From Frigoriglobus tundricola (GTDB taxonomy: Bacteria; Planctomycetota; Planctomycetia; Gemmatales; Gemmataceae): DNA of 64,000 nt. The position numbers were made by a program, and so were the translations under genes. The stretch is taken from assembly GCF_013128195.2 (NCBI RefSeq), contig NZ_CP053452.2, positions 806,001-870,000 of the forward strand, written 5' to 3'. Under the pieces are notes generated by a model that searched no databases, was not told where the DNA came from, and worked only from the letters and a program-made list of their open reading frames with translations. Below, piece by piece: positions 1-64,000 of this stretch; within the stretch, counting starts at the first letter, position 1, and each line of letters begins with the position of its first letter.

Positions 1-2
1 GG

Positions 3-378
3 GCGGCCCGCGAGGCGGCCGAGATGCTGTTCGAGCAGTTCGGAGCCAAGGCGGGCCGCAGCGTGCCGGAACTGACGGCGCGGATCGAAGGGATCGCCGC
101 CCGATACGGCGACGACGCGATCATTGCCATGAGAAAGGGCGGCCCGTCGGCGCTGGGTCTGGTGGAAGCGGCGGGGGCCGACGGCGCCAGGGCCGTTCGG
201 GTGCTGGCCGTTCACGGCGAGCAGGGCGCGTCGCGGGTGCTGTCCCGGCCGACGGCCATGAAGCAGTTCCTGCAATACGGCGACGACGCGGCGTGGGTAC
301 TCGTCCGCCACCCCGGCGTGGCCGAACCGCTGGTCGAGCGCGGGGGCGCGCAGGCGGTCAAGGCGCTGGGGGCGGTCG
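3..378 (+). pseudogene. 5'-clipped, 3'-truncated host gene of unknown function
   Basis: An open high-GC frame enters from the left edge and reads on through the first ATG at 24. The product is Ala/Gly/Val rich, with recurring segments such as RYGDDAIIA and QYGDDAAWV that suggest a helical repeat protein. I do not recognise a named family. From about 378 the frame continues to 761, but composition and sense change there, because the opposite strand from 390 encodes a recombinase. The gene is therefore inferred to be interrupted by the left end of the integrated element. The original C-terminus was not found elsewhere in the window. Confidence 0.5.
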
Positions 379-389
379 ATCACGATGGA

Positions 390-1184
390 AGCCGAGAACA
401 TCACCCCACCGTCACGGAGAGCGCCGGGGCGAAGGTTGCAAATGTCATCGAGACGACAACCCGTAATCGTCTTCAGTCGGAAGAACAGCTTCGGGAACTC
501 CCAACCTGGGTACTCGGCTTCCAGCCAAGCGAAGAACTCTTCAAGCTGCGAATCGTTCACCCACTTCACGGAAGGCTTGTCAGCCTTCGGGGGTTTGAGG
601 TTAGCGAACGGGTTCACTTTGACGATTTTCAGTTTGCCGTGAAACCACTTGCCCCAGAGGGCGGAAAGGTTGCTGAGACGGGAAGCCACGCTATGCGGGC
701 TGTGCTGCTTACCTTCGACGTACTTCGCTCGCTTGTCTTTGGCAGTGGTGTAATCGTCTAGCCACGTTTGGGCCATGCTCTCGTCTACGTCGCCCGGCCC
801 CGAAACCTCTTTGTAAAAGGCACGAACTAGCGCCATGTCCTTCAAGTAGTTCGCCAGTGTGGTTTCACGGTTCCCGCTCGCCTTGAACGCTTTGGTAAGC
901 CGCTTCGCCGCTTCGTCCCAGGTAACTTTATCCTTCGTGGGGAGCGGTGCGGCGAACATCTGGCAAATTACCGCTACGGCCTTGCGGTGGGCTTCCGCTT
1001 CTCGTTCTTGCTTCTCTTTCTTCCCGGCCTTGCCATCGAGTACGGCGAGTTCCAGGGAGCGCTTCCGGCGTTGGTTGTCCTTGTCCAGAAACCGAACGTG
1101 GTAAGCCCCGCCGATTTCCAGAAGCCCGTAACCCACAGGTTCCCGGCCTTCGACTTTTGCAGTGTGCTGGAAAATGCGTCCCAT
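390..1184 (-). pseudogene. Tyrosine recombinase (phage-type integrase), truncated in the catalytic domain
   Basis: Reading leftwards from the ATG at 1184, preceded by a GAGAGGG ribosome site, the protein opens with a short beta-rich arm-type region. A helical core-binding domain follows at about residues 75-190, then the start of the catalytic domain with TGCRLDDICNLRP, whose Arg244 is the first catalytic Arg of the family. The remaining H-x-x-R and Tyr motifs are absent. At about 390 the sequence changes into the antisense of the broken host gene, with no stop before the window edge. It probably once integrated the element and is inactive here. The truncation could be a real rearrangement or an assembly join. 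Confidence 0.75.
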
Positions 1185-1221
1185 CGCTTACCCTCTCGGT
1201 TTGGTGTCCAGAGAGGGCAGT

Positions 1222-1920
1222 TTAGCATAGGTGATTTTTGGACACAATCCCAGGTTGGGAGATTTTTTGCCGCACCAGTTCGGCAATCGTCTGTCCGGTG
1301 ATCCGCTCGCACTCTTGCAGGCTGTAACTGGCTTGGCGGTTCCGGTTCCATGCCTTGAACCGCTGAGACGAAGCAACCAAGTGAGTAACGCCCGGCCTCG
1401 GTATCGAAAAGTGGGCGGGATGGTGGCCGAACCACACTCCGAGCGCTGGGCAGTTAGTCCACTTCTCGGTAAGGTGTAACTGTCCCGAATCAATCCCAAC
1501 CATGCAAGCGGCACGGTTAAGTAGGTAGGCCACTTCAACTAAATTTAAGCGGTGCCAGTCGCCTAAGTGTATAACCCGTGGCTTCGGCCCTTCCACTACT
1601 CGCCTGTCCCAATCGAGTAAAAGGATAGTCGCATCTGTGGCCCCGACGATTGCTTTGTACGTTTCGGCCTCTAGCTCTGGAGTAAAGTTCTTTTCCCTGG
1701 TGCTAGTGTTACCCCTCGTGTGCATTGCCACTACGGGGCCGTGTTCGTTAAGCCACTTGTCAATTAGCGTTCGGCTTTCGTCCTTCAGATATTGTTCAAG
1801 GCTAAACCGTAGTCCCAGGTAGCCGGTTACGAACGGATCGGCGCTAACAGCAGGCCACATTCGTTTACAGAAAAGTCGGAAGTCGGAACCCGTTAATTTA
1901 GCTAGTTCGTGGGGAATCAT
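1222..1920 (-). CDS. GT9-like (heptosyltransferase-type) glycosyltransferase
   Basis: A 232-residue protein whose C-terminal half carries VGIDSGQLHL at about residues 142-151. This matches the D-S-G-x-x-H-L nucleotide-sugar-binding signature of glycosyltransferase family 9, followed by a VWFGHHP segment where the family usually has a FG-x-T turn. It is shorter than the usual 330-350 residues, so it may represent mainly the C-terminal Rossmann domain. It lies just upstream of the recombinase on the same strand with a 37-base gap. In a phage-like element it could decorate host glycans or a virion protein, which is inference. Confidence 0.6.
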   Translation of the reverse strand: MIPHELAKLTGSDFRLFCKRMWPAVSADPFVTGYLGLRFSLEQYLKDESRTLIDKWLNEHGPVVAMHTRGNTSTREKNFTPELEAETYKAIVGATDATILLLDWDRRVVEGPKPRVIHLGDWHRLNLVEVAYLLNRAACMVGIDSGQLHLTEKWTNCPALGVWFGHHPAHFSIPRPGVTHLVASSQRFKAWNRNRQASYSLQECERITGQTIAELVRQKISQPGIVSKNHLC

Positions 1921-1958
1921 TCCCTAGTTAGGGGTGGTGGCGCAAAATCCCGCTCATG

Positions 1959-2008
1959 CTCGCCTGGGCCAAAATCCTGCTGGCGGGTGTTGCTGCCGAG
2001 ATTTTGCG
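1959..2008. repeat. 50-bp direct repeat, copy 1
   Basis: This 50-base sequence recurs without mismatch at 2659-2708. It contains AAAATC and GATTTTGCG at its ends, and a further CGCAAAATC lies just outside at 1941-1949, giving an interrupted inverted arrangement. It lies 14 bases upstream of a consensus-like promoter at 2023-2051. Confidence 0.9.
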
Positions 2009-2022
2009 AATTTGGCAGGGGT

Positions 2023-2051
2023 TTTACAAATCTGATTTATCGTGGTATAAT
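2023..2051 (+). promoter_or_regulatory. Sigma-70-type promoter for the 2099 gene
   Basis: A -35 box TTTACA (2023-2028) and a -10 box TATAAT (2046-2051) are separated by 17 bases. This is close to the bacterial consensus and lies 47 bases before the likely ATG at 2099. Confidence 0.7.
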
Positions 2052-2098
2052 CGGCCCAGTTTTAACCGATTCGCCCGTTACTCATGCTGGGGTTAACG

Positions 2099-2602
2099 AT
2101 GGATAGGAAATGGGAATTCGAGATTTTCGCATCCGACGCATTAAAGAAAGGCGGGAAAGTCTGGCTAGGGGAAGAACTCTTGAAGCAAACCAAGTGGCTA
2201 GACAAAATCGGTAACTGGCTTCGTGAAGAACTAAGAAGATACCCAGACAAAGGAACCGAAATCTTCTCGGAGTGGTTCGACTGCTCAAAGAAAGAGGCCG
2301 AAGCGTTACGAGCTATGTTCTTCGTTAACCCCGATGCCGTGGCGAAGCGATACCTCCGAACGGTTATCGAGGCGTTACTGAAAAAGCTACACGATGAAAA
2401 CGTAGACGGTGCAAGGTTAAACCTATCGCTGGAATCTGGCGCAACGGCTACCGTGACATTCAAGGGGGTTGAAACCGAATATACGGTTCCCGGACATGCT
2501 GGCTTAGTCGGAGAAGTATTCTACAGTAACCAGACGACACAAACGATATTCCAGAAATTCGTATCTCACCCGTTCTGGCAATATAGCCACCGAAGCAGGT
2601 AA
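2099..2602 (+). CDS. Hypothetical protein of the integrated element
   Basis: About 167 residues from the ATG at 2099; an ATG at 2084 is possible but leaves a less natural N-terminus. The protein is charged and helical in its first 110 residues, then has a short beta-rich part. No signal peptide, membrane segment or catalytic motif is visible, and I do not recognise the family. It has its own promoter (2023-2051) and its own terminator (2616-2641), so it is a single-gene unit. Its lower GC than the flanking host genes fits transfer with the element. Confidence 0.7.
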   Translation: MDRKWEFEIFASDALKKGGKVWLGEELLKQTKWLDKIGNWLREELRRYPDKGTEIFSEWFDCSKKEAEALRAMFFVNPDAVAKRYLRTVIEALLKKLHDENVDGARLNLSLESGATATVTFKGVETEYTVPGHAGLVGEVFYSNQTTQTIFQKFVSHPFWQYSHRSR

Positions 2603-2615
2603 CTCGCACCATGCA

Positions 2616-2641
2616 AGCCCGAACTAGGTTCGGGCTTTTTT
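2616..2641 (+). terminator. Rho-independent terminator
   Basis: A 9-bp perfect stem (AGCCCGAAC with GTTCGGGCT), a 3-base loop and a run of six T, 13 bases after the stop of the 2099 gene. Confidence 0.85.
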
Positions 2642-2658
2642 CGGAATCAAGCTGACAA

Positions 2659-2708
2659 CTCGCCTGGGCCAAAATCCTGCTGGCGGGTGTTGCTGCCGAG
2701 ATTTTGCG
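2659..2708. repeat. 50-bp direct repeat, copy 2
   Basis: Identical to 1959-2008. It again lies upstream of a TTTACA/TATAAT promoter (2768-2797) and just after a transcription unit, so repeat plus promoter recurs as a module. Confidence 0.9.
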
Positions 2709-2767
2709 GTTTGGGCTTTGTTCGTTTGTGGTTGTACACCCACAATCCGATAAAAATTCCGAGTCGC

Positions 2768-2797
2768 TTTACAAACTGTGGAAGCCGGTGGTATAAT
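2768..2797 (+). promoter_or_regulatory. Sigma-70-type promoter for the 2840 gene
   Basis: TTTACA (2768-2773) and TATAAT (2792-2797) with an 18-base spacer. The GTGGTATAATC context is the same as at 2042-2052. Confidence 0.65.
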
Positions 2798-2839
2798 CAC
2801 CCGCCGTTAAGAAGCCGGTTGTATACACCAGAGGTTACG

Positions 2840-3295
2840 ATGAAAACTCGGAAGATTCCTCAGAAGCATCGGGCGCATTTGGAAAAGTTTTACTACATCT
2901 CTGATGCCAGTAACGAGAGTGATAAAGAAGACAACGGCCTCACGAAGCAAACCCGAAAGAAGAAATGGCGAGAAACAGAAGCGAGTGGGCACGTCGTTCA
3001 GGGTGGCGTGCGCCTGCCCTTGTTGATTCAAGCAGACGGGGCGGAAAGTCATCCGCTTCCCGCCGAAGGAGGCCGGTTCACTCTGAAAGAACTCCAAAAT
3101 TTTGTCGGGGGGGAGATTGAACTTCTTCGCATCCGCCCGAAAGTGGGCTTGGGCCGGTGCTGGTTGATCGTGAACGACAAGGGCCGACTATATCACTTGC
3201 CACCGAACCGTTTCGCCTCAATGCTGAGGGGAGATTTGATCGTAGGGGACGTTGTGGTAATCCCTGATTCGATGTTCCGCCCCTGGGGAATGTGA
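2840..3295 (+). CDS. DUF3846-like small protein
   Basis: 151 residues from the ATG at 2840. The N-terminal 75 residues are charged and probably disordered. The C-terminal half has GGEIELLRIRP, LIVNDKGRLYHLPPNR and GDLIVGDVVVIPD. This is the arrangement of DUF3846 proteins common in phages and conjugative elements (a beta-barrel-like domain with a conserved N-D/E-x-G and L-P-x-N pattern). Its biochemical role is unknown. It has its own promoter and converges on the 3351 gene, with a 21-bp hairpin between them. Confidence 0.65.
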   Translation: MKTRKIPQKHRAHLEKFYYISDASNESDKEDNGLTKQTRKKKWRETEASGHVVQGGVRLPLLIQADGAESHPLPAEGGRFTLKELQNFVGGEIELLRIRPKVGLGRCWLIVNDKGRLYHLPPNRFASMLRGDLIVGDVVVIPDSMFRPWGM

Positions 3296-3299
3296 CGCT

Positions 3300-3348
3300 A
3301 GGGCGCAAAATCTCACTGGGACAAACCCCCAGTGAGATTTTGCGCCCT
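3300..3348. terminator. Perfect 21-bp hairpin between convergent genes
   Basis: Left arm 3300-3320 and right arm 3328-3348 pair perfectly around a 7-base loop. The arms contain CGCAAAATCT and AGATTTTGCG, the same words as at the ends of the 50-bp repeats. Its position between convergent genes fits a bidirectional terminator, although no clear T run follows. A protein-binding site is an alternative. Confidence 0.6.
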
Positions 3349-3350
3349 CC

Positions 3351-3587
3351 TCACTCAATTACGCACTTCTCGCCTTGCTCGATGGCAAGCATCAATTCCG
3401 GCACCGTAAGGGCACACAGGCTATACTCCCGCACGGCCTCGGCCTTCCACCACCCCAATAGCGCAGCGGGGTTAACCCCATCGACTTCAGCCACGGCTAG
3501 GAACTTCGCCCGGTTCTCGCTGGCGAACACTTCCAAGCAAGTTAACAAGTGGCCTAAGTCCGATTCTTCGATTTCGAGTTTAATCAT
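3351..3587 (-). CDS. Small hypothetical protein
   Basis: 78 residues from the ATG at 3587 (a start at 3638 would overlap the divergent 3630 gene). It is acidic, with IEESDLGHLLTCLEVFASEN at the N-terminus, and shows no recognised domain, signal peptide or membrane segment. It is transcribed divergently from the helix-turn-helix gene at 3630, so the two may share a control region of about 40 bases containing a TATTAT box near 3602. Confidence 0.6.
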   Translation of the reverse strand: MIKLEIEESDLGHLLTCLEVFASENRAKFLAVAEVDGVNPAALLGWWKAEAVREYSLCALTVPELMLAIEQGEKCVIE

Positions 3588-3629
3588 ATTGTACTCTGTG
3601 ATATTATACGCTGGTGCATAACTACCGGC

Positions 3630-4337
3630 ATGAAACACATTTTCGCCATTACTCCCCGTGAGATACGGTTAGCTCTGGGGTATTTTAAGATTACCGAAGC
3701 CGCACGGGTGGCACTCACCGAACCCGCCGCACTCAAGAGGGCGATTCGAGCAGGGCAGGTTCCGGGGCCGTTGCACACGCTACCCGGCCACAGAAAGCAG
3801 AAGTTCTATCACGCCGACGACTTGCCGAAGCTCCGAAAGCACTTCAACAGCGTTGAAGACAGCAAGCGGGTATCTGCCCGTTCGCTCGGCTTGCTCAGTA
3901 TGGCGACGGTGGCGCAGCGGGTGGGTTGCTCCTACTCCCGGTTCTGTTCGTTTGTTCAGAACGGCCGTATTCCAGCCCCGGAAGTGATCCGCACCCGCCG
4001 CAAGCTGTACAGCGAAAGCCAAATCCCGGAAATCAAAAAGGCAGTCGAGAGGCTTGAGCGGATCAAAGCCCCGTCGCCGTATCGCCAGTGGGAAGCCGAA
4101 GGACTGTTCACTCAACGTGCGGCAGCGAAAAAGCTCGAAATGCCGTACATCACCTTCCAGCACTTCGCCGCTACGGGCAAAATCCCAAAGCCAACCCGCA
4201 AGTATACTGGCAATTATTTCCCGCTCTACAACGAGGCTGATTTGGAAGCCGTTAAGCAGTGCTTATCGGCTATCGGATATACGCCGAACCCGAAGCTAAG
4301 AAAGGCGAGGAAGGGCACGGGTGCTAAACTAAATTAA
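3630..4337 (+). CDS. Protein with three MerR/excisionase-like helix-turn-helix repeats
   Basis: 235 basic residues with three repeats of one pattern. Each has a Leu/Met-Ala-x-x-V/A-A-x-x-hydrophobic helix, a turn, and a recognition helix ending in G-x-I/V-P (AGQVPGP, NGRIPAP, TGKIPKP), followed by a Tyr-rich x-L-Y/F-x-x-x-D/E-L strand. This is the winged-helix layout of MerR, Xis and DUF-type DNA-binding modules, so three tandem DNA-reading units are inferred. A recombination directionality or regulatory role in the element is plausible but unproven. Its stop overlaps the tail of the opposite-strand 4324 gene. Confidence 0.65.
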   Translation: MKHIFAITPREIRLALGYFKITEAARVALTEPAALKRAIRAGQVPGPLHTLPGHRKQKFYHADDLPKLRKHFNSVEDSKRVSARSLGLLSMATVAQRVGCSYSRFCSFVQNGRIPAPEVIRTRRKLYSESQIPEIKKAVERLERIKAPSPYRQWEAEGLFTQRAAAKKLEMPYITFQHFAATGKIPKPTRKYTGNYFPLYNEADLEAVKQCLSAIGYTPNPKLRKARKGTGAKLN

Positions 4338-4602
4338 CCGCAAATATCTCGTCTTCCTTGAAGGTGATCTTTTGGCCCTGGCGGTACTCGATGGCGAACC
4401 AGGGTTCGGATTTCAGTTTGCCGACTAGCTTACGGCCCTTGACGGCCGAAACCATTAGCCACATCCATTCCGTACCGCCTAAATGGGTGTCAAAGCCGAT
4501 CTTAACGCTTTTGCCTAACCACTTTTCCAAGCCGCCTTGCTGGGCTTTTATTTGCTCGGCATCAATCGTCTGTTGTCGCATTGAAACTGTGTCTCTGTCC
4601 AA
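4324..4602 (-). CDS. DUF2314-like small protein
   Basis: 92 residues using a TTG start at 4602, which has AAGG six bases upstream; an ATG at 4581 is the alternative. The segment GKSVKIGFDTHLGGTEWMW, then VSAVKGRKLVGKLKSEPW and GQKITFKEDEIFAV, resembles DUF2314/YegJ-like domains (E-x-M-W-v-x-V, a glycine-containing strand, and G-D/Q-x-v-x-F-x-x-x-x-I). The function of that family is unknown. No signal peptide is present. It runs against the preceding gene with a 14-base overlap. Confidence 0.55.
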   Translation of the reverse strand: MDRDTVSMRQQTIDAEQIKAQQGGLEKWLGKSVKIGFDTHLGGTEWMWLMVSAVKGRKLVGKLKSEPWFAIEYRQGQKITFKEDEIFAVNLV

Positions 4603-4715
4603 ATCGCACCTTAAAGTAAGTTTGTAGTTAGAAGGGGTGGGCGATGCCCCGTCTTAATCATACGCTGCCAGAACTTCTCCGTTAAGACTAATAGAGAGAA
4701 AAGATCAAATAAAAG

Positions 4716-5186
4716 TTATTGTGATTGTATAGCAGATTTCTTCTCGCACGCTGCCCACCACCGAAGCACGAACGCTACCAGCTTGTCCCCAGGGTGTATA
4801 TCGCCCGTCCGTACCTCGCCCTCTGCCCACCACATTACGCTAAACTGTACACAATCCCGCACGGTTTTTATCTGCGAACCGTCTTCGGGCTTCCGGTGGC
4901 GCAACAGCACGGCGGTTATTCTCCCCGCTCCCGCACGGATGTAGTTTTCCTGTAATCGCCTCTGGCCCCTTGACAGAAATTCCCAATTAGCTGTTTCCGA
5001 ACTCAACTCGAATTGCAGGATATTCCCGGCGTTGTCTAGCACCATGTCTATATCCGAAGGCGTTATATTCCGTGGCAAGATATTCCCCCAGCTTGAGTGA
5101 TCGAGCATTTTCGCCCTAGCGTAGTTAAACGGTGAAAATATTTTGCCCCGCACTTGCCTCCCGGATATTACTGTTCCCTTACTCAC
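4716..5186 (-). CDS. Hypothetical protein, possible PD-(D/E)XK-fold nuclease relative
   Basis: 156 residues. A central stretch reads ITPSDIDMVLDNAGNILQFE, then LSSETANWEFLSRGQRRLQE and RITAVLLRHR. The order Asp-Ile-Asp, a strand ending in F-E-L-S, and a helix with a conserved-looking Q-R fits the core of restriction-endonuclease-like folds. The usual E-x-K lysine is replaced by Ser, so activity is doubtful. No known named family is claimed. It is a lone gene on the minus strand with a divergent small gene at 5238. Confidence 0.5.
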   Translation of the reverse strand: MSKGTVISGRQVRGKIFSPFNYARAKMLDHSSWGNILPRNITPSDIDMVLDNAGNILQFELSSETANWEFLSRGQRRLQENYIRAGAGRITAVLLRHRKPEDGSQIKTVRDCVQFSVMWWAEGEVRTGDIHPGDKLVAFVLRWWAACEKKSAIQSQ

Positions 5187-5237
5187 CTATATGGAGGGTA
5201 GAGGGCGAGCAAAACCGGAAAGGAATATCGGCAAATT

Positions 5238-5453
5238 ATGTGGAAAGCGAAATTAACGGAACTCATCGAAGCGGACACGAAGGGCGGTAAAGTAAAATAC
5301 CTGCGGAGCGTGCTGCGCCAAGTCGAGACTTACGGCGAGCGTCATTTCCCCACCCCCGCACAACTCAGGATATTAGCCCCCATGTGGCAAGCTCACGAGA
5401 AGCGGCGAATAAAGCGTGCGTTCTCGGATATTATCGGCGATATACTGGCGTGA
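5238..5453 (+). CDS. Small basic hypothetical protein
   Basis: 71 residues, mostly helical and basic (EKRRIKRAFSDIIGDILA at the C-terminus). An AGGA sequence lies 13 bases upstream of the ATG. No domain recognised. It lies between the divergent 5186 gene and the primase leader and may be an accessory replication or regulatory protein, which is only inferred from position. Confidence 0.5.
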   Translation: MWKAKLTELIEADTKGGKVKYLRSVLRQVETYGERHFPTPAQLRILAPMWQAHEKRRIKRAFSDIIGDILA

Positions 5454-5536
5454 ATCGGCTGTACAGCAGACTAAGCGGTAGTCGGGTTGTATAGGTAAAA
5501 TTATAGAATCTTGTGAAAATCGAGAAGTGAATCGTC

Positions 5537-5596
5537 TATAATGGTAGCGGAAAATAAAACAAGTCCGGTAGCCCCCGACAAAGGCTCTACCGGACT
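5537..5596 (+). promoter_or_regulatory. Promoter -10 box and leader hairpin upstream of the replication primase
   Basis: TATAAT at 5537-5542 has weak -35 candidates near 5511-5518. Downstream, AGTCCGGTAG (5562-5571) and CTACCGGACT (5587-5596) form a perfect 10-bp stem with a 15-base loop in the leader, 14 bases before the start codon and just ahead of the AAGGAAA ribosome site. Such a leader structure could control primase translation, for example by autoregulation or an antisense RNA. Confidence 0.5.
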
Positions 5597-5610
5597 CAAG
5601 GAAACAAACC

Positions 5611-6957
5611 ATGAGTATAGTAGTATCGAAGCCGGGGAAAAACAAGCGGAATAAATGGAAGGATACACTTTATTCCGAAACGCTTAATGCCTTGCTCCCG
5701 TATATTGATCCTTTTAAATGCGGCGAACACTACATCGGGCCGGATGGCAACCGGCAAGTCACCTTCAGCATCAGCAAAGAAACCGCACGGCTTTACAAAG
5801 AGAATCCAAGTACGGCCCGCTACCGTAACCGCTACTTCGCTGGCGTCCTCAGCCCCAGGCACATTAAGCAGGGCACGTTTCAGAACGATCAATACTACAC
5901 CAGCAACCGCACGGCCGGAACCGGCAAAGGCTTGGCTTACCTCGACATTGACGCACACCAGGGCGAACCGGACAAAGACGCACTTACCGCCGCTGTTACG
6001 GCCCTCGTCGGCAGAGAGAACCTTTTCATCAGCAACGACAACCGGCTTTACCTCAAAGTTCTTTGGCTGGGCCACTCTTGGGAACAGTTCACCAAAACCG
6101 TCAAGCTCCTTCACGATGCGTGCCGTGCCTGGGCCATCGTCAAAGGGTTCCAGGCAACTGTCGATAGCCCCAAAGGGCTTACGCAACTCGGAAGACTGCC
6201 CCTCAATCACTGGAACTACCCCAAACTCGAAGAGTTCAAGGCAGCGCCCGACGTGACGTTAAGCCATATCGAACAACTCACGGCCGACATTTGGGCCGAA
6301 GTGAAAGCCGCTAGAGAAAACACCACCGAGGGCAATGAAGAAGGGAAGGTGATTCCATTCCCCGAAAGCGTTGCCCAACAAGTGGGGAATAGCGGTTCGG
6401 TGAGCGGGGTTCCGTTCGCCGTTGACGACGTAAAGCCGATGATTGCCGAATACCGTGGCGTTGCCGCACGCCTCAAAGCTAAGGTGAGGCACGTTCCCAA
6501 CCGGCAGCGGATTACCGATCTTGATATAAACTACTGCTTTGTCATTCATAACCTGTGTGCTTTACACCCCAACGAAGATAAGCAGTGTCCCGTTTCCCGG
6601 TGCCGGGCATGGTGGAACTACCTTTACGAGTGCGGGGTATTCACCCGTGCCTGGGACAATGCGAAGTGGAAGTGTCTAAGGGACAACCTGACGGATTGCG
6701 GGTGCCTCGATGCCATTGATTGCCGTTACTGGTTTGACGTAAACGGCAAATCGAAGGGTAAGGCAATGCAGTACGAACTAAACGCCCGGTATGTGGTGCG
6801 CCTAGAAGAGTCTTCCAATGGGGAAAGAGCATCTATATTAGATGCCGCAATCGCTTACAACCCGTTCGGATGGCGTCCCGTCCTCATCGAGCGTAAGAAC
6901 TCTTGGTTTACACCCGAACTTGATCGCAAACTAGACGATTTACTCTTTGCGGCTTGA
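5611..6957 (+). CDS. Replication protein of archaeo-eukaryotic primase (PrimPol) type
   Basis: 448 residues. KGLAYLDIDAHQG places Asp112 and Asp114 in the hydrophobic-D-h-D metal-binding motif of the AEP/PrimPol superfamily. QLGRLPLNHWN later may be the part where phage and plasmid primases have an s-x-H or R-x-P-x-x-K-like motif, but this is less certain. The C-terminal third, with WWNYLYECGVFTRAWDNAKW, looks like a helical or winged-helix module typical of plasmid Rep proteins. Its role would be priming or initiating replication of the excised element. An A-rich AAGGAAAC ribosome site supports the ATG at 5611. No helicase Walker motif is present, so it would need a partner helicase. Confidence 0.6.
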   Translation: MSIVVSKPGKNKRNKWKDTLYSETLNALLPYIDPFKCGEHYIGPDGNRQVTFSISKETARLYKENPSTARYRNRYFAGVLSPRHIKQGTFQNDQYYTSNRTAGTGKGLAYLDIDAHQGEPDKDALTAAVTALVGRENLFISNDNRLYLKVLWLGHSWEQFTKTVKLLHDACRAWAIVKGFQATVDSPKGLTQLGRLPLNHWNYPKLEEFKAAPDVTLSHIEQLTADIWAEVKAARENTTEGNEEGKVIPFPESVAQQVGNSGSVSGVPFAVDDVKPMIAEYRGVAARLKAKVRHVPNRQRITDLDINYCFVIHNLCALHPNEDKQCPVSRCRAWWNYLYECGVFTRAWDNAKWKCLRDNLTDCGCLDAIDCRYWFDVNGKSKGKAMQYELNARYVVRLEESSNGERASILDAAIAYNPFGWRPVLIERKNSWFTPELDRKLDDLLFAA

Positions 6958-7030
6958 TCGAACTCGGCAGAAAAGTTAACTTTCAGGTGGAAGGTGCGCC
7001 CTGCCACAACCCGCAAGCGGAGCTAATGAT

Positions 7031-7204
7031 ATGGACACGAAAGACAAGCAGTATAAAGACATGACGCCAGACGAGCGGGCGGTGTTTGCGAAGCTGACTT
7101 ACGAGGCGTTTCGTGAGTATTACCCATCATTGACTTGGGACGAGTTTATCCGGCAGCTAAACGAGCAAAACGGAATTACACAGGAGGAGGCGCAACTGAA
7201 ATGA
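7031..7204 (+). CDS. 57-residue hypothetical protein, coupled to the next gene
   Basis: ATG at 7031 and TGA at 7202-7204. The sequence begins MDTKDKQYKDMTPDERAVFA and is acidic and helical, with several aromatic residues (LTYEAFREYYPSLTWDEF). The following gene starts at 7201 within ATGA, and its AGGAGG ribosome site (7182-7187) lies inside this frame. Translational coupling of the two is therefore likely, which supports this short gene being real. No family recognised. Confidence 0.55.
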   Translation: MDTKDKQYKDMTPDERAVFAKLTYEAFREYYPSLTWDEFIRQLNEQNGITQEEAQLK

Positions 7205-7557
7205 GCAAGGTTAAGAAGAAACGCAAGACGAACCCGCAAATGGTTGCGAAGGCCGAACGCAGGCAACAGGCAATTGAGGCGCTCCACAAGATCGTTTCGG
7301 AGCTACCGAAGTCAAATTGTAAAGTAAGCTGGCCTAGTCCCACGACTTTACACGTTCGTTTCTTTGTGTGCAACCGGGTTTACAATTGGTATCCAGGCAC
7401 CGGCACCGTCTGGGAACGAGAGACGGGCCACTTTCCCGGCAAGTACACAACCGTAAAAGAAATGCTCGATAAACTCTTGCAAGTGATTCGCCTCGCCAAG
7501 CGTGAAAAAGAACTAGAACAAGAGATGGACAGCATTCTTGCTCAGAACTACACCTAA
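7201..7557 (+). CDS. Small basic hypothetical protein
   Basis: 118 residues from the ATG at 7201. The N-terminus is Lys-rich (MSKVKKKRKTNPQM), the middle has VSWPSPTTLHVRF and RVYNWYPGTGTVW, and the C-terminal helix is highly charged. Basic character suggests nucleic-acid binding, but no domain is recognised. It forms a two-gene unit with the 7031 gene. Confidence 0.65.
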   Translation: MSKVKKKRKTNPQMVAKAERRQQAIEALHKIVSELPKSNCKVSWPSPTTLHVRFFVCNRVYNWYPGTGTVWERETGHFPGKYTTVKEMLDKLLQVIRLAKREKELEQEMDSILAQNYT

Positions 7558-7717
7558 CGGCCCTAGCTTCGCTCAGGATCGACTTTAGCCATTTAGCCGA
7601 GTGATTGCCTAGATGTGGGTAAGATCGGCCCGCCAGTGGCGGTTTAATCGCAAAAGAAATGGTATCGGGCTACTAGATAAGTGGCGTTTGTTTGTTCTCT
7701 AGGTTTTATCCTTTCAG

Positions 7718-7754
7718 AACCCGCTTACGGCCCGTGCGCTGTAGGCGGGTTTTT
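7718..7754 (+). terminator. Rho-independent terminator
   Basis: An 11-base stem (AACCCGCTTAC at 7718-7728 with GTAGGCGGGTT at 7741-7751, one G-T pair) and a five-T run. It ends the 7031-7557 unit after a 160-base trailer in which I see no gene. Confidence 0.8.
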
Positions 7755-7778
7755 CGTTGCCTGGGCACTACTTACAGA

Positions 7779-8057
7779 ATGGACATTATCGCCAGATACA
7801 AAGAATTGCTCCGCTCGCACAGCATCGACACGCATACCGCCGCTACGCTGCTACTGGCCGAAGTTGTCCAGTCGCTTAATTTGGCATCAACCCCCGAAGT
7901 GCAAGCCCAGGCAATCAGCCCGCCAGAACCTCAAGTCATCTCCGAAGCGTTGCTAACGCCTACTAGCAACTCTACGCCCGATAGCCTTCACTTCCGCATC
8001 CCGATCATTCACATTCACATTGTCCCGCCAGAAGGCCACACCAACGAGGTTGTGTAA
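7779..8057 (+). CDS. Small hypothetical protein
   Basis: 92 residues from the ATG at 7779 (upstream in-frame starts would run through the terminator). The N-terminal helix reads MDIIARYKELLRSHSIDTHT, then a Pro/Ser-rich linker, then a hydrophobic HFRIPIIHIHIVPPEGH strand with alternating His that could bind metal. No recognised family. It precedes the gene broken by the IS66 element and may be in one unit with it. Confidence 0.5.
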   Translation: MDIIARYKELLRSHSIDTHTAATLLLAEVVQSLNLASTPEVQAQAISPPEPQVISEALLTPTSNSTPDSLHFRIPIIHIHIVPPEGHTNEVV

Positions 8058-8142
8058 TTAAAATGCTTATCGGCCTTTCAGTTAAGGCGCTTGTGTAAAT
8101 CGGTGAGATACGAAAAGTTTCGCAGTAAACGTAGATAGGTTA

Positions 8143-8233
8143 ATGGAGAATATAGAAGAGAGTAAGGCATTGCAGTTCCTCCCTAACGGCAAGTTCGCTC
8201 CGGGCAATCAGGTTGCACGGGGAGTGAAGCACA
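8143..8233 (+). pseudogene. 5' part of a DUF5681-like small gene interrupted by the IS66 element
   Basis: From the ATG at 8143 the frame encodes 30 residues including LPNGKFAPGNQVARG, a G-K/R-F-x-P-G-N motif found at the N-terminus of DUF5681-type phage and element proteins. The insertion sequence begins at 8234, immediately after the first copy of the 8-bp duplication GAAGCACA. Joining base 8233 to 10675 restores one continuous 133-residue frame with the fragment on the far side. Confidence 0.8.
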
Positions 8234-8301
8234 GTACACACCCGGCCAAAGACGGTCGGTGAGCGACAGCCGGGATCGGCGGGGTTCGGTGTGGGATGGG
8301 C

Positions 8302-9858
8302 TTACGCGACGAGGAGTCGGGATTGTTGACGCTTCGCCCACACGTCGGGCAGAAGAGGTGCGAGTTGGTCCGCCGTCGGCTTCTCGCCCAACGCATGAAG
8401 GGCCGGAAGAACCTCACGCAGGTATGCCGTCGCATCGAGACCCAAGTGCCGACACGTGCCCACCACCGAGAAGTGAACCGCGGCGTGCGCACCGGCCTTC
8501 GCACTGCCCACGAACTTCCAATTGCTCCGACCCACGGCGATCAGCCGGAGCGTTCGCTCGCTCAGGTTATTATCGATCGAGAGTCGCCCGTCCTCGGTGT
8601 ACCGGACGAACGCGGCCCAGTGATTCGCCACGTACCGGATCGCGGCCCCCAGGGCCGACTTGGGCAACGCCGTCCCGAGTGCCGCGTCGAGCCACGCCTT
8701 CAGGTCGTTCAGGATCGGGAGCGCCCTTGCTTGCCGCGTCGCGCGACGGGCGACGATGTGCTCCGGTGAGTCCGGCGCCGGAAGCGTGTGCTCGATGTGG
8801 TACAACCGGTTGATGCGTTCGACCGCCTTGGCCCCGGGGTCCCCGGCGCCGAGGAACTTGCGGCGCGCGTGGGACCAACAGGCGACGTGCTTGGCTCCGG
8901 CGGCGAACAGGCCGTTGTACTGTGCGAGGCAATCGGCATGCACGTGGCCCCGGAAGCCGCCTAAGAACTGGTCCGGTCCGCTCGCGGCGTCGTAACCGGT
9001 CGTGAAGTGGAACGCCGTGTACGGGGCCGTCGGATCTCCGATCCCCACCCAGAAGTGGCCGTGCGGCATCGTTCGCTCACCGGGCTGGGCGAACCGCGAG
9101 CGGGTGTCATCGGACCAGAGGACCGGACACGTGCGCACCCGCTCGAGCATCAACTGGTACAGCGACGTCAGTAACACCGCGGACTGTTTCACCCAATCGC
9201 CCAAGGTACTCTCGGACACCGTCACCCCCGCGCGCCCGATCCGGGCGACTTGGCGGTGCAGCGGCAGGTGGTCGAGGAACTTCCCGACGAGAACCTCGGC
9301 CAACAAGCCCGGACCACACAGTCCCTTGTCGATCGGTCCGACGGTACTCGGCGTGGCGGTCCGGATCCGGTCCTCGGCCCGGACCGTCGGGGGGCACTGT
9401 TGGCACGCGTACGTCTTGCGGATCGTGCGCCGCACGAAGTACGGGGTCGGGTCGCAATCGAGTTGCTCGGTCTGGGTCTGGCCGATGCACACGCGGTCGC
9501 CACCACAGCCCGAGCAGCGGCGCTCGTCGGGGGTCAGATCGAGGACCGTGTCGCGGCGTTCGAGGTGCGCCGGGAGTGGCGAACGGCCGTGGTCGTGGCG
9601 CCGCTTCGCGGGTCCGTCGCCGGGGACCTTCGGTGGCTTCGGTGTGCGTTCGGACCGCCGGCCGAACCGGTGCGTCGTGGCCCGGTCCAACTTCGCCTTC
9701 AAGGCCGCGACCTCGGCACGCAGGTCGTCGATGGTCCGTTGGAACTGCTCGGCCTGGCGTTGGAGCTGCGTGCGGAGGTCGGCGTTTTCGGCCTGGAGGG
9801 CACGCACCATCCCTTGGAGGGTCAGCACGTCGGTCGGCAGCGGGGCGTCGGAGTCCAT
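8302..9858 (-). CDS. tnpC: IS66 family transposase (TnpC)
   Basis: 518 residues. An N-terminal coiled coil (about 10-62) is followed by a zinc-binding region with CSGCGGDRVC and YACQQC, then the DDE catalytic domain. Recognisable family blocks are VLWSDDTRSR (first Asp), GHVHADCLAQYN (second Asp), CWSHARRKF, and IDNNLSERTLR with the catalytic Glu and RSNWKFVGSAKAG. Full length compared with the family (about 500-530). It lies 13 bases downstream of tnpB. It catalyses DNA cleavage and strand transfer of the element. Confidence 0.95.
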   Translation of the reverse strand: MDSDAPLPTDVLTLQGMVRALQAENADLRTQLQRQAEQFQRTIDDLRAEVAALKAKLDRATTHRFGRRSERTPKPPKVPGDGPAKRRHDHGRSPLPAHLERRDTVLDLTPDERRCSGCGGDRVCIGQTQTEQLDCDPTPYFVRRTIRKTYACQQCPPTVRAEDRIRTATPSTVGPIDKGLCGPGLLAEVLVGKFLDHLPLHRQVARIGRAGVTVSESTLGDWVKQSAVLLTSLYQLMLERVRTCPVLWSDDTRSRFAQPGERTMPHGHFWVGIGDPTAPYTAFHFTTGYDAASGPDQFLGGFRGHVHADCLAQYNGLFAAGAKHVACWSHARRKFLGAGDPGAKAVERINRLYHIEHTLPAPDSPEHIVARRATRQARALPILNDLKAWLDAALGTALPKSALGAAIRYVANHWAAFVRYTEDGRLSIDNNLSERTLRLIAVGRSNWKFVGSAKAGAHAAVHFSVVGTCRHLGLDATAYLREVLPALHALGEKPTADQLAPLLPDVWAKRQQSRLLVA

Positions 9859-9871
9859 GCCGAAAGATGGG

Positions 9872-10249
9872 TCAGGACGTGCGGGTGCGCAAGTCGGATT
9901 CGGACGCTTTCGGGCGACAATAACGGGTGAAACGTTTGGCCGACGAGTAGTCGATGCCGTCGAGGATCATGGCGAACTCGGTGGCGGTGAGTTCGAGTTT
10001 GCGGTCGGTCGGGGTGGGGAAGTGGTACCGCCCGCGCTCGAGTCGCTGGCACCACAAGCAGAGCCCGTGGCGGGTCCAGTACAGGGCCTTGAGCCGGTTG
10101 GCCGAGCGATTGGTGAAAATGAACAGATGCCCGCTCAAGGGATCGGCCTGAAGCGTGGATTGGACGTGGCGGTACAGGCCGTCGAACCCGAGGCGCAGAT
10201 CGACGGCCCCGCCGTACCAGAGCTGGGTGGTGGGTGGAATGCTCAGCAC
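9872..10249 (-). CDS. tnpB: IS66 family accessory protein TnpB (Orf2)
   Basis: 125 residues from a GTG at 10249 that overlaps the end of tnpA by 7 bases, so translation is probably coupled. The sequence shows the family blocks LWYGGAVDLRLGFDGL, GHLFIFTNRSANRLKALYW and CQRLERGRYHFP. TnpB is required with TnpA for efficient IS66 transposition in studied members, though its exact biochemical role is unclear. The longer upstream frame is only tnpA read out of frame. Confidence 0.93.
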   Translation of the reverse strand: MLSIPPTTQLWYGGAVDLRLGFDGLYRHVQSTLQADPLSGHLFIFTNRSANRLKALYWTRHGLCLWCQRLERGRYHFPTPTDRKLELTATEFAMILDGIDYSSAKRFTRYCRPKASESDLRTRTS

Positions 10250-10590
10250 GGGCGCCCCTCCACCGCATGCACGAGGGCGGCGATGACCTCCGGTCGGGCA
10301 TCGACCGGGAACCGCAGGACGGTTCCCGACGGGAACACCACCTCGATCGGCGGTCCGGCGGGCGACGGGGTCAGGCGGATGGGGACGAGCGTCGGAGTGA
10401 CCGGTACGGGTGATGGGGCGTGGTCCGCGAGGGTTCGCCGCCACACATAAAAGGACGGCGGTGAGACGCCCTCGGCGGCACAGAACTGAGCGATCGTCTG
10501 CCCCGACCGGCGGAACCGTTCGAGTCGTTCGGCCCACCGGCGACGGGTGGCGGCCGGGTCACGGCGAGAGGCAGCAGGGACAGCAGGCAC
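10243..10590 (-). CDS. tnpA: IS66 family accessory protein TnpA (Orf1)
   Basis: 115 residues from a GTG at 10590 with GGAGGA seven bases upstream. The N-terminal half has a helix-turn-helix of transposase IS3/IS66 Orf1 type (RFRRSGQTIAQFCAAEGVS, then FYVWRRTL). The C-terminal part has IEVVFPSGTVLRFP, typical of this family. It probably binds the element ends. First gene of the tnpABC unit. Confidence 0.92.
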   Translation of the reverse strand: MPAVPAASRRDPAATRRRWAERLERFRRSGQTIAQFCAAEGVSPPSFYVWRRTLADHAPSPVPVTPTLVPIRLTPSPAGPPIEVVFPSGTVLRFPVDARPEVIAALVHAVEGRPC

Positions 10591-10674
10591 AGCGGCATCC
10601 TCCAGGGAAAACGGATGCCATCGAACTTACCTTACCTGTCAATGACGCCGTTCGCCGGTCGTGTACGAAGCACA

Positions 10675-10985
10675 CGCCGAAAGTCTGGGAACTCAAAAAC
10701 GCAATGATGGCCGCTGCGACACCGGAAGTTATGGCAGAGCTAACGAACCGCTTGATTGACTTGTGCCGAAGCGACGAACCTAAGACGGCGCTTGCCGCAC
10801 TCGAAATGTTTCTGAACCGCATCCTGGGCAAGCCGAAAGAGACAATCGAAATGGACGTGAACACGAACAGCCCGGCCGCTCTCACGCTCGATGCCGACGA
10901 CTTGCAAGCCCTCGAACGGATGCGCCGGAAACTGTCCAGCGAACCGGAAGTGATCGTTACCCCGCTGCCTGATGGTGACGAATGA
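10675..10985 (+). pseudogene. 3' part of the DUF5681-like gene interrupted by the IS66 element
   Basis: After the right copy of GAAGCACA the frame continues as TPKVWELKNAMMAA and runs to a TGA at 10983-10985. It is helical, with RLIDLCRSDEPKTALAALEM and FLNRILGKPKETIEM, consistent with DUF5681-like or terminase-small-subunit-like proteins, though the family match is tentative. The next gene starts inside its stop codon (ATGA), so the unit was an operon before the insertion. IS transcription now separates it from its own start. Confidence 0.75.
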
Positions 10986-11191
10986 GCGAAGCCGCAACCG
11001 TAACCGTTCCCGGCGTGCTGTACCTTCGTGGAGGCGACGGAACCCTGATGCGGGTGAATGTGGTGGTGAACGACTGGCGACGAACCAACGGCCCGCCACA
11101 GGCACCAGAAAGCCAATGGTTCGGCGGATACTTCACGAGCGAACCGGAACTCATCCGCACGGCCACCGAAGCGGAACCCGAACTAGACTAA
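10982..11191 (+). CDS. 69-residue hypothetical protein
   Basis: The ATG at 10982 overlaps the TGA of the preceding interrupted gene, so it was probably translated by coupling and may now be poorly expressed. The sequence, with VPGVLYLRGGDGTLMRVNVV and DWRRTNGPPQ, is beta-rich in the first half and has an acidic tail. No family recognised. Confidence 0.6.
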   Translation: MSEAATVTVPGVLYLRGGDGTLMRVNVVVNDWRRTNGPPQAPESQWFGGYFTSEPELIRTATEAEPELD

Positions 11192-11283
11192 CTGAGTTCA
11201 AATCAATTCGGAAACAATCTCTCCGAACGCCACGAATCGCAGTGAAATAAGCTAGTATGCAGAGTTTGAGGCGCTCAAAAGAG

Positions 11284-11314
11284 CCCCGCTTTGGACACAA
11301 TCGGGACACAATTC
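11284..11314. repeat. GGACACAAT-type repeat, inverted relative to 19992-20021
   Basis: The reverse complement matches 19992-20021 at 28 of 30 positions. The core is two half-sites, TTTGGACACAATCGG and GGACACAATTC. Related half-sites occur at 1235-1250 and 20029-20043. Confidence 0.75.
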
Positions 11315-11466
11315 ACCAAAGAGTGCAAGGCTGTTCACTATCGAACCGGTGTGAAGCTGGCCCCGATCCGAGCGGGGGAGAGGGGGTAGGGGTGGCGGAA
11401 AAGCGAACTGAGGCGGGCCGGGGGAACCCCTCTCAACCCCCAGGGCAATTTTTCAAAACGGGGTGC

Positions 11467-11496
11467 TTCACAGGCGCTTCACGCATGTTGTACAAT
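11467..11496 (+). promoter_or_regulatory. Probable promoter for the 11528 gene
   Basis: TTCACA (11467-11472) and TACAAT (11491-11496) with an 18-base spacer, 31 bases before the ATG. A GAGGAGGAGAG ribosome site lies directly ahead of the start. Confidence 0.5.
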
Positions 11497-11527
11497 GCGT
11501 CCTCAGCCACGAGGGAGGAGGAGAGCG

Positions 11528-11776
11528 ATGCAGAAAATCAGAGTGGTTGGCGTTCATCACATGGCGAACGCCGTGCGGCTGATGGTAAACACTTTGCACG
11601 ATGCCGAGTGGCTTGCCGAAAACGCACGGTTAGCGGGGTTCGTCGCATCGGTTAAGCCTCCAAAGGACGGGAATTCGGCCACGGAGTTGCATTACGTTCT
11701 GATTGGTGGCAAAGTGGACGATCTCCGAACGTACCTTACAGGTAACTCGGAACTTGAGTTGCCGCAAAGCTGGTGA
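11528..11776 (+). CDS. Small hypothetical protein
   Basis: 82 residues from the ATG at 11528, chosen because of the strong GAGGAGGAGA ribosome site just before it. Sequence features are MQKIRVVGVHHMANAVRLMV, then a helix and the strand ATELHYVLIGGKVDDLRTYL. The size and alpha/beta pattern resemble small ferredoxin-fold proteins, but nothing specific is recognised. Single-gene unit with its own promoter and terminator. Confidence 0.65.
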   Translation: MQKIRVVGVHHMANAVRLMVNTLHDAEWLAENARLAGFVASVKPPKDGNSATELHYVLIGGKVDDLRTYLTGNSELELPQSW

Positions 11777-11795
11777 TCGGCGCTCCCACCAAACG

Positions 11796-11823
11796 GCCCC
11801 GGCCTCAGCGCCGGGGCATTTTT
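11796..11823 (+). terminator. Rho-independent terminator
   Basis: An 8-bp GC stem (11796-11803 with 11810-11817), a 6-base loop and a five-T run, 20 bases after the stop of the 11528 gene. Confidence 0.85.
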
Positions 11824-12006
11824 CGTTTAGTCTCGTAAGGTTTCGGCGGTGCTTCGGTGGGCAAACGACACCGGGATAACGTAAGAGTCCTCTCCCGTGT
11901 GAAATCACGCTCTTGCCGTCTACTCCGGTTTTTCTTCGTTTTTCTGATTGCGTTCGTGGAAAAGCGGGAGTAACTTGAGCGAAATTTATTCAGGCACTTG
12001 TGCAAT

Positions 12007-13071
12007 ATGCAATACCCTTTAATCCCTCACTGGCGCAAGCTCGCCTTGTTGTCGAATGGTGAGCTTGGCAGATATGACGTTGCCGACGTGCATCTGTCAT
12101 GCGCAGAAGGGTTGCCAGGGGCCGACGAAATAGATCGCAACTACTGCCTGTACAAACTTGACGACTGGAAGGATCGGGTAAAGGAGTACACCACGCTTCT
12201 GATGCCGCAATTCCGCCGCAAGCCGAGGGAGTACGAGAATTCAGAGGCGTACTTTCGTGCGCTGGCGATGATTACAGTTCTACAACGAGATTGCGGGGTG
12301 CGGTACAATCCGGCGAAGATTCCCGACGATGTCCCGTTCGGTACAGCGGATTGCTTCATCCACGGCATCATCCAGGGCGAGGGCGGAACGTGCGCTTCGT
12401 TGCCGGTGGTGTATGCGGCGGTAGGGCGGCGGTTGGGCTACCCCATCAAGCTGGTGACGACAAGGGCCAAAAAGGGCGGGCACTTGTTCGTCCGATGGGA
12501 CGATCCGAAAACTGGCGAGCGGTTCAATATAGAGGCAAGCGGGCACGGCATGGGAACGCCGGACGATGATTATTTTCGAGAGGGCTTGTACGATGTCAGT
12601 CCCGAAGTGGAGGTTGACGGATGTTACCTCCAATCGAAGACGCCACGGATGGAACTGGCGGGATTCCTCAGTAGTCGTGCGTTCCAGTGGAGTTTTGTTC
12701 GGGACTGGTGGCGCTGCGTGGACGCATGGGCGTGGGCAGCGGCGCTCGTGCCCGAAAACAAGCTCTATCGAAACTCGCTCAAAACCTCAATGATCGAGTG
12801 GGATAAGGAGCAGCGGGCACGCAAGCCGATCGGGTTCCCTCACCTTTTGGTTCGAGCGATCAAGCGCCAGTTCCCGGAGTCACTGCCGCTGGAGTTGGAG
12901 AAGGATATTTGCGGGCTTACGGCAACCCACAACATGCTCTCCGATCCTCGGCTCGAAGAAAAGTATTGGAAGCCGATGCGGAGCGGAGTTTGTCAGCGTG
13001 CGCCGTACCAAGCGGTAGCGGATTTCGCTCCCGATACGTCGTTTCTCATCAACCTGCACTTTCACGCTTAA
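12007..13071 (+). CDS. Transglutaminase-like (papain-fold) domain protein
   Basis: 354 residues from the ATG at 12007 (an ATG at 11998 is also in frame). GEGGTCASLPVVYAAVGRRL contains the probable nucleophile Cys129; GGHLFVRWDD contributes His159, and RFNIEAS may carry the acidic third residue. This Cys-His-Asp/Glu order and the G-x-C-x-S/A-x-P block are typical of bacterial transglutaminase-core proteins, which act as proteases or amide-modifying enzymes. There is no signal peptide, so it is probably cytoplasmic. It lies 10 bases upstream of the Rhs toxin-like gene on the same strand, suggesting co-expression. Confidence 0.7.
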   Translation: MQYPLIPHWRKLALLSNGELGRYDVADVHLSCAEGLPGADEIDRNYCLYKLDDWKDRVKEYTTLLMPQFRRKPREYENSEAYFRALAMITVLQRDCGVRYNPAKIPDDVPFGTADCFIHGIIQGEGGTCASLPVVYAAVGRRLGYPIKLVTTRAKKGGHLFVRWDDPKTGERFNIEASGHGMGTPDDDYFREGLYDVSPEVEVDGCYLQSKTPRMELAGFLSSRAFQWSFVRDWWRCVDAWAWAAALVPENKLYRNSLKTSMIEWDKEQRARKPIGFPHLLVRAIKRQFPESLPLELEKDICGLTATHNMLSDPRLEEKYWKPMRSGVCQRAPYQAVADFAPDTSFLINLHFHA

Positions 13072-13081
13072 AGGATGAACC

Positions 13082-13858
13082 ATGTACGATCCCACCATCG
13101 GGCGCTGGCTGACTCCTGATCCTATCGGGTTCGCCGGGGGCGATGCCAATATCTATCGTTTTGAAGGGAACGATCCAGAAAACCACGTTGACCCTAGTGG
13201 AGAAAAGATTGTAGCTCTGAAATCGAAATCAATTGTTCCAGACGATAGTATGGTGTTTGTTTACATTCCAGACTCATATGGTGGCGATATAAATGACTAT
13301 GTATCGCAGATATATCCACAGTACAAAATTTATATGTACGATAAAGACTTTAACGATAAGGTCTTAAAGGAGGCGTTTCCACTCCGCTTCTTTATTTCAG
13401 GGGCGGCAAAGGATTCGCAACTGGAAAAAGAAATTGCCGCAATTCTTACCATCGCAAAAGGCGCCAGTGTGCCGGTTGCTATTCCTGGCCTCGGCAGCGA
13501 AATGGGGAATCCAGAAAAATACGGCGATCCGTGCGTCAGATGGACAAAAAAGGTTGAAGACGCCTGGACTAAGCTGACAAAGGGACGAAATACCACACTT
13601 AAATTCTATCGCATGGAACTTAGATACCCTTCAAACACAAGCGAGAAGCACTCAATTATAATTCTTTCGTATAAGTTAAATGGCAATACATCGCTTCTTG
13701 GCCTCGATATTGGCTCCGTGAATGCCGTTATGGGCAACGACACGAGGTACACATCGTTTTTCTTTGATCCCAACTCTGCGGCAGCGGACGGGAAATTAAA
13801 TAAGGAATTCACTGAAGACTTAGCGGGCTGGTTGAAAGCAATGCGAGGTCAAAAGTGA
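13082..13858 (+). CDS. Orphan Rhs-repeat core tip with C-terminal toxin-like domain
   Basis: 258 residues, with an AAAGGA ribosome site before the ATG. Residues 2-40 are the RHS-associated core boundary (YDPTIGRWLTPDPIGF through NHVDPSGE). In full Rhs proteins this ends the shell and precedes a variable toxin. Here the whole upstream shell is missing. The remaining 215 residues are AT-richer than neighbours and contain Cys151 (GDPCVRW), His190 (EKHSII) and Asp209 (LGLDIG), an order compatible with papain-like peptidase or deamidase toxins. That activity is inference. The following gene overlaps by GTGA and is the candidate immunity gene. Confidence 0.8.
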   Translation: MYDPTIGRWLTPDPIGFAGGDANIYRFEGNDPENHVDPSGEKIVALKSKSIVPDDSMVFVYIPDSYGGDINDYVSQIYPQYKIYMYDKDFNDKVLKEAFPLRFFISGAAKDSQLEKEIAAILTIAKGASVPVAIPGLGSEMGNPEKYGDPCVRWTKKVEDAWTKLTKGRNTTLKFYRMELRYPSNTSEKHSIIILSYKLNGNTSLLGLDIGSVNAVMGNDTRYTSFFFDPNSAAADGKLNKEFTEDLAGWLKAMRGQK

Positions 13859-14067
13859 AGAAATTTTGGCGTTCGTCCAGTGGCGATTGGGCTTCTCTGC
13901 GGAAAGCCGCCCTAATATCCGTGTTGATAGTACTGGTTTTTTTTGCGTGGGCAATAGATGGCGAGCGTGGCCCTGTGCGGCAATTTCCAGGGATTATCCT
14001 GTTCACAGTCGTATTGGTGCTGGCCGCTGCCTTAATTGCCGTAGCTCTAAGGGCTATTCGCCGTTAA
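13855..14067 (+). CDS. Small two-helix membrane protein, candidate immunity protein
   Basis: 70 residues from a GTG at 13855 overlapping the TGA of the Rhs gene (GTGA). It has two hydrophobic stretches, about residues 18-31 (AALISVLIVLVFFAWAI) and 45-66 (IILFTVVLVLAAALIAVAL), and Lys/Arg at both ends, so both termini are probably cytoplasmic. Tight coupling to a toxin-like gene is the usual arrangement of immunity genes, but no sequence family is recognised. A phage holin-like protein is the alternative. Confidence 0.6.
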   Translation: MKKFWRSSSGDWASLRKAALISVLIVLVFFAWAIDGERGPVRQFPGIILFTVVLVLAAALIAVALRAIRR

Positions 14068-14146
14068 CGGCTAGAGGCGTGCCTTGCCGGATTGCCGAGT
14101 GATTGAAGTCGAGAAAGGTTAAACACGGGAGGAGTAACGAGCGAAA

Positions 14147-14175
14147 AAAAAGCCCCGGTAAGATCAGGGCTTTTT
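14147..14175. terminator. Bidirectional rho-independent terminator
   Basis: AAAAAGCCC (14147-14155) pairs perfectly with GGGCTTTTT (14167-14175) around an 11-base loop, giving a T run on both strands. It serves the Rhs unit from the left and the 14718 gene from the right. Confidence 0.85.
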
Positions 14176-14202
14176 CATTCAGATCGGGGACGTTTCGCCG
14201 AT

Positions 14203-14718
14203 CTACTTCGCCCGGCCCGACGTTTGGATTTTGATGATTGCAGTAAGGCACGCTTCGAGCGTGTTTAAGTCGCCAAACGACTTCAGTTCGGCCACCAGCT
14301 TGAGAAGCTGTTCGGCCCCCATGCCGAGCGTATACAGCGTGTCCTGGGCGTGCATCAGATCGGCCAGGGTGGGTTCCCCGCTGGAAGACGGGGCCGAAGC
14401 CTTGCGGGGCGAAGCGTCGTCGCCACTGAAGCCCGCCGCTTTGTTTGCGTTGTTGATCGCCACGGACAGCCCGCTTTTCTCTTCAGCCCACTTAGCGGCC
14501 TCGGCCCCGTGCTGCGCCGTGATACCGGCCAGAACATCGGCCTTGCCGCTCTTGTGCCCGATCTTCGTAACGACTTCCTTGATAAACCCGGCGAAGTTGT
14601 CCGGGGGCGTGAAGCCCGAAGTAGCGGGGGCGGGGGCGGGAGTAGCGGGCTTCTCCGGTTGGCTTGCGGAGTGAATCGCCGCTGCCAGTTCATCCGATTT
14701 GCTTGGTTTCTTCGCCAT
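14203..14718 (-). CDS. Hypothetical protein with Ala/Pro-rich N-terminus
   Basis: 171 residues. The N-terminal 40 are low-complexity (QPEKPATPAPAPATSG), a middle helical region follows (FAGFIKEVVTKIGHKSG), and the C-terminal 60 residues are helical with LADLMHAQDTLYTLGMGAEQ. No catalytic motif, signal or membrane segment. The start at 14718 has GGAGGTTAC on the coding strand just ahead. The role is unknown; the composition is like phage scaffold or structural accessory proteins, which is weak evidence. Confidence 0.6.
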   Translation of the reverse strand: MAKKPSKSDELAAAIHSASQPEKPATPAPAPATSGFTPPDNFAGFIKEVVTKIGHKSGKADVLAGITAQHGAEAAKWAEEKSGLSVAINNANKAAGFSGDDASPRKASAPSSSGEPTLADLMHAQDTLYTLGMGAEQLLKLVAELKSFGDLNTLEACLTAIIKIQTSGRAK

Positions 14719-14823
14719 CGCAGTAACCTCCGAGTAGCGTTAACCGAACGGGAAATTTATCACGCAGGGGGAGATTACAATCGGGGTTAACCGAAGTCCA
14801 GGGCTTTTTACTCGATTTCCGCA

Positions 14824-15432
14824 CTAAGACTTGTAATCCGGGCTAAAGTTACTGGTGGTATGCTTCGGCCCGCCCCAAATACTCGGTTCGGTTTTGTGCT
14901 GTACTAAGTTCGGGTTATGCACGAAGACGAACGGGAAAACGGCGTCCAAACTGCGAAAGAATCGTAAATCCGTCATGCCGTGCCGCTTTAATGCGCCCCA
15001 ACGCCTTAGCAACTCTTCCGCCCAATCCCGGCGAATCACGACACCTTGCGAACCGGCAATTAAGCCGCACGGGGCCATACCGTAGCCTTTGGCCGTGTCC
15101 GAATACACTTCCCCACCGTGATACAGCGTGCCCACCAAACAAATACCGTGTTTCACTGGTGCCCACTCGGTAAGGTTGTGCCGTAAATTCTTATTGAAAA
15201 TCACGTCGTCTTCGCACGCTAGTAAGTAGTCCCACCCTGGCACGGCGAGCGCCGTAGAGAGGACTTTCCCACCAGTTACCCCCTGGGATGCCTCTTTGTT
15301 CGGCAAGTTCGCCGTGTCTTCAACGATAACGGGCGAGATACTCCAATCGGTTTCGGCAAGTGATTTCAACGTGTCTTCGAGGCACTGCTTCCGAGACGCA
15401 ACCGTTTGAATCGTCATAAAGAATTCTGGCAT
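14824..15432 (-). CDS. Glycosyltransferase-like protein (EDD motif)
   Basis: 202 residues from the ATG at 15432. An AAGGAGGG ribosome site overlaps the stop of the upstream gene, which argues against the longer frame starting at 15591. Residues 70-80 read LLACEDDVIFN, an E-D-D metal/nucleotide-sugar motif as in GT-A enzymes. Later parts, such as GLIAGSQGVVIRRDWAEELL and FVFVHNPNLVQHKTEPS, fit an acceptor-side region of short phage or capsule glycosyltransferases. It is translationally close to the methyltransferase upstream, suggesting that one sugar-modification pathway uses both. Confidence 0.65.
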   Translation of the reverse strand: MPEFFMTIQTVASRKQCLEDTLKSLAETDWSISPVIVEDTANLPNKEASQGVTGGKVLSTALAVPGWDYLLACEDDVIFNKNLRHNLTEWAPVKHGICLVGTLYHGGEVYSDTAKGYGMAPCGLIAGSQGVVIRRDWAEELLRRWGALKRHGMTDLRFFRSLDAVFPFVFVHNPNLVQHKTEPSIWGGPKHTTSNFSPDYKS

Positions 15433-15434
15433 GA

Positions 15435-16019
15435 TTAGCCCTCCTTGCGGACTAAGCCCAGCCCGTGAAGGGTGGGGACGTACCACCCGACTAGCCCTTT
15501 CTCTCTCGTGAACTGCGCCCAGGCTTGATGCACCCGTGTATCCGTTAAGTCGTCTACCATCATTATTCCGCCATCCTCGATATGGGGCCAAACTAAATTC
15601 ATGTCGTGATATGCGCCTGGGGTGGTGTGATCTCCGTCAACCGAGAACAAGTCAAAGCACACGTTGCCGAGCGTGTCTAGCTTTTGCGTGTCCTGGTTGT
15701 GGAACGTGAACGGTATCTTCGGGAACAGTGGGGCCAGATGCTTACGGCAATAGTCGTTGCTGCCGGGTTGGTACGTCTCGAAGTCATAGCCGACGACGAA
15801 ATTAACATCGCTCCACCCTTCGAGGAGTGCTTTCAGCGAATAACCCCACCGACAGCCGATTTCGCCTATCGAACGGGGCCGTATGGCTTCGGCAATGGGC
15901 GGATACCAGTGATAAATTTGGTTGCTGCAAACGAACCACTGGTTAGCGTCAACCGGGTTTAAGAGCGAACCGATTATTTCTTTGTCGGTGGTGAACAGTT
16001 TTGATTTAACCTTTTCCAT
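15435..16019 (-). CDS. Class I SAM-dependent methyltransferase
   Basis: 194 residues. IGEIGCRWGYS (51-61) is the glycine-rich SAM-binding motif I, VGYDFE the acidic motif II, and DLFSVDGDHTTPGAYHDM with GGIMMVDDL match the Methyltransf_24 type (class I methyltransferases often found near glycosyltransferases). The substrate is probably a sugar or small molecule, not DNA. First gene of a two-gene minus-strand unit with the EDD glycosyltransferase; the MT-A70 gene diverges 21 bases away. Confidence 0.75.
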   Translation of the reverse strand: MEKVKSKLFTTDKEIIGSLLNPVDANQWFVCSNQIYHWYPPIAEAIRPRSIGEIGCRWGYSLKALLEGWSDVNFVVGYDFETYQPGSNDYCRKHLAPLFPKIPFTFHNQDTQKLDTLGNVCFDLFSVDGDHTTPGAYHDMNLVWPHIEDGGIMMVDDLTDTRVHQAWAQFTREKGLVGWYVPTLHGLGLVRKEG

Positions 16020-16040
16020 ATAAGTACACTAGCTAGGGAG

Positions 16041-16592
16041 ATGAGTAAGTTATTTAGTACCATTCTGCTTGATCCGCCCTGGCCCGAAACGAAGATCGGC
16101 AAGTTTGACGAAACCCGCCATAAGCGGGCCGACGAACCGCCTTACTCCACTCTCAGCATTGAGGACATAGCCGCTTTACCGATTGGCGACTTAGCCGATA
16201 CCAGTTGCAATATCTGGCTTTGGACAACAAGCCGAAGTTTGCCGGATGGGTTCGACTTGTTGAGGCGCTGGGGCTTCAAGTACCTCAATACCGTTACCTG
16301 GGTGAAGCCTTCCGGCTTCGGGGCATGGTGGGTAAATCGCACTCAGATTATGTTAATGGGCTATCGTGGCAAACTCGTGATGAACGAGAAGTACCGGCCG
16401 AACGTCCTCTTTGCGCCAAGCAGAAGGCACAGCCAGAAGCCAGAGAACAGTTACGAGCTAATCGAGCGTGTTAGCCCCGGCCCATACTTGGAAGTGTTCG
16501 CCAGAACTCAGCGTTCGCCAGAGTGGGTTGCGATTGGTAATGAAATTGATGGGAAGGATATTCGGGAAAGTATTGCGGGGTTTCTCAACTAG
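16041..16592 (+). CDS. MT-A70 family N6-adenine methyltransferase
   Basis: 183 residues. DPPW at 11-14 is the catalytic motif of the MT-A70 family. LSIEDIAALPIGDLAD, WLWTTSRSLPDGFDLLRRWG and TVTWVKP are the characteristic following blocks, and SPGPYLEVFAR holds the C-terminal part. It is full length for phage members (about 180-200). It would methylate adenine in DNA, protecting the element from restriction or marking its DNA. No cognate endonuclease gene was seen next to it. The epimerase frame starts 4 bases after its stop. Confidence 0.9.
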   Translation: MSKLFSTILLDPPWPETKIGKFDETRHKRADEPPYSTLSIEDIAALPIGDLADTSCNIWLWTTSRSLPDGFDLLRRWGFKYLNTVTWVKPSGFGAWWVNRTQIMLMGYRGKLVMNEKYRPNVLFAPSRRHSQKPENSYELIERVSPGPYLEVFARTQRSPEWVAIGNEIDGKDIRESIAGFLN

Positions 16593-16595
16593 CAC

Positions 16596-16709
16596 ATGGC
16601 AAAGATTCTCTTAACTGGCGCTTCCGGCTTCATCGGAGGCCATTTGGCAAAAGTGCTTGATTGCGACTGTGCGCCCGATCCGTATTGGGAAGCATCGTTC
16701 ACCGAATAA
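16596..16709 (+). pseudogene. N-terminal fragment of an NAD-dependent epimerase, cut by an in-frame TAA
   Basis: From the ATG at 16596 the frame gives MAKILLTGASGFIGGHLAK, with the G-x-x-G-x-x-G NAD-binding motif of extended short-chain dehydrogenases. It ends after 37 codons at TAA (16707-16709). The next codon, GTG at 16710, continues the same protein in the same frame, so one gene has been split by a single stop codon. Confidence 0.8.
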
Positions 16710-17495
16710 GTGAAGACAGAGCAGAACAACGGCAATTACAAGACGGTTGACACTTGCTTTGTGCCCAAAGACTACGAAACCCTCATTCACCTTGCCGCTA
16801 TCACCGATCCGCAAACCGCAAACGAAGCCGACGTGTTCCGGGTGAACTACGCCGAAGCTGTCGAGTTCTTCGAGCGGGCGCTAGTGGCGGGTGTGAAACG
16901 CATCGTGTGGGCGAGTTCCGCCAGCGTGTACGGGGATGGGCCAGCACCACAAACGGAAGGGCAGACGGTGCGGCCTCTCACGGCCTACGCTGAATCGAAA
17001 GCCCTACTCGAAGTGTCGGCCGCTCGCCTCTCGGCAAAGTACGGGGTTCCCATGATCGGCCTCCGCTTCTCCAACGTCTACGGCCCCGGCGAAGCCCACA
17101 AGGGCAAGAGTGCCAGTGTCGTTTACCAGCTTGTGCGGCAAATGAGGAACGGCGAGCGCCCCAGGCTGTTCTGGCACGGCGAGCAAAGCCGGGATTGGGT
17201 GAGCGTTCACGATGTCTGCCGAGCTATCACGCTGGCGACGGAGAGAGGCGGTAGCGGCGTTTACAACGTCGGGAGCGGGGTAGCCACTTGCTTCAACAAC
17301 GTGGTTGCCACAATCAACGAGCAGGGCAGGCTGGACTTAACGCCCGATTACATCCCGAACCCGTTTAAGGGCTATCAGAGCTATACAAAACTTGACTTAA
17401 CCCGTTCCGGCGCTCATCTGGGGTACGTTCCCCAGGTTGACTTGGTAAACGGGATTCGAGAACTCTTAACCTCAGAGGAAATAAATGGAAAATAA
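16710..17495 (+). CDS. NAD-dependent epimerase/dehydratase, body of the split gene
   Basis: 261 residues if translation restarts at the GTG at 16710. Family blocks are LIHLAAITDP, RIVWASSASVYGDG (catalytic Ser region), the YAESK catalytic Tyr-x-x-x-Lys, LRFSNVYGPG, RDWVSVHDVCRAI and GVYNVGSG. These identify a nucleotide-sugar epimerase or dehydratase of the UDP-glucose 4-epimerase type. Without the first 37 residues the NAD-binding glycine loop is missing, so this product alone should be inactive. It sits with methyltransferase and glycosyltransferase genes, fitting sugar modification. Confidence 0.8.
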   Translation: MKTEQNNGNYKTVDTCFVPKDYETLIHLAAITDPQTANEADVFRVNYAEAVEFFERALVAGVKRIVWASSASVYGDGPAPQTEGQTVRPLTAYAESKALLEVSAARLSAKYGVPMIGLRFSNVYGPGEAHKGKSASVVYQLVRQMRNGERPRLFWHGEQSRDWVSVHDVCRAITLATERGGSGVYNVGSGVATCFNNVVATINEQGRLDLTPDYIPNPFKGYQSYTKLDLTRSGAHLGYVPQVDLVNGIRELLTSEEINGK

Positions 17496-17670
17496 CTACT
17501 GGCTGAACAAGGCCGAAGAAAAGGACATGCTACGGGCACGGATGGCGGCGAAGTTAATCACCGTCATCGTGCGAGATACGATTCTAGCCGACGTGTCTAG
17601 CATCATAGATAAGGCGATTGAAAACGAACCGGCCAGGGCTAAATATCCGCATGAGCCAATACGATCCTGA
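17485..17670 (+). CDS. 61-residue hypothetical protein
   Basis: ATG at 17485, overlapping the end of the epimerase by 11 bases, with AGAGGAA just upstream. It is helical (KDMLRARMAAKLITVIVRDT) and charged, without a recognised domain. The next gene begins within its end (17651), so it is part of a compact overlapping phage-like gene string. Confidence 0.55.
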   Translation: MENNYWLNKAEEKDMLRARMAAKLITVIVRDTILADVSSIIDKAIENEPARAKYPHEPIRS

Positions 17671-18166
17671 TTACCCGAACAGTGCGGCGAACCCGTTTTA
17701 TCATATCGTCGTCGGTGGCGGGAGTGGTGGGGGTGGTAGCGGGATACTCGAAGCCACGGGGGTTAATGCCGAGCAAGCCCCTGTAGGTAACTTGCAAGTT
17801 TCGCAAGTTATCACCGACTTAGTAGGTAAGCTAATCACGCTGCCGTATTGCAATCCCGAAGCGATGGTGAGCGGTACGGGCAGCGCAACGAACACGGCCA
17901 ACACATCGGTTATTGCGGCCCAGGGTTCTGGCGTCCGCATTTACGTTACGAGCATTGTGATTACGAACACGTCGGCTACAAACACCTTCGTTAACATCCT
18001 CGACGGGACTACAACGAAGCTGGTTTACCCCGCTGCCGCTGGTGGCGGTGCCGTGCATACTCTCGCCGTGCCGTTGCGGTTGAGTGCGAATAGTGCCCTT
18101 CAGTTCTCGGCGGGTAACTCGGCATCAACGGTGTACGTTTCCGCAATCGGCTACACGGGACGATAA
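17651..18166 (+). CDS. Phage-type structural (tail fibre or capsid-associated) protein
   Basis: 171 residues from the ATG at 17651. A Gly/Ser linker (VVGGGSGGGGSG) follows a short Asn/Pro/Tyr-rich N-terminus. The C-terminal 100 residues form a beta-sandwich-like run: YVTSIVITNTSATNTFVNI, then TTTKLVYPAAAGGG, LRLSANSALQFSAG and STVYVSAIGYTG. This pattern is typical of small phage virion or decoration proteins. It is one of the better signs that the element is phage-derived. Confidence 0.65.
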   Translation: MSQYDPDYPNSAANPFYHIVVGGGSGGGGSGILEATGVNAEQAPVGNLQVSQVITDLVGKLITLPYCNPEAMVSGTGSATNTANTSVIAAQGSGVRIYVTSIVITNTSATNTFVNILDGTTTKLVYPAAAGGGAVHTLAVPLRLSANSALQFSAGNSASTVYVSAIGYTGR

Positions 18167-18169
18167 TCA

Positions 18170-18556
18170 ATGTACTTGACGAAAGAAGCGTTGCGGGGGT
18201 TGGTTGAAGAGTGCCAGAGGGAACGCACGATTACGCCCTCGATGTTTGCCGCCTTCGTCAAGATTGCAAAGTATGTCTATACCACACTGAATGTTCCGTA
18301 CTTAATCGACTTAGACGATTTCATTCAGGAGGCGTGTATGCGGCTGATGAAGTGGCTTTACAAAATTCGGCCAGAAGATAACGTGTTCTCGTACTTAACG
18401 GAGTTGTGTCGGCTTGCGGGTTGTGAAATGCGTGAACGGGCATTCGCTCACGAGCGGATGATAGATCGCTACATTCTTCGTGTCAAAGAGGCCATGCCGG
18501 GTAGGATACAGCGGGAAATAAATATTGAGTCAAAGGATAAATGCCAGATTTACTAA
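18170..18556 (+). CDS. Sigma-70 region-2-like protein, phage type
   Basis: 128 residues, starting 4 bases after the preceding stop. YLIDLDDFIQEACMRLMKWL followed by VFSYLTELCRLAGCEMRERA resembles the region 2 helices of sigma factors (D-L-x-Q/D-E in region 2.1-2.2 and W/F-x-x-x-x-x-R-x-x in 2.4). No region 4 is visible, as in phage late sigma factors of the T4 gp55 kind. It could redirect host RNA polymerase to late genes, which is inference. The next gene starts inside its 3' end. Confidence 0.6.
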   Translation: MYLTKEALRGLVEECQRERTITPSMFAAFVKIAKYVYTTLNVPYLIDLDDFIQEACMRLMKWLYKIRPEDNVFSYLTELCRLAGCEMRERAFAHERMIDRYILRVKEAMPGRIQREINIESKDKCQIY

Positions 18557-19335
18557 CGCTACTAGGTGCGAGTGGGCAAGCGGCCTCCAGTTCCGGCACC
18601 GGAACCGGCACGGCCTCGGCTGACTCTACCGCTTCCGGCGTTGCTAAGTCGCTCAGTGCTTCGAGTGGCACGGCTTCGGCAGACTCAACGGCGAGCGGTG
18701 CCACCAGTGCGGTTAGCGTCTCAACTGGCACGGCTTCGGTCTTGTCTACGGCCTCTGCTGTGGGGATGGTGTTACTGACTTCAACCGGAACCGCTTCGGC
18801 TTCCGCTTCGGCCGCTGGCGACGGGAGAGGGTTACTTTCCGCAGTGGGTACGGTCTCGGCCGGTGCGACGGCTTCGGCTGTCGGTTCAACGAGTTCAACC
18901 AGTTCGGGCACGGGCACGGCTTCGGCCAGTGCTACCGTTTCTGGTGTCGGTTCATCGACGTTCACTTTCCCGGCGCAGACGGCGGTTAGCGTCTCGCTCG
19001 GAACGGCGTCAGGATCGGCTATAGCCAGTGGAACGGGGAATTCGGTGCTGGCCTCGATTGGAACGGCGTCAGGATCGGCTACGGCTTCGGGCGTCAGCAG
19101 TTCGCTTATTGTGTCTGTTGGTACTGCTACAGCAGATTCTACGGCCTCTGCGGGCGCTCTCTCGCCCGTTGCCAATGTTCGGTTAAGTAACTCGAAGCTG
19201 CGTGTTGTAAGCCAAGACACGATTGCCCTCTCGCCGATCTTGAACAAGGGTACTGTGAACTTCTTTTGCGGACGGCACAAAACGCACTGGTGCCGTTCGT
19301 GCGCCTTCCACGGGGGAACGGAACACGGGATGTAG
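18541..19335 (+). CDS. Ser/Ala/Thr/Gly repeat protein with a Cys/His tail
   Basis: 264 residues; the ATG at 18541 follows AAGGATAA and overlaps the sigma-like gene by 16 bases. About 200 residues are degenerate repeats of roughly 11 or 22 residues (GTASADSTASG and relatives), ending with VANVRLSNSKLRVVSQ. The last 30 residues (FFCGRHKTHWCRSCAFHGG) carry a Cys/His cluster that could bind zinc. The repeats suggest a beta-structured surface or fibre protein, as in phage tails. A late shift of frame could explain the odd tail; neither is proven. Confidence 0.6.
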   Translation: MPDLLTLLGASGQAASSSGTGTGTASADSTASGVAKSLSASSGTASADSTASGATSAVSVSTGTASVLSTASAVGMVLLTSTGTASASASAAGDGRGLLSAVGTVSAGATASAVGSTSSTSSGTGTASASATVSGVGSSTFTFPAQTAVSVSLGTASGSAIASGTGNSVLASIGTASGSATASGVSSSLIVSVGTATADSTASAGALSPVANVRLSNSKLRVVSQDTIALSPILNKGTVNFFCGRHKTHWCRSCAFHGGTEHGM

Positions 19336-19402
19336 GCGTGAACTTCGCACCGGGAGCAACACCGTTGCGGTTCGTCGCACTCGCCCTCGCTCACTTGCTT
19401 GC

Positions 19403-19771
19403 TTACCCGTTTTGTGCCAGGAGGATTTGCACGGCCTCCACGAGTTTGCCAAGTTCTGCCTTCTCCCCGTCCGACAGCTTCCGCCGTTTCGCAACAAGCT
19501 CGTATTGCTTGTAAGTGTTCAGAACGTCCTCCACCTTTTCGGGAACCGGCCACTTCGGAAGGGCTTCGCCGAAGTCGTCAGCCAGTTCGGACGGAACACG
19601 AGCGTCCTTCAGGGGGGCGACAAACCCACCTTTCGCCAGCTTCTTCACCCCGCTCACAATCGCTTCTGCATTCCCGGCAGCGAGTAAGCTCCCGATGAAC
19701 TCATGCGCCCGAATGAGGACTTCGGTAGCGTACTTCGCAGGGTACTCATCGGGCTTGTCGGTATCCGCCAT
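19403..19771 (-). CDS. Hypothetical helical protein
   Basis: 122 residues, starting MADTDKPDEYPAKYATEVLI, largely helical and charged, without signal or membrane segments. No recognised family. It faces the phage-like gene string (convergent with the 18541 gene) and is the last gene before the repeat-rich right end of the element. A gene on the right edge next to a tRNA could be an accessory cargo gene. Confidence 0.6.
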   Translation of the reverse strand: MADTDKPDEYPAKYATEVLIRAHEFIGSLLAAGNAEAIVSGVKKLAKGGFVAPLKDARVPSELADDFGEALPKWPVPEKVEDVLNTYKQYELVAKRRKLSDGEKAELGKLVEAVQILLAQNG

Positions 19772-19991
19772 TATCCTCGCTCCGTTCGTGTTTGAGTCAG
19801 AGTGAGCAAACCCGCCGTTGCGATTCTACGAAGCGGCCCGCTCGCCGGAACGTGGCGGAAGCACTCCCGGCCGAATTGTGTCCCGGCCCGCTCGCCCGTT
19901 GGACACAATTCCCCCGGCCGCAATACGAGAAGGCCGAATATCCCCCGTGAATATTCCCGGCCGATATTCCGTACTTTCGAGGCGTTCCTGG

Positions 19992-20043
19992 GAATTGTGT
20001 CCCGATAGTGTCCAAAACGGGCGGTTTCTTTGGACACAATCGG
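19992..20043. repeat. GGACACAAT-type repeats at the right end of the element
   Basis: 19992-20021 matches the reverse complement of 11284-11314 (28 of 30). TTTGGACACAATCGG at 20029-20043 is a further half-site in the opposite orientation. The 230 bases to the left (19772-19991) hold no gene but many short palindromic words (GGCCG, GAATATTC, GGACACAATTC), giving a region that could be an attachment, origin or regulatory site. Confidence 0.65.
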
Positions 20044-20067
20044 CCCCGGAACTACCCCTGGGAAATG

Positions 20068-20098
20068 AAGAAACCCCAAGGATTCCTTGGGGTTTCTT
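20068..20098 (-). terminator. Terminator of the tRNA-Gln gene
   Basis: A 14-bp perfect stem with a 3-base loop, 6 bases beyond the tRNA 3' end on the minus strand; the stem ends in TTTCTT. It also marks the element-host boundary region. Confidence 0.75.
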
Positions 20099-20103
20099 CT
20101 GAG

Positions 20104-20174
20104 TTGGGGATCTAGGATTCGAACCTAGACTAAGTGAGTCAGAGTCACTCGTGCTACCGTTACACCAATCCCCA
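20104..20174 (-). tRNA. tRNA-Gln (anticodon CUG)
   Basis: The minus strand folds as a full cloverleaf. The acceptor stem pairs TGGGGAT with ATCCCCA, the D-arm is GGTGTAACGGTAGCAC, the anticodon arm AGTGA-CTCTGAC-TCACT has CTG at positions 34-36, and the T-arm is CTAGGTTCGAATCCTAG. The discriminator base is A, and CCA is not encoded. A U1-A72 pair at the top of the acceptor is typical for bacterial tRNA-Gln. It marks the right limit of the low-GC element and is a plausible former integration target, although no second copy of its 3' end was found near position 380. Confidence 0.95.
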
Positions 20175-20441
20175 ACAAAACCATGTCGGAACTGCGGTTC
20201 GGCCGCTCCGTTGGTAGCATAAGAGTAATGTATCGCGGGCCGTTCCGGTTGTCTAGCTCTCCAGCACACCCCGGCGGCACCGCGGAACCCGCCGCACGGG
20301 TCAGAGTTGCTCGTTGCCTGGGAAAGCTAGTACGCGGCTCAAAAGCCCGCGTGGGCTCGATCCCCGAGCGACCCGCCGATCCGGAGCGGCGGGTTCGACA
20401 GCGGCCCCGGACCCACCGTCCTTCTCATCATCGGAACTGCC

Positions 20442-22958
20442 ATGAGTTGGCCGCTGTCGCACGAGTTCAACGAGGCGGTTCAGCACCCCCGAACGGCGTT
20501 CGCCGACCCCGACCTGCAATCGACGGAGGCAGTGGTCGGGGCGACCGGCCTTCCCCTGCCGCGGTCGGGCAACTTCGCGGACGTCTACCAGATGCGCGGG
20601 GCCGACAAGCGCGACTGGGCGGTCAAATGCTTCACCCGCCCGGTCGTCGGCCTGGCCGAGCGGTACGCCCGGGTGAGCGAAGCCCTCGCAGCGGCCAACT
20701 TCCCGTTCACGGTCGGGTTCCGGTTTCTGGCCGAAGGGATCCGGGTCGGGGGGCAGTGGCGCCCGGTGGTCACGATGGAGTGGGTCGAGGGCCTGCTCCT
20801 CAATCAGGTGGTGCGGGAGAACGCCGCGCGCCCGGCGGTTCTGGCCGCGCTCGGGCTGATGTGGGTGAAACTGTGCAAGCGGCTGCGGGAGACCGGGGTC
20901 GCCCACGCCGACCTCCAGCACGGGAACGTGCTCCTGGTGCCGGGATCGCGGCCGGGGGCATACGGGCTGAAGTTGATCGATTACGACGGCATGTACGTTC
21001 CGGCGCTGGCCAATACGCCGTCGGGGGAGGCCGGGCACCCGTCGTTCCAGCACCCGGCGCGGACCGCGACGCGGGCGTATTCGCCGGACGTGGACCGGTT
21101 CCCGCACCTGGTCATCCTAACGGCGCTTCAGGGGCTGGTAACCGGCGGATCGGCACTGTGGGAGCGGCACGACAACGGCGACAACCTGCTGTTCACCGAG
21201 GCCGACTTCCGCGCGCCGCACGAGTCGAAGCTGTTACGCGAACTGTGGCTCACGGGCGATCCGGCCGTGCAGTCGCTGGTGGGGCGCCTGGCGATCGCGT
21301 GTGGGAAGCCGATGCCCCAGACCCCGTGGGTGGACGAACTCGCTCCCGAAGGCAAGCCCGCTCCTCTCGACAACGACACCTATCGGGCGGCGGCGGCGGC
21401 GCTGGGTCTGGCCAGGCCCGTTCCGATCCCACTGCCGCCCGAGCCGACGGCCCCGCCGCTTGAACTCCCGGATCACTTCGAAAACCTCGAAGTCGCGCCG
21501 GCGCCATCTCCTGAGAAGCCCCCCGTACCGCCTAGCGGGTCGGGTCCGCTGGTGCAAGCGGCCAAATCGAGCCCCAAAATGAAGGGGCTCAGTAAATCGG
21601 GATCCGGCGAGAAGCCGGTCCCGGCCGCCGTGCGGCGTGCCGAGCCCGAGCGGACCCCACGGACCCGAACAGATGAGTCCGAGCGCGGGCGAAACATTGC
21701 CGGATGGCAAATCGTCGTGGCGGCGGGCGTGATGCTGGTGGCCATCGCGGGCGCGGTCCTGGCCCTCCGAAACAAGCCGGTGGAAACGGCGGAGCGCAAA
21801 CCGGACGAGGAACCGGTGAACGCGCAAACGCCGACGCCCCCGCCTGTTCCGACAGCGCCAAAGGAGCAAGCCACCCGACCACCGGACCCCAAACCGAAAG
21901 AACCCGACCGCACCGGCCCGAAGGTGAAAACGCCGGACCCGCCGCCGAAACCCAAGGACGTTCCGCCCCCGCCGGTTGTCCCGGAACCGGCCGTTCTCAA
22001 GCCGCGGTGGACGGCGACCGCCGGGACCGATGGCGCCCGAGCGGCACTCTGTGCCGACGCACATACGGTCATGGTCGGCAGCGCGCGGTCCACGCTCATC
22101 ACCCTCGACCTCGCGACCGGTACGAAGCGTCCGCAGTCCGCCTGGTACGGCCTGACGGGGGGGGACAACTTCTGCACGCTGGACGACGGGCGGGTCGCGC
22201 GCTGCACACCGGACGAAACCGAACTGCCGACCTGGGAGGTGAAGACCTGGAAGACGACCGAGAAGATCCGCGTTCCGGCCATCCCGGCGGGGAGCGGCAC
22301 GGCCAAACACGCGATGGCCCGGCCGTCGCCGGACGGCCGATTCCTTCTGGTCGCACGGACCGCTTCTGCGCCGGGGGTGTCTCCGCCTGTCCCCCTTCGA
22401 GTGTTCGATACCCGCTCCGAGAAAGCGGTCGTCGAGACCGACTGGACGTGCGGCTCGGCGCACTACACGGCGGACTCGCTCCGGGTACTCGTCGCGGAAC
22501 ACGGTGGCAAGTTCCGCTGGTTCCAGCTCCCGGCCGGTGAACCGGACGGCGACTGGAACTACGGTCCACCGCCGGCGGGGCGCGCCCACGCGGTGACGAG
22601 CGTCAACGCGAACGGGCGGGTCATCGGTTACAACGGCCCGGCGAAGTTCGACGCGGATTCGGGACCGTGTTTCATCGACGGCAAATCTGGCACCGTGCTT
22701 CACCGCTTTGGGCCGCCGTACAGCAGTCGCTCCCCGGTCGTTCTTTCGGCCGACGGGCGCGCCGCGGCCGTTCTGAAGGAGCCCGTTGGCGCCGAGGTGA
22801 CGATCGATGTGGTCGGCGTGCCGAAAGGAGAAGTGATCGCACGGGCCACGGTGCCGACGAGTGGTGGGAGCCCCACCATTTTCCTGACGGGCGACTCCCG
22901 CGTGCTGTTGGCCCACGACCCGAAAACCGGAACGCTGTGGCGGTTCGATCTGCCGTAA
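20442..22958 (+). CDS. Atypical protein kinase-like membrane protein with C-terminal propeller
   Basis: 838 residues. Residues 30-280 are kinase-like, with Lys62 (DWAVKCF), HADLQHGN with Asp157 in place of the usual HRD, and LIDYDGMY with Asp180 as a DFG variant. The glycine loop is reduced to RSGNFADVY. A Pro-rich linker follows, then one membrane helix at about 423-443 (VVAAGVMLVAIAGAVLAL) and a second Pro/Lys-rich linker. The last 300 residues look like WD40/YVTN repeats (LDLATG, VFDTRSEK, FIDGKSGTVLHRF). The kinase would be cytoplasmic and the propeller probably outside. It faces convergent genes on the minus strand. Confidence 0.8.
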   Translation: MSWPLSHEFNEAVQHPRTAFADPDLQSTEAVVGATGLPLPRSGNFADVYQMRGADKRDWAVKCFTRPVVGLAERYARVSEALAAANFPFTVGFRFLAEGIRVGGQWRPVVTMEWVEGLLLNQVVRENAARPAVLAALGLMWVKLCKRLRETGVAHADLQHGNVLLVPGSRPGAYGLKLIDYDGMYVPALANTPSGEAGHPSFQHPARTATRAYSPDVDRFPHLVILTALQGLVTGGSALWERHDNGDNLLFTEADFRAPHESKLLRELWLTGDPAVQSLVGRLAIACGKPMPQTPWVDELAPEGKPAPLDNDTYRAAAAALGLARPVPIPLPPEPTAPPLELPDHFENLEVAPAPSPEKPPVPPSGSGPLVQAAKSSPKMKGLSKSGSGEKPVPAAVRRAEPERTPRTRTDESERGRNIAGWQIVVAAGVMLVAIAGAVLALRNKPVETAERKPDEEPVNAQTPTPPPVPTAPKEQATRPPDPKPKEPDRTGPKVKTPDPPPKPKDVPPPPVVPEPAVLKPRWTATAGTDGARAALCADAHTVMVGSARSTLITLDLATGTKRPQSAWYGLTGGDNFCTLDDGRVARCTPDETELPTWEVKTWKTTEKIRVPAIPAGSGTAKHAMARPSPDGRFLLVARTASAPGVSPPVPLRVFDTRSEKAVVETDWTCGSAHYTADSLRVLVAEHGGKFRWFQLPAGEPDGDWNYGPPPAGRAHAVTSVNANGRVIGYNGPAKFDADSGPCFIDGKSGTVLHRFGPPYSSRSPVVLSADGRAAAVLKEPVGAEVTIDVVGVPKGEVIARATVPTSGGSPTIFLTGDSRVLLAHDPKTGTLWRFDLP

Positions 22959-23013
22959 GCGGCGAGCGTGGGCGAGTGCGGCGGCTGCCGGTCCCAGGCA
23001 AGAACGATCGGGG

Positions 23014-23895
23014 TCATTCGAACAGGACCGGCTCGACGAACACGCTCCGCGCCCATTCCGCCTGATCGGCGCTGTGGACGAGCAGGGTGAGGGTCTTGAC
23101 CTTCTCGACCTTGACCGCGAACGACTGGTACTCGTTCCACCTGGTGACCGGCTCGGACTTCCAGAGCGACTTGCCATCGCCCAGCACCTCAAAAGTGAGC
23201 GCGGACGCGGGGTGTCCGGCGTTGTCTTCGATCTTGGGCACCCCGACCGTCGCCCTGAGCGCGGTCCAACTGCCCCCGAGCGGGTACTTCACTTGCCCGG
23301 TGCCTTTGGTCGGCGGGTGCAGGAAGATGCTGTGCGGTGCGAACTCGCCGTTCACCTGATATTTTACCTTCTTGTTCGGGCACACACCGTTGTTCGAGAA
23401 CCAGCCGTTCGAGCACTTCAAGTCGTAATGCCGGAGCGACGCGAGATGGGTCCGTTTCCCGAACGCCAGGGCCGACGTGAAGCGGAACTCGCGCTGCTCG
23501 TTTTCGGCGGCCTCGGCGGCCTCGTCCTCTTTGATTCGGACGTACTCCTTGACCGCGTCGGTGTAGGCCGCGTTCAGGGCCGCGCGGGCCGTGGTGATCG
23601 GGTTCTGGACGGCCGGCGGCAGGTTCGGGGGCGCCTCACCGGCGGAGACGAACCGGTCCCGCTCGGCCCTGGCCTGATCGACCAGTTTCTTGGTCCCCGA
23701 GTTCCGGACCTCGTCCTCGCGCTTGTTGAGGTGGTCCTCGACCGCTTTGCGGAACGCCTGCAACTCGACGTCGTAGGTCTTCTTCGCTTGAAACAGCTTC
23801 TCCTTCACCGCGTCCGCATCGGCCGCACGGCCCGGCACCGCTGCGGCTCCGAGTAGTACGACAAGGGGTACGGCGAGGCGCAGGGCGGCAGGCAT
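23014..23895 (-). CDS. Secreted protein with NPCBM/NEW2 carbohydrate-binding domain
   Basis: 293 residues from the ATG at 23895, chosen because it starts a clean signal peptide (MPAALRLAVPLVVLLGAAAV, cleavage near GRA-AD). A charged helical region of about 110 residues follows. The C-terminal 150 residues match the NPCBM module (HYDLKCSNGW, EFAPHSIFLHP, VKYPLGGSWTALRATVG, ALTFEVLGDGK, LTLLVHSA). It probably binds glycans at the cell surface. The helical part is shared with the next protein (23959-24837), so the two are paralogues with different C-terminal domains. Confidence 0.75.
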   Translation of the reverse strand: MPAALRLAVPLVVLLGAAAVPGRAADADAVKEKLFQAKKTYDVELQAFRKAVEDHLNKREDEVRNSGTKKLVDQARAERDRFVSAGEAPPNLPPAVQNPITTARAALNAAYTDAVKEYVRIKEDEAAEAAENEQREFRFTSALAFGKRTHLASLRHYDLKCSNGWFSNNGVCPNKKVKYQVNGEFAPHSIFLHPPTKGTGQVKYPLGGSWTALRATVGVPKIEDNAGHPASALTFEVLGDGKSLWKSEPVTRWNEYQSFAVKVEKVKTLTLLVHSADQAEWARSVFVEPVLFE

Positions 23896-23958
23896 CTGGG
23901 CACCTTGTTGGAACGCGACGGCGCGAACGGTCGGCCGGTCGTCGATCGCGGGGGGCAC

Positions 23959-24837
23959 TTACCGGTTCTTTCCGAGTGTGGTGACGCGGAACTCTTTGAC
24001 ATCGACGTTGCTCTTGACCGCGTGGACGGTGATCGGGGCCGTCCCGCTGAGGTCGTACGCCTTCTTTTCCTCGAAAACCAGTTTACCGTCGGCCCAGATC
24101 TGCATTCCCTCCTCGGTCAGCCGCCACTTGAGCGTGTGCCACACGTTGGCTTTGAGCGGAACCGCTTTGGCGGTCGTGATGCTCCCGGACTCCGGTCGGT
24201 CGTCCCCGTCCGGGCGACAGACGCGCAACTCGCGCGGGTTGACCTCCCAGTTGAAGATGACGCACGCCCCGCGCGGCGCGTACAGGCGAATGTTCTCGGC
24301 CTCGGTCCGGGCCACGACCACGATCTCGACCGCGCCGGTGTACTTCCGCACCGTCGAGAGGTCGCCGTGCGGCTCGATCCGGAGGTGATCGTCCCGGACC
24401 ACGATCTTCGGGCCGGCGAGGTGCTTCCAGGCCTCTCGGCGGAACGCGAGGAGCGCCTGCTCGGCGACCGCCGCGTCCTCGTCCTTCTTGGCCCGAATGA
24501 AGTCCTTGATCGCGAGCGCCATGGCCGCCTCGAACTCGGCCCGCGCGGTCGTCAGCTGCTTCCGCACCTCGTCGGGCGCGCCGTTCGGTAGAGCCCCCGT
24601 CTCGGAGTACACGGCCCGTTCGGCTTTCACCAGCTCCACGGCCTTTCGGTCGCCCGTGGTGCGCGCGTCGCCCTCCCGCTTGTCGAACCACTTCGCCACC
24701 GCCGCCTGGTACCGGTCCACTTTCGACTCGTACTCGGCGCGGGCGGTTGCGATCCGCGTCTGCGCGGTGTCGTCCTGGGCCGCGAGCGCGGTGTGACTCG
24801 CACACGCGCCGAGTAACGCCAAAACGGCTCCGAGCAT
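23959..24837 (-). CDS. Secreted protein with LamG/DUF1080-like domain
   Basis: 292 residues. A signal peptide (MLGAVLALLGACASHTALAA) is followed by a helical charged region of about 115 residues similar to that of the downstream NPCBM protein (ARAEY and FDKREGDAR against KKTYD and LNKREDEVR). The C-terminal 160 residues have the concanavalin-like pattern of DUF1080/LamG domains (GAVEIVVVARTEAENIRLYA, ANVWHTLKWRLTEEGMQIWADGKLVFEE, VDVKEFRV). A glycan-binding or glycan-processing envelope role is inferred. The frame of the upstream kinase gene overruns into this gene. Confidence 0.75.
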   Translation of the reverse strand: MLGAVLALLGACASHTALAAQDDTAQTRIATARAEYESKVDRYQAAVAKWFDKREGDARTTGDRKAVELVKAERAVYSETGALPNGAPDEVRKQLTTARAEFEAAMALAIKDFIRAKKDEDAAVAEQALLAFRREAWKHLAGPKIVVRDDHLRIEPHGDLSTVRKYTGAVEIVVVARTEAENIRLYAPRGACVIFNWEVNPRELRVCRPDGDDRPESGSITTAKAVPLKANVWHTLKWRLTEEGMQIWADGKLVFEEKKAYDLSGTAPITVHAVKSNVDVKEFRVTTLGKNR

Positions 24838-26275
24838 GACCCCTCCGGTACTCGAGGCGAGCGGTTCCGGGCGCTGAGCCGCGCCGCACGTTTCGGATGC
24901 TCGATACGATGTTAAGCCGATTGTCCGGGCTGGTCAATTCCTTCCAGCGGTTCAATGGGCGCTTGTTCTGAGTGGGGGCTGCCGCGTTGAAAGCCCGCGA
25001 ACGGGCCCGCGGCCCGCGCCGTCGGCCCTGCGGGCTGAAAAGGAACCGCACCGGACCCCGATGTGTGTCACGCCGGTGCGACGTGCGAGTCCCCGGTGCG
25101 GAGCGTGCCGGGCGGCGGGGTCGGCGCGCCGACCGACGCGCCCGATCCCCGTGGCTGCGGGTGGTGAGCGCTTCCAGTGCGACCCGCCACTCGTGCGCGT
25201 CCGCCGGGCGCCGGGCGGCGTTGTGCGCCACGCTGTTGACGAGCAGCGCGATCACCCCGCGGGGCAGACCGAGCGCGCGCAGGTCGTCGGCCATTTCCGG
25301 ACACGGCCACAGGGTCAGGTCGCCGAGCAGCATCTGGAAGGCGAGGACGCCGAGCGCGTACACGTCGTCGCGCGGGTCGGGCGGGTCGCCGTTGCGCTGC
25401 TGCGGGCTCGCGTACCCGAAACTGCCCGCGGCGCGGAGCAGCGTCGGCACGCGCCCGCTGTTCGTCTGGAACCCGCCCGTTTGGCCGTCCGCCAGGTGAG
25501 CCACCGCGGCGCCGCCGATGCCGAAGTCGGTCACGCGAAGTACGCCGTTTTGGTCGCGGAGCACGTTCGCGGGCTTCAGGTCGCGGTGAACGATCGGGGT
25601 GGCGAGCCGGTGACAGTGGCCGATGGCGGCGGCGATCATGAACAGGGCCTTGACCGCCTTGGAGATGCGCTTCGGCTGCGACCGCGCCTGCCACTCGCGG
25701 ACGGCGTCGGCGAGGGTGCCGCCCTCGACGTACTCGTACATGAGCCACGGCGTCTCGCCGCTCAGGTTGCACTCCAGAAGGGGAACGATGTTCGGGTGGT
25801 CGCCGGCGTGCTTCATCACGCGGACGAGCACCTTCTTCTCGTGCGTGACGAGCCGGTGCCGGGCGTCCGGGTGGGTGCAGAACTTCACCGCCCGGTACTC
25901 GGGCTTCCACTCGTGCCTCGCGAGCCACACCGCGCCAAACCCGCCGACGCCGAGTTGGCGCTCGAGCAGCCAGCTCGACAGCCCCGGCACCTGGTCGCCG
26001 GGTTGGATGTCGAGACGAATCGGATCGGTGGCCTGAATCGCCAACTGGGGGCCGAGGCGCGCGCGATCGGCGTCGCCCTGTTCGCGCGTCACGGGCGGGT
26101 CGTCGGCCACGCGCGGGGCGGTGGACGGGACCACACTGTCACCGGCCCCGAGCTGTTCCGCAACGAACCGGAACCCGCACTTGGGGCACGCGACCGATTT
26201 ACCGCTGGGCACGCGCAGGGGCGTTCTGAGCGCAACCCCGCACGCGGGGCTGGGACATTTGTACGACACGGACAT
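24083..26275 (-). CDS. Ser/Thr protein kinase with N-terminal zinc ribbon, 3' end doubtful
   Basis: Residues 1-40 form a zinc ribbon (CPSPAC and CPKC). The kinase domain (about 105-375) has GVGGFGAVWLARHEW, the Lys of YRAVKFC, MYEYVEGGTL, HRDLKPANVL, TDFGIGG, FGYASPQQ and DVYALGVLAFQMLLGD, so it should be active. After VALEALTTRSHGD (near 25150) the frame becomes Arg-rich and unnatural, and it overlaps the well-supported 23959-24837 gene by 755 bases in another frame. A neighbouring frame ends at 25068 with a more natural tail. A frameshift near 25160 or a sequence error is likely, and the true end is probably about 25068. Confidence 0.65.
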   Translation of the reverse strand: MSVSYKCPSPACGVALRTPLRVPSGKSVACPKCGFRFVAEQLGAGDSVVPSTAPRVADDPPVTREQGDADRARLGPQLAIQATDPIRLDIQPGDQVPGLSSWLLERQLGVGGFGAVWLARHEWKPEYRAVKFCTHPDARHRLVTHEKKVLVRVMKHAGDHPNIVPLLECNLSGETPWLMYEYVEGGTLADAVREWQARSQPKRISKAVKALFMIAAAIGHCHRLATPIVHRDLKPANVLRDQNGVLRVTDFGIGGAAVAHLADGQTGGFQTNSGRVPTLLRAAGSFGYASPQQRNGDPPDPRDDVYALGVLAFQMLLGDLTLWPCPEMADDLRALGLPRGVIALLVNSVAHNAARRPADAHEWRVALEALTTRSHGDRARRSARRPRRPARSAPGTRTSHRRDTHRGPVRFLFSPQGRRRGPRARSRAFNAAAPTQNKRPLNRWKELTSPDNRLNIVSSIRNVRRGSAPGTARLEYRRGHARSRFGVTRRVCESHRARGPGRHRADADRNRPRRVRVESGPVPGGGGEVVRQAGGRRAHHGRPKGRGAGESRTGRVLRDGGSTERRARRGAEAADDRAGRVRGGHGARDQGLHSGQEGRGRGGRRAGAPRVPPRGLEAPRRPEDRGPGRSPPDRAARRPLDGAEVHRRGRDRGRGPDRGREHSPVRAARGVRHLQLGGQPARVARLSPGRGRPTGVREHHDRQSGSAQSQRVAHAQVAADRGGNADLGRR

Positions 26276-26529
26276 TCCGGCACTCCCGCTTCACTGCGGA
26301 GTCTGAGGACGCGTTTGTGTGTAACGAGTTCGGACTTTGCGAGTTCTGACGGGATGAAGGGATCGTACCACCGCAAACCCGATTTGGGAATCCGGAAGTG
26401 CTCATCCGGCGAAGGAAACTGACTGGGAGTGAAACGTCCGCCTCAACTTTGCACCAGTTTTGCCCGGCGCGAACCGCCGATACCGGGAAACAAGAACGGC
26501 GGGAGCCCTCGGAGCTGGCCCACGAGCCG

Positions 26530-28725
26530 TTATTTTCCTGGCAGGCGATACGGTTTCTTCGCCGCGTACAATTCGAGCCGCGCCCGCGGTTCGAGGTAAT
26601 CGACCTTGGCGTACGCGGCGTCCTCCAGTGCCCGCTTCTGGAGCGCGACCGCTTCGTCGAACTGCCCGGCCTCCGCGTAGGCCGCGGCCAGCGCGGCGAG
26701 CGCGAACCCCTTCTTCCACTGGGTCCGGTCGCACGCCCGCTTCGCATCGGCGTACGCCTGCCTCGCGTCGCGGTATTTCGGGTCCGCGCACGCCGCCCGC
26801 AGAAGCGACCGGAACGGCAAGCCGGTCTCGTCGTTAGGGTTGGCTGCCAGCGCAGCGTCCAGATCGGCGGCCGCCCGCTCCCACTCGCCCCGAAACAACC
26901 GCGCGGCACCGCGGTTCGCGACGACACTCGACAGCGCGGGGTTGTTCTCGAGTGCGGCGTCGCAATCCGCGATGGCCCGGTCCCACTCCCCTCTTCCCAT
27001 CCGGGCGAACCCGCGGTTCGCGAACGCGGCCGCGCATTTGGGGTCGAGGCGGAGGGCCGCGTCGCAGTCGGCGATGGCCCGGTCCCACTCGGTTTTACCG
27101 CCCCAGGCGCCGCTACGATTCGCGTGCGCGTCCGCGCGTTTGGGGTCGAGGCGGAGGGCCGCGTCGCAGTCGGCGATGGTCCTGTCCCACTCACCTTTGA
27201 CGAGCCACGCGAGGCTGCGGGCCACCAGAGCGGTCGCGCATTTGGGGTCGAGGCGGAGGGCCGCGTCGCAGTCGGCGATGACCCCGTCCCATTCGCCCTT
27301 CATGCACCGGGCGCCCGCGCGCCCGGTGCGCGCCTGGGCGCAGTCGGGGGCCAGTTCCAGCGCCGCATCGAAGTCGCTCATGGCGGCGCCCGGTTCCCCC
27401 ATCGCCAGGAACGCCTCCCCCCGCGCCGTGAGCGCCGGGACGTGCGTCGGGTCGAGCCGGAGCGCTTCGGAGAAGTCGGACGCCCCGCCCGCGATGCCGC
27501 CGGCCACCCGGCACCGCCCGCGCTGGACGTAGAGTTCGGCCGGCGTGGGAACGTGTTCCGTGAAGACCGCCACCCCACAGGGGCGGTGCGACCGATCGAG
27601 GTCCGTGAGGTCGGGGCGCAGCCGGATCACTTCGTCCAAATCGCGAACCGCTTTTGCCCACTCCTGCTTCGCCGCCCACAGGTCGGCGCGGTTCACCAGC
27701 GGCGCGAGGTAACCCGAGTCGAGGCGAATGGCTTCCGTGTAGTCCGCGATGGCACGGTCGGGCTGCGTGCTCGCGCGGACGACGGCGCGGTTAAAAAACA
27801 CTTTGGCGTCACGGGGGGCGAGGCGGACCGCGGCGTCGAAGTCCTCCAGCGCCTTCGTGAACTCGCCTTTCGCGGCCCGGACCCGGCCGCGGTTCATGAA
27901 CGCACTGGGCGCGATCGGGTCCATACGAACGGCACGGTCCAGGTCGGCGATCGCTCGATCCCACTCGCGCTTCAGCGCCCAAGCGCCCCCGCGCGCGATG
28001 AGCGCCTTGGTGTATGTTGGGTCGGCCTCGACGCTTCGATCGAGGTACGTCAGCGCGAGGTCGCTCTCGTTTCTGAGCAGGCAGAGCACGCCAAAACATT
28101 GCAGCGCGGCCGCGTTTCTCGGGTCGAGCCGAAGCGCGTCTTCGAGGTCCGCCAGTGCCCGATCGAACCGGCCGAGGTCCATCCAGGCCCCCGCCCGGCA
28201 GCCGAACGCCTCGGAGGTCCGCGCCGCGCAGGCGCTCGCCAACGTCAGGTCCCGAACGGCCCGTGCGGAATCCCCCCGGGCCGACCACACGCGGCTCCGC
28301 GCGACGAACAGCGACGCCTCATCGGGGGCGCGCCGAATCGCTTCGTCCAGGCCGGTCAGCGCCCGATCGTATTCACCGAGCCGCGCCCACGCGTCGGCGC
28401 GGCTCGCATACAGGCCCATGTTGTTCGGGTCGAGATGAACGGCCCGGTCGTAATCCGCGACGGCCCGTGAACTGTCGCCCATCCGGAGCCACGCCCAGGC
28501 GCGGAAGCGAAACGCCTTCGCGTTGCGGGGGTCGAGGCGGGCGGCCGCGTCGAACTCTTTGATGGCTTCGGCGAACCGGCTCTCGGTGAGCAACTGGTCG
28601 CCGCGCTCGACAGCGGCCACCGCCCTGAGCGCCGCGTACGGCGACGCGATCGGCCGGGCCAGCGCCACGGGCGCACCGAGTAACACGACCGGAAGGGCGA
28701 AGCGGAACACGCGGCCTTCTCCCAA
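26530..28725 (-). CDS. Large secreted TPR-repeat protein
   Basis: 731 residues. A signal-like N-terminus (FALPVVLLGAPVALA) is followed by well over a dozen tetratricopeptide repeats of 34 residues with the pattern A-x-x-x-R-G-x-x-x-x-x-x-x-x-x-D-R-A-I-A-D-x-D-x-A-L-R-L-D-P. The interval 26950-27290 contains near-identical repeats (see repeat entry). The C-terminal 90 residues differ and are helical. TPR solenoids bind proteins, so this is probably a periplasmic scaffold. It lies between two kinase genes on the same strand, 66 bases from the LRR kinase. Confidence 0.85.
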   Translation of the reverse strand: MGEGRVFRFALPVVLLGAPVALARPIASPYAALRAVAAVERGDQLLTESRFAEAIKEFDAAARLDPRNAKAFRFRAWAWLRMGDSSRAVADYDRAVHLDPNNMGLYASRADAWARLGEYDRALTGLDEAIRRAPDEASLFVARSRVWSARGDSARAVRDLTLASACAARTSEAFGCRAGAWMDLGRFDRALADLEDALRLDPRNAAALQCFGVLCLLRNESDLALTYLDRSVEADPTYTKALIARGGAWALKREWDRAIADLDRAVRMDPIAPSAFMNRGRVRAAKGEFTKALEDFDAAVRLAPRDAKVFFNRAVVRASTQPDRAIADYTEAIRLDSGYLAPLVNRADLWAAKQEWAKAVRDLDEVIRLRPDLTDLDRSHRPCGVAVFTEHVPTPAELYVQRGRCRVAGGIAGGASDFSEALRLDPTHVPALTARGEAFLAMGEPGAAMSDFDAALELAPDCAQARTGRAGARCMKGEWDGVIADCDAALRLDPKCATALVARSLAWLVKGEWDRTIADCDAALRLDPKRADAHANRSGAWGGKTEWDRAIADCDAALRLDPKCAAAFANRGFARMGRGEWDRAIADCDAALENNPALSSVVANRGAARLFRGEWERAAADLDAALAANPNDETGLPFRSLLRAACADPKYRDARQAYADAKRACDRTQWKKGFALAALAAAYAEAGQFDEAVALQKRALEDAAYAKVDYLEPRARLELYAAKKPYRLPGK
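27037..27279 (-). repeat. Tandem 102-bp repeats within the TPR gene
   Basis: The core TTTGGGGTCGAGGCGGAGGG and the bases after it, 39 identical bases in all, start at 27037, 27139 and 27241, spaced exactly 102 bases, which is one TPR unit of 34 codons. A diverged copy lies near 26950. Confidence 0.85.
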
Positions 28726-28791
28726 GCGAGGTGCGGACCGCGGCCCTTTACGCCCGCTCGCCCGCTGGTGTCAACGGGAAGTGAGCCGCGC

Positions 28792-30282
28792 TCAGCCGTA
28801 CACCTTGCACCCCGGAAGGGCCGCGCGGAGCGCCGCCAGACCGGCGGCCGTGAGTCGCGTGCAGTCAATGAGTTCGAGCGTGGCGAGGGCCGTCAGCTCG
28901 TGGAGGTGGACCAGCCCGGCGTCGGTGACGCCGGGGCAGCCGCGCAGGAACAGTTGCCGCAGGCCGGGGAACGCCTTCAGGTGCGCGAGGGCGGCGTCGG
29001 TCACGCCGGCGCAGTACGAGAGGTTCAGGTAGCGCAGGCTGGTCAGCCCGGCCAGGGCGCGGATTGCGTCCACGTCGTCTGCGGTGGCCGCGGAGTTGAT
29101 CGAGAACCGGTACACCTCGCCCGGCGCCAGCCGCAGCCGGGCCGGGGTCGTCGTGACGATCTGCCACTCGGCCTCGGGACGGCCCGCGGGCCGCACGTAC
29201 CACCGCCCGCGCGCCGACAGGTCCAGCGCCTGCGACACCGGCACCGGCACCGGCAGTTCCGAGCCGCTAATGGACGCGAGTTCTTCTGTCGGCTCGTCGC
29301 GCGATGTGCTCTCGGGCACCGGCGCCGACGGACGGCCCGCGACCGTCTTCTTCCGCACCAGGGCCTCGAGTTTGGTCTCCCACTCGGCCGCGTCCTTCGG
29401 CCGGTGCCGCGGGTCGAGGGCCACGCTCCGCACGATGAGCGAGGCCAGCTCCGACGGGACCCGCAAGGCCCGCAGTTCGGCCGCGGTGTCGGGTCCGGGA
29501 ATGGCCGTGAGGTCGCCGAGAACGAGCTGGTACGCGATCACGCCGATCGCGTACACGTCGTCCCGCGGGTTGGCCGGGCTACCGAGGAACTGCTCGTGGG
29601 GCGCGTACCGCGAGCTGCCCGCGGCCTGGAGCATGGTCGGCACGCGCACCTCCAACCCGGTGCCGTCGAGCGCCCGCTCGACGCGCGCGGCCTCCTCGGC
29701 CGCGCCACCGATGCCGAAATCGGTGATGCGCGGCACCCTGCCGGCCATCAGAATGTTTTCGGGCTTCATGTCGCGGTGGACGAGGGGCGGGTCGAGGCGG
29801 TGGAACTTCGCCAGCGCACCGGTAATGGCGTGGAGGGTCCGCACGGGCGCGGCCGAGCCGGCGGCGGCGGCAGCGCGCCACTCGGCGACGGCCCCGGCGA
29901 GGGTGCCGCCCTCGACGTACTCGTACATGAGCCAGGGGATCTCGCCGCTGAGGTTGCACTCCAGGAGCGGGACGACGTTCGGGTGGTTGCCGCCGTGCCG
30001 CATGACGCGGGCGACGACCGTCTTCTCGTGCGTGACGAGCTGGTGCCGGGCGACCGGATCGGTGCAGAACTTGACGGCGGCCTCGCCCTTGCGCTCGTGC
30101 CGGGCGAGCCACACTTCCCCGAACCCGCCGCCGCCGAGCCGGCGCTCCAGCACCCACATTTCCAGGTTCGGGAGCGGGTCGCCGGGCGCGAAGAGCGACC
30201 GCGGCGTCCGGCGTGCGACGTCGGTGGGGGACTGCTTGTGCGTGTTCGGATCGACCGGTAACCGGTCGCCGGCGTCGCTCAT
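28792..30282 (-). CDS. Ser/Thr protein kinase with C-terminal leucine-rich repeats
   Basis: 496 residues. The kinase domain (about 38-310) has GGGGFGEVWLARHERKGEAAVKF, MYEYVEGGTL, HRDMKPENIL, TDFGIGG, SSRYAPHEQ and DVYAIGVIAYQLVLGD, so all catalytic residues are present. A linker with SGSELPVPVPVS leads to an RWYVRPAG region. Then three to four leucine-rich repeats of the cysteine-containing type (LRYLNLSYCAGVTDAALAHL, LRQLFLRGCPGVTDAGLVHL, LATLELIDCTRLTAAGLAAL) follow. No membrane helix is seen, so it is probably cytoplasmic. Closely related to the zinc-ribbon kinase (same NLSGE-PWLMYEYVEGGTL block). Confidence 0.9.
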   Translation of the reverse strand: MSDAGDRLPVDPNTHKQSPTDVARRTPRSLFAPGDPLPNLEMWVLERRLGGGGFGEVWLARHERKGEAAVKFCTDPVARHQLVTHEKTVVARVMRHGGNHPNVVPLLECNLSGEIPWLMYEYVEGGTLAGAVAEWRAAAAAGSAAPVRTLHAITGALAKFHRLDPPLVHRDMKPENILMAGRVPRITDFGIGGAAEEAARVERALDGTGLEVRVPTMLQAAGSSRYAPHEQFLGSPANPRDDVYAIGVIAYQLVLGDLTAIPGPDTAAELRALRVPSELASLIVRSVALDPRHRPKDAAEWETKLEALVRKKTVAGRPSAPVPESTSRDEPTEELASISGSELPVPVPVSQALDLSARGRWYVRPAGRPEAEWQIVTTTPARLRLAPGEVYRFSINSAATADDVDAIRALAGLTSLRYLNLSYCAGVTDAALAHLKAFPGLRQLFLRGCPGVTDAGLVHLHELTALATLELIDCTRLTAAGLAALRAALPGCKVYG

Positions 30283-30608
30283 GTCGGGTCTCGGGTCAGG
30301 AACTTACATAATACCACGGCGGGAAGAGATTTGGAACGGCGAGCGCAGGGCCGAGCGGGTCGGAACGGCTGGGCCTAACAGACCCGATGTGCGAACCCGC
30401 GGCACCCCGGCGCATCAAAATGGCACCGCACAACCGCCGCTGATCACCTTTGGACCCCGAGCGAATCGGGTGACGGAACTTGCGCGGGCCGGGAAACATG
30501 GGTGAGAACCCGGATTCGGCACGGCACCGGCCGGTTCCGCATTGCTCCGGCGCGGGGCGGCTCTTATCATCAAGGCCATTACGACGGAATTACATCTCGA
30601 GTTCTACC
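30283..30608. other. Divergent intergenic region, no gene seen
   Basis: 326 bases between the LRR kinase (minus) and the receiver gene (plus). It should hold both promoters, but I see no convincing -10/-35 pair and no notable repeat. Confidence 0.4.
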
Positions 30609-31007
30609 ATGACGGCTACCGACATTGTCGAAAGCCCGTTGGGTGGGCTGCGGGTGCTGGTCGCGGAGGGCGAGGAGGACGGCGCCGTGGCCCTCACCGC
30701 GGTGCTGCGCTACAACGGCTTCGACACGCGGGAGGCGCGGACCGAGGAGGACATGATGCGCACGGCCCGCGAGACCGGGCCGGCGGTACTGATCCTCGAC
30801 CTCGACTTACCGGGAGGCGACAACTGCGACGTCATCCGGCGCGTCCTTAAGCTCCCGAACCCGCCCGAGGTAGTGGTCGTGACCGCGCACACCGCTCCGG
30901 CGCTCCGGACCGCGGCGCTTCGGGCCGGTGCGGCCGCGTACTTACTGAAACCCGCGGACCCGATAGAACTCGTCCGACTCGTCACCCGCCTCGGTGCGAA
31001 GCTCTGA
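30609..31007 (+). CDS. Single-domain response regulator receiver protein
   Basis: 132 residues from the ATG at 30609 (upstream in-frame starts give an unnatural N-terminus). Receiver fold: LRVLVAEGEEDGAVAL supplies the acidic pocket, although the usual D-D pair is reduced to E-x-E-E. Asp64 in LILDLDLPGGD is the expected phosphoacceptor, Thr in VVVVTAHT and Lys in YLLKPAD complete the active site. No output domain is attached. It could relay a phosphate between partners or control protein-protein interactions. Confidence 0.88.
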   Translation: MTATDIVESPLGGLRVLVAEGEEDGAVALTAVLRYNGFDTREARTEEDMMRTARETGPAVLILDLDLPGGDNCDVIRRVLKLPNPPEVVVVTAHTAPALRTAALRAGAAAYLLKPADPIELVRLVTRLGAKL

Positions 31008-31110
31008 GGCGGCGGCCCGTCCGCTCCGACCGGGGCGCCGCACACCGGCGGGGCATATCGCGAAGATGGCCCGTCGGCTCACATCCCGTTGCGTTTGACC
31101 GCACCGCACA

Positions 31111-31392
31111 TTACCGGGGCGTCCGCGCCGCAGGAACCGGAATAATGGCCGTGCCCTCGTTCGATCCCGGTAGCGTGAGCGGCTCAGCGACGACGCGAGT
31201 GTCGCCCGGCACCGGGCGCTCGGCTTCGATGAACAGCCCCATCTCGCTCTGGCAGCACCGCGGCCAGCCCGAGCGTATGAAGCCGAGGATCTCGACCCGG
31301 TTGCACACGATCGTTCGCGCACAGGCACTGCACCACAACAGCGAATACCGTTGGCCCGCGAGAGGCTCTGAGTCGACCGACATGAGGAACAT
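31111..31392 (-). CDS. Small protein with a Cys-rich zinc-ribbon-like segment
   Basis: About 93 residues from the ATG at 31392; a TTG at 31479 or an ATG at 31383 are alternatives. LLWCSACARTIVCNR and SGWPRCCQSEMGLF give the C-x-x-C ... C-C pattern of a small zinc ribbon. The tail is Pro/Thr rich. Its function is unknown. It converges with the receiver gene. Confidence 0.6.
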   Translation of the reverse strand: MFLMSVDSEPLAGQRYSLLWCSACARTIVCNRVEILGFIRSGWPRCCQSEMGLFIEAERPVPGDTRVVAEPLTLPGSNEGTAIIPVPAARTPR

Positions 31393-31847
31393 CCGGGCGA
31401 CGAGGTATGCGTCCGCGCCGTGCGAATCCAGCGCCTGACGGGGCGTGGAAATGATTGCTAACAACGCACAACCCGTCAAGGAGAGCGGACGTCAAATGCG
31501 GGCAGTTTACGGTACGCTGCACCACACAGGCGGAACTGAGGAGCGCCGGTGAAAACGTCTCCCCACCCGGCGCTTCGATCAATCGATATTTTAACGTTTT
31601 GTGGGCACCGACAGAGGGGGGGCAGTCGTGGGAGTACCGAGAAGGGGTGAAGGCGAAACGGAGGGGGGCTCAATAAGGGAATTGGTTCGGAAGAAATCCA
31701 TCGCCAGATTCGGGTTCCGCGCTGCGTCACCGGGACGCGTGACTCACCCGCGAGCGACGGCACTTCGTCGTTCAGCCGACGCAGCAATGCATGTACGTAC
31801 CACGGCCACCGGGCCGCCCCAGTGACCGTGACGCATTCGGCTGTGGC
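31393..31847. other. Intergenic region, nothing recognised
   Basis: 455 bases with short frames on both strands but none with natural composition or a ribosome site. No repeat or RNA gene was recognised. Confidence 0.4.
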
Positions 31848-32174
31848 TTACCGGCGGCGCCAGCCGCGGTACCCGCCGTAGTAGCCGGATCGAGGGCCGC
31901 CCCAGTAAGAACCGTAGTACGTCGGGTAGGTACGGTAGCCCGACCAGGCCCACGTCGAGTACGGGTTCGTCCAGCCGTAGGAGTACGTCGAATAACCGGG
32001 GTAGGTGTACCCGTACGAGTAGTTGTACGACGGATACGCGTAGCCGATCGGGGTAACATACGGGCTCGTGTTGATCGACGGATAGACGTACACCTGAGCG
32101 CCCGCCGCGCCTGGGGTTCCGGCGGTCAGGGCCAGAGCAACGCCGGACACGCCGGCAAAAAGGTACGTGCGCAT
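31848..32174 (-). CDS. Secreted Tyr/Ser/Gly-rich small protein
   Basis: 108 residues from the ATG at 32174 with GAGGGGGA just upstream. A signal peptide (MRTYLFAGVSGVALALTAG, cleavage near AGA-QV) is followed by a low-complexity tail of Tyr-Pro-Ser-Tyr-Gly type with Trp and a basic end (YRGWRRR). Such tails are common in planctomycete envelope proteins; the role is unknown. Confidence 0.65.
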   Translation of the reverse strand: MRTYLFAGVSGVALALTAGTPGAAGAQVYVYPSINTSPYVTPIGYAYPSYNYSYGYTYPGYSTYSYGWTNPYSTWAWSGYRTYPTYYGSYWGGPRSGYYGGYRGWRRR

Positions 32175-32436
32175 CGGATCCCCCTCGTATGCCACGGGCG
32201 AAATGAGTTGCCAGCCTGGACCAGCACACGAGGGAAATATGCAACGATCGTGCCAATAACTGCAAAGCGGAATGCAAATATGATCGGCGTAATACGGCCC
32301 AGTTTAAGTTGGTCGACACCCCTAACCCCAATACTCGCGCATAGCGTTAAACGCGAACCGGTGAGTGATGAGGAGACTTCGGCTGACCGGTGGCCGAACG
32401 GACCCTCCGTGTGGCCACCGGTTGCCAGGACACCCA

Positions 32437-33720
32437 TTACTTGTCAAGCGGGAGCTGAGCGGCCTCGGTCACGCGGTCGAAGAACGCCGCGTTGCACGCG
32501 TGGTAGACGATTTCCGCGACCTCCGCGTCCTTGAACGACTTCCGGCACCGCTCGACCATCTCGTCGGTCACCTGCCACGGGGCGACGGTGAGAACCTCGG
32601 TCAGGGCCAGTGCGGCCTGTTCGCTCTCGGTCAGGTGCTTGCGGTCGCCGTCCAACTTCCAGACGTCGTCCGCGCTCACGCCGGCCCTCAGGAGCCGCTC
32701 GCGGGCGACCGCCAGCGCGTACCAGGCGCGGTCGTGGCGCGCCGCGACCCACGCGATCTGCGCCTTCAGCTTCGCGTCCAGGTTCCCCTTCTCCGTCGCG
32801 TTCTTCAGACCGACGACGCGGCCCTTCATCGCCTTCGGGAAGGTCGCGAGCAGCGCCGCCCAGTTCGGCGCGGCCCCGGCGCCCCACACCTCCCCGACCG
32901 CCTTCGCGTCGGCCAGGGGCAGCGCCGGGGTCCGCGGCGCCTTCCAGAGCGCCTCGACCTTGTCCCGCGCTTCCAGCGGCGGCCGGGCGGCGAGTTTGAC
33001 CGGCGCGACCGCGGTCCGCTGCTCCGCGTACTTGTCGGAGGTCGGCGTCTTGAAGGTGCTGAAGTCGGCCGTGATCCCGTCCTTCTTGAACCGCGCGCCG
33101 TCGCCCTCGCCCGGGATGTTCAGCCCGTCGGTCCAGCGGTTGGTCGAGTTGTACCCCGCGACGGTCACGAGGATCTCCGCCACCTGGGTCGCGGTATAGT
33201 GCGCCTTGAGCGCCGCGATGTCGGCCGCGGTGACGCGGTGCGGGGCGTGCGTCAGCGCCTTCGTGAACGCGTACGCGGCCCGCTCCTTCGCCGGAGCGGC
33301 GCGCCAGTCGCCGTCGAGGGCGGCGATGTCGTCGTCGCTCACGCCGGCGCCGAGCAACTTGTACTCCTGGTGCCCGAGGCAGTAGTAGCAGTTGTTCCCG
33401 CGCGAGGTGATCCAGAACAGCTTCACCTTGAACGTGTTGTCCAGGGTCATGGCCGGGTCGGGGTCGCGCGCGAAGCCGGAGTCCCGGAGGTCCGGCGGGA
33501 GGTAGTGGGCGCGGAACGCCCCGTTGTTCACGCGGGCGAGGGGGTTGCTCGGATCGGCCGGCGGCATCGGCAGCCGCGGCTTCGCCGCCTTGTGCTTTTC
33601 GAGGAGCGCCTTCTCCTCGTCGCGGGTCAGAGCGACGGGCTTGGACGACTCCGCCGGCGCCGGGACGGGGTCGGCCGCGGTCGCGGCGCCGAGGAACAGG
33701 GTGAACGTGAGCGCGGTCAT
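32437..33720 (-). CDS. Secreted protein with two AhpD/carboxymuconolactone-decarboxylase-like domains
   Basis: 427 residues with an N-terminal signal (MTALTFTLFLGAATAA). The first domain (about 60-215) has NNCYYCLGHQEYKLLGAGVS, the C-x-x-C-x-x-x-H redox motif of AhpD-like peroxidase-associated proteins, followed by AAYAFTKALTHAPHRVT. The second domain (about 260-420) repeats the fold with ERLLRAGVSADDVWKLDGD and ALALTEVLTVAPWQVT, but has ARHDRAWYALAVARE where the cysteines should be, so only one active site remains. It overlaps the lipoprotein gene upstream by ATGA and is the last gene of a three-gene unit. Confidence 0.78.
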   Translation of the reverse strand: MTALTFTLFLGAATAADPVPAPAESSKPVALTRDEEKALLEKHKAAKPRLPMPPADPSNPLARVNNGAFRAHYLPPDLRDSGFARDPDPAMTLDNTFKVKLFWITSRGNNCYYCLGHQEYKLLGAGVSDDDIAALDGDWRAAPAKERAAYAFTKALTHAPHRVTAADIAALKAHYTATQVAEILVTVAGYNSTNRWTDGLNIPGEGDGARFKKDGITADFSTFKTPTSDKYAEQRTAVAPVKLAARPPLEARDKVEALWKAPRTPALPLADAKAVGEVWGAGAAPNWAALLATFPKAMKGRVVGLKNATEKGNLDAKLKAQIAWVAARHDRAWYALAVARERLLRAGVSADDVWKLDGDRKHLTESEQAALALTEVLTVAPWQVTDEMVERCRKSFKDAEVAEIVYHACNAAFFDRVTEAAQLPLDK

Positions 33721-34100
33721 GGCTGGCGGTCCTCTCGGGTGACGGCGTGTTTGGGTTCGGTAACGACGGTGTAGGCGACCTTCTTCGGGGCCCGCTTGGC
33801 CCCGCCGGTGTCCTCAAGGGTCAACGCGACGACGTAGCTGTACCCGGTGCCGTTCGGGCGCGGGTCCCCCTCGACCGTGTACTCGAGGAGTTTGGTCCCG
33901 CGGTTCAGATCGTCGTCAATGAACAGGAGCGGCGGGGTGGCCGCGGCGAGTTCCTGGTACGTCTTGCCGGCCTTCCACCCGTCGAGCGTCGCGACGAGCG
34001 CTGCACGCGACGACTCGGGGGTGGCGGCCATCGGGAGCGGTCGGGAGCCGCACCCGGTCAGCCCGGGTGCGACGAGGAGGAAGATCAGGGAATAGCGCAT
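33717..34100 (-). CDS. Small lipoprotein
   Basis: 127 residues. MRYSLIFLLVAPGLTGCGS carries a lipobox (L-T-G-C), so it should be lipid-anchored. The mature part (ALVATLDGWKAGKTYQELAA through VVTEPKHAVTREDRQP) is small and beta-rich and occurs in planctomycete operons behind DUF1559 genes; the role is unknown. It overlaps the AhpD-like gene by 4 bases and follows the DUF1559 gene by 134 bases. Confidence 0.75.
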   Translation of the reverse strand: MRYSLIFLLVAPGLTGCGSRPLPMAATPESSRAALVATLDGWKAGKTYQELAAATPPLLFIDDDLNRGTKLLEYTVEGDPRPNGTGYSYVVALTLEDTGGAKRAPKKVAYTVVTEPKHAVTREDRQP

Positions 34101-34234
34101 GTCGGGCTCTCGGAATTGAAGGGGACGGCCCGGACCGGTGCCCGCGGGGCGCGGGGGCCGCCGGCCCCGCGCCCGCGGGGCCGAGCGGGGATCGCATCAG
34201 AGCGCACGGGTCCGAACGAACCGGGATCAACGGG

Positions 34235-35203
<969 letters not shown>

Positions 35204-35578
35204 GTGAATGGTCCCACTTTAGAGAAACAAATAAAAAGTAGAAATACGAAACTACAAATGCAGATACAAAACAGACTTCAAGGGCACCGGACGGACCGGT
35301 GCGCAGGATGGCGGGATTGTCCCCAAACCCGGGGCGTTGCCCGGGCCAGGAATCCCACCGCGTTCGGGGTGGCGACTTTCCGGCCGGCGTCCGTGTGCGC
35401 GTTTACAGCCCCGGGGCAACGCCTACGGTTCCGGGGCCGAGGTTGGCGCACGGTTTCGCCCGCGGCGAAAAAACGGACGCAGGAACCGTGGGCGCGCGTC
35501 AGACCGTGGGGCGGTCGACACAACGCACGCGCGTGCGCGCAGGGTGTGCGTGCCGATCCGAACCGACGCTGATCGCGG
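35204..35578. other. Intergenic region upstream of the DUF1559 gene
   Basis: 375 bases. The first 75 are A-rich on the plus strand and should contain the DUF1559 promoter and leader. The remainder is GC-rich, with frames on both strands that lack natural composition. Confidence 0.4.
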
Positions 35579-35980
35579 CTAGACCGCGCGCGGCGGGTGG
35601 AAAATGGCAGTCGCCCGTGCAATGGGGCGATGAGAAGTGGCGGCGGGAGCGAGCGCAAAGCGCGCGAGATCGGGTGCGCCGAGCAGACCCAGAATCGCAG
35701 CGGCTTCTTTCCCGCTCGGTTCGGACACCGGAGCCGGTGCGAGCGGGGGGTGGCGGTCCGGGAGCCGCGAGCAGTTCGGCCCGGAACACGGCGCGTTGAG
35801 TGGCGCGGGCGTTCCGGACGGAGAAGACGCGGTCGCGTCAGTCGGGTTCACCTGGGTGTTCAAAATCGTGACGTGATCGCCGCACTCGGCCGCTGCCCGG
35901 CCGGGCTTCGCGCAAGCGAGGACGACGAGCAGCCAAGCCGCACGCCAGCCACGTACCAGTGATGTGAGGGGAGCGAACAT
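35579..35980 (-). CDS. Small secreted protein
   Basis: 133 residues from the ATG at 35980. The N-terminus (MFAPLTSLVRGWRAAWLLVV through CAKPGRAAA) looks like a signal peptide. The mature part has two Cys near CSGPNCSR, a Pro-rich stretch and PSGKEAAAILGLLGAPDLAR. No family recognised. The longer frame that starts at 36649 runs antisense through the transposase and is not used. An insertion sequence lies 86 bases upstream of its start and may have displaced its promoter. Confidence 0.5.
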   Translation of the reverse strand: MFAPLTSLVRGWRAAWLLVVLACAKPGRAAAECGDHVTILNTQVNPTDATASSPSGTPAPLNAPCSGPNCSRLPDRHPPLAPAPVSEPSGKEAAAILGLLGAPDLARFALAPAATSHRPIARATAIFHPPRAV

Positions 35981-36163
35981 CGGCGACCGGTATAGCGAGT
36001 TCGTGAGAGCATATCGAAGGCCCAGCACGAGTGTAAAGTGATTTGTTCTTATTTTCCCCACTTCGAGGCCACGCCGCGGTTTGCAGTGGGCTTTGCGACG
36101 CTGTGCAAGCGGGATAGGAAACGCATGGGGCGCATTCGTCGCAAGTGCAGTGCAGGACGAGTC

Positions 36164-36544
36164 ATGAGCACACCGCGTTTCACAGCCGAGGAACTCGACC
36201 GGTTGCGGGCGTTGGCGGCCGAGTGGGGCAAAATCGTCTCCAAGCGAGCGTTCGGGGAGGACGGGCCGGGGTTGGACGTCGATTTCCGAACGATGGAGCA
36301 GATCGCCACCGCGGCGGCACAAGGGCTGACCGAGGGCGCCCTCCAACAGATGCTCCAACAGCAGGCCCAGAAGGTGCCCGACGAGTCCCCGTGTCCCGTG
36401 TGTGGCGAGCGTTGCCCCACCCGCACGCACACTCGGGCACTCGCGGCGCAAGGGGCCACGGTTCAACAGGCCGAACGGATCGCCCACTGTCCCGCCTGCC
36501 GACGGGACTTTTTTCCCCCTGCGGGCGACTCTGGGGTTGGATGA
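36164..36544 (+). CDS. ISKra4-like transposase, N-terminal frame
   Basis: 126 residues from the ATG at 36164. The helical N-terminus starts MSTPRFTAEELDRLRALAAE, then a zinc-binding region with CPVCGERCPTRTHTR and HCPACRRDFFP. Just after this, at a run of six T and five C (36509-36519), the natural sequence passes into the +1 frame, and this frame ends after five to six foreign codons. The full-length transposase would need frameshifting or slippage here. Confidence 0.8.
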   Translation: MSTPRFTAEELDRLRALAAEWGKIVSKRAFGEDGPGLDVDFRTMEQIATAAAQGLTEGALQQMLQQQAQKVPDESPCPVCGERCPTRTHTRALAAQGATVQQAERIAHCPACRRDFFPPAGDSGVG

Positions 36545-37796
36545 GCACGCCTTCAGTTCCTCGGTCATCCAGCGCATCGTCACGGCCGCCGCACGGTTCT
36601 CCTCGTTCCGTGATGCCACCGACGCCGTGCAGATGACCGGGGTCCACATCAGCGAGAACCAGGTGCGCCGATTGGCTCACGAGGTCGGGCGCGAACTCAT
36701 CGCCGCGCGCGACCAGAAGGTGGTCGAGCACCGGCGCCGCCAGTTGGAACCCCGGACCGCGGTGGTGCCCGAGGCCGTGGTGGTCGAGATCGACGGGGGG
36801 CGGATTCGGACCCGCGCCGCGGACGCCGGTCCGGGTGTTCACCAGGCCCAGAACAAGGAGGACAAGGTCGCGTGTCTGGCCACGTTGAGCGGTCCCGCGT
36901 TCGCCGCGGACCCGTGTCCCGAGCCGCCCGAATCGTTCCGATGTCCGCGTCGCGTGCAGCGTCTGGTGCAGCTGATGAAGGGATCGGCGGGCGAAGCGGC
37001 GGCCCAAGAAAACCCGGACGAACCGACGCCTCCGGTGCCGCTGGTCGGGGAATCCGAAGGGTCCGAACGTTGGTCCCCGAAGCGGTTGGTGAGGACCTGT
37101 GTGGCGAGCCTGGAGACGAGTGCCTCGTTCGGTCCGATGATGGGTGCGGAGGCCCAAGAGCGGCACTTTTATGAGGCCCCGCGTCGGGCGTTCGTGGCCG
37201 ACGGTAGCGCATACAACTGGTCGATCCATCGGGGGTACTTCGGGACCTTCGAACCGATCGTGGATTTCCTGCACGCGGTCTGTTACGTGTTCTCGTCGGC
37301 TACGGCGGTGAGCGCCGATGAGACATCGGGTTGGTCCCAATACTTGGTCTGGATGCGCGCGTGTTGGCAGGGTCGCGTCGGGGACGTGCTGACCGAATTG
37401 GACCACTGGCAGGAGCGCCTGGGCGAGTCCCCGCCGGGTGAGGCACAGACGGCCGAGGAGCGTCGAGATCCGCGTCGCGTGGTGGCCCAGGCGCGGAGCT
37501 ACTTGGGGAACAATCGGGACCGCATGGCGTACCCGCGGTACCGACGGGAGGGATTGCCAACGACGAGCAGTTTGGTCGAATCACTGGTGGGCGAGGTCAA
37601 CGCTCGGGTGAAGAGCAAGCAGAAGCATTGGAACCGTCCCGCGGGAGCCGAATCGATCTTGCAACTGCGTGCCGCCGTGCTGAGCCAAGACGACCGCATG
37701 AGCCGGTTCTTCGCGGAACGGCCCGGGTGCCCGTTCCGCAAACGAGATACACTCTGCCATGAATCAGAGGATGTCCCGGCGCAAACCGCGGCGTGA
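36402..37796 (+). CDS. ISKra4-like transposase, catalytic frame
   Basis: The genuine part begins near 36513 with FFPLRATLGLDEHAFS, joining the preceding frame; earlier codons in this frame are shadow. DDE-type features include VVVEIDGGRIRTR (first Asp), RRAFVADGSAYNWSIHRGYF (second Asp region), WQGRVGDVLTELDHWQ and the C-terminal TTSSLVESLVGEVNARVKSKQKHW, with Glu and a Lys/Trp-rich end. Together the two frames give about 545 residues, a normal length. The stop is 4 bases inside the right terminal repeat. Confidence 0.8.
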   Translation: MASVAPPARTLGHSRRKGPRFNRPNGSPTVPPADGTFFPLRATLGLDEHAFSSSVIQRIVTAAARFSSFRDATDAVQMTGVHISENQVRRLAHEVGRELIAARDQKVVEHRRRQLEPRTAVVPEAVVVEIDGGRIRTRAADAGPGVHQAQNKEDKVACLATLSGPAFAADPCPEPPESFRCPRRVQRLVQLMKGSAGEAAAQENPDEPTPPVPLVGESEGSERWSPKRLVRTCVASLETSASFGPMMGAEAQERHFYEAPRRAFVADGSAYNWSIHRGYFGTFEPIVDFLHAVCYVFSSATAVSADETSGWSQYLVWMRACWQGRVGDVLTELDHWQERLGESPPGEAQTAEERRDPRRVVAQARSYLGNNRDRMAYPRYRREGLPTTSSLVESLVGEVNARVKSKQKHWNRPAGAESILQLRAAVLSQDDRMSRFFAERPGCPFRKRDTLCHESEDVPAQTAA

Positions 37797-37809
37797 CCTC
37801 CCCCACTTC

Positions 37810-38375
37810 TCGACAGCTCGGTGTTCACCCGCCATCTCGCCACCCGCCTCAATCGATCAAACAACCTACCTGCACGCACGATTGCTGGACACATTCCTCT
37901 CGAGCATGAATTCGTGACCGTCCCCCGCACACCTCCTCGATCAGCGGGTGAGCGTAGAGACCGCGGCCTTTTCCACAAACCTTTACAGAGTAAAACTTTA
38001 CCTAATCGCCACGACACAGGTATTTCATCTTCGAGGATTTTCCTGCAAAAAGAACGGCATGTTCCGGTGCGCCTCCACGACCACGAGCTATAAATTTGGC
38101 CGATTGTTCAATGAATTCGACCTGTTCATCCGCAGATTGCTGGATGCACGCCGCCCGGTTGAGGATCCGGGCGCAATTCGAGGAAAAACGACCCGATGTT
38201 CTCGCAAAGTATTGTCTCCCGTGGAAGAACCCCTTTCGCAAACGATTTAAACCGCTCATAGTACCCGTCCGTCTGAGGTGTGCCCTCAAACAATCAGCAC
38301 ATCGGGTCTACCAGGACCCGAATCCCGAGCTAGGCTCTCTTATAAGCCGTATTCCGAAGACAGGATTTCCCGCTC
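37810..38375. other. Lower-GC intergenic region, possible gene remnant
   Basis: 566 bases between the second insertion sequence and the PilZ-kinase gene. On the minus strand, pieces such as DGYYERFKSF and DEQVEFIEQSAKF look protein-like but lie in different frames, so a decayed gene is possible. No intact gene, RNA or repeat is recognised. Confidence 0.4.
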
Positions 38376-40244
38376 ATGACTCCTGTTTTGCTCCCCGACT
38401 GCGGGAGTCCACCCCCCTACGCGAAATCCCCGGGGCAATCGCCACTGCCGGGTTACGTACTGCTCGAACCGCTGGGGCGCGGCGGGTTCGGCGAAGTGTG
38501 GAAGTGTGAAGCGCCGGGCGGGCTGCACAAGGCCATCAAGTTCGTCGCGGGGGACACGGACGCGGTCACCAACACCAGCACCAGCGCCCAACTCCGGCAG
38601 GAACTGGACGCGTTTCAGCAGGTGAAGGCGATCCGGCACCCGTTCCTCCTCTCCCTCGAACGGGTCGAGCTGGTCGGCAACGAGCTGGTCATGGTCATGG
38701 AACTCGCCGACCGCCAGCTCGGCGACCGGTTCACCGAGTGCCGCGCCCAGGGGCTCCCCGGCATCCCGCGCGAGGAGCTGTTGGGCTACCTGCGCGAAGC
38801 GGCCGAAGCGCTCGACGTGATCGGGGCGCAGTACGGCCTCCAGCACCTGGACGTGAAGCCGGCCAACTTGTTTCTCACGGCCGGGCACGTCCAGGTCGGT
38901 GACTACGGGCTCGTGAGCAAGCTCGACGCGGGCAAGAACCGCGGGGAGAGCCGCGGCCTCACGCCGCGCTACGCGGCCCCGGAGGTGCTCTGCGGCCAGG
39001 TCCACACCCGGTCCGACCAGTACAGCCTCGCCCTGGTGTACCAGGAGCTCCTTACGGGAACGTTCCCGTTCAACGGGACCAGCGCGCGCCAGCTGATGAT
39101 GCAGCACATGTCCGCGCAACCGGACCTGAGCGCGCTCGCGGAACCGGACCGGGCGGCGATGGCGACCGCCCTCGCCAAGCAGCCCGAAGCCCGGTTCGCG
39201 TCCTGCACCGAATTCGTTCGCGCGCTGGCCGGCACCCCGCCCGCGGCCCCGGCCCCCGGGAGCGGCGGGTCCGGCGTGACCCGCGCGGTCCCGGCCCCGT
39301 CCGGACGCGGCGGTGCGGTCGGACCGCCCGACGGGACCGGAACGCCGGCATACGGAAGCGCGCACGAGACGCTTCATAATGGCGCCCTGCCGTTCGCCGA
39401 TTCGCTCCCCCAGCACATTCGACTGGAACAGATCCTGTCCGTCGTTCCGACCGCCTGGTTGCAGGGGCGACCGGCCGCCCACCCGGGGCGCCCGCCCGCG
39501 CAGGTGGTGAACGCGATCTTGCGCGCGGCGGAGGCCCGAACGGGGGGGCCTGCGGCGCTGGGGGCCGTGAGCTGCGGGGCCGACGGGACGTGGACGTGTC
39601 GGTTCCTCACCACGATCGACCCGCGCGTGGCCCGGGTCAAACTCGATCTGCTCTGGGAGGAGGGCGGGGTCGCGATGGACTTGCGGTCCGAGCAGCGCGT
39701 GGTCTTCCGCCGGCTCGCCCCGCAACCGCCGTCGAGCGGCTGGTTCGGCAGCGTGGGCAAAAAGGCCAAGGCCCCGGACTCGGGCCTCGAGGTGAGCGTC
39801 GAGTTGCCCGAAACCAGTCACGGGATCGGGGAAGTCACGGTCATCGGCAAATACTTCGGCAACCCGCCGCCCGACTTCACGAAGTCCGGGGAAAAGGTGA
39901 TCGTCAAACTCATCGACGGCATCCGGCGCACGCTCAACAACGTCGAGGACCGCCGCAAGCACCCGCGCGTCCCCGCGCCGTTCCCCCTGGAGCTGTTCCC
40001 GATCCACTCGGACGGGCACGTCGAGCCCCCCATCCCGGCCGTGTGCCGGGACGTATCGGCGGGCGGCATGGCATTCGTCTGCAAGGTGGACCCGCCGACG
40101 AAGCACCTGTACGTGACGTTCGACGGCGTGGCCGGAACCGCGGGGCTCGGCGTCCTGATCCAGATCATCACGTCCGAATGGCAGGAGAACGAGGTCCTGA
40201 TCACGAGCCGCTACCGGCTGGATCTGTGGCCGGACCGGGATTGA
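38376..40244 (+). CDS. Ser/Thr protein kinase fused to a PilZ domain
   Basis: 622 residues. The kinase domain (about 24-285) has GRGGFGEVWKCE, the Lys of KAIKFV, HLDVKPANLFL (HLD variant of HRD), GDYGLVSK (DYG for DFG), TPRYAAPEVL and QYSLALVYQELLTG. A Gly/Ala/Pro linker and a 170-residue middle region follow. The C-terminal about 110 residues are PilZ-like, with DRRKHPR (R-x-x-x-R motif) and DVSAGGMAF (D/N-x-S-x-x-G motif), the two c-di-GMP contact motifs. No membrane helix is seen. A kinase controlled by c-di-GMP is a reasonable inference. Monocistronic as far as can be seen. Confidence 0.85.
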   Translation: MTPVLLPDCGSPPPYAKSPGQSPLPGYVLLEPLGRGGFGEVWKCEAPGGLHKAIKFVAGDTDAVTNTSTSAQLRQELDAFQQVKAIRHPFLLSLERVELVGNELVMVMELADRQLGDRFTECRAQGLPGIPREELLGYLREAAEALDVIGAQYGLQHLDVKPANLFLTAGHVQVGDYGLVSKLDAGKNRGESRGLTPRYAAPEVLCGQVHTRSDQYSLALVYQELLTGTFPFNGTSARQLMMQHMSAQPDLSALAEPDRAAMATALAKQPEARFASCTEFVRALAGTPPAAPAPGSGGSGVTRAVPAPSGRGGAVGPPDGTGTPAYGSAHETLHNGALPFADSLPQHIRLEQILSVVPTAWLQGRPAAHPGRPPAQVVNAILRAAEARTGGPAALGAVSCGADGTWTCRFLTTIDPRVARVKLDLLWEEGGVAMDLRSEQRVVFRRLAPQPPSSGWFGSVGKKAKAPDSGLEVSVELPETSHGIGEVTVIGKYFGNPPPDFTKSGEKVIVKLIDGIRRTLNNVEDRRKHPRVPAPFPLELFPIHSDGHVEPPIPAVCRDVSAGGMAFVCKVDPPTKHLYVTFDGVAGTAGLGVLIQIITSEWQENEVLITSRYRLDLWPDRD

Positions 40245-40595
40245 GCCCGCCGCGCCGAATACGGCGCGCTCGGGCGAGAGCACAGAAGACACACCGACCA
40301 ACTGAGGCGCCACCTGGTCGCACCGGCCCGTTTTCTGCGGTTGCGGCACGGGCCGACGTGAAGTGCATTTCGACCGTTTTCACATCCCTTGGTAGATCAC
40401 CGCCGGTGCGCTCGGTGGGGAGCGGTCTCTGGAGTTACAGGCGAGACCAGCATCAAGATCGGACAGACCACTCCAACAATGGCAACCGGTCCGGCGAAAC
40501 CGACCCACTCCCACTTTCATCGTTTCTCGGTTTTCGGCGACGCGCCGCCGTCCGGCCTTCAGATAACTGAGTGACCGATCCGAGGGCGCTCCCGC
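40245..40595. other. Intergenic region, nothing recognised
   Basis: 351 bases with no convincing gene or repeat; it should contain the promoter of the ECF sigma gene. Confidence 0.4.
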
Positions 40596-41117
40596 ATGTC
40601 GATCCCCACCCTGACGAGATTCTTTCTTCGCCTCGCCGCCCGCGACGAGGCGGACGGGGAGTTGGTGCGCCGGTTCGCGGACACCCGGAGCGAGGCGGCG
40701 TTCGAGGAACTCGTTCGGCGGTACGGGCCGGCGGTGTTCGGTGTGTGCCGACGGGCACTCGGGGACCACCACCTGGCCGAGGACGCGTTCCAAGCGGTGT
40801 TCGTCGTCCTCGCGCGGAAGGCGCGCGCGATCCGCCCGCCCGGCGCGGTCGGCGGGTGGCTGTACGGGGTGGCGCGAAAGGTGGCGGCGGAGGCGGCGGC
40901 CAGGCGGCGGCGGAAGCACCGTGAAGCTCTCCCCGGTGCGGCTCCCGGACCGGCCGGCCGCGGCCGTCGAACCCGACGACACGGCCGCGGTGGTGGACGC
41001 CGAGATCGCGAACCTGCCGGCGATCTTCCGTTCGGCGGTGCTGCTGTGCGAGATCGAGGGCGTCAGCCGGGCCGATGCCGCCGTTCGGCTCGGGATCCAC
41101 CCGGGGACGCTGAGTAG
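40596..41117 (+). CDS. ECF sigma factor, N-terminal half of a frameshifted sigma-WD40 gene
   Basis: The natural part (about residues 1-105) holds sigma region 2: LVRRFADTRSEAAFEELVRR, then ALGDHHLAEDAFQAVFVVLA and GGWLYGVARKVAAEA. This is the pattern of planctomycete ECF sigma factors, with a characteristic D-A-F-Q-A-x-F-x-x-L. Region 4 follows only in the +1 frame (see 40921). After about 40920-40970 this frame reads Arg/Gly-rich shadow until the stop. The GC-rich linker is a likely place for an indel, natural or from sequencing. Confidence 0.75.
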   Translation: MSIPTLTRFFLRLAARDEADGELVRRFADTRSEAAFEELVRRYGPAVFGVCRRALGDHHLAEDAFQAVFVVLARKARAIRPPGAVGGWLYGVARKVAAEAAARRRRKHREALPGAAPGPAGRGRRTRRHGRGGGRRDREPAGDLPFGGAAVRDRGRQPGRCRRSARDPPGDAE

Positions 41118-42387
41118 CCGGCTGGCGGCGGCGCGGAAGCTCCTGGCCGGTCGGTTACGGCGTCGAGGCGTCGGGGCTGTCACCGGCCTGGGCACGGCAG
41201 TGGTTCCCGAGGCGCTGGCGCGGGCGGCGGCGAGCCGGGCGGACGGGCGGGCGTCGGGAACCGTACTCAAACTTTCTCAGGGGGTGCGAACCATGCTGGA
41301 CTCGAAGCTGATGTTGACGGCGGCCGTGGCGTGTGTGGCGCTCGCCGGAAGCTTATTCGCGATGAACCCGGCGGCGCGGGTCGCGCCCGGGACGCCACAA
41401 CCCCAGCGGGCGCCCGAGCCCGCCACGAAGGGGCCGGCGGCGAAGAAGCCGGCAGAGTGGAAGGTGCTGTTCACCCTGAAGCACACGCACCGGGTGGCGG
41501 CCGTCGCGGCGTGCGCGGACCTGATTGTGGCCGCCGCCGACACCGGCGGGGAGAAGGATTACGTCCGGTTCTGGAACGCGAGCGACGGCACGGCGTCGGA
41601 CCTGGAAATCACCCCACTGGGTTTCAGCGTGCCGGTCCGGTTCAACTTCCTCCGGTTCACGACGGACGGCACCCACCTGATCGTGGGGACGGAGCACTCG
41701 GGCACGCGCTACCGGCGGCGGCCCGGCGGCCTCGCCGCCGATATCCTGGATAGTTACGACTTGCTGGCGTGCTCGGCCGATATGAACACACTCCTCGTGC
41801 GGAAAGATCACGGTGCATTCAAAGACCCCAAGCCGAACCGCCTCTACCTGCACGTCAACCCGTGGGCCGTGCCGGAGAACTTCCTCAAGAAGCTGGCCGT
41901 GTTCGACGAGGATTGCGAGGCCATCACGCACGCGGACGTCTCCGCGGACGACCAGCGCATCGCCATCGCCGGGGACGACGCGGTGGTCCGGGTGTACAAC
42001 CGCAACAATCTGAAGCTCCTGCACAAGGTCACGCTGCCGAAGCAGACCAAGGTCACCGCGGTGCGCCTGTCCGACGGCGGCCGGCGGCTGGCCGTGGTCG
42101 GAGAGAAGGGCTTCGCGAAGCTATTCGACGACGCGGGCAAGGAGGTGTGCGATCTGAAGGGGCACGAGGGCACGATCGCAGCCGTCGCATTCGCCCCGGA
42201 CGGGAAGCGGGTGGTGACCGCTTCTGGCAAGGTCGCCCGGATCTTCGACGCGACGAATGGAAAGCGAGTGGGCGAACTCATCGGCCACGAAGACCTGGTG
42301 ACGGCCGTCGCGTTCAGCTCCGACGGCAAGCGGATGGTCACAGGTTCGGCGGACCAGACCGCGAAAGTGTGGGAATCTCAGGAGTGA
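40921..42387 (+). CDS. ECF sigma region 4 plus membrane helix and WD40 propeller (second half)
   Basis: In the +1 frame, which is open from 40741 with a GTG at 40921. Region 4 reads VVDAEIANLPAIFRSAVLLC then GVSRADAAVRLGIHPGTLSS, the promoter -35-binding helix-turn-helix. After LLAGRLRRRG comes one membrane helix (LMLTAAVACVALAGSLFAM). The last 380 residues are a WD40 propeller with clear units at the end (LKGHEGTIAAVAFAPDGKRV, LIGHEDLVTAVAFSSDGKRM, GSADQTAKVW). The sigma-membrane-WD40 arrangement is typical of Gemmataceae. It is expressed as one protein only if the frameshift is bypassed. Confidence 0.75.
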   Translation: MKLSPVRLPDRPAAAVEPDDTAAVVDAEIANLPAIFRSAVLLCEIEGVSRADAAVRLGIHPGTLSSRLAAARKLLAGRLRRRGVGAVTGLGTAVVPEALARAAASRADGRASGTVLKLSQGVRTMLDSKLMLTAAVACVALAGSLFAMNPAARVAPGTPQPQRAPEPATKGPAAKKPAEWKVLFTLKHTHRVAAVAACADLIVAAADTGGEKDYVRFWNASDGTASDLEITPLGFSVPVRFNFLRFTTDGTHLIVGTEHSGTRYRRRPGGLAADILDSYDLLACSADMNTLLVRKDHGAFKDPKPNRLYLHVNPWAVPENFLKKLAVFDEDCEAITHADVSADDQRIAIAGDDAVVRVYNRNNLKLLHKVTLPKQTKVTAVRLSDGGRRLAVVGEKGFAKLFDDAGKEVCDLKGHEGTIAAVAFAPDGKRVVTASGKVARIFDATNGKRVGELIGHEDLVTAVAFSSDGKRMVTGSADQTAKVWESQE

Positions 42388-42516
42388 CTCGTCACGAGGG
42401 GTGAACCCCGCCGTCATCGAAAGATGGCCTCAATCGAATGTGACCGGCAGAGGGCGGGTCGGCGACCGACTCCCGGTCGGGCTGGCCCGCTCCCTGCCGG
42501 TCACACCCGATGCACT

Positions 42517-44349
42517 TTACGCACCGACTGGCGCCGGTCGCAGTGCGGGAAGCGGTTCCGGCGGGAGCGCCGGGCGCGCTTCCGGCGCCACCTCGTGAAG
42601 CGTTTCCGCGAGGGTCCGCGTGAGCAGGCTGGCCCCGGACGACTTCAGGAACTTTTCGGCCGCGTTCTCGTCCGGCTCGAAGCCCCACCGGCCGACCACC
42701 ACGCGCGATCCCGTTTTGCCGGCCCGCACCTGCTCGCACAACCGGGCCGCCCGGCTCAGCCCGCCGGGAGCGATCGTCGCAATGCACACCGTCACAACGC
42801 GCCCGGCCTGCACGCGGCTCGCCACCTCCGCGGCCAGCTTCGTGCTCGGAACGACCACCATCTCGCCACCCGCGCCCACCACGAGGTCGCGTAGCATCCC
42901 GACGGCGACCTGGTCCGGTAGCCCGTGCGCCGCGCACCCGATCACGACGGGACCGGCCCCCTTCGCGGCGTCGGCGCCCGATTCCGTCGGCCGCCGCGTG
43001 GCGAGGACCCCGGACAGGACCGCGCGGGCCGCCCGGTACACGCGCCGCTCTTCGTCCGTATCGAGGTTCCCGCGCTCGCGCTCCATTTTCGCCTGAACCA
43101 GCGCCGGGAGCAGAACCTGCCCGTACACCTCCACTAGCGGCGTGCCGGACTGTTCGCCAATCAGCACCGCCGCACCGTCATAATCGCCCACCAGGGCCCG
43201 GTGGAAGAACAGTGCGCCCGGGTCTACCGCGGGGGCGTCCCCGAGCAGGGTGCGTAAGAAGCTCAGCGACGGAACGTGTTCCCCGAGTACGACGAGACAA
43301 ACCGTCAGGGGCACGGCCAGGAGCAGCCCGACCGGCCCCCACAAGAAGGCCCAGAACACGGCCGCCAGCACGAGCGCCATCGACGACACCCCGGTCCCGT
43401 GTCCGAACAGGAGCGGTTCCACTGCGTTCGTCATGACCAGGTCGAACCCGCCGTAGAGCGCCAGAACCAACAGCGCCGGCCCCCAGCCCGGATACACTGC
43501 CAGGGCCAGGCAGAACGGGAACAGCGCCGACAGCCAGATCCCGACATAGGGCAGGAACCGCAGCGCGGCCGTCAGCATCCCCCACAGGGCCGGGTACGGA
43601 ACGCCGATCAGGCCGAGCCCGACGCCCACGATCAGCCCCATCACCGCGTTCGTCGCGGCCTGGAGCAGTAGGAACCGGCCGACGCGGTGCGCGGCATCGT
43701 CCAGTGCGCGGGTCGTCATCGCCAACTGGCGCCGGCGGGCCAGACCGATGACCCGGTCCCGGGTCGTCTCCCGCTGAACGAGCATGAACACGGTGAGTAC
43801 AGCAACGAGCAGGAGCGTCGCAGCGACCTCGGCGACCGGTCGGGCCAGTGACGGCAACCAGCCGATAATGCCCGGCCCCGGCTGCTTGAGCACGACCGGC
43901 GTGGGCGGGTCGCTCGGCTTCGGCGGCTCACCGGGCGGCTTGGGTTGCGGCGCGGGTGTGACTTGCGACTCCACTTTGTCGAGCCGATTAATGAGGTCGA
44001 GAATCGGGTCCAGTTTGCGGGTGACGTTCTCCCGGTACACATCGCCCCGGAGGTCGTTGACGAGCTGTTCGGTCTGGCGCTCGGCGATCGTCAGAACCCC
44101 GACTATCAGAGCGATGACCGCGGCGGTCGATAATAACGCCGCGGGGACCCGCCCGAACTTGCGCCGCTCCATCCAGTCCGCAACCGGAGTGAGGGCAAAG
44201 GCGAACAGGACGGCCAGGGCTAGCGGGAGAATCACCGTCTGCGCCCAGTACAGCACGCCGACAATCATCAAGATCACGGCAAGCCGGTAAAACGCCTTCT
44301 CCCCCGCAACGGGGAGGGGGCGGACGGATACGGGTTTCGGGCGGCTCAT
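42517..44349 (-). CDS. AI-2E family permease with a long C-terminal extension
   Basis: 610 residues from the ATG at 44349 (the upstream 41 codons look non-natural). Residues 20-390 are the AI-2E/PerM permease: an N-terminal helix pair (AVILMIVGVLYWAQTVILPL), a periplasmic Pro-rich loop, then helices with FLPYVGIWLSALFPF, GGFDLVMTNAVEPLLFG, GTGVSSMALVLAAVFWAFLWG and GLLLAVPLTVCLVVL. About 220 extra residues follow, including GPVVIGCAAHGLPDQVAVGM and GGEMVVVPSTKLAAEVASRV, a Rossmann-like B12-binding-type pattern. The transported substrate is not predictable from sequence. It diverges from the DUF1003 gene. Confidence 0.82.
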   Translation of the reverse strand: MSRPKPVSVRPLPVAGEKAFYRLAVILMIVGVLYWAQTVILPLALAVLFAFALTPVADWMERRKFGRVPAALLSTAAVIALIVGVLTIAERQTEQLVNDLRGDVYRENVTRKLDPILDLINRLDKVESQVTPAPQPKPPGEPPKPSDPPTPVVLKQPGPGIIGWLPSLARPVAEVAATLLLVAVLTVFMLVQRETTRDRVIGLARRRQLAMTTRALDDAAHRVGRFLLLQAATNAVMGLIVGVGLGLIGVPYPALWGMLTAALRFLPYVGIWLSALFPFCLALAVYPGWGPALLVLALYGGFDLVMTNAVEPLLFGHGTGVSSMALVLAAVFWAFLWGPVGLLLAVPLTVCLVVLGEHVPSLSFLRTLLGDAPAVDPGALFFHRALVGDYDGAAVLIGEQSGTPLVEVYGQVLLPALVQAKMERERGNLDTDEERRVYRAARAVLSGVLATRRPTESGADAAKGAGPVVIGCAAHGLPDQVAVGMLRDLVVGAGGEMVVVPSTKLAAEVASRVQAGRVVTVCIATIAPGGLSRAARLCEQVRAGKTGSRVVVGRWGFEPDENAAEKFLKSSGASLLTRTLAETLHEVAPEARPALPPEPLPALRPAPVGA

Positions 44350-44518
44350 AACGACAGTCTCGGTGGTACAGAACGTACCGAGCCCTGTGAGCAATCCCCG
44401 TGCCACGGGCCGCACGATTGGCCCCGCGGTGCCCCTGCGGTTTCCGTCACACGGGTCCGAACCCCCGCTCACGCGAACGGATCAAACTCGACGATCTCCA
44501 ACCAGACTCGGGGCACGC

Positions 44519-45097
44519 ATGGCCGACAACACGCTTTCCAACACGGCGCGGAAGAACATCGCCGCCGTCCGCGATCTGGCCGTCGAGATCCGCAAGGGCC
44601 GGAGTCGCATCGACCGGATCACCGACGCCATCAGCGGGTTCGCGGGCACGCCGCGCTTCCTGGTCGCGCAAATGGTGATCATCGGCTTCTGGGTCGGCGG
44701 AAACTTCGTGCTCCCGACCACGAACCGGTTAGACCCGTACCCGTTCGAGTTCCTGAACTTCGTCCTCGCGGTGGAAGCCATTTTCCTGTCCACCGTGGTG
44801 CTGATGGCCCAGAACCGTCAGAGCCGCGAGGCGACCGAACAGGCGGAGTTGCACCTTCAGATCGGGCTCCTCGCGGAGCAGGAAACAACCAAGATGTTGC
44901 AGATGCTCCGCGCCATTCACGCCCGGCTCGGCATGAGCGCCTCGGCGCACGACCCGGAACTCCAGGAGATGATCCAGACGACCCAGGTGGAGGTGATCGC
45001 CGACGAACTGAGACGCACGCGGGAGGAAGTCGAAGGGGCTACGAGCGAGCCGACCGAGGAGGCCAAAGGCCCACCGAGCGACGTAAAACCGGCGTGA
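44519..45097 (+). CDS. DUF1003 membrane protein
   Basis: 192 residues from the ATG at 44519. The core FAGTPRFLVAQMVIIGFWVG, then NRLDPYPFEFLNFVLAVEAI and FLSTVVLMAQNRQS, is the DUF1003 signature (two membrane helices around the conserved D-P-Y-P-F). A charged helical tail follows. The family has no established function. It diverges from the AI-2E permease and converges with the 45111 gene 13 bases away. Confidence 0.9.
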   Translation: MADNTLSNTARKNIAAVRDLAVEIRKGRSRIDRITDAISGFAGTPRFLVAQMVIIGFWVGGNFVLPTTNRLDPYPFEFLNFVLAVEAIFLSTVVLMAQNRQSREATEQAELHLQIGLLAEQETTKMLQMLRAIHARLGMSASAHDPELQEMIQTTQVEVIADELRRTREEVEGATSEPTEEAKGPPSDVKPA

Positions 45098-45110
45098 CCG
45101 ACTTTTGACT

Positions 45111-45473
45111 TTACGACTTGTGACTGTGCGACTGGTCTTCCAGCCCTTCGTACCACTCCCGGTACGGCGTGTGGATTGCCATGTGCCGGTTGTAGTCGGG
45201 AGCGCCGTCGGTCCACCAGACCGGCCCCCGCTGGCCGAGCTTCACCTTCGCCGCATCCACACGTTTCCGCGCCGCGGCCCGCTCGGCGCGGGTCCTCGCG
45301 GTCGTGCGGCGGAGCGCGGCGCGGGCCTGTGACAGCAGGCTCACCAGACGCGCGCGGTCGGCATCGGTGAGGGCGGGGTTGCTCATCCGCCAGAGGCGCC
45401 CGCGGACCACGAAGTACCGGCCGTCGGGGGTGACCGGGTGCGGCGGGCGCGACGGCGCGGCGCGGCTCATCAC
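45111..45473 (-). CDS. Conserved small basic hypothetical protein
   Basis: 120 residues. GRYFVVRGRLWRMSNPALTD, a basic helix (ALRRTTARTRAERAAARKRV), then VDAAKVKLGQRGPVWWTDGA is a pattern seen in small uncharacterised bacterial proteins (x-W-R-x-S/T-D/N-P ... K-x-x-L-G-E/Q-R-G-P-V-W-W). The function is unknown. It starts with ATG ATG overlapping the stop of the Mn-catalase-like gene, so both are in one unit. Confidence 0.7.
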   Translation of the reverse strand: MMSRAAPSRPPHPVTPDGRYFVVRGRLWRMSNPALTDADRARLVSLLSQARAALRRTTARTRAERAAARKRVDAAKVKLGQRGPVWWTDGAPDYNRHMAIHTPYREWYEGLEDQSHSHKS

Positions 45474-45772
45474 TTGCCCTTCCAGGCGGTGAGCGGGTCG
45501 GCACAGGCCTCCTTGAAGTCCTTGAGCGGCTTCAGGTGCAACTTGGCCAACATGCCGATGACCTCCAGGCGACTCAGCTCCTCCACCCCGATGTCAACGA
45601 GCACGTCCTTGCGGGCCGGGCCGTCGGCGTTCAGCCCCTGAACGGAATACTGCATGGCCGGAGCGAGTTCCCCGTTGGCCCCGCCGAACTGCTCCAGCAG
45701 CATGTTACCGAACCGCGGTTCCGGGTCATCGGAGCGTACCGTGTACATCACCGTCTTGACGTGGTGAGACAT
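45470..45772 (-). CDS. Truncated, degenerate manganese-catalase-like protein
   Basis: 100 residues that align with only the N-terminal third of Mn catalases (usually about 280-300 residues). Features are MLLEQFGGANGELAPAMQYS with Glu35, and DIGVEELSRLEV, where the family has E-E-L/I-S/G-H-x-E. The metal-ligand His is replaced by Arg68, and the C-terminal half with the remaining ligands is absent. It therefore cannot form the normal di-manganese site. It is either a decayed gene or a repurposed domain. Its intact operon position and reading frame favour expression. Confidence 0.72.
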   Translation of the reverse strand: MSHHVKTVMYTVRSDDPEPRFGNMLLEQFGGANGELAPAMQYSVQGLNADGPARKDVLVDIGVEELSRLEVIGMLAKLHLKPLKDFKEACADPLTAWKGK

Positions 45773-46070
45773 GACCTCTCCGGAAACGAGCTGAGCGGGC
45801 GAAAGGTGATAAGCCCGGACGCGGGCAGCTTCGATGAGGGCAAGGCAGGTGGTGACGGGCCGTTGGCCGGCGCGTCACCCCGCCGTCTCGCAAACGAGCG
45901 ACAGCCGATGGCTCGTGCAGCTACTCGATTACAGCAACGCTCGCGCCGGGACCGCCACCACTGACGACTTCTCACCTGATATTCGCCGACTCGAGCCGGT
46001 GCTGGCGCCGCGCGGGTGAGAAGAGACGAATGAGGAAACGGGGTTCTCAATCTCTATCGCTCGTCCACCG
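45773..46070. other. Intergenic region, nothing recognised
   Basis: 298 bases between two minus-strand genes, with no convincing gene; probably the promoter region of the Mn-catalase-like unit. Confidence 0.35.
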
Positions 46071-46484
46071 TCAACTGGCACCGAAGGCTTCCGCCCCGGC
46101 TTCGGCAACCGCATGATCCTGGTCCGGTTTGCCGCCGCTGACGCCGACGGCGCCGACCACCTTTCCGCCGGCCTTGAGGGGAATCCCGCCGGGGAAGATG
46201 GCGATCCTGTGCTGAGTGCTGGACGCGATACCGTAGGCCGGGTCGCCGGGTTGGCTAATCTTCGCCAGTTCCTTGGTGGGCATGTCGAACGCGCGGGCCG
46301 TGTACGCCTTGTTGCACGCGATCTCGATGCTCCCGAGCCACGCCCCGTCCATGCGGGCGAACGCCACCAGATTGGCCCCGGCGTCCACCACCGCGATGTT
46401 CATCGGCACGCCGAGTTTGTCGGCCTTCTGCCGCGCCGCCTCGATCGCGGCGACGGCGGCTTGGAGAGTCACGTCGGTAGGCAT
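46071..46484 (-). CDS. GlcG/HbpS-like heme-binding family protein (DUF336)
   Basis: 137 residues from the ATG at 46484; the longer frame adds an unnatural Cys-rich start. LQAAVAAIEAARQKADKLGV, PMNIAVVDAGANLVAFARMD, NKAYTARAFDMPTKEL and AIFPGGIPLKAGGKVVGAVG, then GVSGG, are the conserved blocks of this family. Members include HbpS (heme binding) and GlcG, whose role is undefined. No signal peptide, so cytoplasmic. It diverges from the methyltransferase gene. Confidence 0.9.
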   Translation of the reverse strand: MPTDVTLQAAVAAIEAARQKADKLGVPMNIAVVDAGANLVAFARMDGAWLGSIEIACNKAYTARAFDMPTKELAKISQPGDPAYGIASSTQHRIAIFPGGIPLKAGGKVVGAVGVSGGKPDQDHAVAEAGAEAFGAS

Positions 46485-46662
46485 GGATTGCGCTCCGCTG
46501 TTGAATGAGCCGGCGACGCACGACGTTCCGCAAACGGTGTACCGCGCGTACACGCATTGCTGCCCCGTCGGCACGAGCATTGCTTTAACTCGGTCCTCGA
46601 TTGCGTTTCACTGCTTGCACCGCACTTCTCTGTCGCCGCCACAAGTGAGAGGATGACTGGAC

Positions 46663-47490
46663 ATGGCCGCGAGTACGCCCGACTACGACCAGTACCAATC
46701 GGCATTTCACTCCGCGTTCCGGGCCGAGTTGTACTCCGTTCTCGATGGGCTCCCGCTGCCGGCTGACGGTCGCGTACTCGATGTGCCGTGTGGGAACGGG
46801 TTCTACTCGGCGCGACTGGCAACACGCTTGGGGGCCGGCGGGCGGCTGATCGCGGTCGATGCGTCCGAGGAGTACGTCGCTCAAGCGCGGGCCGCGCTCG
46901 CCGACACGAGTGGACCGGGCGCGACCGAAGTGGTTGCCGGAAATGCCTACGAGTTACCGTATGGGGATCAGTCGTTCGATCTCGTGTGGTGCGCCCAGAG
47001 CCTCATCAGCCTGGAGCCCGAACGTGTCGTGCGTGAGATGCGTCGGGTGGTCCGAGCCGACGGGACGGTGGCGATCCTCGAAGTCGATCAGTTCCACCAC
47101 GTCCTGCTCCCGTGGCCGGCGGAACTGGAAGCGGCGCTCGCTTCGGCGGTTCTCAAGGGGAGCGTCCGCCAGTACGGCGACGGTGTGAAGACGTCACCGA
47201 CCCGGCACCTGCGCCGCGTGCTCAAAGAGAACGACTTCGGCACGATCCGCCGGGTGACAGTGGCGATCGACAGGGCCGCCCCGTTCGACGCGGCCACCAC
47301 CGAGTTCCTCGACCACCACTTCGAGAACTTCCGGTCGATCGTTCACCCGCACCTGACACCGTCATTGCGCAAGGTGTACGATCGGGTGACCGACCCCGCC
47401 GAGAGCGATTCGCTGTATCACCGCCCGGAGTCCGAACTGGTGTGTATCAACGCGGTGTACCTCGCCCGGCCGCATTCGGGCGGCTCGTAG
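46663..47490 (+). CDS. Class I SAM-dependent methyltransferase (Methyltransf_11 type)
   Basis: 275 residues. VLDVPCGNGFYSARLATRLG is motif I, LIAVDASEEYVAQARAAL motif II, GNAYELPYGDQSFDLVWCAQ motif III-IV and EMRRVVRADGTVAILEVDQF the following block. The C-terminal 100 residues would form the acceptor-binding part. The substrate is unknown (small molecule or lipid likely). The ATG at 46663 has GAGAGG 11 bases upstream. Monocistronic. Confidence 0.85.
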   Translation: MAASTPDYDQYQSAFHSAFRAELYSVLDGLPLPADGRVLDVPCGNGFYSARLATRLGAGGRLIAVDASEEYVAQARAALADTSGPGATEVVAGNAYELPYGDQSFDLVWCAQSLISLEPERVVREMRRVVRADGTVAILEVDQFHHVLLPWPAELEAALASAVLKGSVRQYGDGVKTSPTRHLRRVLKENDFGTIRRVTVAIDRAAPFDAATTEFLDHHFENFRSIVHPHLTPSLRKVYDRVTDPAESDSLYHRPESELVCINAVYLARPHSGGS

Positions 47491-47543
47491 TCGCTCGCCC
47501 GGGTTATGTGTTCGGCCGCTTGGGCTCTGGCGCGAAGGCCGAT

Positions 47544-47745
47544 GATTTCACCGCAAAGGCACGAAGATCTGCACAAAGAGTCACAAAGAAAGCCGGCCGG
47601 ACGGGACATAAAAAGCCAACACGACGGCACCAACGAGCCGAGAGCGAACTTCCGTTATCTTTGTTTCCTTCGTGTTCGCGAGTTCTGGCTCCTCAGTTTT
47701 CTTTGTGTCCCTCATTGCGAGTCTTTGTGTCTTTGTGGTGAAATC
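47544..47745. repeat. Palindromic intergenic element with GATTTCACC ends
   Basis: GATTTCACCGCAAAGGCACGAAGAT (47544-47568, given only by its ends GATTTCACC...GAAGAT) pairs with the reverse complement of 47721-47745 at about 20 of 25 positions. The 202-base unit has no gene and may be a dispersed non-autonomous repeat. Confidence 0.6.
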
Positions 47746-47796
47746 TTTAGCCCCGCATTTCGCTCCGCGGGTTCACGTGCACGTCCGCACGCCGCA

Positions 47797-50700
47797 TCAC
47801 TTCTTCGCGGGTGGGACGTACAGTTCCGGCACACCGAGCGCTTTGGCGTCCGCGTTGAGTTTCGCGAGATCCGTTTTCGCGACCGAGTCGAACTGGCCGA
47901 CCAGGCCGGCGAGCTCCTTCCCTAATACGTCGGCGAGTTCCGTCTGAGCTTTGGTCGGAGCGCCATCGGCGTCGGTCAGGTTGGTGAGGAGCCACGCGAG
48001 TTGCGAGTACAACATCGCCCCGCCCCGGGCGGAGAAGATGTCGTAGGTGATTTTCGCTTTGCGGTTGTGCAATTTGCCTTCGATGTCGTCCAACTTCTTC
48101 CCGAGTGCATCCGTGTGCTTGAGTAGCGTCTTGGCGTCGGCCCGGTCCTTCAACAACTCCTTGCGCAGATCCATTTGCTTCTTCACCGCGCGGATGCGGG
48201 CGACCGTATCGGACAGTTTCGTGATGTCATCGCGAACGCGCAGCGCGAGCGCCTGCTGGGCATCCATTTCAAGGGCCAAGGCCACCCCGACCGGAACGCT
48301 GCTGACCTCGTACCGGTACTCTGGCGAGAACCCGAAGTCGAGTGCCTGATCCGCGCCGAGCCGCAACTGCGTCAGTCTCCTCCCGGCGAATGAAGTCGTC
48401 GCGTGGTATTCGGTTTCATTCGGCTTCAACGGCTGGAGTTCGATCGTGAAGGCGGGGCGAGGCGACGACAGTCGCGGATCGGCCCGCACCGCGACCTTCT
48501 GTGTCGGCTTCTGATTGCCGAGCGTCAGGCGCGCGGTGAATTCGCCCGGTGCGACCGGTACGCGCGCCCCGGCGGAACCGGCGTCCACCGGCGCGCCGGG
48601 GATCGTCGTCGCCCCGTCGTAGGTCAGGTCCCACACGAACCGGTTGAGGCCCGGCTTCGGTTCCAGTTTCCGCTTCGGCTCGCCGTCCTCGTCGTCGTCA
48701 TCCTTTGACGGTTCGGCGTTCGCCGTCCCGGTCGCCGAGGCGACCACGGTCCCCTTTGCGTCCAGAATTTCGAGCTTCAGTTCGCCTTTGAAGTCGGGGC
48801 CGAGGTGGTACCAGATCACCGCGCCGGTGTCCGGGTTGTCGCCGCTCACCCGCGGGTGGAACTCCCGCGTCGGACCGCCCCAACTCGTGTACCACCGCGT
48901 CGCGGTCTGAATCGGGAACAGGTGAACGGCCTTTTTGCGGACCGCGGCCGTCGTCTCACGAACGGGCGTGAGGTCGTCGAGTACCCAGATGGACCGGCCG
49001 TGCGTGGCCACCACTAGATCGGTGTCCTTCACCACGAGGTCGTGAACCGGCACGGTGGGCAGGTTGAGTTGCAGCGCCTCCCACGACGTGCCGGCGTCGC
49101 GCGAGTGCATGATGCCGCGCTCGGTGCCTAGGTACAGTAGCCCCTTTTTCGCGGGGTCTTCGCGCACCACTTTGGCGTGAGTACCGGGATCGAGCCCGTC
49201 CGTAATTCGGGTCCACGTTTTGCCGAAATCGGCCGTCTTCCACACGTGCGGGCGGTAGTCGTCCATGCGGTGGTTATCGACCACGAGGTACGCGGCGCCG
49301 GCCGCGTGCGGGCTCGGTTCGATGCACGTCACGGTGCCCCAATCGGGCAGGTCCGGGACGTTCGCCGTCACGTTCAGCCACGTCTTGCCCTCGTCCTTCG
49401 AGACGTGGACCAGGCCGTCGTCCGTGCCGGCCCAGAGCAGCCCCTTCTGAACCGGCGATTCGGCGAGCGCGAAGATCGTGCAGTACACCTCCGCACCGGT
49501 GTTGTCACCGGTGATCGGCCCGCCGCTCCACTGCTGTTTCTGTTTGTCGTTGCGGGTCAGGTCGCCGCTGATCGCGTCCCACGTCTGGCCGGCGTCGCGG
49601 GTGCGGAACAGTACGTTGCCCGCGTGGTACACGGTCTTCGGGTCGTGTTTGGAGATGAGGATCGGCGCGGTCCACTGGAACCGGTACTTCAACTTCGCCG
49701 GATCGATGCCGGACGGGTTGACCTGGTTCGCGGTGATGTTGCGGGCCTGCCCGGTGCGGTGGTCGTAGCGGGTCAGGATGCCGCCGTATTCGCCGGCGTA
49801 CACTACGTCGGGGTCGGCGGGGTCGGCGAAGGCGAACCCCGATTCCCCGCCGCCGATAGGGTACCAGTCGCCGAGGCCGATGCCGCCGGTCTTGAGCGAC
49901 CGGCTCGGCCCGCTCGCGCTGCCGAGGTCCTGCAAGCACGTGAGCACGCGGTACGGCACGCGCGTGTCGGCGCTCACGTGGTAGCACTGACTGATCGGCA
50001 GCGCGGGCGTGGCCCAGGTCTTCCCGCCGTCGGTGGTGATGGACACGCCGCTGTCGTTCGACTCGATCATCCGGTCCGGGTTCTTCGGGTCGATCCACAC
50101 GTCGTGGTGGTCGCTGTGCAACCCGGCCCCGATGCGGGTGAACGTTTTCCCCGCGTCGCTGCTCTTGAGCAGCGGCACCTGCGGGGCGAACAGCACGTCC
50201 GGGTTCGTCGGGTGAACGGTGAGGGTGCTGTAGTACCACGCCCGCTGGCGGAGCGGGCGGGTGTCGTTGACCCGGTCCCACGACTCGCCGCCGTCGTCGG
50301 ACCGGAACAGCCCGCCCTTCTCCGCTTCGATGATCGCGTACACGCGGTGCGAGTTCGCCGGCGCGACCGCCACGCCCACGCGGCCCCAGATGCCGTCGGG
50401 GAGGCCGTTCTTGAGTTTGCCAGACTCGGATTTGCTTGACACTTTTTCGCCCGACTTCGGTTTCTCAGACTCGGGGGGCTTACGCCCCCCGCTCGCCGGG
50501 GTCTTCAGAGATTCCCAGGTGTCGCCGCCGTCGCGCGAGACGTACAGATCGCTGCCGGGTCCGCCGCTCGTCAGATCCCACGGCCGGCGCCGTGCCTGCC
50601 AGAACCCCGCGAACACCACGCGCGGGTTGTTCGGATCGATGCACACGTCGGACGCGCCGGTGTCGTCGTTTTTGAACAGCACTTTGTCCCACGTCTTACC

Positions 50701-51240
50701 GCCGTCGGTGGTGCGGTACACGCCGCGCTCGCTGTTCGGTCCGAAGGCGTGGCCCAGCACCGCCGCAAAGCAGACGTCCGCGTTCTTCGGGTGTACGGCA
50801 ACGGTGCCGATCTGCCCCACCTGCTTCCAGACGTGCTTCCACGACTTGCCGCTATCGGTGCTTTTGAAGATGCCGGCGCCCGGCGACACGTTCCCGCGGA
50901 TGTTCGCCTCGCCGCTGCCCACGTACACCACGTTCGGGTCGCTCGGCGCGACCGCGATGCTCCCGGTGCTGCTCGTCGGCTGGTCGTCGAAAATGGGCTT
51001 CCAGGTGAGGCCGCCATCGCCCGACTTCCACACGCCGCCGCTGGCCGTGGCGGCGTAGTACGTCAGCGGGTCGCCGGGCACGCCGCAGGCGCGGGACACG
51101 CGCCCGCCCGCAAACGGCCCGACGAGTCGGTACTTCGCGGCGGCAAAGTCTTTCGGCTCGTCCGCAGCACGGGAGGTTGTTGGGGGAAGCCAACACGATA
51201 CGAGAAGGGCAAGAACCAGCGCGAGTCGGAAGCGAGTCAT
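47797..51240 (-). CDS. Large secreted BNR/sortilin-type propeller protein
   Basis: 1147 residues from the ATG at 51240, which starts a signal peptide (MTRFRLALVLALLVSCWLPP). Many BNR/Asp-box repeats (S-x-D-x-G-x-T-W) occur: SGDGGLTWKP, STDSGKSWKH, TTDGGKTWDK, SRDGGDTWES, SDDGGESWDR, TRDAGQTWDA, SKDEGKTWLN. They form two VPS10-like propellers in the first 750 residues. A beta-sandwich region and a helical C-terminus (AVKKQMDLRKELLKDRADAK) follow. Similar planctomycete proteins are annotated as glycosyl hydrolases without proof of activity. It contains an in-frame REP-type insert (50471-50498). Confidence 0.85.
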   Translation of the reverse strand: MTRFRLALVLALLVSCWLPPTTSRAADEPKDFAAAKYRLVGPFAGGRVSRACGVPGDPLTYYAATASGGVWKSGDGGLTWKPIFDDQPTSSTGSIAVAPSDPNVVYVGSGEANIRGNVSPGAGIFKSTDSGKSWKHVWKQVGQIGTVAVHPKNADVCFAAVLGHAFGPNSERGVYRTTDGGKTWDKVLFKNDDTGASDVCIDPNNPRVVFAGFWQARRRPWDLTSGGPGSDLYVSRDGGDTWESLKTPASGGRKPPESEKPKSGEKVSSKSESGKLKNGLPDGIWGRVGVAVAPANSHRVYAIIEAEKGGLFRSDDGGESWDRVNDTRPLRQRAWYYSTLTVHPTNPDVLFAPQVPLLKSSDAGKTFTRIGAGLHSDHHDVWIDPKNPDRMIESNDSGVSITTDGGKTWATPALPISQCYHVSADTRVPYRVLTCLQDLGSASGPSRSLKTGGIGLGDWYPIGGGESGFAFADPADPDVVYAGEYGGILTRYDHRTGQARNITANQVNPSGIDPAKLKYRFQWTAPILISKHDPKTVYHAGNVLFRTRDAGQTWDAISGDLTRNDKQKQQWSGGPITGDNTGAEVYCTIFALAESPVQKGLLWAGTDDGLVHVSKDEGKTWLNVTANVPDLPDWGTVTCIEPSPHAAGAAYLVVDNHRMDDYRPHVWKTADFGKTWTRITDGLDPGTHAKVVREDPAKKGLLYLGTERGIMHSRDAGTSWEALQLNLPTVPVHDLVVKDTDLVVATHGRSIWVLDDLTPVRETTAAVRKKAVHLFPIQTATRWYTSWGGPTREFHPRVSGDNPDTGAVIWYHLGPDFKGELKLEILDAKGTVVASATGTANAEPSKDDDDEDGEPKRKLEPKPGLNRFVWDLTYDGATTIPGAPVDAGSAGARVPVAPGEFTARLTLGNQKPTQKVAVRADPRLSSPRPAFTIELQPLKPNETEYHATTSFAGRRLTQLRLGADQALDFGFSPEYRYEVSSVPVGVALALEMDAQQALALRVRDDITKLSDTVARIRAVKKQMDLRKELLKDRADAKTLLKHTDALGKKLDDIEGKLHNRKAKITYDIFSARGGAMLYSQLAWLLTNLTDADGAPTKAQTELADVLGKELAGLVGQFDSVAKTDLAKLNADAKALGVPELYVPPAKK
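50471..50498. repeat. REP-type palindrome inside the BNR gene
   Basis: Core GGGGGGCTTACGCCCCCC with flanking CTCG and GCTCGCC, the same as the copies at 54473-54723. In frame it encodes SGGRKPPE within a Lys/Ser-rich linker. Confidence 0.85.
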
Positions 51241-51549
51241 GGTGCGGCCCGGGCGGCGGAAAAGATGATTCAGTTTGCCCATCTTAAACCGCGACCGCGC
51301 GTTTCCAACAACCTACCGGCCGAATGCGACCAACTACCAGCCGTTACGACCGGTACAGTTGGACGAGGTCAGGGGTGGAGGGCTCGATATCGAAGTTTGC
51401 CCTGTACTTGAACCACCCCGTTCGAGTGACGGGTGTATGTTTTCCGTTCGCGAGCGGAGCATACCCGGTTCGCGCGGGCGCTGCTAAAACATCTCTTCCG
51501 TCACACTCCGCACGAGAAGGCCGCGGCCTTCCACCCATAAGGCGTCGAA

Positions 51550-53556
51550 ATGAGTCTTCCTCACCCGCTCCCGCACACCCGCACCCGCACCCTCAAGTTC
51601 CCCACCGCCGGCGCCGCGGCCAAGCACGTCGCCAAGGAGATCGACAAGCTCGTCCGCGCCCGGAACGCGGCCAACAAGCACACGGTCCTGGGCTTGGCGA
51701 CCGGTAGCACGCCCGTGGGCCTGTACCGCGAACTGATCCGCCTCCACAAGGAAGAGGGGCTGGACCTGTCGCGCGTCGTCACGTTCAACCTGGACGAGTA
51801 CTACCCCATCCCGAAGGAGAGCCAGCACTCGTACTTCCGGTGGATGCACGAGACGCTGTTCAGCCACGTCAACATCGCGTGGGAGAACCACCACATCCCC
51901 GACGGCTCGCTCAAGCCGGACGAGGTGGACGCGGCGTGCGCCCAGTACGAGGAGCAGATCAAATCGTTCGGCGGCATCGACATTCAGATCCTCGGCATCG
52001 GCCGCACCGGGCACATCGCGTTCAATGAGCCGGGCAGCCCGCAGAACAGCCGCACCCGGCTCGTCACCCTCGACAGCATCACCCGCCGCGACGCGGCCGA
52101 CGGCTTCTTCGGCGAGAAGAACGTGCCGCACCACGCGCTCACGATGGGCGTGGCCAGCATCCTCGAAGCCCGCCGCATCTTCCTGATGGCGTTCGGTGAG
52201 CACAAGGCCGGCATCGTGTTCAAGGCGGTCGAGCAGCCGCCGACGGAAGCGATCTCCGCGAGCTTCCTCCAGGACCACAAGGACGCCACGTTCGTTCTCG
52301 ACGAGGCCGCCGCCGCCGAGCTGACCGCGATCAAGCGCCCGTGGGAGGTCGGGCCGTGCGCGTGGTCGCCGGACCTGGTCCGCAAGGCGGTCGTCGCGCT
52401 CTCGCTGACGGTCAAGAAGGGCTTGCAGAAGCTCAACGACGACGACTTCCGCGACCACCACCTGTACGACCTGCTCCGCGAAAAGGGACCGGCCGAACAG
52501 ATCGGTGAGGCGGTCTTCCACGACCGCATGGACACCATCCGGCCGTACCCGGCGGGGCGAATTGCAGAACCTAACCCCCCAACCCCCTTCCCTAAGAAGG
52601 AAGGGGGGGCCGGCAAAGAGGGATCGAGCCCCCAACCCCTCGGGGGAGGGGTTGGGGGCGTGGGCCTACAGACCACCGATGCGAGCAAGGGCGAGGGGCC
52701 CCGAACCGTCCTGGTCTTTTCGCCCCACCCCGACGACGACGTGATCTCGATGGGCGGGACCATCATCCGGCTGGTGGAACAGGGGCACAAGGTTCACATC
52801 GCGTACATGACGAGCGGGAACGTGGCCGTGTTCGACCACGACGCGCGGCGGTTCGTGGACTTCGTGGACGAGTTCCTGGGCGCGTTCGGCACGCCGGCGG
52901 AGCGGTCCACCGCCGGAACGATCAAGGAGCGGGTGTACGCGTTCCTCGACGCGAAGAAGCCCGGCGAGTTGGACAGTACGGACGTGCTCAAGGTGAAAGC
53001 GGTGATCCGGGCCACGGAGGCGCGGGCCGGGGCGCTGGCGTGCGGCATCCCGCCCGAACAGTTGGACTTCATGAACCTCCGCTTCTACCACACGGGCAGC
53101 AAGACCAAGAAGCCGATCCAGCCGCAGGACATTGAGGACATCGTCGCCCTGCTGAAGCGCCTCAACCCGTACCAGGTGTACGTTGCGGGCGAACTGTCGG
53201 ACCCGCACGGCACGCACCGCGTGTGCGCGGAAGCGGTGTTCACCGCCGTGCGGCAGGTGCGTGCCGCCGGCCTGACCCCCGACGTGTGGTTGTACAAGGG
53301 CGCGTGGGAGGAGTGGGAGCCGCACGAGATCGAGATGGCCGTGCCGCTGTCCCCGGAGGTGCTGGAGCGGAAGAAGCAGGCGATCTTCCGGCACCAGAGC
53401 CAGAAGGACCGGGCGATGTTCCCCGGCGGCACCGACCGGCGCGAGTTCTGGCAGCGCGCCGAGCAGCGGAACCTCGCCACCGCCCGCACCTACGATGCCC
53501 TCGGGCTGCCCGAATACTACGCGCTGGAAGCCTTCGTGAAATGGAAGGACGGGTGA
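51550..53556 (+). CDS. Glucosamine-6-phosphate deaminase-like/PIG-L deacetylase fusion
   Basis: 668 residues. The N-terminal domain (about 10-330) is NagB-like: GLATGSTPVGLYREL, VTFNLDEYYP, HSYFRWMHETLF and GIGRTGHIAFNEPGS. In NagB of E. coli the last block reads G-x-x-x-D-G-H, and here the Asp is Thr, as in other long fusion members. A linker at about 340-380 carries a repeat-derived insertion (52571-52660). The C-terminal domain (about 385-660) is PIG-L/LmbE-like, with FSPHPDDDVISMGG as the zinc-binding P-H-P-D-D motif and SDPHGTHR. It may deacetylate and deaminate amino sugars, probably in the cytoplasm. Confidence 0.85.
   Translation: MSLPHPLPHTRTRTLKFPTAGAAAKHVAKEIDKLVRARNAANKHTVLGLATGSTPVGLYRELIRLHKEEGLDLSRVVTFNLDEYYPIPKESQHSYFRWMHETLFSHVNIAWENHHIPDGSLKPDEVDAACAQYEEQIKSFGGIDIQILGIGRTGHIAFNEPGSPQNSRTRLVTLDSITRRDAADGFFGEKNVPHHALTMGVASILEARRIFLMAFGEHKAGIVFKAVEQPPTEAISASFLQDHKDATFVLDEAAAAELTAIKRPWEVGPCAWSPDLVRKAVVALSLTVKKGLQKLNDDDFRDHHLYDLLREKGPAEQIGEAVFHDRMDTIRPYPAGRIAEPNPPTPFPKKEGGAGKEGSSPQPLGGGVGGVGLQTTDASKGEGPRTVLVFSPHPDDDVISMGGTIIRLVEQGHKVHIAYMTSGNVAVFDHDARRFVDFVDEFLGAFGTPAERSTAGTIKERVYAFLDAKKPGELDSTDVLKVKAVIRATEARAGALACGIPPEQLDFMNLRFYHTGSKTKKPIQPQDIEDIVALLKRLNPYQVYVAGELSDPHGTHRVCAEAVFTAVRQVRAAGLTPDVWLYKGAWEEWEPHEIEMAVPLSPEVLERKKQAIFRHQSQKDRAMFPGGTDRREFWQRAEQRNLATARTYDALGLPEYYALEAFVKWKDG
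52571..52660. repeat. CCCCCAACCCC-type repeat inserted in the fusion-protein linker
   Basis: Two palindromic parts: CCCCCTTCC/GGAAGGGGG and a 13-bp perfect stem (52629-52641 with 52646-52658). This type is usually intergenic in planctomycetes and is here translated in frame as a Pro/Gly-rich stretch. Confidence 0.8.
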
Positions 53557-53562
53557 GACAGG

Positions 53563-53611
53563 AGACGGGTGTTCTTTGCAGCCGCTCCGCGGCTGCAAAG
53601 AACACCCGTCT
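53563..53611. terminator. Perfect 23-bp hairpin between convergent genes
   Basis: 53563-53585 and 53589-53611 pair without mismatch around a TCC loop. It lies between the NagB-like fusion (plus) and pyrK (minus) and probably terminates both, although no T run is present. Confidence 0.65.
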
Positions 53612-53633
53612 TCCGTCCTCTGTCCTCTGTCTC

Positions 53634-54455
53634 CTACTCCCACACCAATTTCGCTGCGTCAAAACACGGGCCGTCGATGCACACGCGCTTGTAATCGTCG
53701 CCGTCGGGCGTCTTCACTTTCGCCACGCAACTGAAGCAGATGCCCACGCCGCACGCCATCGGCGTTTCGAGCGAGACCTGACAGGGCACGTCCCATTTGG
53801 CCGCGACTTTGGCTAGCGCGTGCAGCATCGGCTCCGGTCCGCAGCCGACCAGCGGGCCGACCTTGCCGTGCGATTCGAGGAGCTGCGTCACGAAGCCCTT
53901 CGTCCCGATGCTGCCGTCGTCGCTCGCGAGGTGAACCGCGGCGCCGGCGGCGCGGAAGTCGTCCACGCCCGCCGCGAGGGCGGCGCTGCGCACGCCGTAG
54001 TACAGCGTCACGGACTTCGTGCGCGGGCGGGCGGGGTCGCCGCCGAAACCGCGGGTGCCCAGGAGTTCCCGCGTGTAGGCCAGAAACGGTGTTTGACCGA
54101 TCCCGCCGGCAACTAGTGTGACGCGGTCCGGCGTGCCGACGTCGAGGAACGGCTTGCCCAGCGGTCCCCACACCTGAAGCGACTCGCCCGCGGTCACTTC
54201 CGCGAGCCGACCGGTCATCTTGCCGACGACGAGGTACACCACTTCAACCGCCACCGGCGTTCCGCTCGCGTCGAGAACGGTGTCGTAGAGCGCGAACGGG
54301 CGGCCGAGGAGCGGGTCGGTGGTGTTCGGGAGGCGGAGCATGACGAACTGACCGGGCCGGATCGCGGCCGCCAGTTCGGGGCACTCGAGGCGCACGCGAA
54401 ACGTGCGATCGGCCAGAGAAACGTGTTCGAGTACTCGGGCGGTACGATAGAGCAT
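53634..54455 (-). CDS. pyrK: Dihydroorotate dehydrogenase electron transfer subunit (PyrK)
   Basis: 273 residues. An FAD-binding barrel (PGQFVMLRLPNTTDPLLGRP with R-P-F-A-L-Y) is followed by an NAD-binding domain (VTLVAGGIGQTPFLAYTREL, LVGCGPEPMLHAL) and a 2Fe-2S site with four Cys (ACGVGICFSC ... CIDGPCF). This is the complete PyrK layout. It passes electrons from dihydroorotate dehydrogenase B to NAD in pyrimidine synthesis. The catalytic subunit gene pyrD is not in the window. It converges on the NagB-like fusion. Confidence 0.92.
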   Translation of the reverse strand: MLYRTARVLEHVSLADRTFRVRLECPELAAAIRPGQFVMLRLPNTTDPLLGRPFALYDTVLDASGTPVAVEVVYLVVGKMTGRLAEVTAGESLQVWGPLGKPFLDVGTPDRVTLVAGGIGQTPFLAYTRELLGTRGFGGDPARPRTKSVTLYYGVRSAALAAGVDDFRAAGAAVHLASDDGSIGTKGFVTQLLESHGKVGPLVGCGPEPMLHALAKVAAKWDVPCQVSLETPMACGVGICFSCVAKVKTPDGDDYKRVCIDGPCFDAAKLVWE

Positions 54456-54472
54456 GAGTAAGTATGGCTTGA

Positions 54473-54723
54473 GGCGAGCGGGGGGCGTAAGCCCCCCGAG
54501 TAACCACGAGCGTCGGTGGAAAAAAAGAAGAATCGCGTGTCTGCGACTCAGTCGCGTTCGATCTCCGCTTTATTGCGCGACTCGATGACGTCTTTGAACT
54601 CCGTCGCCGGGGGCGCTTACGCCCCCGCTCGCCCATGAGCCGGAGTAAAATCGGCGCGCCTTTTACGCGACTCAACCGCGTTTGATCTCCGTCGCCTCGG
54701 GGGGCTTACGCCCCCCGCTCGCC
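54473..54723. repeat. Cluster of three REP-type palindromes (54473-54500, 54608-54633, 54696-54723)
   Basis: Three copies of the GGGGGGCGTAAGCCCCCC palindrome, one inverted relative to the others. The last copy lies inside the 3' end of the pseudouridine synthase gene and encodes SGGRKPPE. The words GCGACTCA..CGCGTT.GATCTCCG also occur twice (54543 and 54668), so a segment of about 125 bases seems duplicated and decayed. Confidence 0.8.
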
Positions 54724-55478
54724 TCGGCGGCTTTCGCTCGCACCGCCGCGATCTTCTCCTGCGACTTCGCGACGAACGCCTTGAGCGCCTTCAACTCGTC
54801 CTCGTTGATCCGCCGCGCCTTGCCCTTCGGCAACTTGTCGAGCTTCACCGGCCCGATGGCGACGCGCTTCAGGCGCATCACCTTGTGACCGAGCTTCGCG
54901 AGCATCCGGCGGATCTCGCGGTTCTTGCCTTCCGTCAGCACCACTCGAATCCAGGTGCCGTTGCCCTGGATTTTGAACCGCTTCGCACTCTTGGCCTTCA
55001 CCTTGCCGTCGCTCAGCCACACGCCGTCGAGTAGCTTCTGGAGGTCTTCCGGCGTGGGCTTGCCCGCGACCAGCGCGTAATAGGTCTTCGGCACGCCGAA
55101 CCGCGGGTGGGTGAGCCCCATCGCGAGGTCGCCGTCGTTGGTCATCAGGAGCAGCCCGTCGCTGCCCTCGTCGAGCCGGCCGACGGTGTAGACGCGCTGT
55201 TCGACGTGCGGGAGCAGATCGACCGCGCGCGGGCGGCCCGCCGGGTCGTGATTGGTACACAGGTGCCCGACGGGCTTGTTTACGGCCCAGTAAACGAGCT
55301 TCTCGGCCTTCACCGGCTGGTCGTCCACGGCCACCTGGTGCGCGGCCGGGTCGAGCTTCAGCCCGAGTTCGGTGACCTTGACGCCGTCCACTTTGACGCG
55401 GCCGGCGGCGATCAGCTTGTCGCAGTGCCGGCGGGAGCCGACGCCCGCGTGTGCGAGGAATTTATTGAGGCGTTGCAT
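54672..55478 (-). CDS. rluB: RluB/RsuA-family 23S rRNA pseudouridine synthase
   Basis: 268 residues from the ATG at 55478. An S4 RNA-binding domain (MQRLNKFLAHAGVGSRRHCD, LIAAGRVKVDG) is followed by the catalytic domain with YTVGRLDEGSDGLLLMTNDG, whose Asp in G-R-L-D is the catalytic residue, then KTYYALVAG and EGKNREIRRMLAKLGHKVMR. The usual G-R-L-D-x-x-T-x-G has Ser for Thr. The last 70 residues are Lys/Ala-rich and end in the REP-encoded GGRKPPE. It isomerises a uridine in rRNA; the exact site cannot be set from sequence. Confidence 0.88.
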   Translation of the reverse strand: MQRLNKFLAHAGVGSRRHCDKLIAAGRVKVDGVKVTELGLKLDPAAHQVAVDDQPVKAEKLVYWAVNKPVGHLCTNHDPAGRPRAVDLLPHVEQRVYTVGRLDEGSDGLLLMTNDGDLAMGLTHPRFGVPKTYYALVAGKPTPEDLQKLLDGVWLSDGKVKAKSAKRFKIQGNGTWIRVVLTEGKNREIRRMLAKLGHKVMRLKRVAIGPVKLDKLPKGKARRINEDELKALKAFVAKSQEKIAAVRAKAAEASGGRKPPEATEIKRG

Positions 55479-55641
55479 GGTGCCATTGTACACCAACTCC
55501 CGCAAATCGAGCGCCGCGGAGACGACCCGACGGACGCGGACGCGAGTCCCGAACGGGACCGGGCGCGGATACCGCTGAAAAGACAGTGGTTTCCGCGCCC
55601 GGTCCCGTTCGGCCCCCGGTTCAACCTTCCGGGAGAATTCT

Positions 55642-56553
55642 TTACTCTTTTCCGTTCGCGCCCTCGGCGGACGATTTGGGGCTGCCGCTTCCGCCGGCCG
55701 GCTTGACGTCGCTCGAACTCGGGCGCCCGGTCGGCGTGTCGCCGGACTTGGGCTGCGAGCCTTCCATGCGGGCTAGCTTCTCGCGGCAGGCCTGCAGGCC
55801 CTTCTGTAACTCCTTGAGCGTTTCATCGATCTGCTTGTACTGCGTGTCGCGGGTGTTTTTCCGCTCGATGTCATAGGTCTTGTTCCGCTCCACGTCGGCG
55901 GTGAGTTTCGAGACCTCGTCGCGGGTCGTCTTCAGATCGGCGGTGGCGCTCGCCAACCGCTCTTTGATCGCGTCCAGCCCGGCGACGTCCTTCTTGATCG
56001 CTTCGAGCAGGGTGACGCGTTCCTTTAGCACCTCGACGCACGCGGCGTCCTTCTTGATCGACTCGCCCAGGAGCGCGGCGTCCTTCTTGACGCCGTCAAT
56101 GGCGGCAGCGGAGTCCTTCTTCACGCCCTCGACGGCCTGGGCGGTGTCGCGCTTCGCGGCGTCCACGGCGGCGGCGTTCGTGCTGACCTTCTCCTTCAGC
56201 CCTTCCAGTTCCACCTTCACGGTATCGATGCCCCGCATCCGCTCGTACACGGCGTTCACGCGACTGGTGTACTCGTCCTTTTTTACCAACTCGGCACGGG
56301 CCTCGCGCTCGCGGCTGAGGTCGGCCCGCAGGTCCGAGATGCTGGACGACATGTTGTTGTAAAGGGTGATCGTCACCAGCGCGACGATGCTCAGGATGGT
56401 ACCGCCGAAGAGCCGCCAGAAGATCGAGACGTGCTCTTCGTCCTTCTTCGGATCGGCCTTTCCGGAGGACTCGGTGGCCGACCGCGTCGTCTCGTACGCC
56501 GCCAGCTCCCCGGTCCGGTCAATGTCGTCGTCGTCCGTACGTTTTTGCAACAT
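55642..56553 (-). CDS. Single-pass membrane protein with a long coiled coil
   Basis: 303 residues from the ATG at 56553, with GGAAGG eight bases upstream. The N-terminal 45 residues are acidic and polar, a membrane helix follows at about 49-67 (LFGGTILSIVALVTITLY), then about 190 residues of coiled coil with repeats of VKKD/IKKD type (VEGVKKDSAAAIDGVKKDAA). The tail is Ser/Gly/Pro rich. No catalytic motif. It may act as a spacer or scaffold in the envelope. It diverges from dtd. Confidence 0.72.
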   Translation of the reverse strand: MLQKRTDDDDIDRTGELAAYETTRSATESSGKADPKKDEEHVSIFWRLFGGTILSIVALVTITLYNNMSSSISDLRADLSREREARAELVKKDEYTSRVNAVYERMRGIDTVKVELEGLKEKVSTNAAAVDAAKRDTAQAVEGVKKDSAAAIDGVKKDAALLGESIKKDAACVEVLKERVTLLEAIKKDVAGLDAIKERLASATADLKTTRDEVSKLTADVERNKTYDIERKNTRDTQYKQIDETLKELQKGLQACREKLARMEGSQPKSGDTPTGRPSSSDVKPAGGSGSPKSSAEGANGKE

Positions 56554-56828
56554 GGTGGTGGGTCCTTCCCCCGATGTACCTCGCGACCGGTCGCCCGGTC
56601 GCACCACTGGCGACAGCGCCGTCCCGGTTGGCGCCGCCGCCGTGGTAACTTGGGTCGGCTGATATAGCGTGGCTTCCCCCGCCCCGCAATCCGACCTTTG
56701 ACACGGTTGGGACAGCCCGACCGGGCGGGCTTGCGCGAGAAACTCGCGCCGGGTGCTGGCCTTTGGGCCGGCCAACTGATAGGCTCAACCCGACCTACCT
56801 CTCTTACACTTGTTGCCGTCACCATCCG

Positions 56829-57272
56829 ATGCGTGCCGTTCTCCAGCGCGTCAGCCGGGCGAAGGTGACCGTGGAACATGCGGTCGTCGGGGAAATTGCC
56901 GGCGGCTGGCTGGTGCTGTTCGGCGTCGGCCCGGCCGACACCCATAAGGGTGTCGATTGGCTCGCGGACAAGGTGGCGAACCTGCGGGCGTTCGCCGACG
57001 CCGACGGCAAGATGAACCTCTCCGTGTTGGATGTGAACGGCGCGGTGCTGGTCGTGAGCCAGTTCACGCTCTACGGCGACTGCCTGAAGGGGCGGCGGCC
57101 GGGCTTCACCGGGGCGGCGGCTCCGGCGGTGGCCGAGCCCCTGTACGAGGCGTTCGTCACCGCGCTGAAGGGGCTCGGGGTGCCTGTGGCGACCGGCCGG
57201 TTCGGTGCGGACATGCAGGTGGAACTGGTCAACGACGGCCCGGTGACGTTCATAATAGACGTGCCGGCGTGA
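56829..57272 (+). CDS. dtd: D-aminoacyl-tRNA deacylase
   Basis: 147 residues from the ATG at 56829, full length for the family. [40 protein letters not shown] and the C-terminal [15 protein letters not shown] are the conserved blocks. S-Q-F-T-L-Y-G and N-x-G-P-V-T form the cross-subunit active site with the Gly-cis-Pro motif. It removes D-amino acids from mischarged tRNAs as a homodimer. It precedes the branched-chain amino acid transporter operon by 140 bases but is probably separate. Confidence 0.96.
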
Positions 57273-57411
57273 TGATGGCGAGCCTGTGGCGCCAACGGGA
57301 CAGGCGGCGCGCGGCATTCGACGCGGTAAACTAGACGGGTGTGGGCTTCGGACCTACATTCTGGCTGATAACGACATAACCAACCGGGGGGTCGCCGTGG
57401 AGAGCCGCAAA

Positions 57412-58635
57412 ATGGATCGCCGCAAGTTCCTGGGAGTGGCGGGATTGACCGCGGCCGGCGCGGGCGTCTTTCTCGCCGGGGGCTGTGGCGGCAACTCGAA
57501 CACACTCAAGATCGTCTCCAGCTTGCCGCGAACCGGCAGCGCGCAGGGCCAGACGGACACCATCGTCAACGGCATCCGATTGGCGATGGACGAGTACAAC
57601 AACGAGCTCTTTGGCCACAAGCTCGTCCACCAGGACATGGACGACGCCACGGCGGCTCAGGGCCAGTGGGACGCGGGCAAGGAGGCGGACAACGCCCGCG
57701 AAGCGATCAGCGACAAGAACGTTATGGTGTTCATCGGGCCGTACAACTCCGGCGCGGCGAAACAGTCGATGCCGATCCTCAGCGAGGCCGGCCTGCTCCA
57801 GATCTCACCCGCAGCAACCTGGCCGGGGCTGACCAAGGTGGTGCCGGGCGACGAGAAGAGCGGCGAGCCGGGCATCTACCGCAAGTCCGACAAGCTCACG
57901 TTCTGCCGCGTCTGCCCGACGGACAACGTCCAGGGGCCGAAAACCGCCGAGTTCGTCGCCAGGGTGCTGAATGCCAAGACCGTCTTCGTCCTGGACGACA
58001 AGGAGCTGTACGGGTCCGGCATCGCCAAACTCTTTATGGAGGCGTGCCGGACAAAGGAGATCGGCATCAAGATTCTGGGACACGAGCAACTGGTGAAGCA
58101 GAACAATTACAAGGCGACACTCCAAAAGATTGCACAACTGAAGCCCGACGCCATCTACTTCGGCGGCACCAGCCAGAGTGGCGGCCCGCAGATCGCCATC
58201 GACATGAAGGGCGAGAACCTGACCTGCCCGCTGATCGTTCCGGACGGCTGCTACGAGAAGGCGTTCATTGAGGGCGCCGGGGCCGACCTTTTCAAGGACG
58301 TGACCTGCTACGCCACGATCGGCGGGAAGGACCCCAGCCTGCTCACCACCGGGGCCGGTGCCGAGTTCGTCAAGAAGTACAAGGAGAAGTTCAACAAGGA
58401 CCCCGAGGCCTACGCCGTCTACGGCTACGAGGCGGCCAAGGTGTTTCTGGAGGCCGCCAAGGCGGTCGGCCGTAAGGACCGCGAGGCGATCCGCGACGCC
58501 GTGATTAAGACCAAGGACTTCGACAAGGGCGCGCTGGGCAAGTGGAGCTTCGACGCCGACGGCGACACCACTCTGCAAGAACTCACCATCAGCAAGATAG
58601 AGAACGGCAAGTTCAAGCCGGTCAAGAGCTTGTAA
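57412..58635 (+). CDS. Branched-chain amino acid ABC transporter substrate-binding lipoprotein
   Basis: 407 residues from the ATG at 57412; a GTG at 57397 is possible. DRRKFLGVAGLTAAGAGVFL followed by AGGCGG suggests a Tat-type signal ending in a lipobox. The mature protein is a type I periplasmic binding fold (LKIVSSLPRTGSAQGQTDTI, IGPYNSGAAKQSMPILSEAG, FVLDDKELYGSGIAKLF, DAIYFGGTSQSGGPQIA, AYAVYGYEAAKVFLEA) of the LivJ/LivK type. It is the first gene of the five-gene transporter operon. The ligand could be an amino acid, amide or urea; sequence alone does not decide. Confidence 0.9.
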   Translation: MDRRKFLGVAGLTAAGAGVFLAGGCGGNSNTLKIVSSLPRTGSAQGQTDTIVNGIRLAMDEYNNELFGHKLVHQDMDDATAAQGQWDAGKEADNAREAISDKNVMVFIGPYNSGAAKQSMPILSEAGLLQISPAATWPGLTKVVPGDEKSGEPGIYRKSDKLTFCRVCPTDNVQGPKTAEFVARVLNAKTVFVLDDKELYGSGIAKLFMEACRTKEIGIKILGHEQLVKQNNYKATLQKIAQLKPDAIYFGGTSQSGGPQIAIDMKGENLTCPLIVPDGCYEKAFIEGAGADLFKDVTCYATIGGKDPSLLTTGAGAEFVKKYKEKFNKDPEAYAVYGYEAAKVFLEAAKAVGRKDREAIRDAVIKTKDFDKGALGKWSFDADGDTTLQELTISKIENGKFKPVKSL

Positions 58636-58698
58636 GTGCGGGCGCCGAGCGGTCGCGGCCGGGCGGCCGCAGCTGGGGGCGTCGATCCGGGAGGGCCA

Positions 58699-59648
<950 letters not shown>

Positions 59649-59652
<4 letters not shown>

Positions 59653-60767
59653 GCGCCGGCCGCGTCTGGGTTCCGGCGCTGTTCGCGGCGCTGGCCGTTT
59701 ACCCGTTTCTGCCGATCGCGGAAGCCAACCGCGGCGAACAGTTCACCATCCTGTTCGTGTACGCGATACTTGCGCTGGGGCTGAACGTCGTCCTCGGGTA
59801 CACCGGGTTGCTCCACCTGGGTATCGCCGCGTTCTTCGGGATCGGGGCGTACACGGTCGGCGTGCTGACGGTGCCGTTCTTCCCGTTCCAACAGAGCTTC
59901 TTGGTCGCGGCGGCGGTCGCGACGACCGTCTCTGCCGCCGTCGGCATCGCCACAACCGCGCCCATCTTGCGCTTGCGCGGCGACTACTTCGCGCTCGTCA
60001 CCCTCGGGTTCGGCCTCATCACGCTGTACGCGATCCGCAACCTGGACGCGATCACCGAGGGGACGAAGGGGCTGAACCCGATCGAGGCCGGCCCGCTGCC
60101 GGGGGTGCCCGAGAACGTCGATCTGAGCGGCCTGCGGGTGAACGGCGAATGGGGCACCCGGTGGTACAAGTACCCGTACCTGTACTTCCTCGTCCTCGGC
60201 ACCCTGGGGGCGGTCATGCTCCTGCTAAGAAACGTCGAGCGCTCGCGGCTGGGGCGGGCCTGGGTGGCGCTGCGGGAGGACGAACTGGCCGCGTCGTGCA
60301 TGGGGCTGAACCCGGCCCGGTTGAAACTGGCGGCGGTCGCACTGGGAGCCGGGCTGGCCGGGTTGGCCGGGGCGTTTTACGCACTGGCGCTGCGGACCAC
60401 AGGCAACCCACAAGCGTACGACTTCACGCTCTCGATGATTATGGTGTGCTGCGTCATCCTCGGCGGGCTGGGCAACCGGTCCGGGGTGCTGATCGGCGTC
60501 CTGCTGCTGATGGGGTTCGACCGCATCGCGACCAACCTCCTGGACAACTTCATCCAGGAGCGGTTCGATTTCGGCGGGAAGGCCTATCTGAAGGTGAGCG
60601 GGTGGAAACTCATCATCTTCGGTGTGGTCCTGATCGTCATGATGCGGTTCCGCCCGGAGGGGCTCTTGCCCGAAGCGCGGCACCAGCGGGAACTGCACCC
60701 CGAAGCGGACGAAGGCGAGGACCGGGTTCCGGAGCCGGGAGACACGGGCCAGAAAGCCGGCTCGTAG
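59649..60767 (+). CDS. livM: Branched-chain amino acid ABC transporter permease LivM
   Basis: 372 residues from the ATG at 59649, overlapping livH by 4 bases. About nine membrane helices. VYAILALGLNVVLGYTGLLH, LGIAAFFGIGAYTVGVL, LRGDYFALVTLGFGLI, GRAWVALREDELAASCMGLN (coupling loop) and ILGGLGNRSGVLIG are standard LivM blocks. The C-terminus is extended by about 25 acidic residues. It forms the translocation channel with LivH. Confidence 0.93.
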
Positions 60768-60807
60768 CCCCGTCACGTGCCCCCCCCGACCCTTACCCCC
60801 GGTTGCC

Positions 60808-61845
60808 ATGTCGGTTCTATCGATCGAGAAGTTGACGATGCGGTTCGGCGGGATCACAGCCGTGAACGGCGTCGATCTGGTCGTGCAAGCCGGGCAGATC
60901 TTCTCGGTGATCGGGCCGAACGGGGCCGGCAAGACGACCGTGTTCAACGCGGTCACCGGCATCTACGAGCCGACCGAGGGCGAGGTGCGGTTCCTGGACC
61001 GGCCGGTCGCCGCCCCGCTCACCGGTCGCACCGTCGCGCTGGCCGCCGGCATCGGCCTGTTGACCGGCGTGCTGCTCCTGCTACTCGCGGTCAACGTCGA
61101 GGGCCTGTGGCAGGCGACGATCCGCAACAACTTCAAGGGGAAGAACGAGCCGTTCTCGTCAGGGGAGGCGCTGGCTTCCGCGCGAACGTACGTCGCGGAT
61201 CGCGGGGAACGGGCGGCCGCCGGCTTCGGCCTGGGCTTCCTCGTCGGCGCCGCCGGCACCCTGGTCACGTGGCGCCGCTCCCGCCGCGCCCCGGACGTCA
61301 TCACCCAGGGCGGCATCGCCCGCACGTTCCAGAACATCCGCCTGTTCCACTCGATGACCGTGCTCGAAAACGTCCTCGTCGGGCTGACGCGGTCCATCAC
61401 CGGGCACCCGGTCCTCTCGGCGCTCGGGCTCGGATCCCACAAGCGGGCGGAGGCCGCCGCCGAGAAACGGGCGGCCGAGCTGTTGGCGTTCGTCGGGCTC
61501 GCGGGCAAGCACAACGACCTCGCCAAGAACCTCCCCTACGGCGACCAGCGGCGGCTCGAGATCGCCCGCGCGCTGGCCACCGGCCCCAAGCTCCTCCTGC
61601 TCGACGAGCCGGCCGCCGGCATGAACCCCAGCGAGACCGTGGAGCTGATGCAACTCATCCGCCAGATCCGCGACAGCGGCGTCACCGTGCTGCTCATCGA
61701 GCACCACATGAACCTCGTGATGGGCATCTCGGACCGCGTTGCGGTGCTGAACTTCGGCGTGAAGATCGCCGAGGGCACGCCGGCCGAAGTGAGCCGCGAC
61801 CCGAAAGTGATCGAAGCGTACCTGGGCTCGGAGGAGGTGTCGTGA
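60808..61845 (+). CDS. livG: LivG-type ABC transporter ATPase with inserted membrane hairpin
   Basis: 345 residues against about 255 in typical LivG. Walker A is GPNGAGKT (36-43), the Q-loop region IARTFQNIRLF (170-180), the signature LPYGDQRRLEIARAL, Walker B KLLLLDEPAAGMNP and the H-loop IEHHMNLVMGI. Between Walker A and the Q-loop, where LivG usually has about 20 residues, there are about 95 with two hydrophobic segments near 76-95 and 137-155 (TVALAAGIGLLTGVLLLLLA and GFGLGFLVGAAGTLVTW). These could form a membrane hairpin. It overlaps livF by GTGA and drives uptake with LivF. Confidence 0.9.
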   Translation: MSVLSIEKLTMRFGGITAVNGVDLVVQAGQIFSVIGPNGAGKTTVFNAVTGIYEPTEGEVRFLDRPVAAPLTGRTVALAAGIGLLTGVLLLLLAVNVEGLWQATIRNNFKGKNEPFSSGEALASARTYVADRGERAAAGFGLGFLVGAAGTLVTWRRSRRAPDVITQGGIARTFQNIRLFHSMTVLENVLVGLTRSITGHPVLSALGLGSHKRAEAAAEKRAAELLAFVGLAGKHNDLAKNLPYGDQRRLEIARALATGPKLLLLDEPAAGMNPSETVELMQLIRQIRDSGVTVLLIEHHMNLVMGISDRVAVLNFGVKIAEGTPAEVSRDPKVIEAYLGSEEVS

Positions 61846-62564
61846 GTTCCGCTCCCCCGTTGCTCCAGGTCGAGAACCTCGAGGCCGGCTACGGCCCGAT
61901 CAACGTGCTGCACCGGCTCTCGCTCACCGTCAACGCCGGCGAGATCGTCACCATCATCGGCGCCAACGGCGCCGGCAAGACGACCACGCTCCACTGCCTC
62001 TCCGGCATCGTGAAGACGCGCGCCGGGTCGGTGACCTTCGACGGCCACGACCTCACCCGCGTGGCCGCGCACAACATCGTGAAGCTCGGCCTCGCGCAGT
62101 CGCCGGAGGGCCGGAAGATCTTCCCGCGCCTGACCGTGCGCGAGAACCTGGAGATGGGGGCGTTCACCCGCACCGATCCCGACGGCGTGAGGGCCGACAT
62201 CCAGAAGGCCTACACGATGTTCCCGATCCTGGAGAAGCGCCAGGCGCAGGCCGGCGGGCTGCTCTCCGGCGGCGAACAACAGATGCTCGCCATCGCCCGC
62301 GCGCTCATGTCGCGGCCGAAATTGCTGCTGCTCGACGAGCCCTCGCTCGGCCTCGCGCCGCAGATCGTGGTGCAGATCTTCGACATCGTCAAGGAGCTGA
62401 ACAAGCAGGGCGTGTCGGTGCTGCTGGTGGAACAGAACGCGCGGATGGCGCTGAAGGTCGCCCACCGCGGCTACGTGCTCGAAACCGGCCGCATCACCTG
62501 CACCGACCGGGCCGACGTCCTCCTCCACGACCCGCGCATCCGCGAGGCGTACCTGGGGGAGTAA
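61842..62564 (+). CDS. livF: Branched-chain amino acid ABC transporter ATPase LivF
   Basis: 240 residues from a GTG at 61842 that overlaps the livG stop (GTGA), with GAGGAGG seven bases upstream. Walker A is GANGAGKT, the Q-loop region LAQSPEGRKIFPRLTV (typical of LivF), the signature LLSGGEQQMLAIARAL, Walker B KLLLLDEPSLGL and the H-loop LLVEQNARMAL. Standard length. Last gene of the transporter operon. Confidence 0.95.
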   Translation: MSSAPPLLQVENLEAGYGPINVLHRLSLTVNAGEIVTIIGANGAGKTTTLHCLSGIVKTRAGSVTFDGHDLTRVAAHNIVKLGLAQSPEGRKIFPRLTVRENLEMGAFTRTDPDGVRADIQKAYTMFPILEKRQAQAGGLLSGGEQQMLAIARALMSRPKLLLLDEPSLGLAPQIVVQIFDIVKELNKQGVSVLLVEQNARMALKVAHRGYVLETGRITCTDRADVLLHDPRIREAYLGE

Positions 62565-62572
62565 ATCCGCGG

Positions 62573-62730
62573 GCAGTGGACGGTGAAGAGTGGGCAGTGA
62601 AGAGTGGGCAGTGGGCAGTGGACTGCTATCATCGGCACTCTGATCCGAACAAGTCACGTAGTGATACAACGATCAATACTACCCACTGCTCACTCTTCAC
62701 TGCCCACTGCCCACTCCTTACTGCCCACTA
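62573..62730. repeat. GTGGGCAGTGAAGAGT-type repeats, imperfect inverted pair
   Basis: Several short repeats (GGGCAGTGGGCAGTGG, GTGAAGAGTGGGCAGTG) at 62573-62625 face their complements (CACTGCCCACTGCCCACT, CTCTTCACTGCC) at 62678-62730. The unit of about 160 bases fills the gap between livF and the next gene and contains no gene. Confidence 0.8.
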
Positions 62731-62736
62731 ACGAAG

Positions 62737-63843
62737 ATGAAGCTCTCCCGCCTCACCACCGATCACCTGCGCGTGCCGCTCGGCAAGCCGACGCGCGTGT
62801 CGCTCACCGACCCGAAACCGGCCGCGCCCGACGTGGTCGATGTCGTTGTCGTTCGGCTCGAAACGGACACCGGCGTCACCGGCCTCGGCTTCACGTACAC
62901 GCTCGGCGCGGGCGGCGCCGCTCTACGGGCGCTCATCGACACCGAACTGGGGCACGTGGTCGCGGGCGAAGACCCGCGCGACACCGACCGCCTGCTCGCG
63001 CGGGCGGAAGCCCGGTTCCGGGCGGTCGGCTTCGGCGGGCTCGCGGCGCGGGCGTACTGCGCCATCGACATCGCACTCTGGGACGCGAAGGCGCGGGCCG
63101 CCGGCGTGCCACTCGCGAAGTTGCTCGGCGGCGCGAAGCCGGCCGCGGCGTTCGTGGTCTCCGACGCGGCAACTATCGGGCGCGACTCCGGCGAAGCCCT
63201 CAAGGCCGCGAAGCCGCTGCTGAAACAAGGGGCCGTCGGCGTGCGCGTCGAGGTGGGTGTGGGTGACGTTCAGGCCGATGCAGAACGGGTGCGCGAGATT
63301 CAGGACGGGCTCGGTGAAGACGGGTGGATCGCCGTGACCGCCGACGGCCGCTTCGACCTGAGTACGGCGCTCGCGCTAACGCACTTCTTCGAGGACGTGG
63401 GCGTCGATGTGTTCGAAGACCCGATCCCGGCGGCGGACGCGGTCGGGTACGAGAAGCTCGCCCGACTCGCGGAGGTGCCGATCGCGGTCGGCGCGACGTT
63501 CGACACCCGCGACGCGTTCTTCCGCGTCATCCGCGAGGGCACCATCCGCACGATCCGCCCGGACGTGTGCCGTCTGGGCGGCATCACGCCGCTCTTGAAG
63601 GTGGCCGCGGTGGCGGAGGCCTATCACGTCGCGGTTTCGCCGGTGCGGCTGCCGGAAGTGGGCGTCCATCTCGCGTGCGGTCTGGCGTCGGTGCCGCACG
63701 TCGATTCGGTGTCGTGGTTCCGCGACGTGTTCACCGGCGGTCCCGGCATCGACGGCGGGAAGATGTCACCGAGCGGTCAGCCGGGGCTGGGGCTCACGTT
63801 GAATGAGGAAGTCGCGGGGAAGTACCGGGTGTTACCGGGGTAA
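62737..63843 (+). CDS. Enolase-superfamily (mandelate racemase/muconate cycloisomerase-like) protein
   Basis: 368 residues. The N-terminal capping domain (VVDVVVVRLETDTGVTGLGF, CAIDIALWDAKARAAGVPLA) and C-terminal barrel (FEDPIPAADAVGYEKLARLA, TIRPDVCRLGGITPLLKVAA) match the family. Key residues differ: the catalytic K-x-K is R-V-E (GVRVEVG), the first metal ligand region reads TADGRFD, the third ligand G-E is G-A-T (VGATFDTRD), and the C-terminal His is replaced (SPVRLPEVGVH). It may bind a different substrate or be catalytically dead. It starts 7 bases after the repeat region. Confidence 0.8.
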   Translation: MKLSRLTTDHLRVPLGKPTRVSLTDPKPAAPDVVDVVVVRLETDTGVTGLGFTYTLGAGGAALRALIDTELGHVVAGEDPRDTDRLLARAEARFRAVGFGGLAARAYCAIDIALWDAKARAAGVPLAKLLGGAKPAAAFVVSDAATIGRDSGEALKAAKPLLKQGAVGVRVEVGVGDVQADAERVREIQDGLGEDGWIAVTADGRFDLSTALALTHFFEDVGVDVFEDPIPAADAVGYEKLARLAEVPIAVGATFDTRDAFFRVIREGTIRTIRPDVCRLGGITPLLKVAAVAEAYHVAVSPVRLPEVGVHLACGLASVPHVDSVSWFRDVFTGGPGIDGGKMSPSGQPGLGLTLNEEVAGKYRVLPG

Positions 63844-63889
63844 CACCTTCTCCCTCCGGATCGCCGCCCACGCGAAGAAGACCCACCCC

Positions 63890-63960
63890 CCGGCCCCCCT
63901 CCTCTCTCTCCCCGGCCCTGTCAGCAGAGCTTCTCGCGGGTCGGGGAAGGGAGGGGGGTG
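63890..63960. repeat. CCCCTC/GGAAGGGAGGGGGG palindromic repeat
   Basis: A C-rich tract (CCCCCGGCCCCCCTCC) and a G-rich tract (GGGGAAGGGAGGGGGG) face each other around TCAGCAGAGCTTCTCGCGGG. This is one of the dispersed GC-rich repeats of this genome. The rest of 63844-64000 holds no recognisable gene. Confidence 0.6.
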
Positions 63961-64000
63961 AACGCGCGCAAAGCCTCCTGCGATCCTCTGGAGGTACCGA

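Follow-up and report, generated by a model that had tools for sequence, protein, structure and literature searches.

In ordinary Rhs proteins, as passages of two reports describe them, the toxin is encapsulated, and an aspartyl protease located where the shell ends sets it free (PMC8636562, PMC8765631). For RhsA of Pseudomonas protegens, a passage of the second report describes D1324 and D1346 as the equivalents of the Tc-toxin catalytic pair and as needed for toxin release, and it gives W, L, or F as the consensus residue after the motif PxxxxDPxG (PMC8765631). In addition, according to passages of Zhang et al. (2012), some RHS toxins have "inactive transglutaminase" domains fused ahead of their repeats; these domains have lost at least one catalytic residue and were proposed to be anchors (PMC3482391). 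Here, we analyzed a locus in a 64,000-nucleotide stretch of the Frigoriglobus tundricola genome (positions 806,001 to 870,000 of NZ_CP053452.2; called the window below) in which a toxin tip of the Rhs type directly follows a transglutaminase-like gene, whose product we call the companion. This locus resembles the Rhs/YD-repeat toxins (RhsA, Rhs1, and TcC) in having a constant boundary with PxxxxDPxG and a putative catalytic aspartate pair, an exchangeable C-terminal toxin, and a following gene as presumed immunity gene, but the window tip has neither a shell nor an N-terminal delivery domain and is accompanied by a separate, conserved transglutaminase-like gene instead. With the domains in the cited passages of Zhang et al. 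(PMC3482391) it shares the link between a transglutaminase-type domain and Rhs toxins; in contrast to them, the companion is encoded by a separate gene, has invariant Cys, His, and Asn residues, and has no repeats behind it. Our main reading, to which we give a probability of roughly 60%, is that the locus is a two-gene, shell-less Rhs toxin cassette in which a transglutaminase/papain-type enzyme would act on the tip in trans at the boundary. We rate the cassette as new as a variant of Rhs polymorphic toxins, and a search of open-licence papers found no description of a companion-tip pairing or of menin in bacteria.

The tip ORF has an ATG start and the N-terminus MYDPTIGRWLTPDPIGF; the ATG immediately precedes YDPTIGRWLTPDPIGF, and the ORF thus opens one residue ahead of the Rhs core boundary. 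A likely ribosome-binding site lies 6 nt 5′ of the ATG and overlaps the stop codon of the companion gene (Table 1). Residues 1 to 40 of the tip match positions 37 to 75 of the 76 in the NCBIfam profile TIGR03696 (Rhs_assc_core), with 43.8 bits against a cut-off of 32.5, which makes this a boundary match beyond chance, and nothing apart from TIGR03696 passed the profile cut-offs for the tip protein. Since the tip starts at profile position 37 and the companion gene, not a shell, is found directly 5′, the YD-repeat shell is absent. An earlier note on this DNA had proposed that the tip begins at the RHS core boundary without its shell and has its own ribosome site, and both proposals agree with what we found.

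Residues 2 to 40 of the tip align with the last part of the conserved core in Rhs, teneurin-like, and TccC-type proteins of known structure. Within this part, the DPIG and DPLG motifs of the Rhs protein 7q97 line up with the tip such that D13 and D37 fall on their aspartates, and by this sequence alignment D13 and D37 would be a putative catalytic pair. Motif and spacing (22 residues in RhsA and 24 in the tip) also suggest that they occupy the same positions as D1324 and D1346 of RhsA. The PxxxxDPxG motif of the tip reads P32...D37-P38-S39-G40 and is followed by E41 in place of L, which differs from the L, W, or F of Rhs/YD-repeat toxins.

Table 1. Positions of the features of the cassette in the window
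Feature	Position	Strand	Basis or residues
Companion enzyme gene, 354 aa: Transglut_core2-like domain and helical C-terminal part	12007..13071	+	C129 12391-12393, H159 12481-12483, N174 12526-12528
Likely ribosome-binding site AAAGGA of the tip gene	13070..13075	+	read from sequence
Shell-less Rhs toxin tip gene	13082..13858	+	258-aa ORF, TIGR03696 match
Constant Rhs boundary, tip residues 2-40	13085..13201	+	TIGR03696; alignments to 7q97, teneurin-like proteins, and TcdB2-TccC3
Variable domain, tip residues 41-258	13202..13855	+	C151 13532-13534, H190 13649-13651, D209 13706-13708
Candidate gene for immunity, encoding 70 aa with two predicted membrane helices	13855..14067	+	ORF, hydrophobic stretches

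The companion gene ends 10 nt ahead of the tip ATG, just where a transglutaminase-like gene had been suggested. On its own, the window companion gives a weak match to the Pfam family Transglut_core2 (PF13369; E of 2e-4 and 21.3 bits, just under the cut-off of 23.5) and no other, while among 63 companion members 59 match this family at an E of up to 1 (best, 5.2e-12) and 19 match TPR_2 at the same limit. The combination of Transglut_core2 and TPR is the architecture of SirB1-like proteins. The companions are like these proteins in the two matches and differ from them in forming a distinct clade; 14 ordinary Transglut_core2-like relatives were examined and had no tip. A profile of the clade gives E values below 1e-70 for its full-length members in the class, 1e-36 to 1e-10 for fragments, and 1e-10 to 1e-5 for ordinary Transglut_core2-like relatives. 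In an alignment of 63 of the 68 candidate companions (four short matches and the split companion of L049 were left out), Cys129, His159, and Asn174 are invariant in all 63 and stand in the order of a papain/transglutaminase triad. The companion is under purifying selection, with omega values of 0.10 to 0.15 in four pairs among four members at dS values of 0.9 to 2.3, the highest of which is near saturation.

Relatives of the companion are present in 52 of 397 genomes of the class and in 39 of its 185 genera, fragments included. Loci were fetched by companion similarity alone, blind to what follows the gene, in four sets: 47 loci, namely 2 from the host genome and 5 plus 40 others (44 with a tip); 20 loci with weaker matches (17 with a tip); 10 viral contigs (9 with a downstream tip); and 8 loci from a search of the phylum (the tip lies downstream in 5 of them and upstream in 3). 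We found a downstream tip in 75 of the 85 fetched loci and a downstream Rhs tip on the same strand in 73 of the 80 assessable ones, that is, those whose contig covers the companion stop and 300 nt or more beyond it. The tip starts within 150 nt of the companion stop in 68 of the 75 cases. Among the seven assessable misses, L060, L072, L101, and L104 are without any tip and L149, L150, and L152 have a tip upstream. Tips were recognized with a home-made profile that was seeded from companion loci and whose matches were read by eye; it gave no match in the transglutaminase control loci described below. Some loci are near copies of each other (for example, L136 to L138), and 65 tip loci are left below 90% companion identity. 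The class search listed 78 companion matches, 14 of which (several of them fragments) were left out of the loci, and L153, a stretch without a companion, was excluded from the counts. The window tip is one of dozens of tips directly behind the same active-looking transglutaminase-type gene, and the description of it as an orphan in the earlier note has to be dropped, since the gene upstream is a near-obligate partner.

The host genome itself has a second copy of the companion, which is 78% identical to the first. Here too, a gap of 10 nt leads to a tip, with the N-terminus MYDPSIGRWLTPDP; by phmmer, the variable domain of this second tip is unrelated to that of the window tip. Fusions of companion and tip were not seen among the 75 loci (0/75). 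No upstream ORF family was common to 3 or more of 65 loci, and therefore the unit is the pair of companion and tip. The pair decays in places: no fewer than eight companions have internal stops or are split (L044, L048, L049, L076, L090, L093, L097, and L099). In the three loci with a tip upstream (L149, L150, and L152), the tip has a hydrophobic leader and the transglutaminase-type gene is a more distant one, which is possibly a second arrangement of the pairing. Three viral contigs (L139, L140, and L144) have a further tip that ends about 1 kb 5′ of the companion, showing that cassettes can hold several tips. In L072, the companion is followed by an ORF (4700-5593) with a stretch that looks like URI/GIY-YIG by eye, without a recognizable Rhs boundary and without a Pfam match.

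For a control, the same thresholds were applied to other transglutaminases. No downstream tip was found in 14 ordinary Transglut_core2-like relatives from the class (0/14) or in the 18 assessable loci among 20 fetched for more distant transglutaminases of the phylum (0/18); the phylum list runs into ordinary transglutaminases; 8 of its loci are part of the 85, and 20 of those that follow were sampled as this control. The link to a tip is thus a property of the companion clade and not of transglutaminases generally. Pooling the 18 distant transglutaminases with the 80 assessable loci gives 73 of 98, though these 18 belong to a more distant group. In the direction from tip to companion, the pairing is not obligate. 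In a sample of 20 loci with tip-type boundaries that were fetched without a companion, 22 of 28 tips by eye have more of the Rhs core immediately ahead of them, as is expected of classical orphan cassettes; these loci were chosen from matches outside the sets above, contig ends truncate several of them, and the sample describes such tips and not their frequency. The locus L168 has two tips that start exactly at M-YDP with no companion nearby, beside genes that by eye resemble fatty-acid synthesis genes, and since the genome of L168 has companions elsewhere, action of a companion in trans is possible there.

These comparisons bear on whether the window tip is an ordinary standalone Rhs tip cassette. 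Such toxin cassettes are well documented, according to passages of PMC3482391, and the host genome has long Rhs frames (2,594, 3,802, and 4,300 aa) with a related boundary. The window tip is like orphan rhs tips and cassettes in being a toxin tip without a full shell, but it has its own ribosome site, and the start codon of companion-linked tips is often placed at the boundary (in 35 of the 65 nonredundant loci it is the codon directly ahead of the first motif residue), in contrast to the longer core remnant seen by eye in most of the companion-free tips sampled. Together with the confinement of the 73/80 association to one companion clade, these differences make an ordinary cassette improbable.

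The tips of this class consist of different toxin domains exchanged behind the constant part. Nearly all of their variable domains are unrelated to one another; in a comparison of 42, only four pairs match at an E below 0.01, and one of these pairs comes from near-identical loci. We scanned 39 tips with Pfam (the 44 of the first set minus the window tip, which was scanned separately, and those of L048, L054, L079, and L082), and 4 of the 39 passed a cut-off: an SLT transglycosylase (L042), a WHH nuclease (L049), a TGL transglutaminase (L061), and a CDI EC869-type nuclease (L069). Two more had suggestive matches, to phospholipase A2 (PLA2; L068) and peptidase M76 (L077), and 31 had no match at an E of up to 0.05. 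Because the matched domains have typical toxin activities, we read the class as one of polymorphic toxins. Boundary and companion together are thus a signature that offers a route to new toxin domains, given the 31 of 39 scanned tips without a Pfam match. The constant part also varies. In one distant set, it is only about 27 residues long (PLGFAAGDANLYRYVGNSPTNxTDPSG), and in some distant members (by eye L091, L094, L100, and L103) the first aspartate of the pair is missing, so the autoprotease aspartate pair is not required by all members.

In our main reading, the first gene of the cassette would encode a dedicated enzyme of the transglutaminase/papain type whose C-terminal part is helical, the second would encode the last ~38 residues of an Rhs shell and an exchangeable toxin domain, and the gene behind them would probably be an immunity gene. 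The enzyme would recognize the constant boundary peptide as a substrate in trans, with cleavage or coupling at the boundary as the most likely reaction, and for the naked tip it could thereby take over the role that falls to the closed shell and its built-in aspartyl protease in ordinary Rhs proteins. We infer this effect of the companion because the only constant partner of the cage-less tip is an enzyme with an invariant papain-type triad, for which action on the constant peptide is the simplest reading. In the current picture, an Rhs toxin is cargo enclosed by a shell that cuts it free, and widespread shell-less tips that are tied to one clade of active-looking enzymes and are also carried by a phage would imply a further route by which such toxins are stored, matured, or delivered. 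In a Mantel comparison of companion distances with boundary-peptide distances, no coevolution was detected (r of 0.05, with 101 of 500 permutations as high). This missing covariation speaks against a tight, pair-specific fit of companion and boundary, although little covariation would be expected if the companion made a generic contact with a short conserved peptide.

A different division of labor, in which both genes encode toxins and the transglutaminase-like protein is the second effector of a double-effector operon, would be in keeping with passages of PMC3482391 that count transglutaminase-type domains among known polymorphic toxins and with the tip of L061, which is itself a TGL transglutaminase. 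We have little confidence in such an operon, since the companion is conserved while the tips exchange and is under purifying selection, and a toxin in its place should vary.

We also compared predicted structures. An AlphaFold2 model of the companion, built from five sequences, has a pLDDT of 70, with the last 80 residues below 50. With Foldseek, a putative cysteine protease and a transglutaminase were on top with weak E values, and menin was outside the top 50. With VIA-align, in contrast, menin was on top, with Z scores of 13.2 to 14.4 over 228 to 256 residues, values that helical models can reach by chance, and the next fold, that of transglutaminases, had a Z score of 8.5. The menin chains among the VIA-align matches include complexes of menin with an MLL peptide. 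At the level of sequence, no protein in the host genome, the companion included, matched the menin family (PF05053) at an E of up to 10; the companion profile found TPR proteins among PDB sequences and no menin among the best 60 of 150 matches; and the profile without its TPR part found nothing significant in the PDB and no menin. The likeness to menin (PF05053) is a possible match at the level of the fold, over most of a model with a pLDDT of 70 from five sequences. Menin is called solely eukaryotic in a passage of PMC10318531, and according to the same source human menin has a Ser at the position of the catalytic Cys, unlike the companion with its Cys129. We take menin as a lead to how the companion may work, through a peptide-binding pocket, and not as a sign of family membership.

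Two ideas, both of which we regard as unlikely, follow this lead in different directions. In a more specific form of the enzyme reading, the intramolecular shell and autoprotease would be replaced by a separate enzyme in trans, with the free N-terminal boundary peptide bound in a menin-like transglutaminase-plus-TPR pocket and cut or coupled to a carrier, and menin might have arisen from proteins like those of the bacterial family; we put this forward as a speculation. In the other, the companion would be a chaperone or adaptor whose helical part holds the boundary peptide and either keeps the naked toxin silent or passes it to an exporter. The TPR_2 matches in 19 of 63 companions, the alignment with menin over most of the model, the menin-MLL peptide complexes among the matching chains, and the leaders of some tips would all suit a chaperone. 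A strongly hydrophobic, signal-peptide-like stretch is found within 42 residues before the motif in 15 of the 75 tips, 8 of these 15 being on viral contigs and several of them near-identical; in all of the 15 except that of L151 the stretch extends up to the motif, so that the mature form would likewise start close to the boundary. We nevertheless doubt that the companion is a pure scaffold, for which Cys129, His159, and Asn174, invariant in 63 of 63, would be needless, and we retain the reading of an enzyme that would act on the tip.

The variable domain of the window tip was pointed out earlier for its Cys, His, and Asp residues, and C151, H190, and D209 are indeed all present at the positions given for them (Table 1). 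C151 is the sole Cys of the tip, and H190 is one of its two His residues. No homologues of the domain were found in the 397 class genomes, 99 relatives, phages, plasmids, and viral contigs (the last by peptide patterns that reach close relatives only). Four weak matches in the class were rejected: one lies in a stretch with stops, the other three are in long frames without an Rhs boundary in the stretch examined, and none aligns all three residues. By hhalign, nothing in the comparison of the domain with other tips scored above the reversed-sequence controls, one of which exceeded every real pair. A single-sequence AlphaFold2 model of the domain is poor (pLDDT of 39), and a fold search with it gave no meaningful fold match. 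This low-confidence model places C151 at the start of a helix (150 to 165) and H190 and D209 in strands (189 to 199 and 202 to 210, respectively), and the papain-like order of the three residues is a hint, from which our leading guess for the activity of the domain is a papain-like peptidase or amidase.

The gene that follows the tip has a GTG start, a 4-nt GTGA overlap with the tip stop, and two hydrophobic stretches, so the coupling of the tip to a putative 70-residue, two-helix membrane protein by GTGA that the earlier note reported is present in the DNA. All Pfam matches of the 70-aa protein were below cut-off. In the class, 12 of 54 tips have a 4-nt overlap with a following ORF that encodes 60 aa or more, compared to a mean of 9.7 at random stops, with 75 of 300 replicates reaching 12. 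Because this is not above chance, the GTGA overlap is uninformative for the class, and we rejected it as evidence for immunity. There is a modest excess of closely following genes, with the next ORF within −25 to +40 of the tip stop in 42 of 54 loci compared to a mean of 31.4 at random stops (standard deviation of 3.8 and maximum of 44 in 200 replicates). The gene 3′ of the tip varies between loci, as expected of immunity genes, and several of these genes encode small proteins with predicted membrane helices (L043, L065, L073, and L074). It is plausible that the 70-aa candidate gives immunity to the window tip, and we consider this its probable role.

The pair of companion and tip is also carried on a phage contig. 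In the viral contig L135, the pair consists of a companion that is 78% identical to that of the window and a different tip; its neighbor on one side is an integrase (phrog_1, 1.4e-10), and at a greater distance on the other side come a tail terminator (phrog_347, 1.3e-10) and the large subunit of a terminase (phrog_9, 7e-138). Together with the boundary match, this related pair supports the earlier idea that the tip is a shell-less polymorphic toxin of the Rhs type and belongs to a mobile cassette. In the window, a tRNA-Gln gene lies at 20103-20174, and the region to its left has a lower GC content than the rest, apart from the stretch at 8 to 11 kb. This region has phage-type methyltransferase and epimerase genes, an excisionase-like protein (phrog_66), and an ORF (17618-18163) similar to one on the viral contigs L141 and L142, all of which fit the phage-like element that had been proposed as the carrier, but the ORFs tested to the left of the tRNA-Gln gene include no capsid or terminase gene, so the term prophage goes too far. 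Positions 1 to 5000 and 20050 to 20250, around the tRNA-Gln end, share no direct repeat of 13 nt or more, and a scan for promoters and terminators gave results not above those for shuffled sequences. Overlapping minus-strand ORFs at 8302-10590 have the look of what we take to be an IS66-type transposon inserted in the element. At 18541-19335, the window encodes a low-complexity, repetitive protein of Ser, Thr, Ala, and Gly, which may serve the element as a fibre or surface protein.
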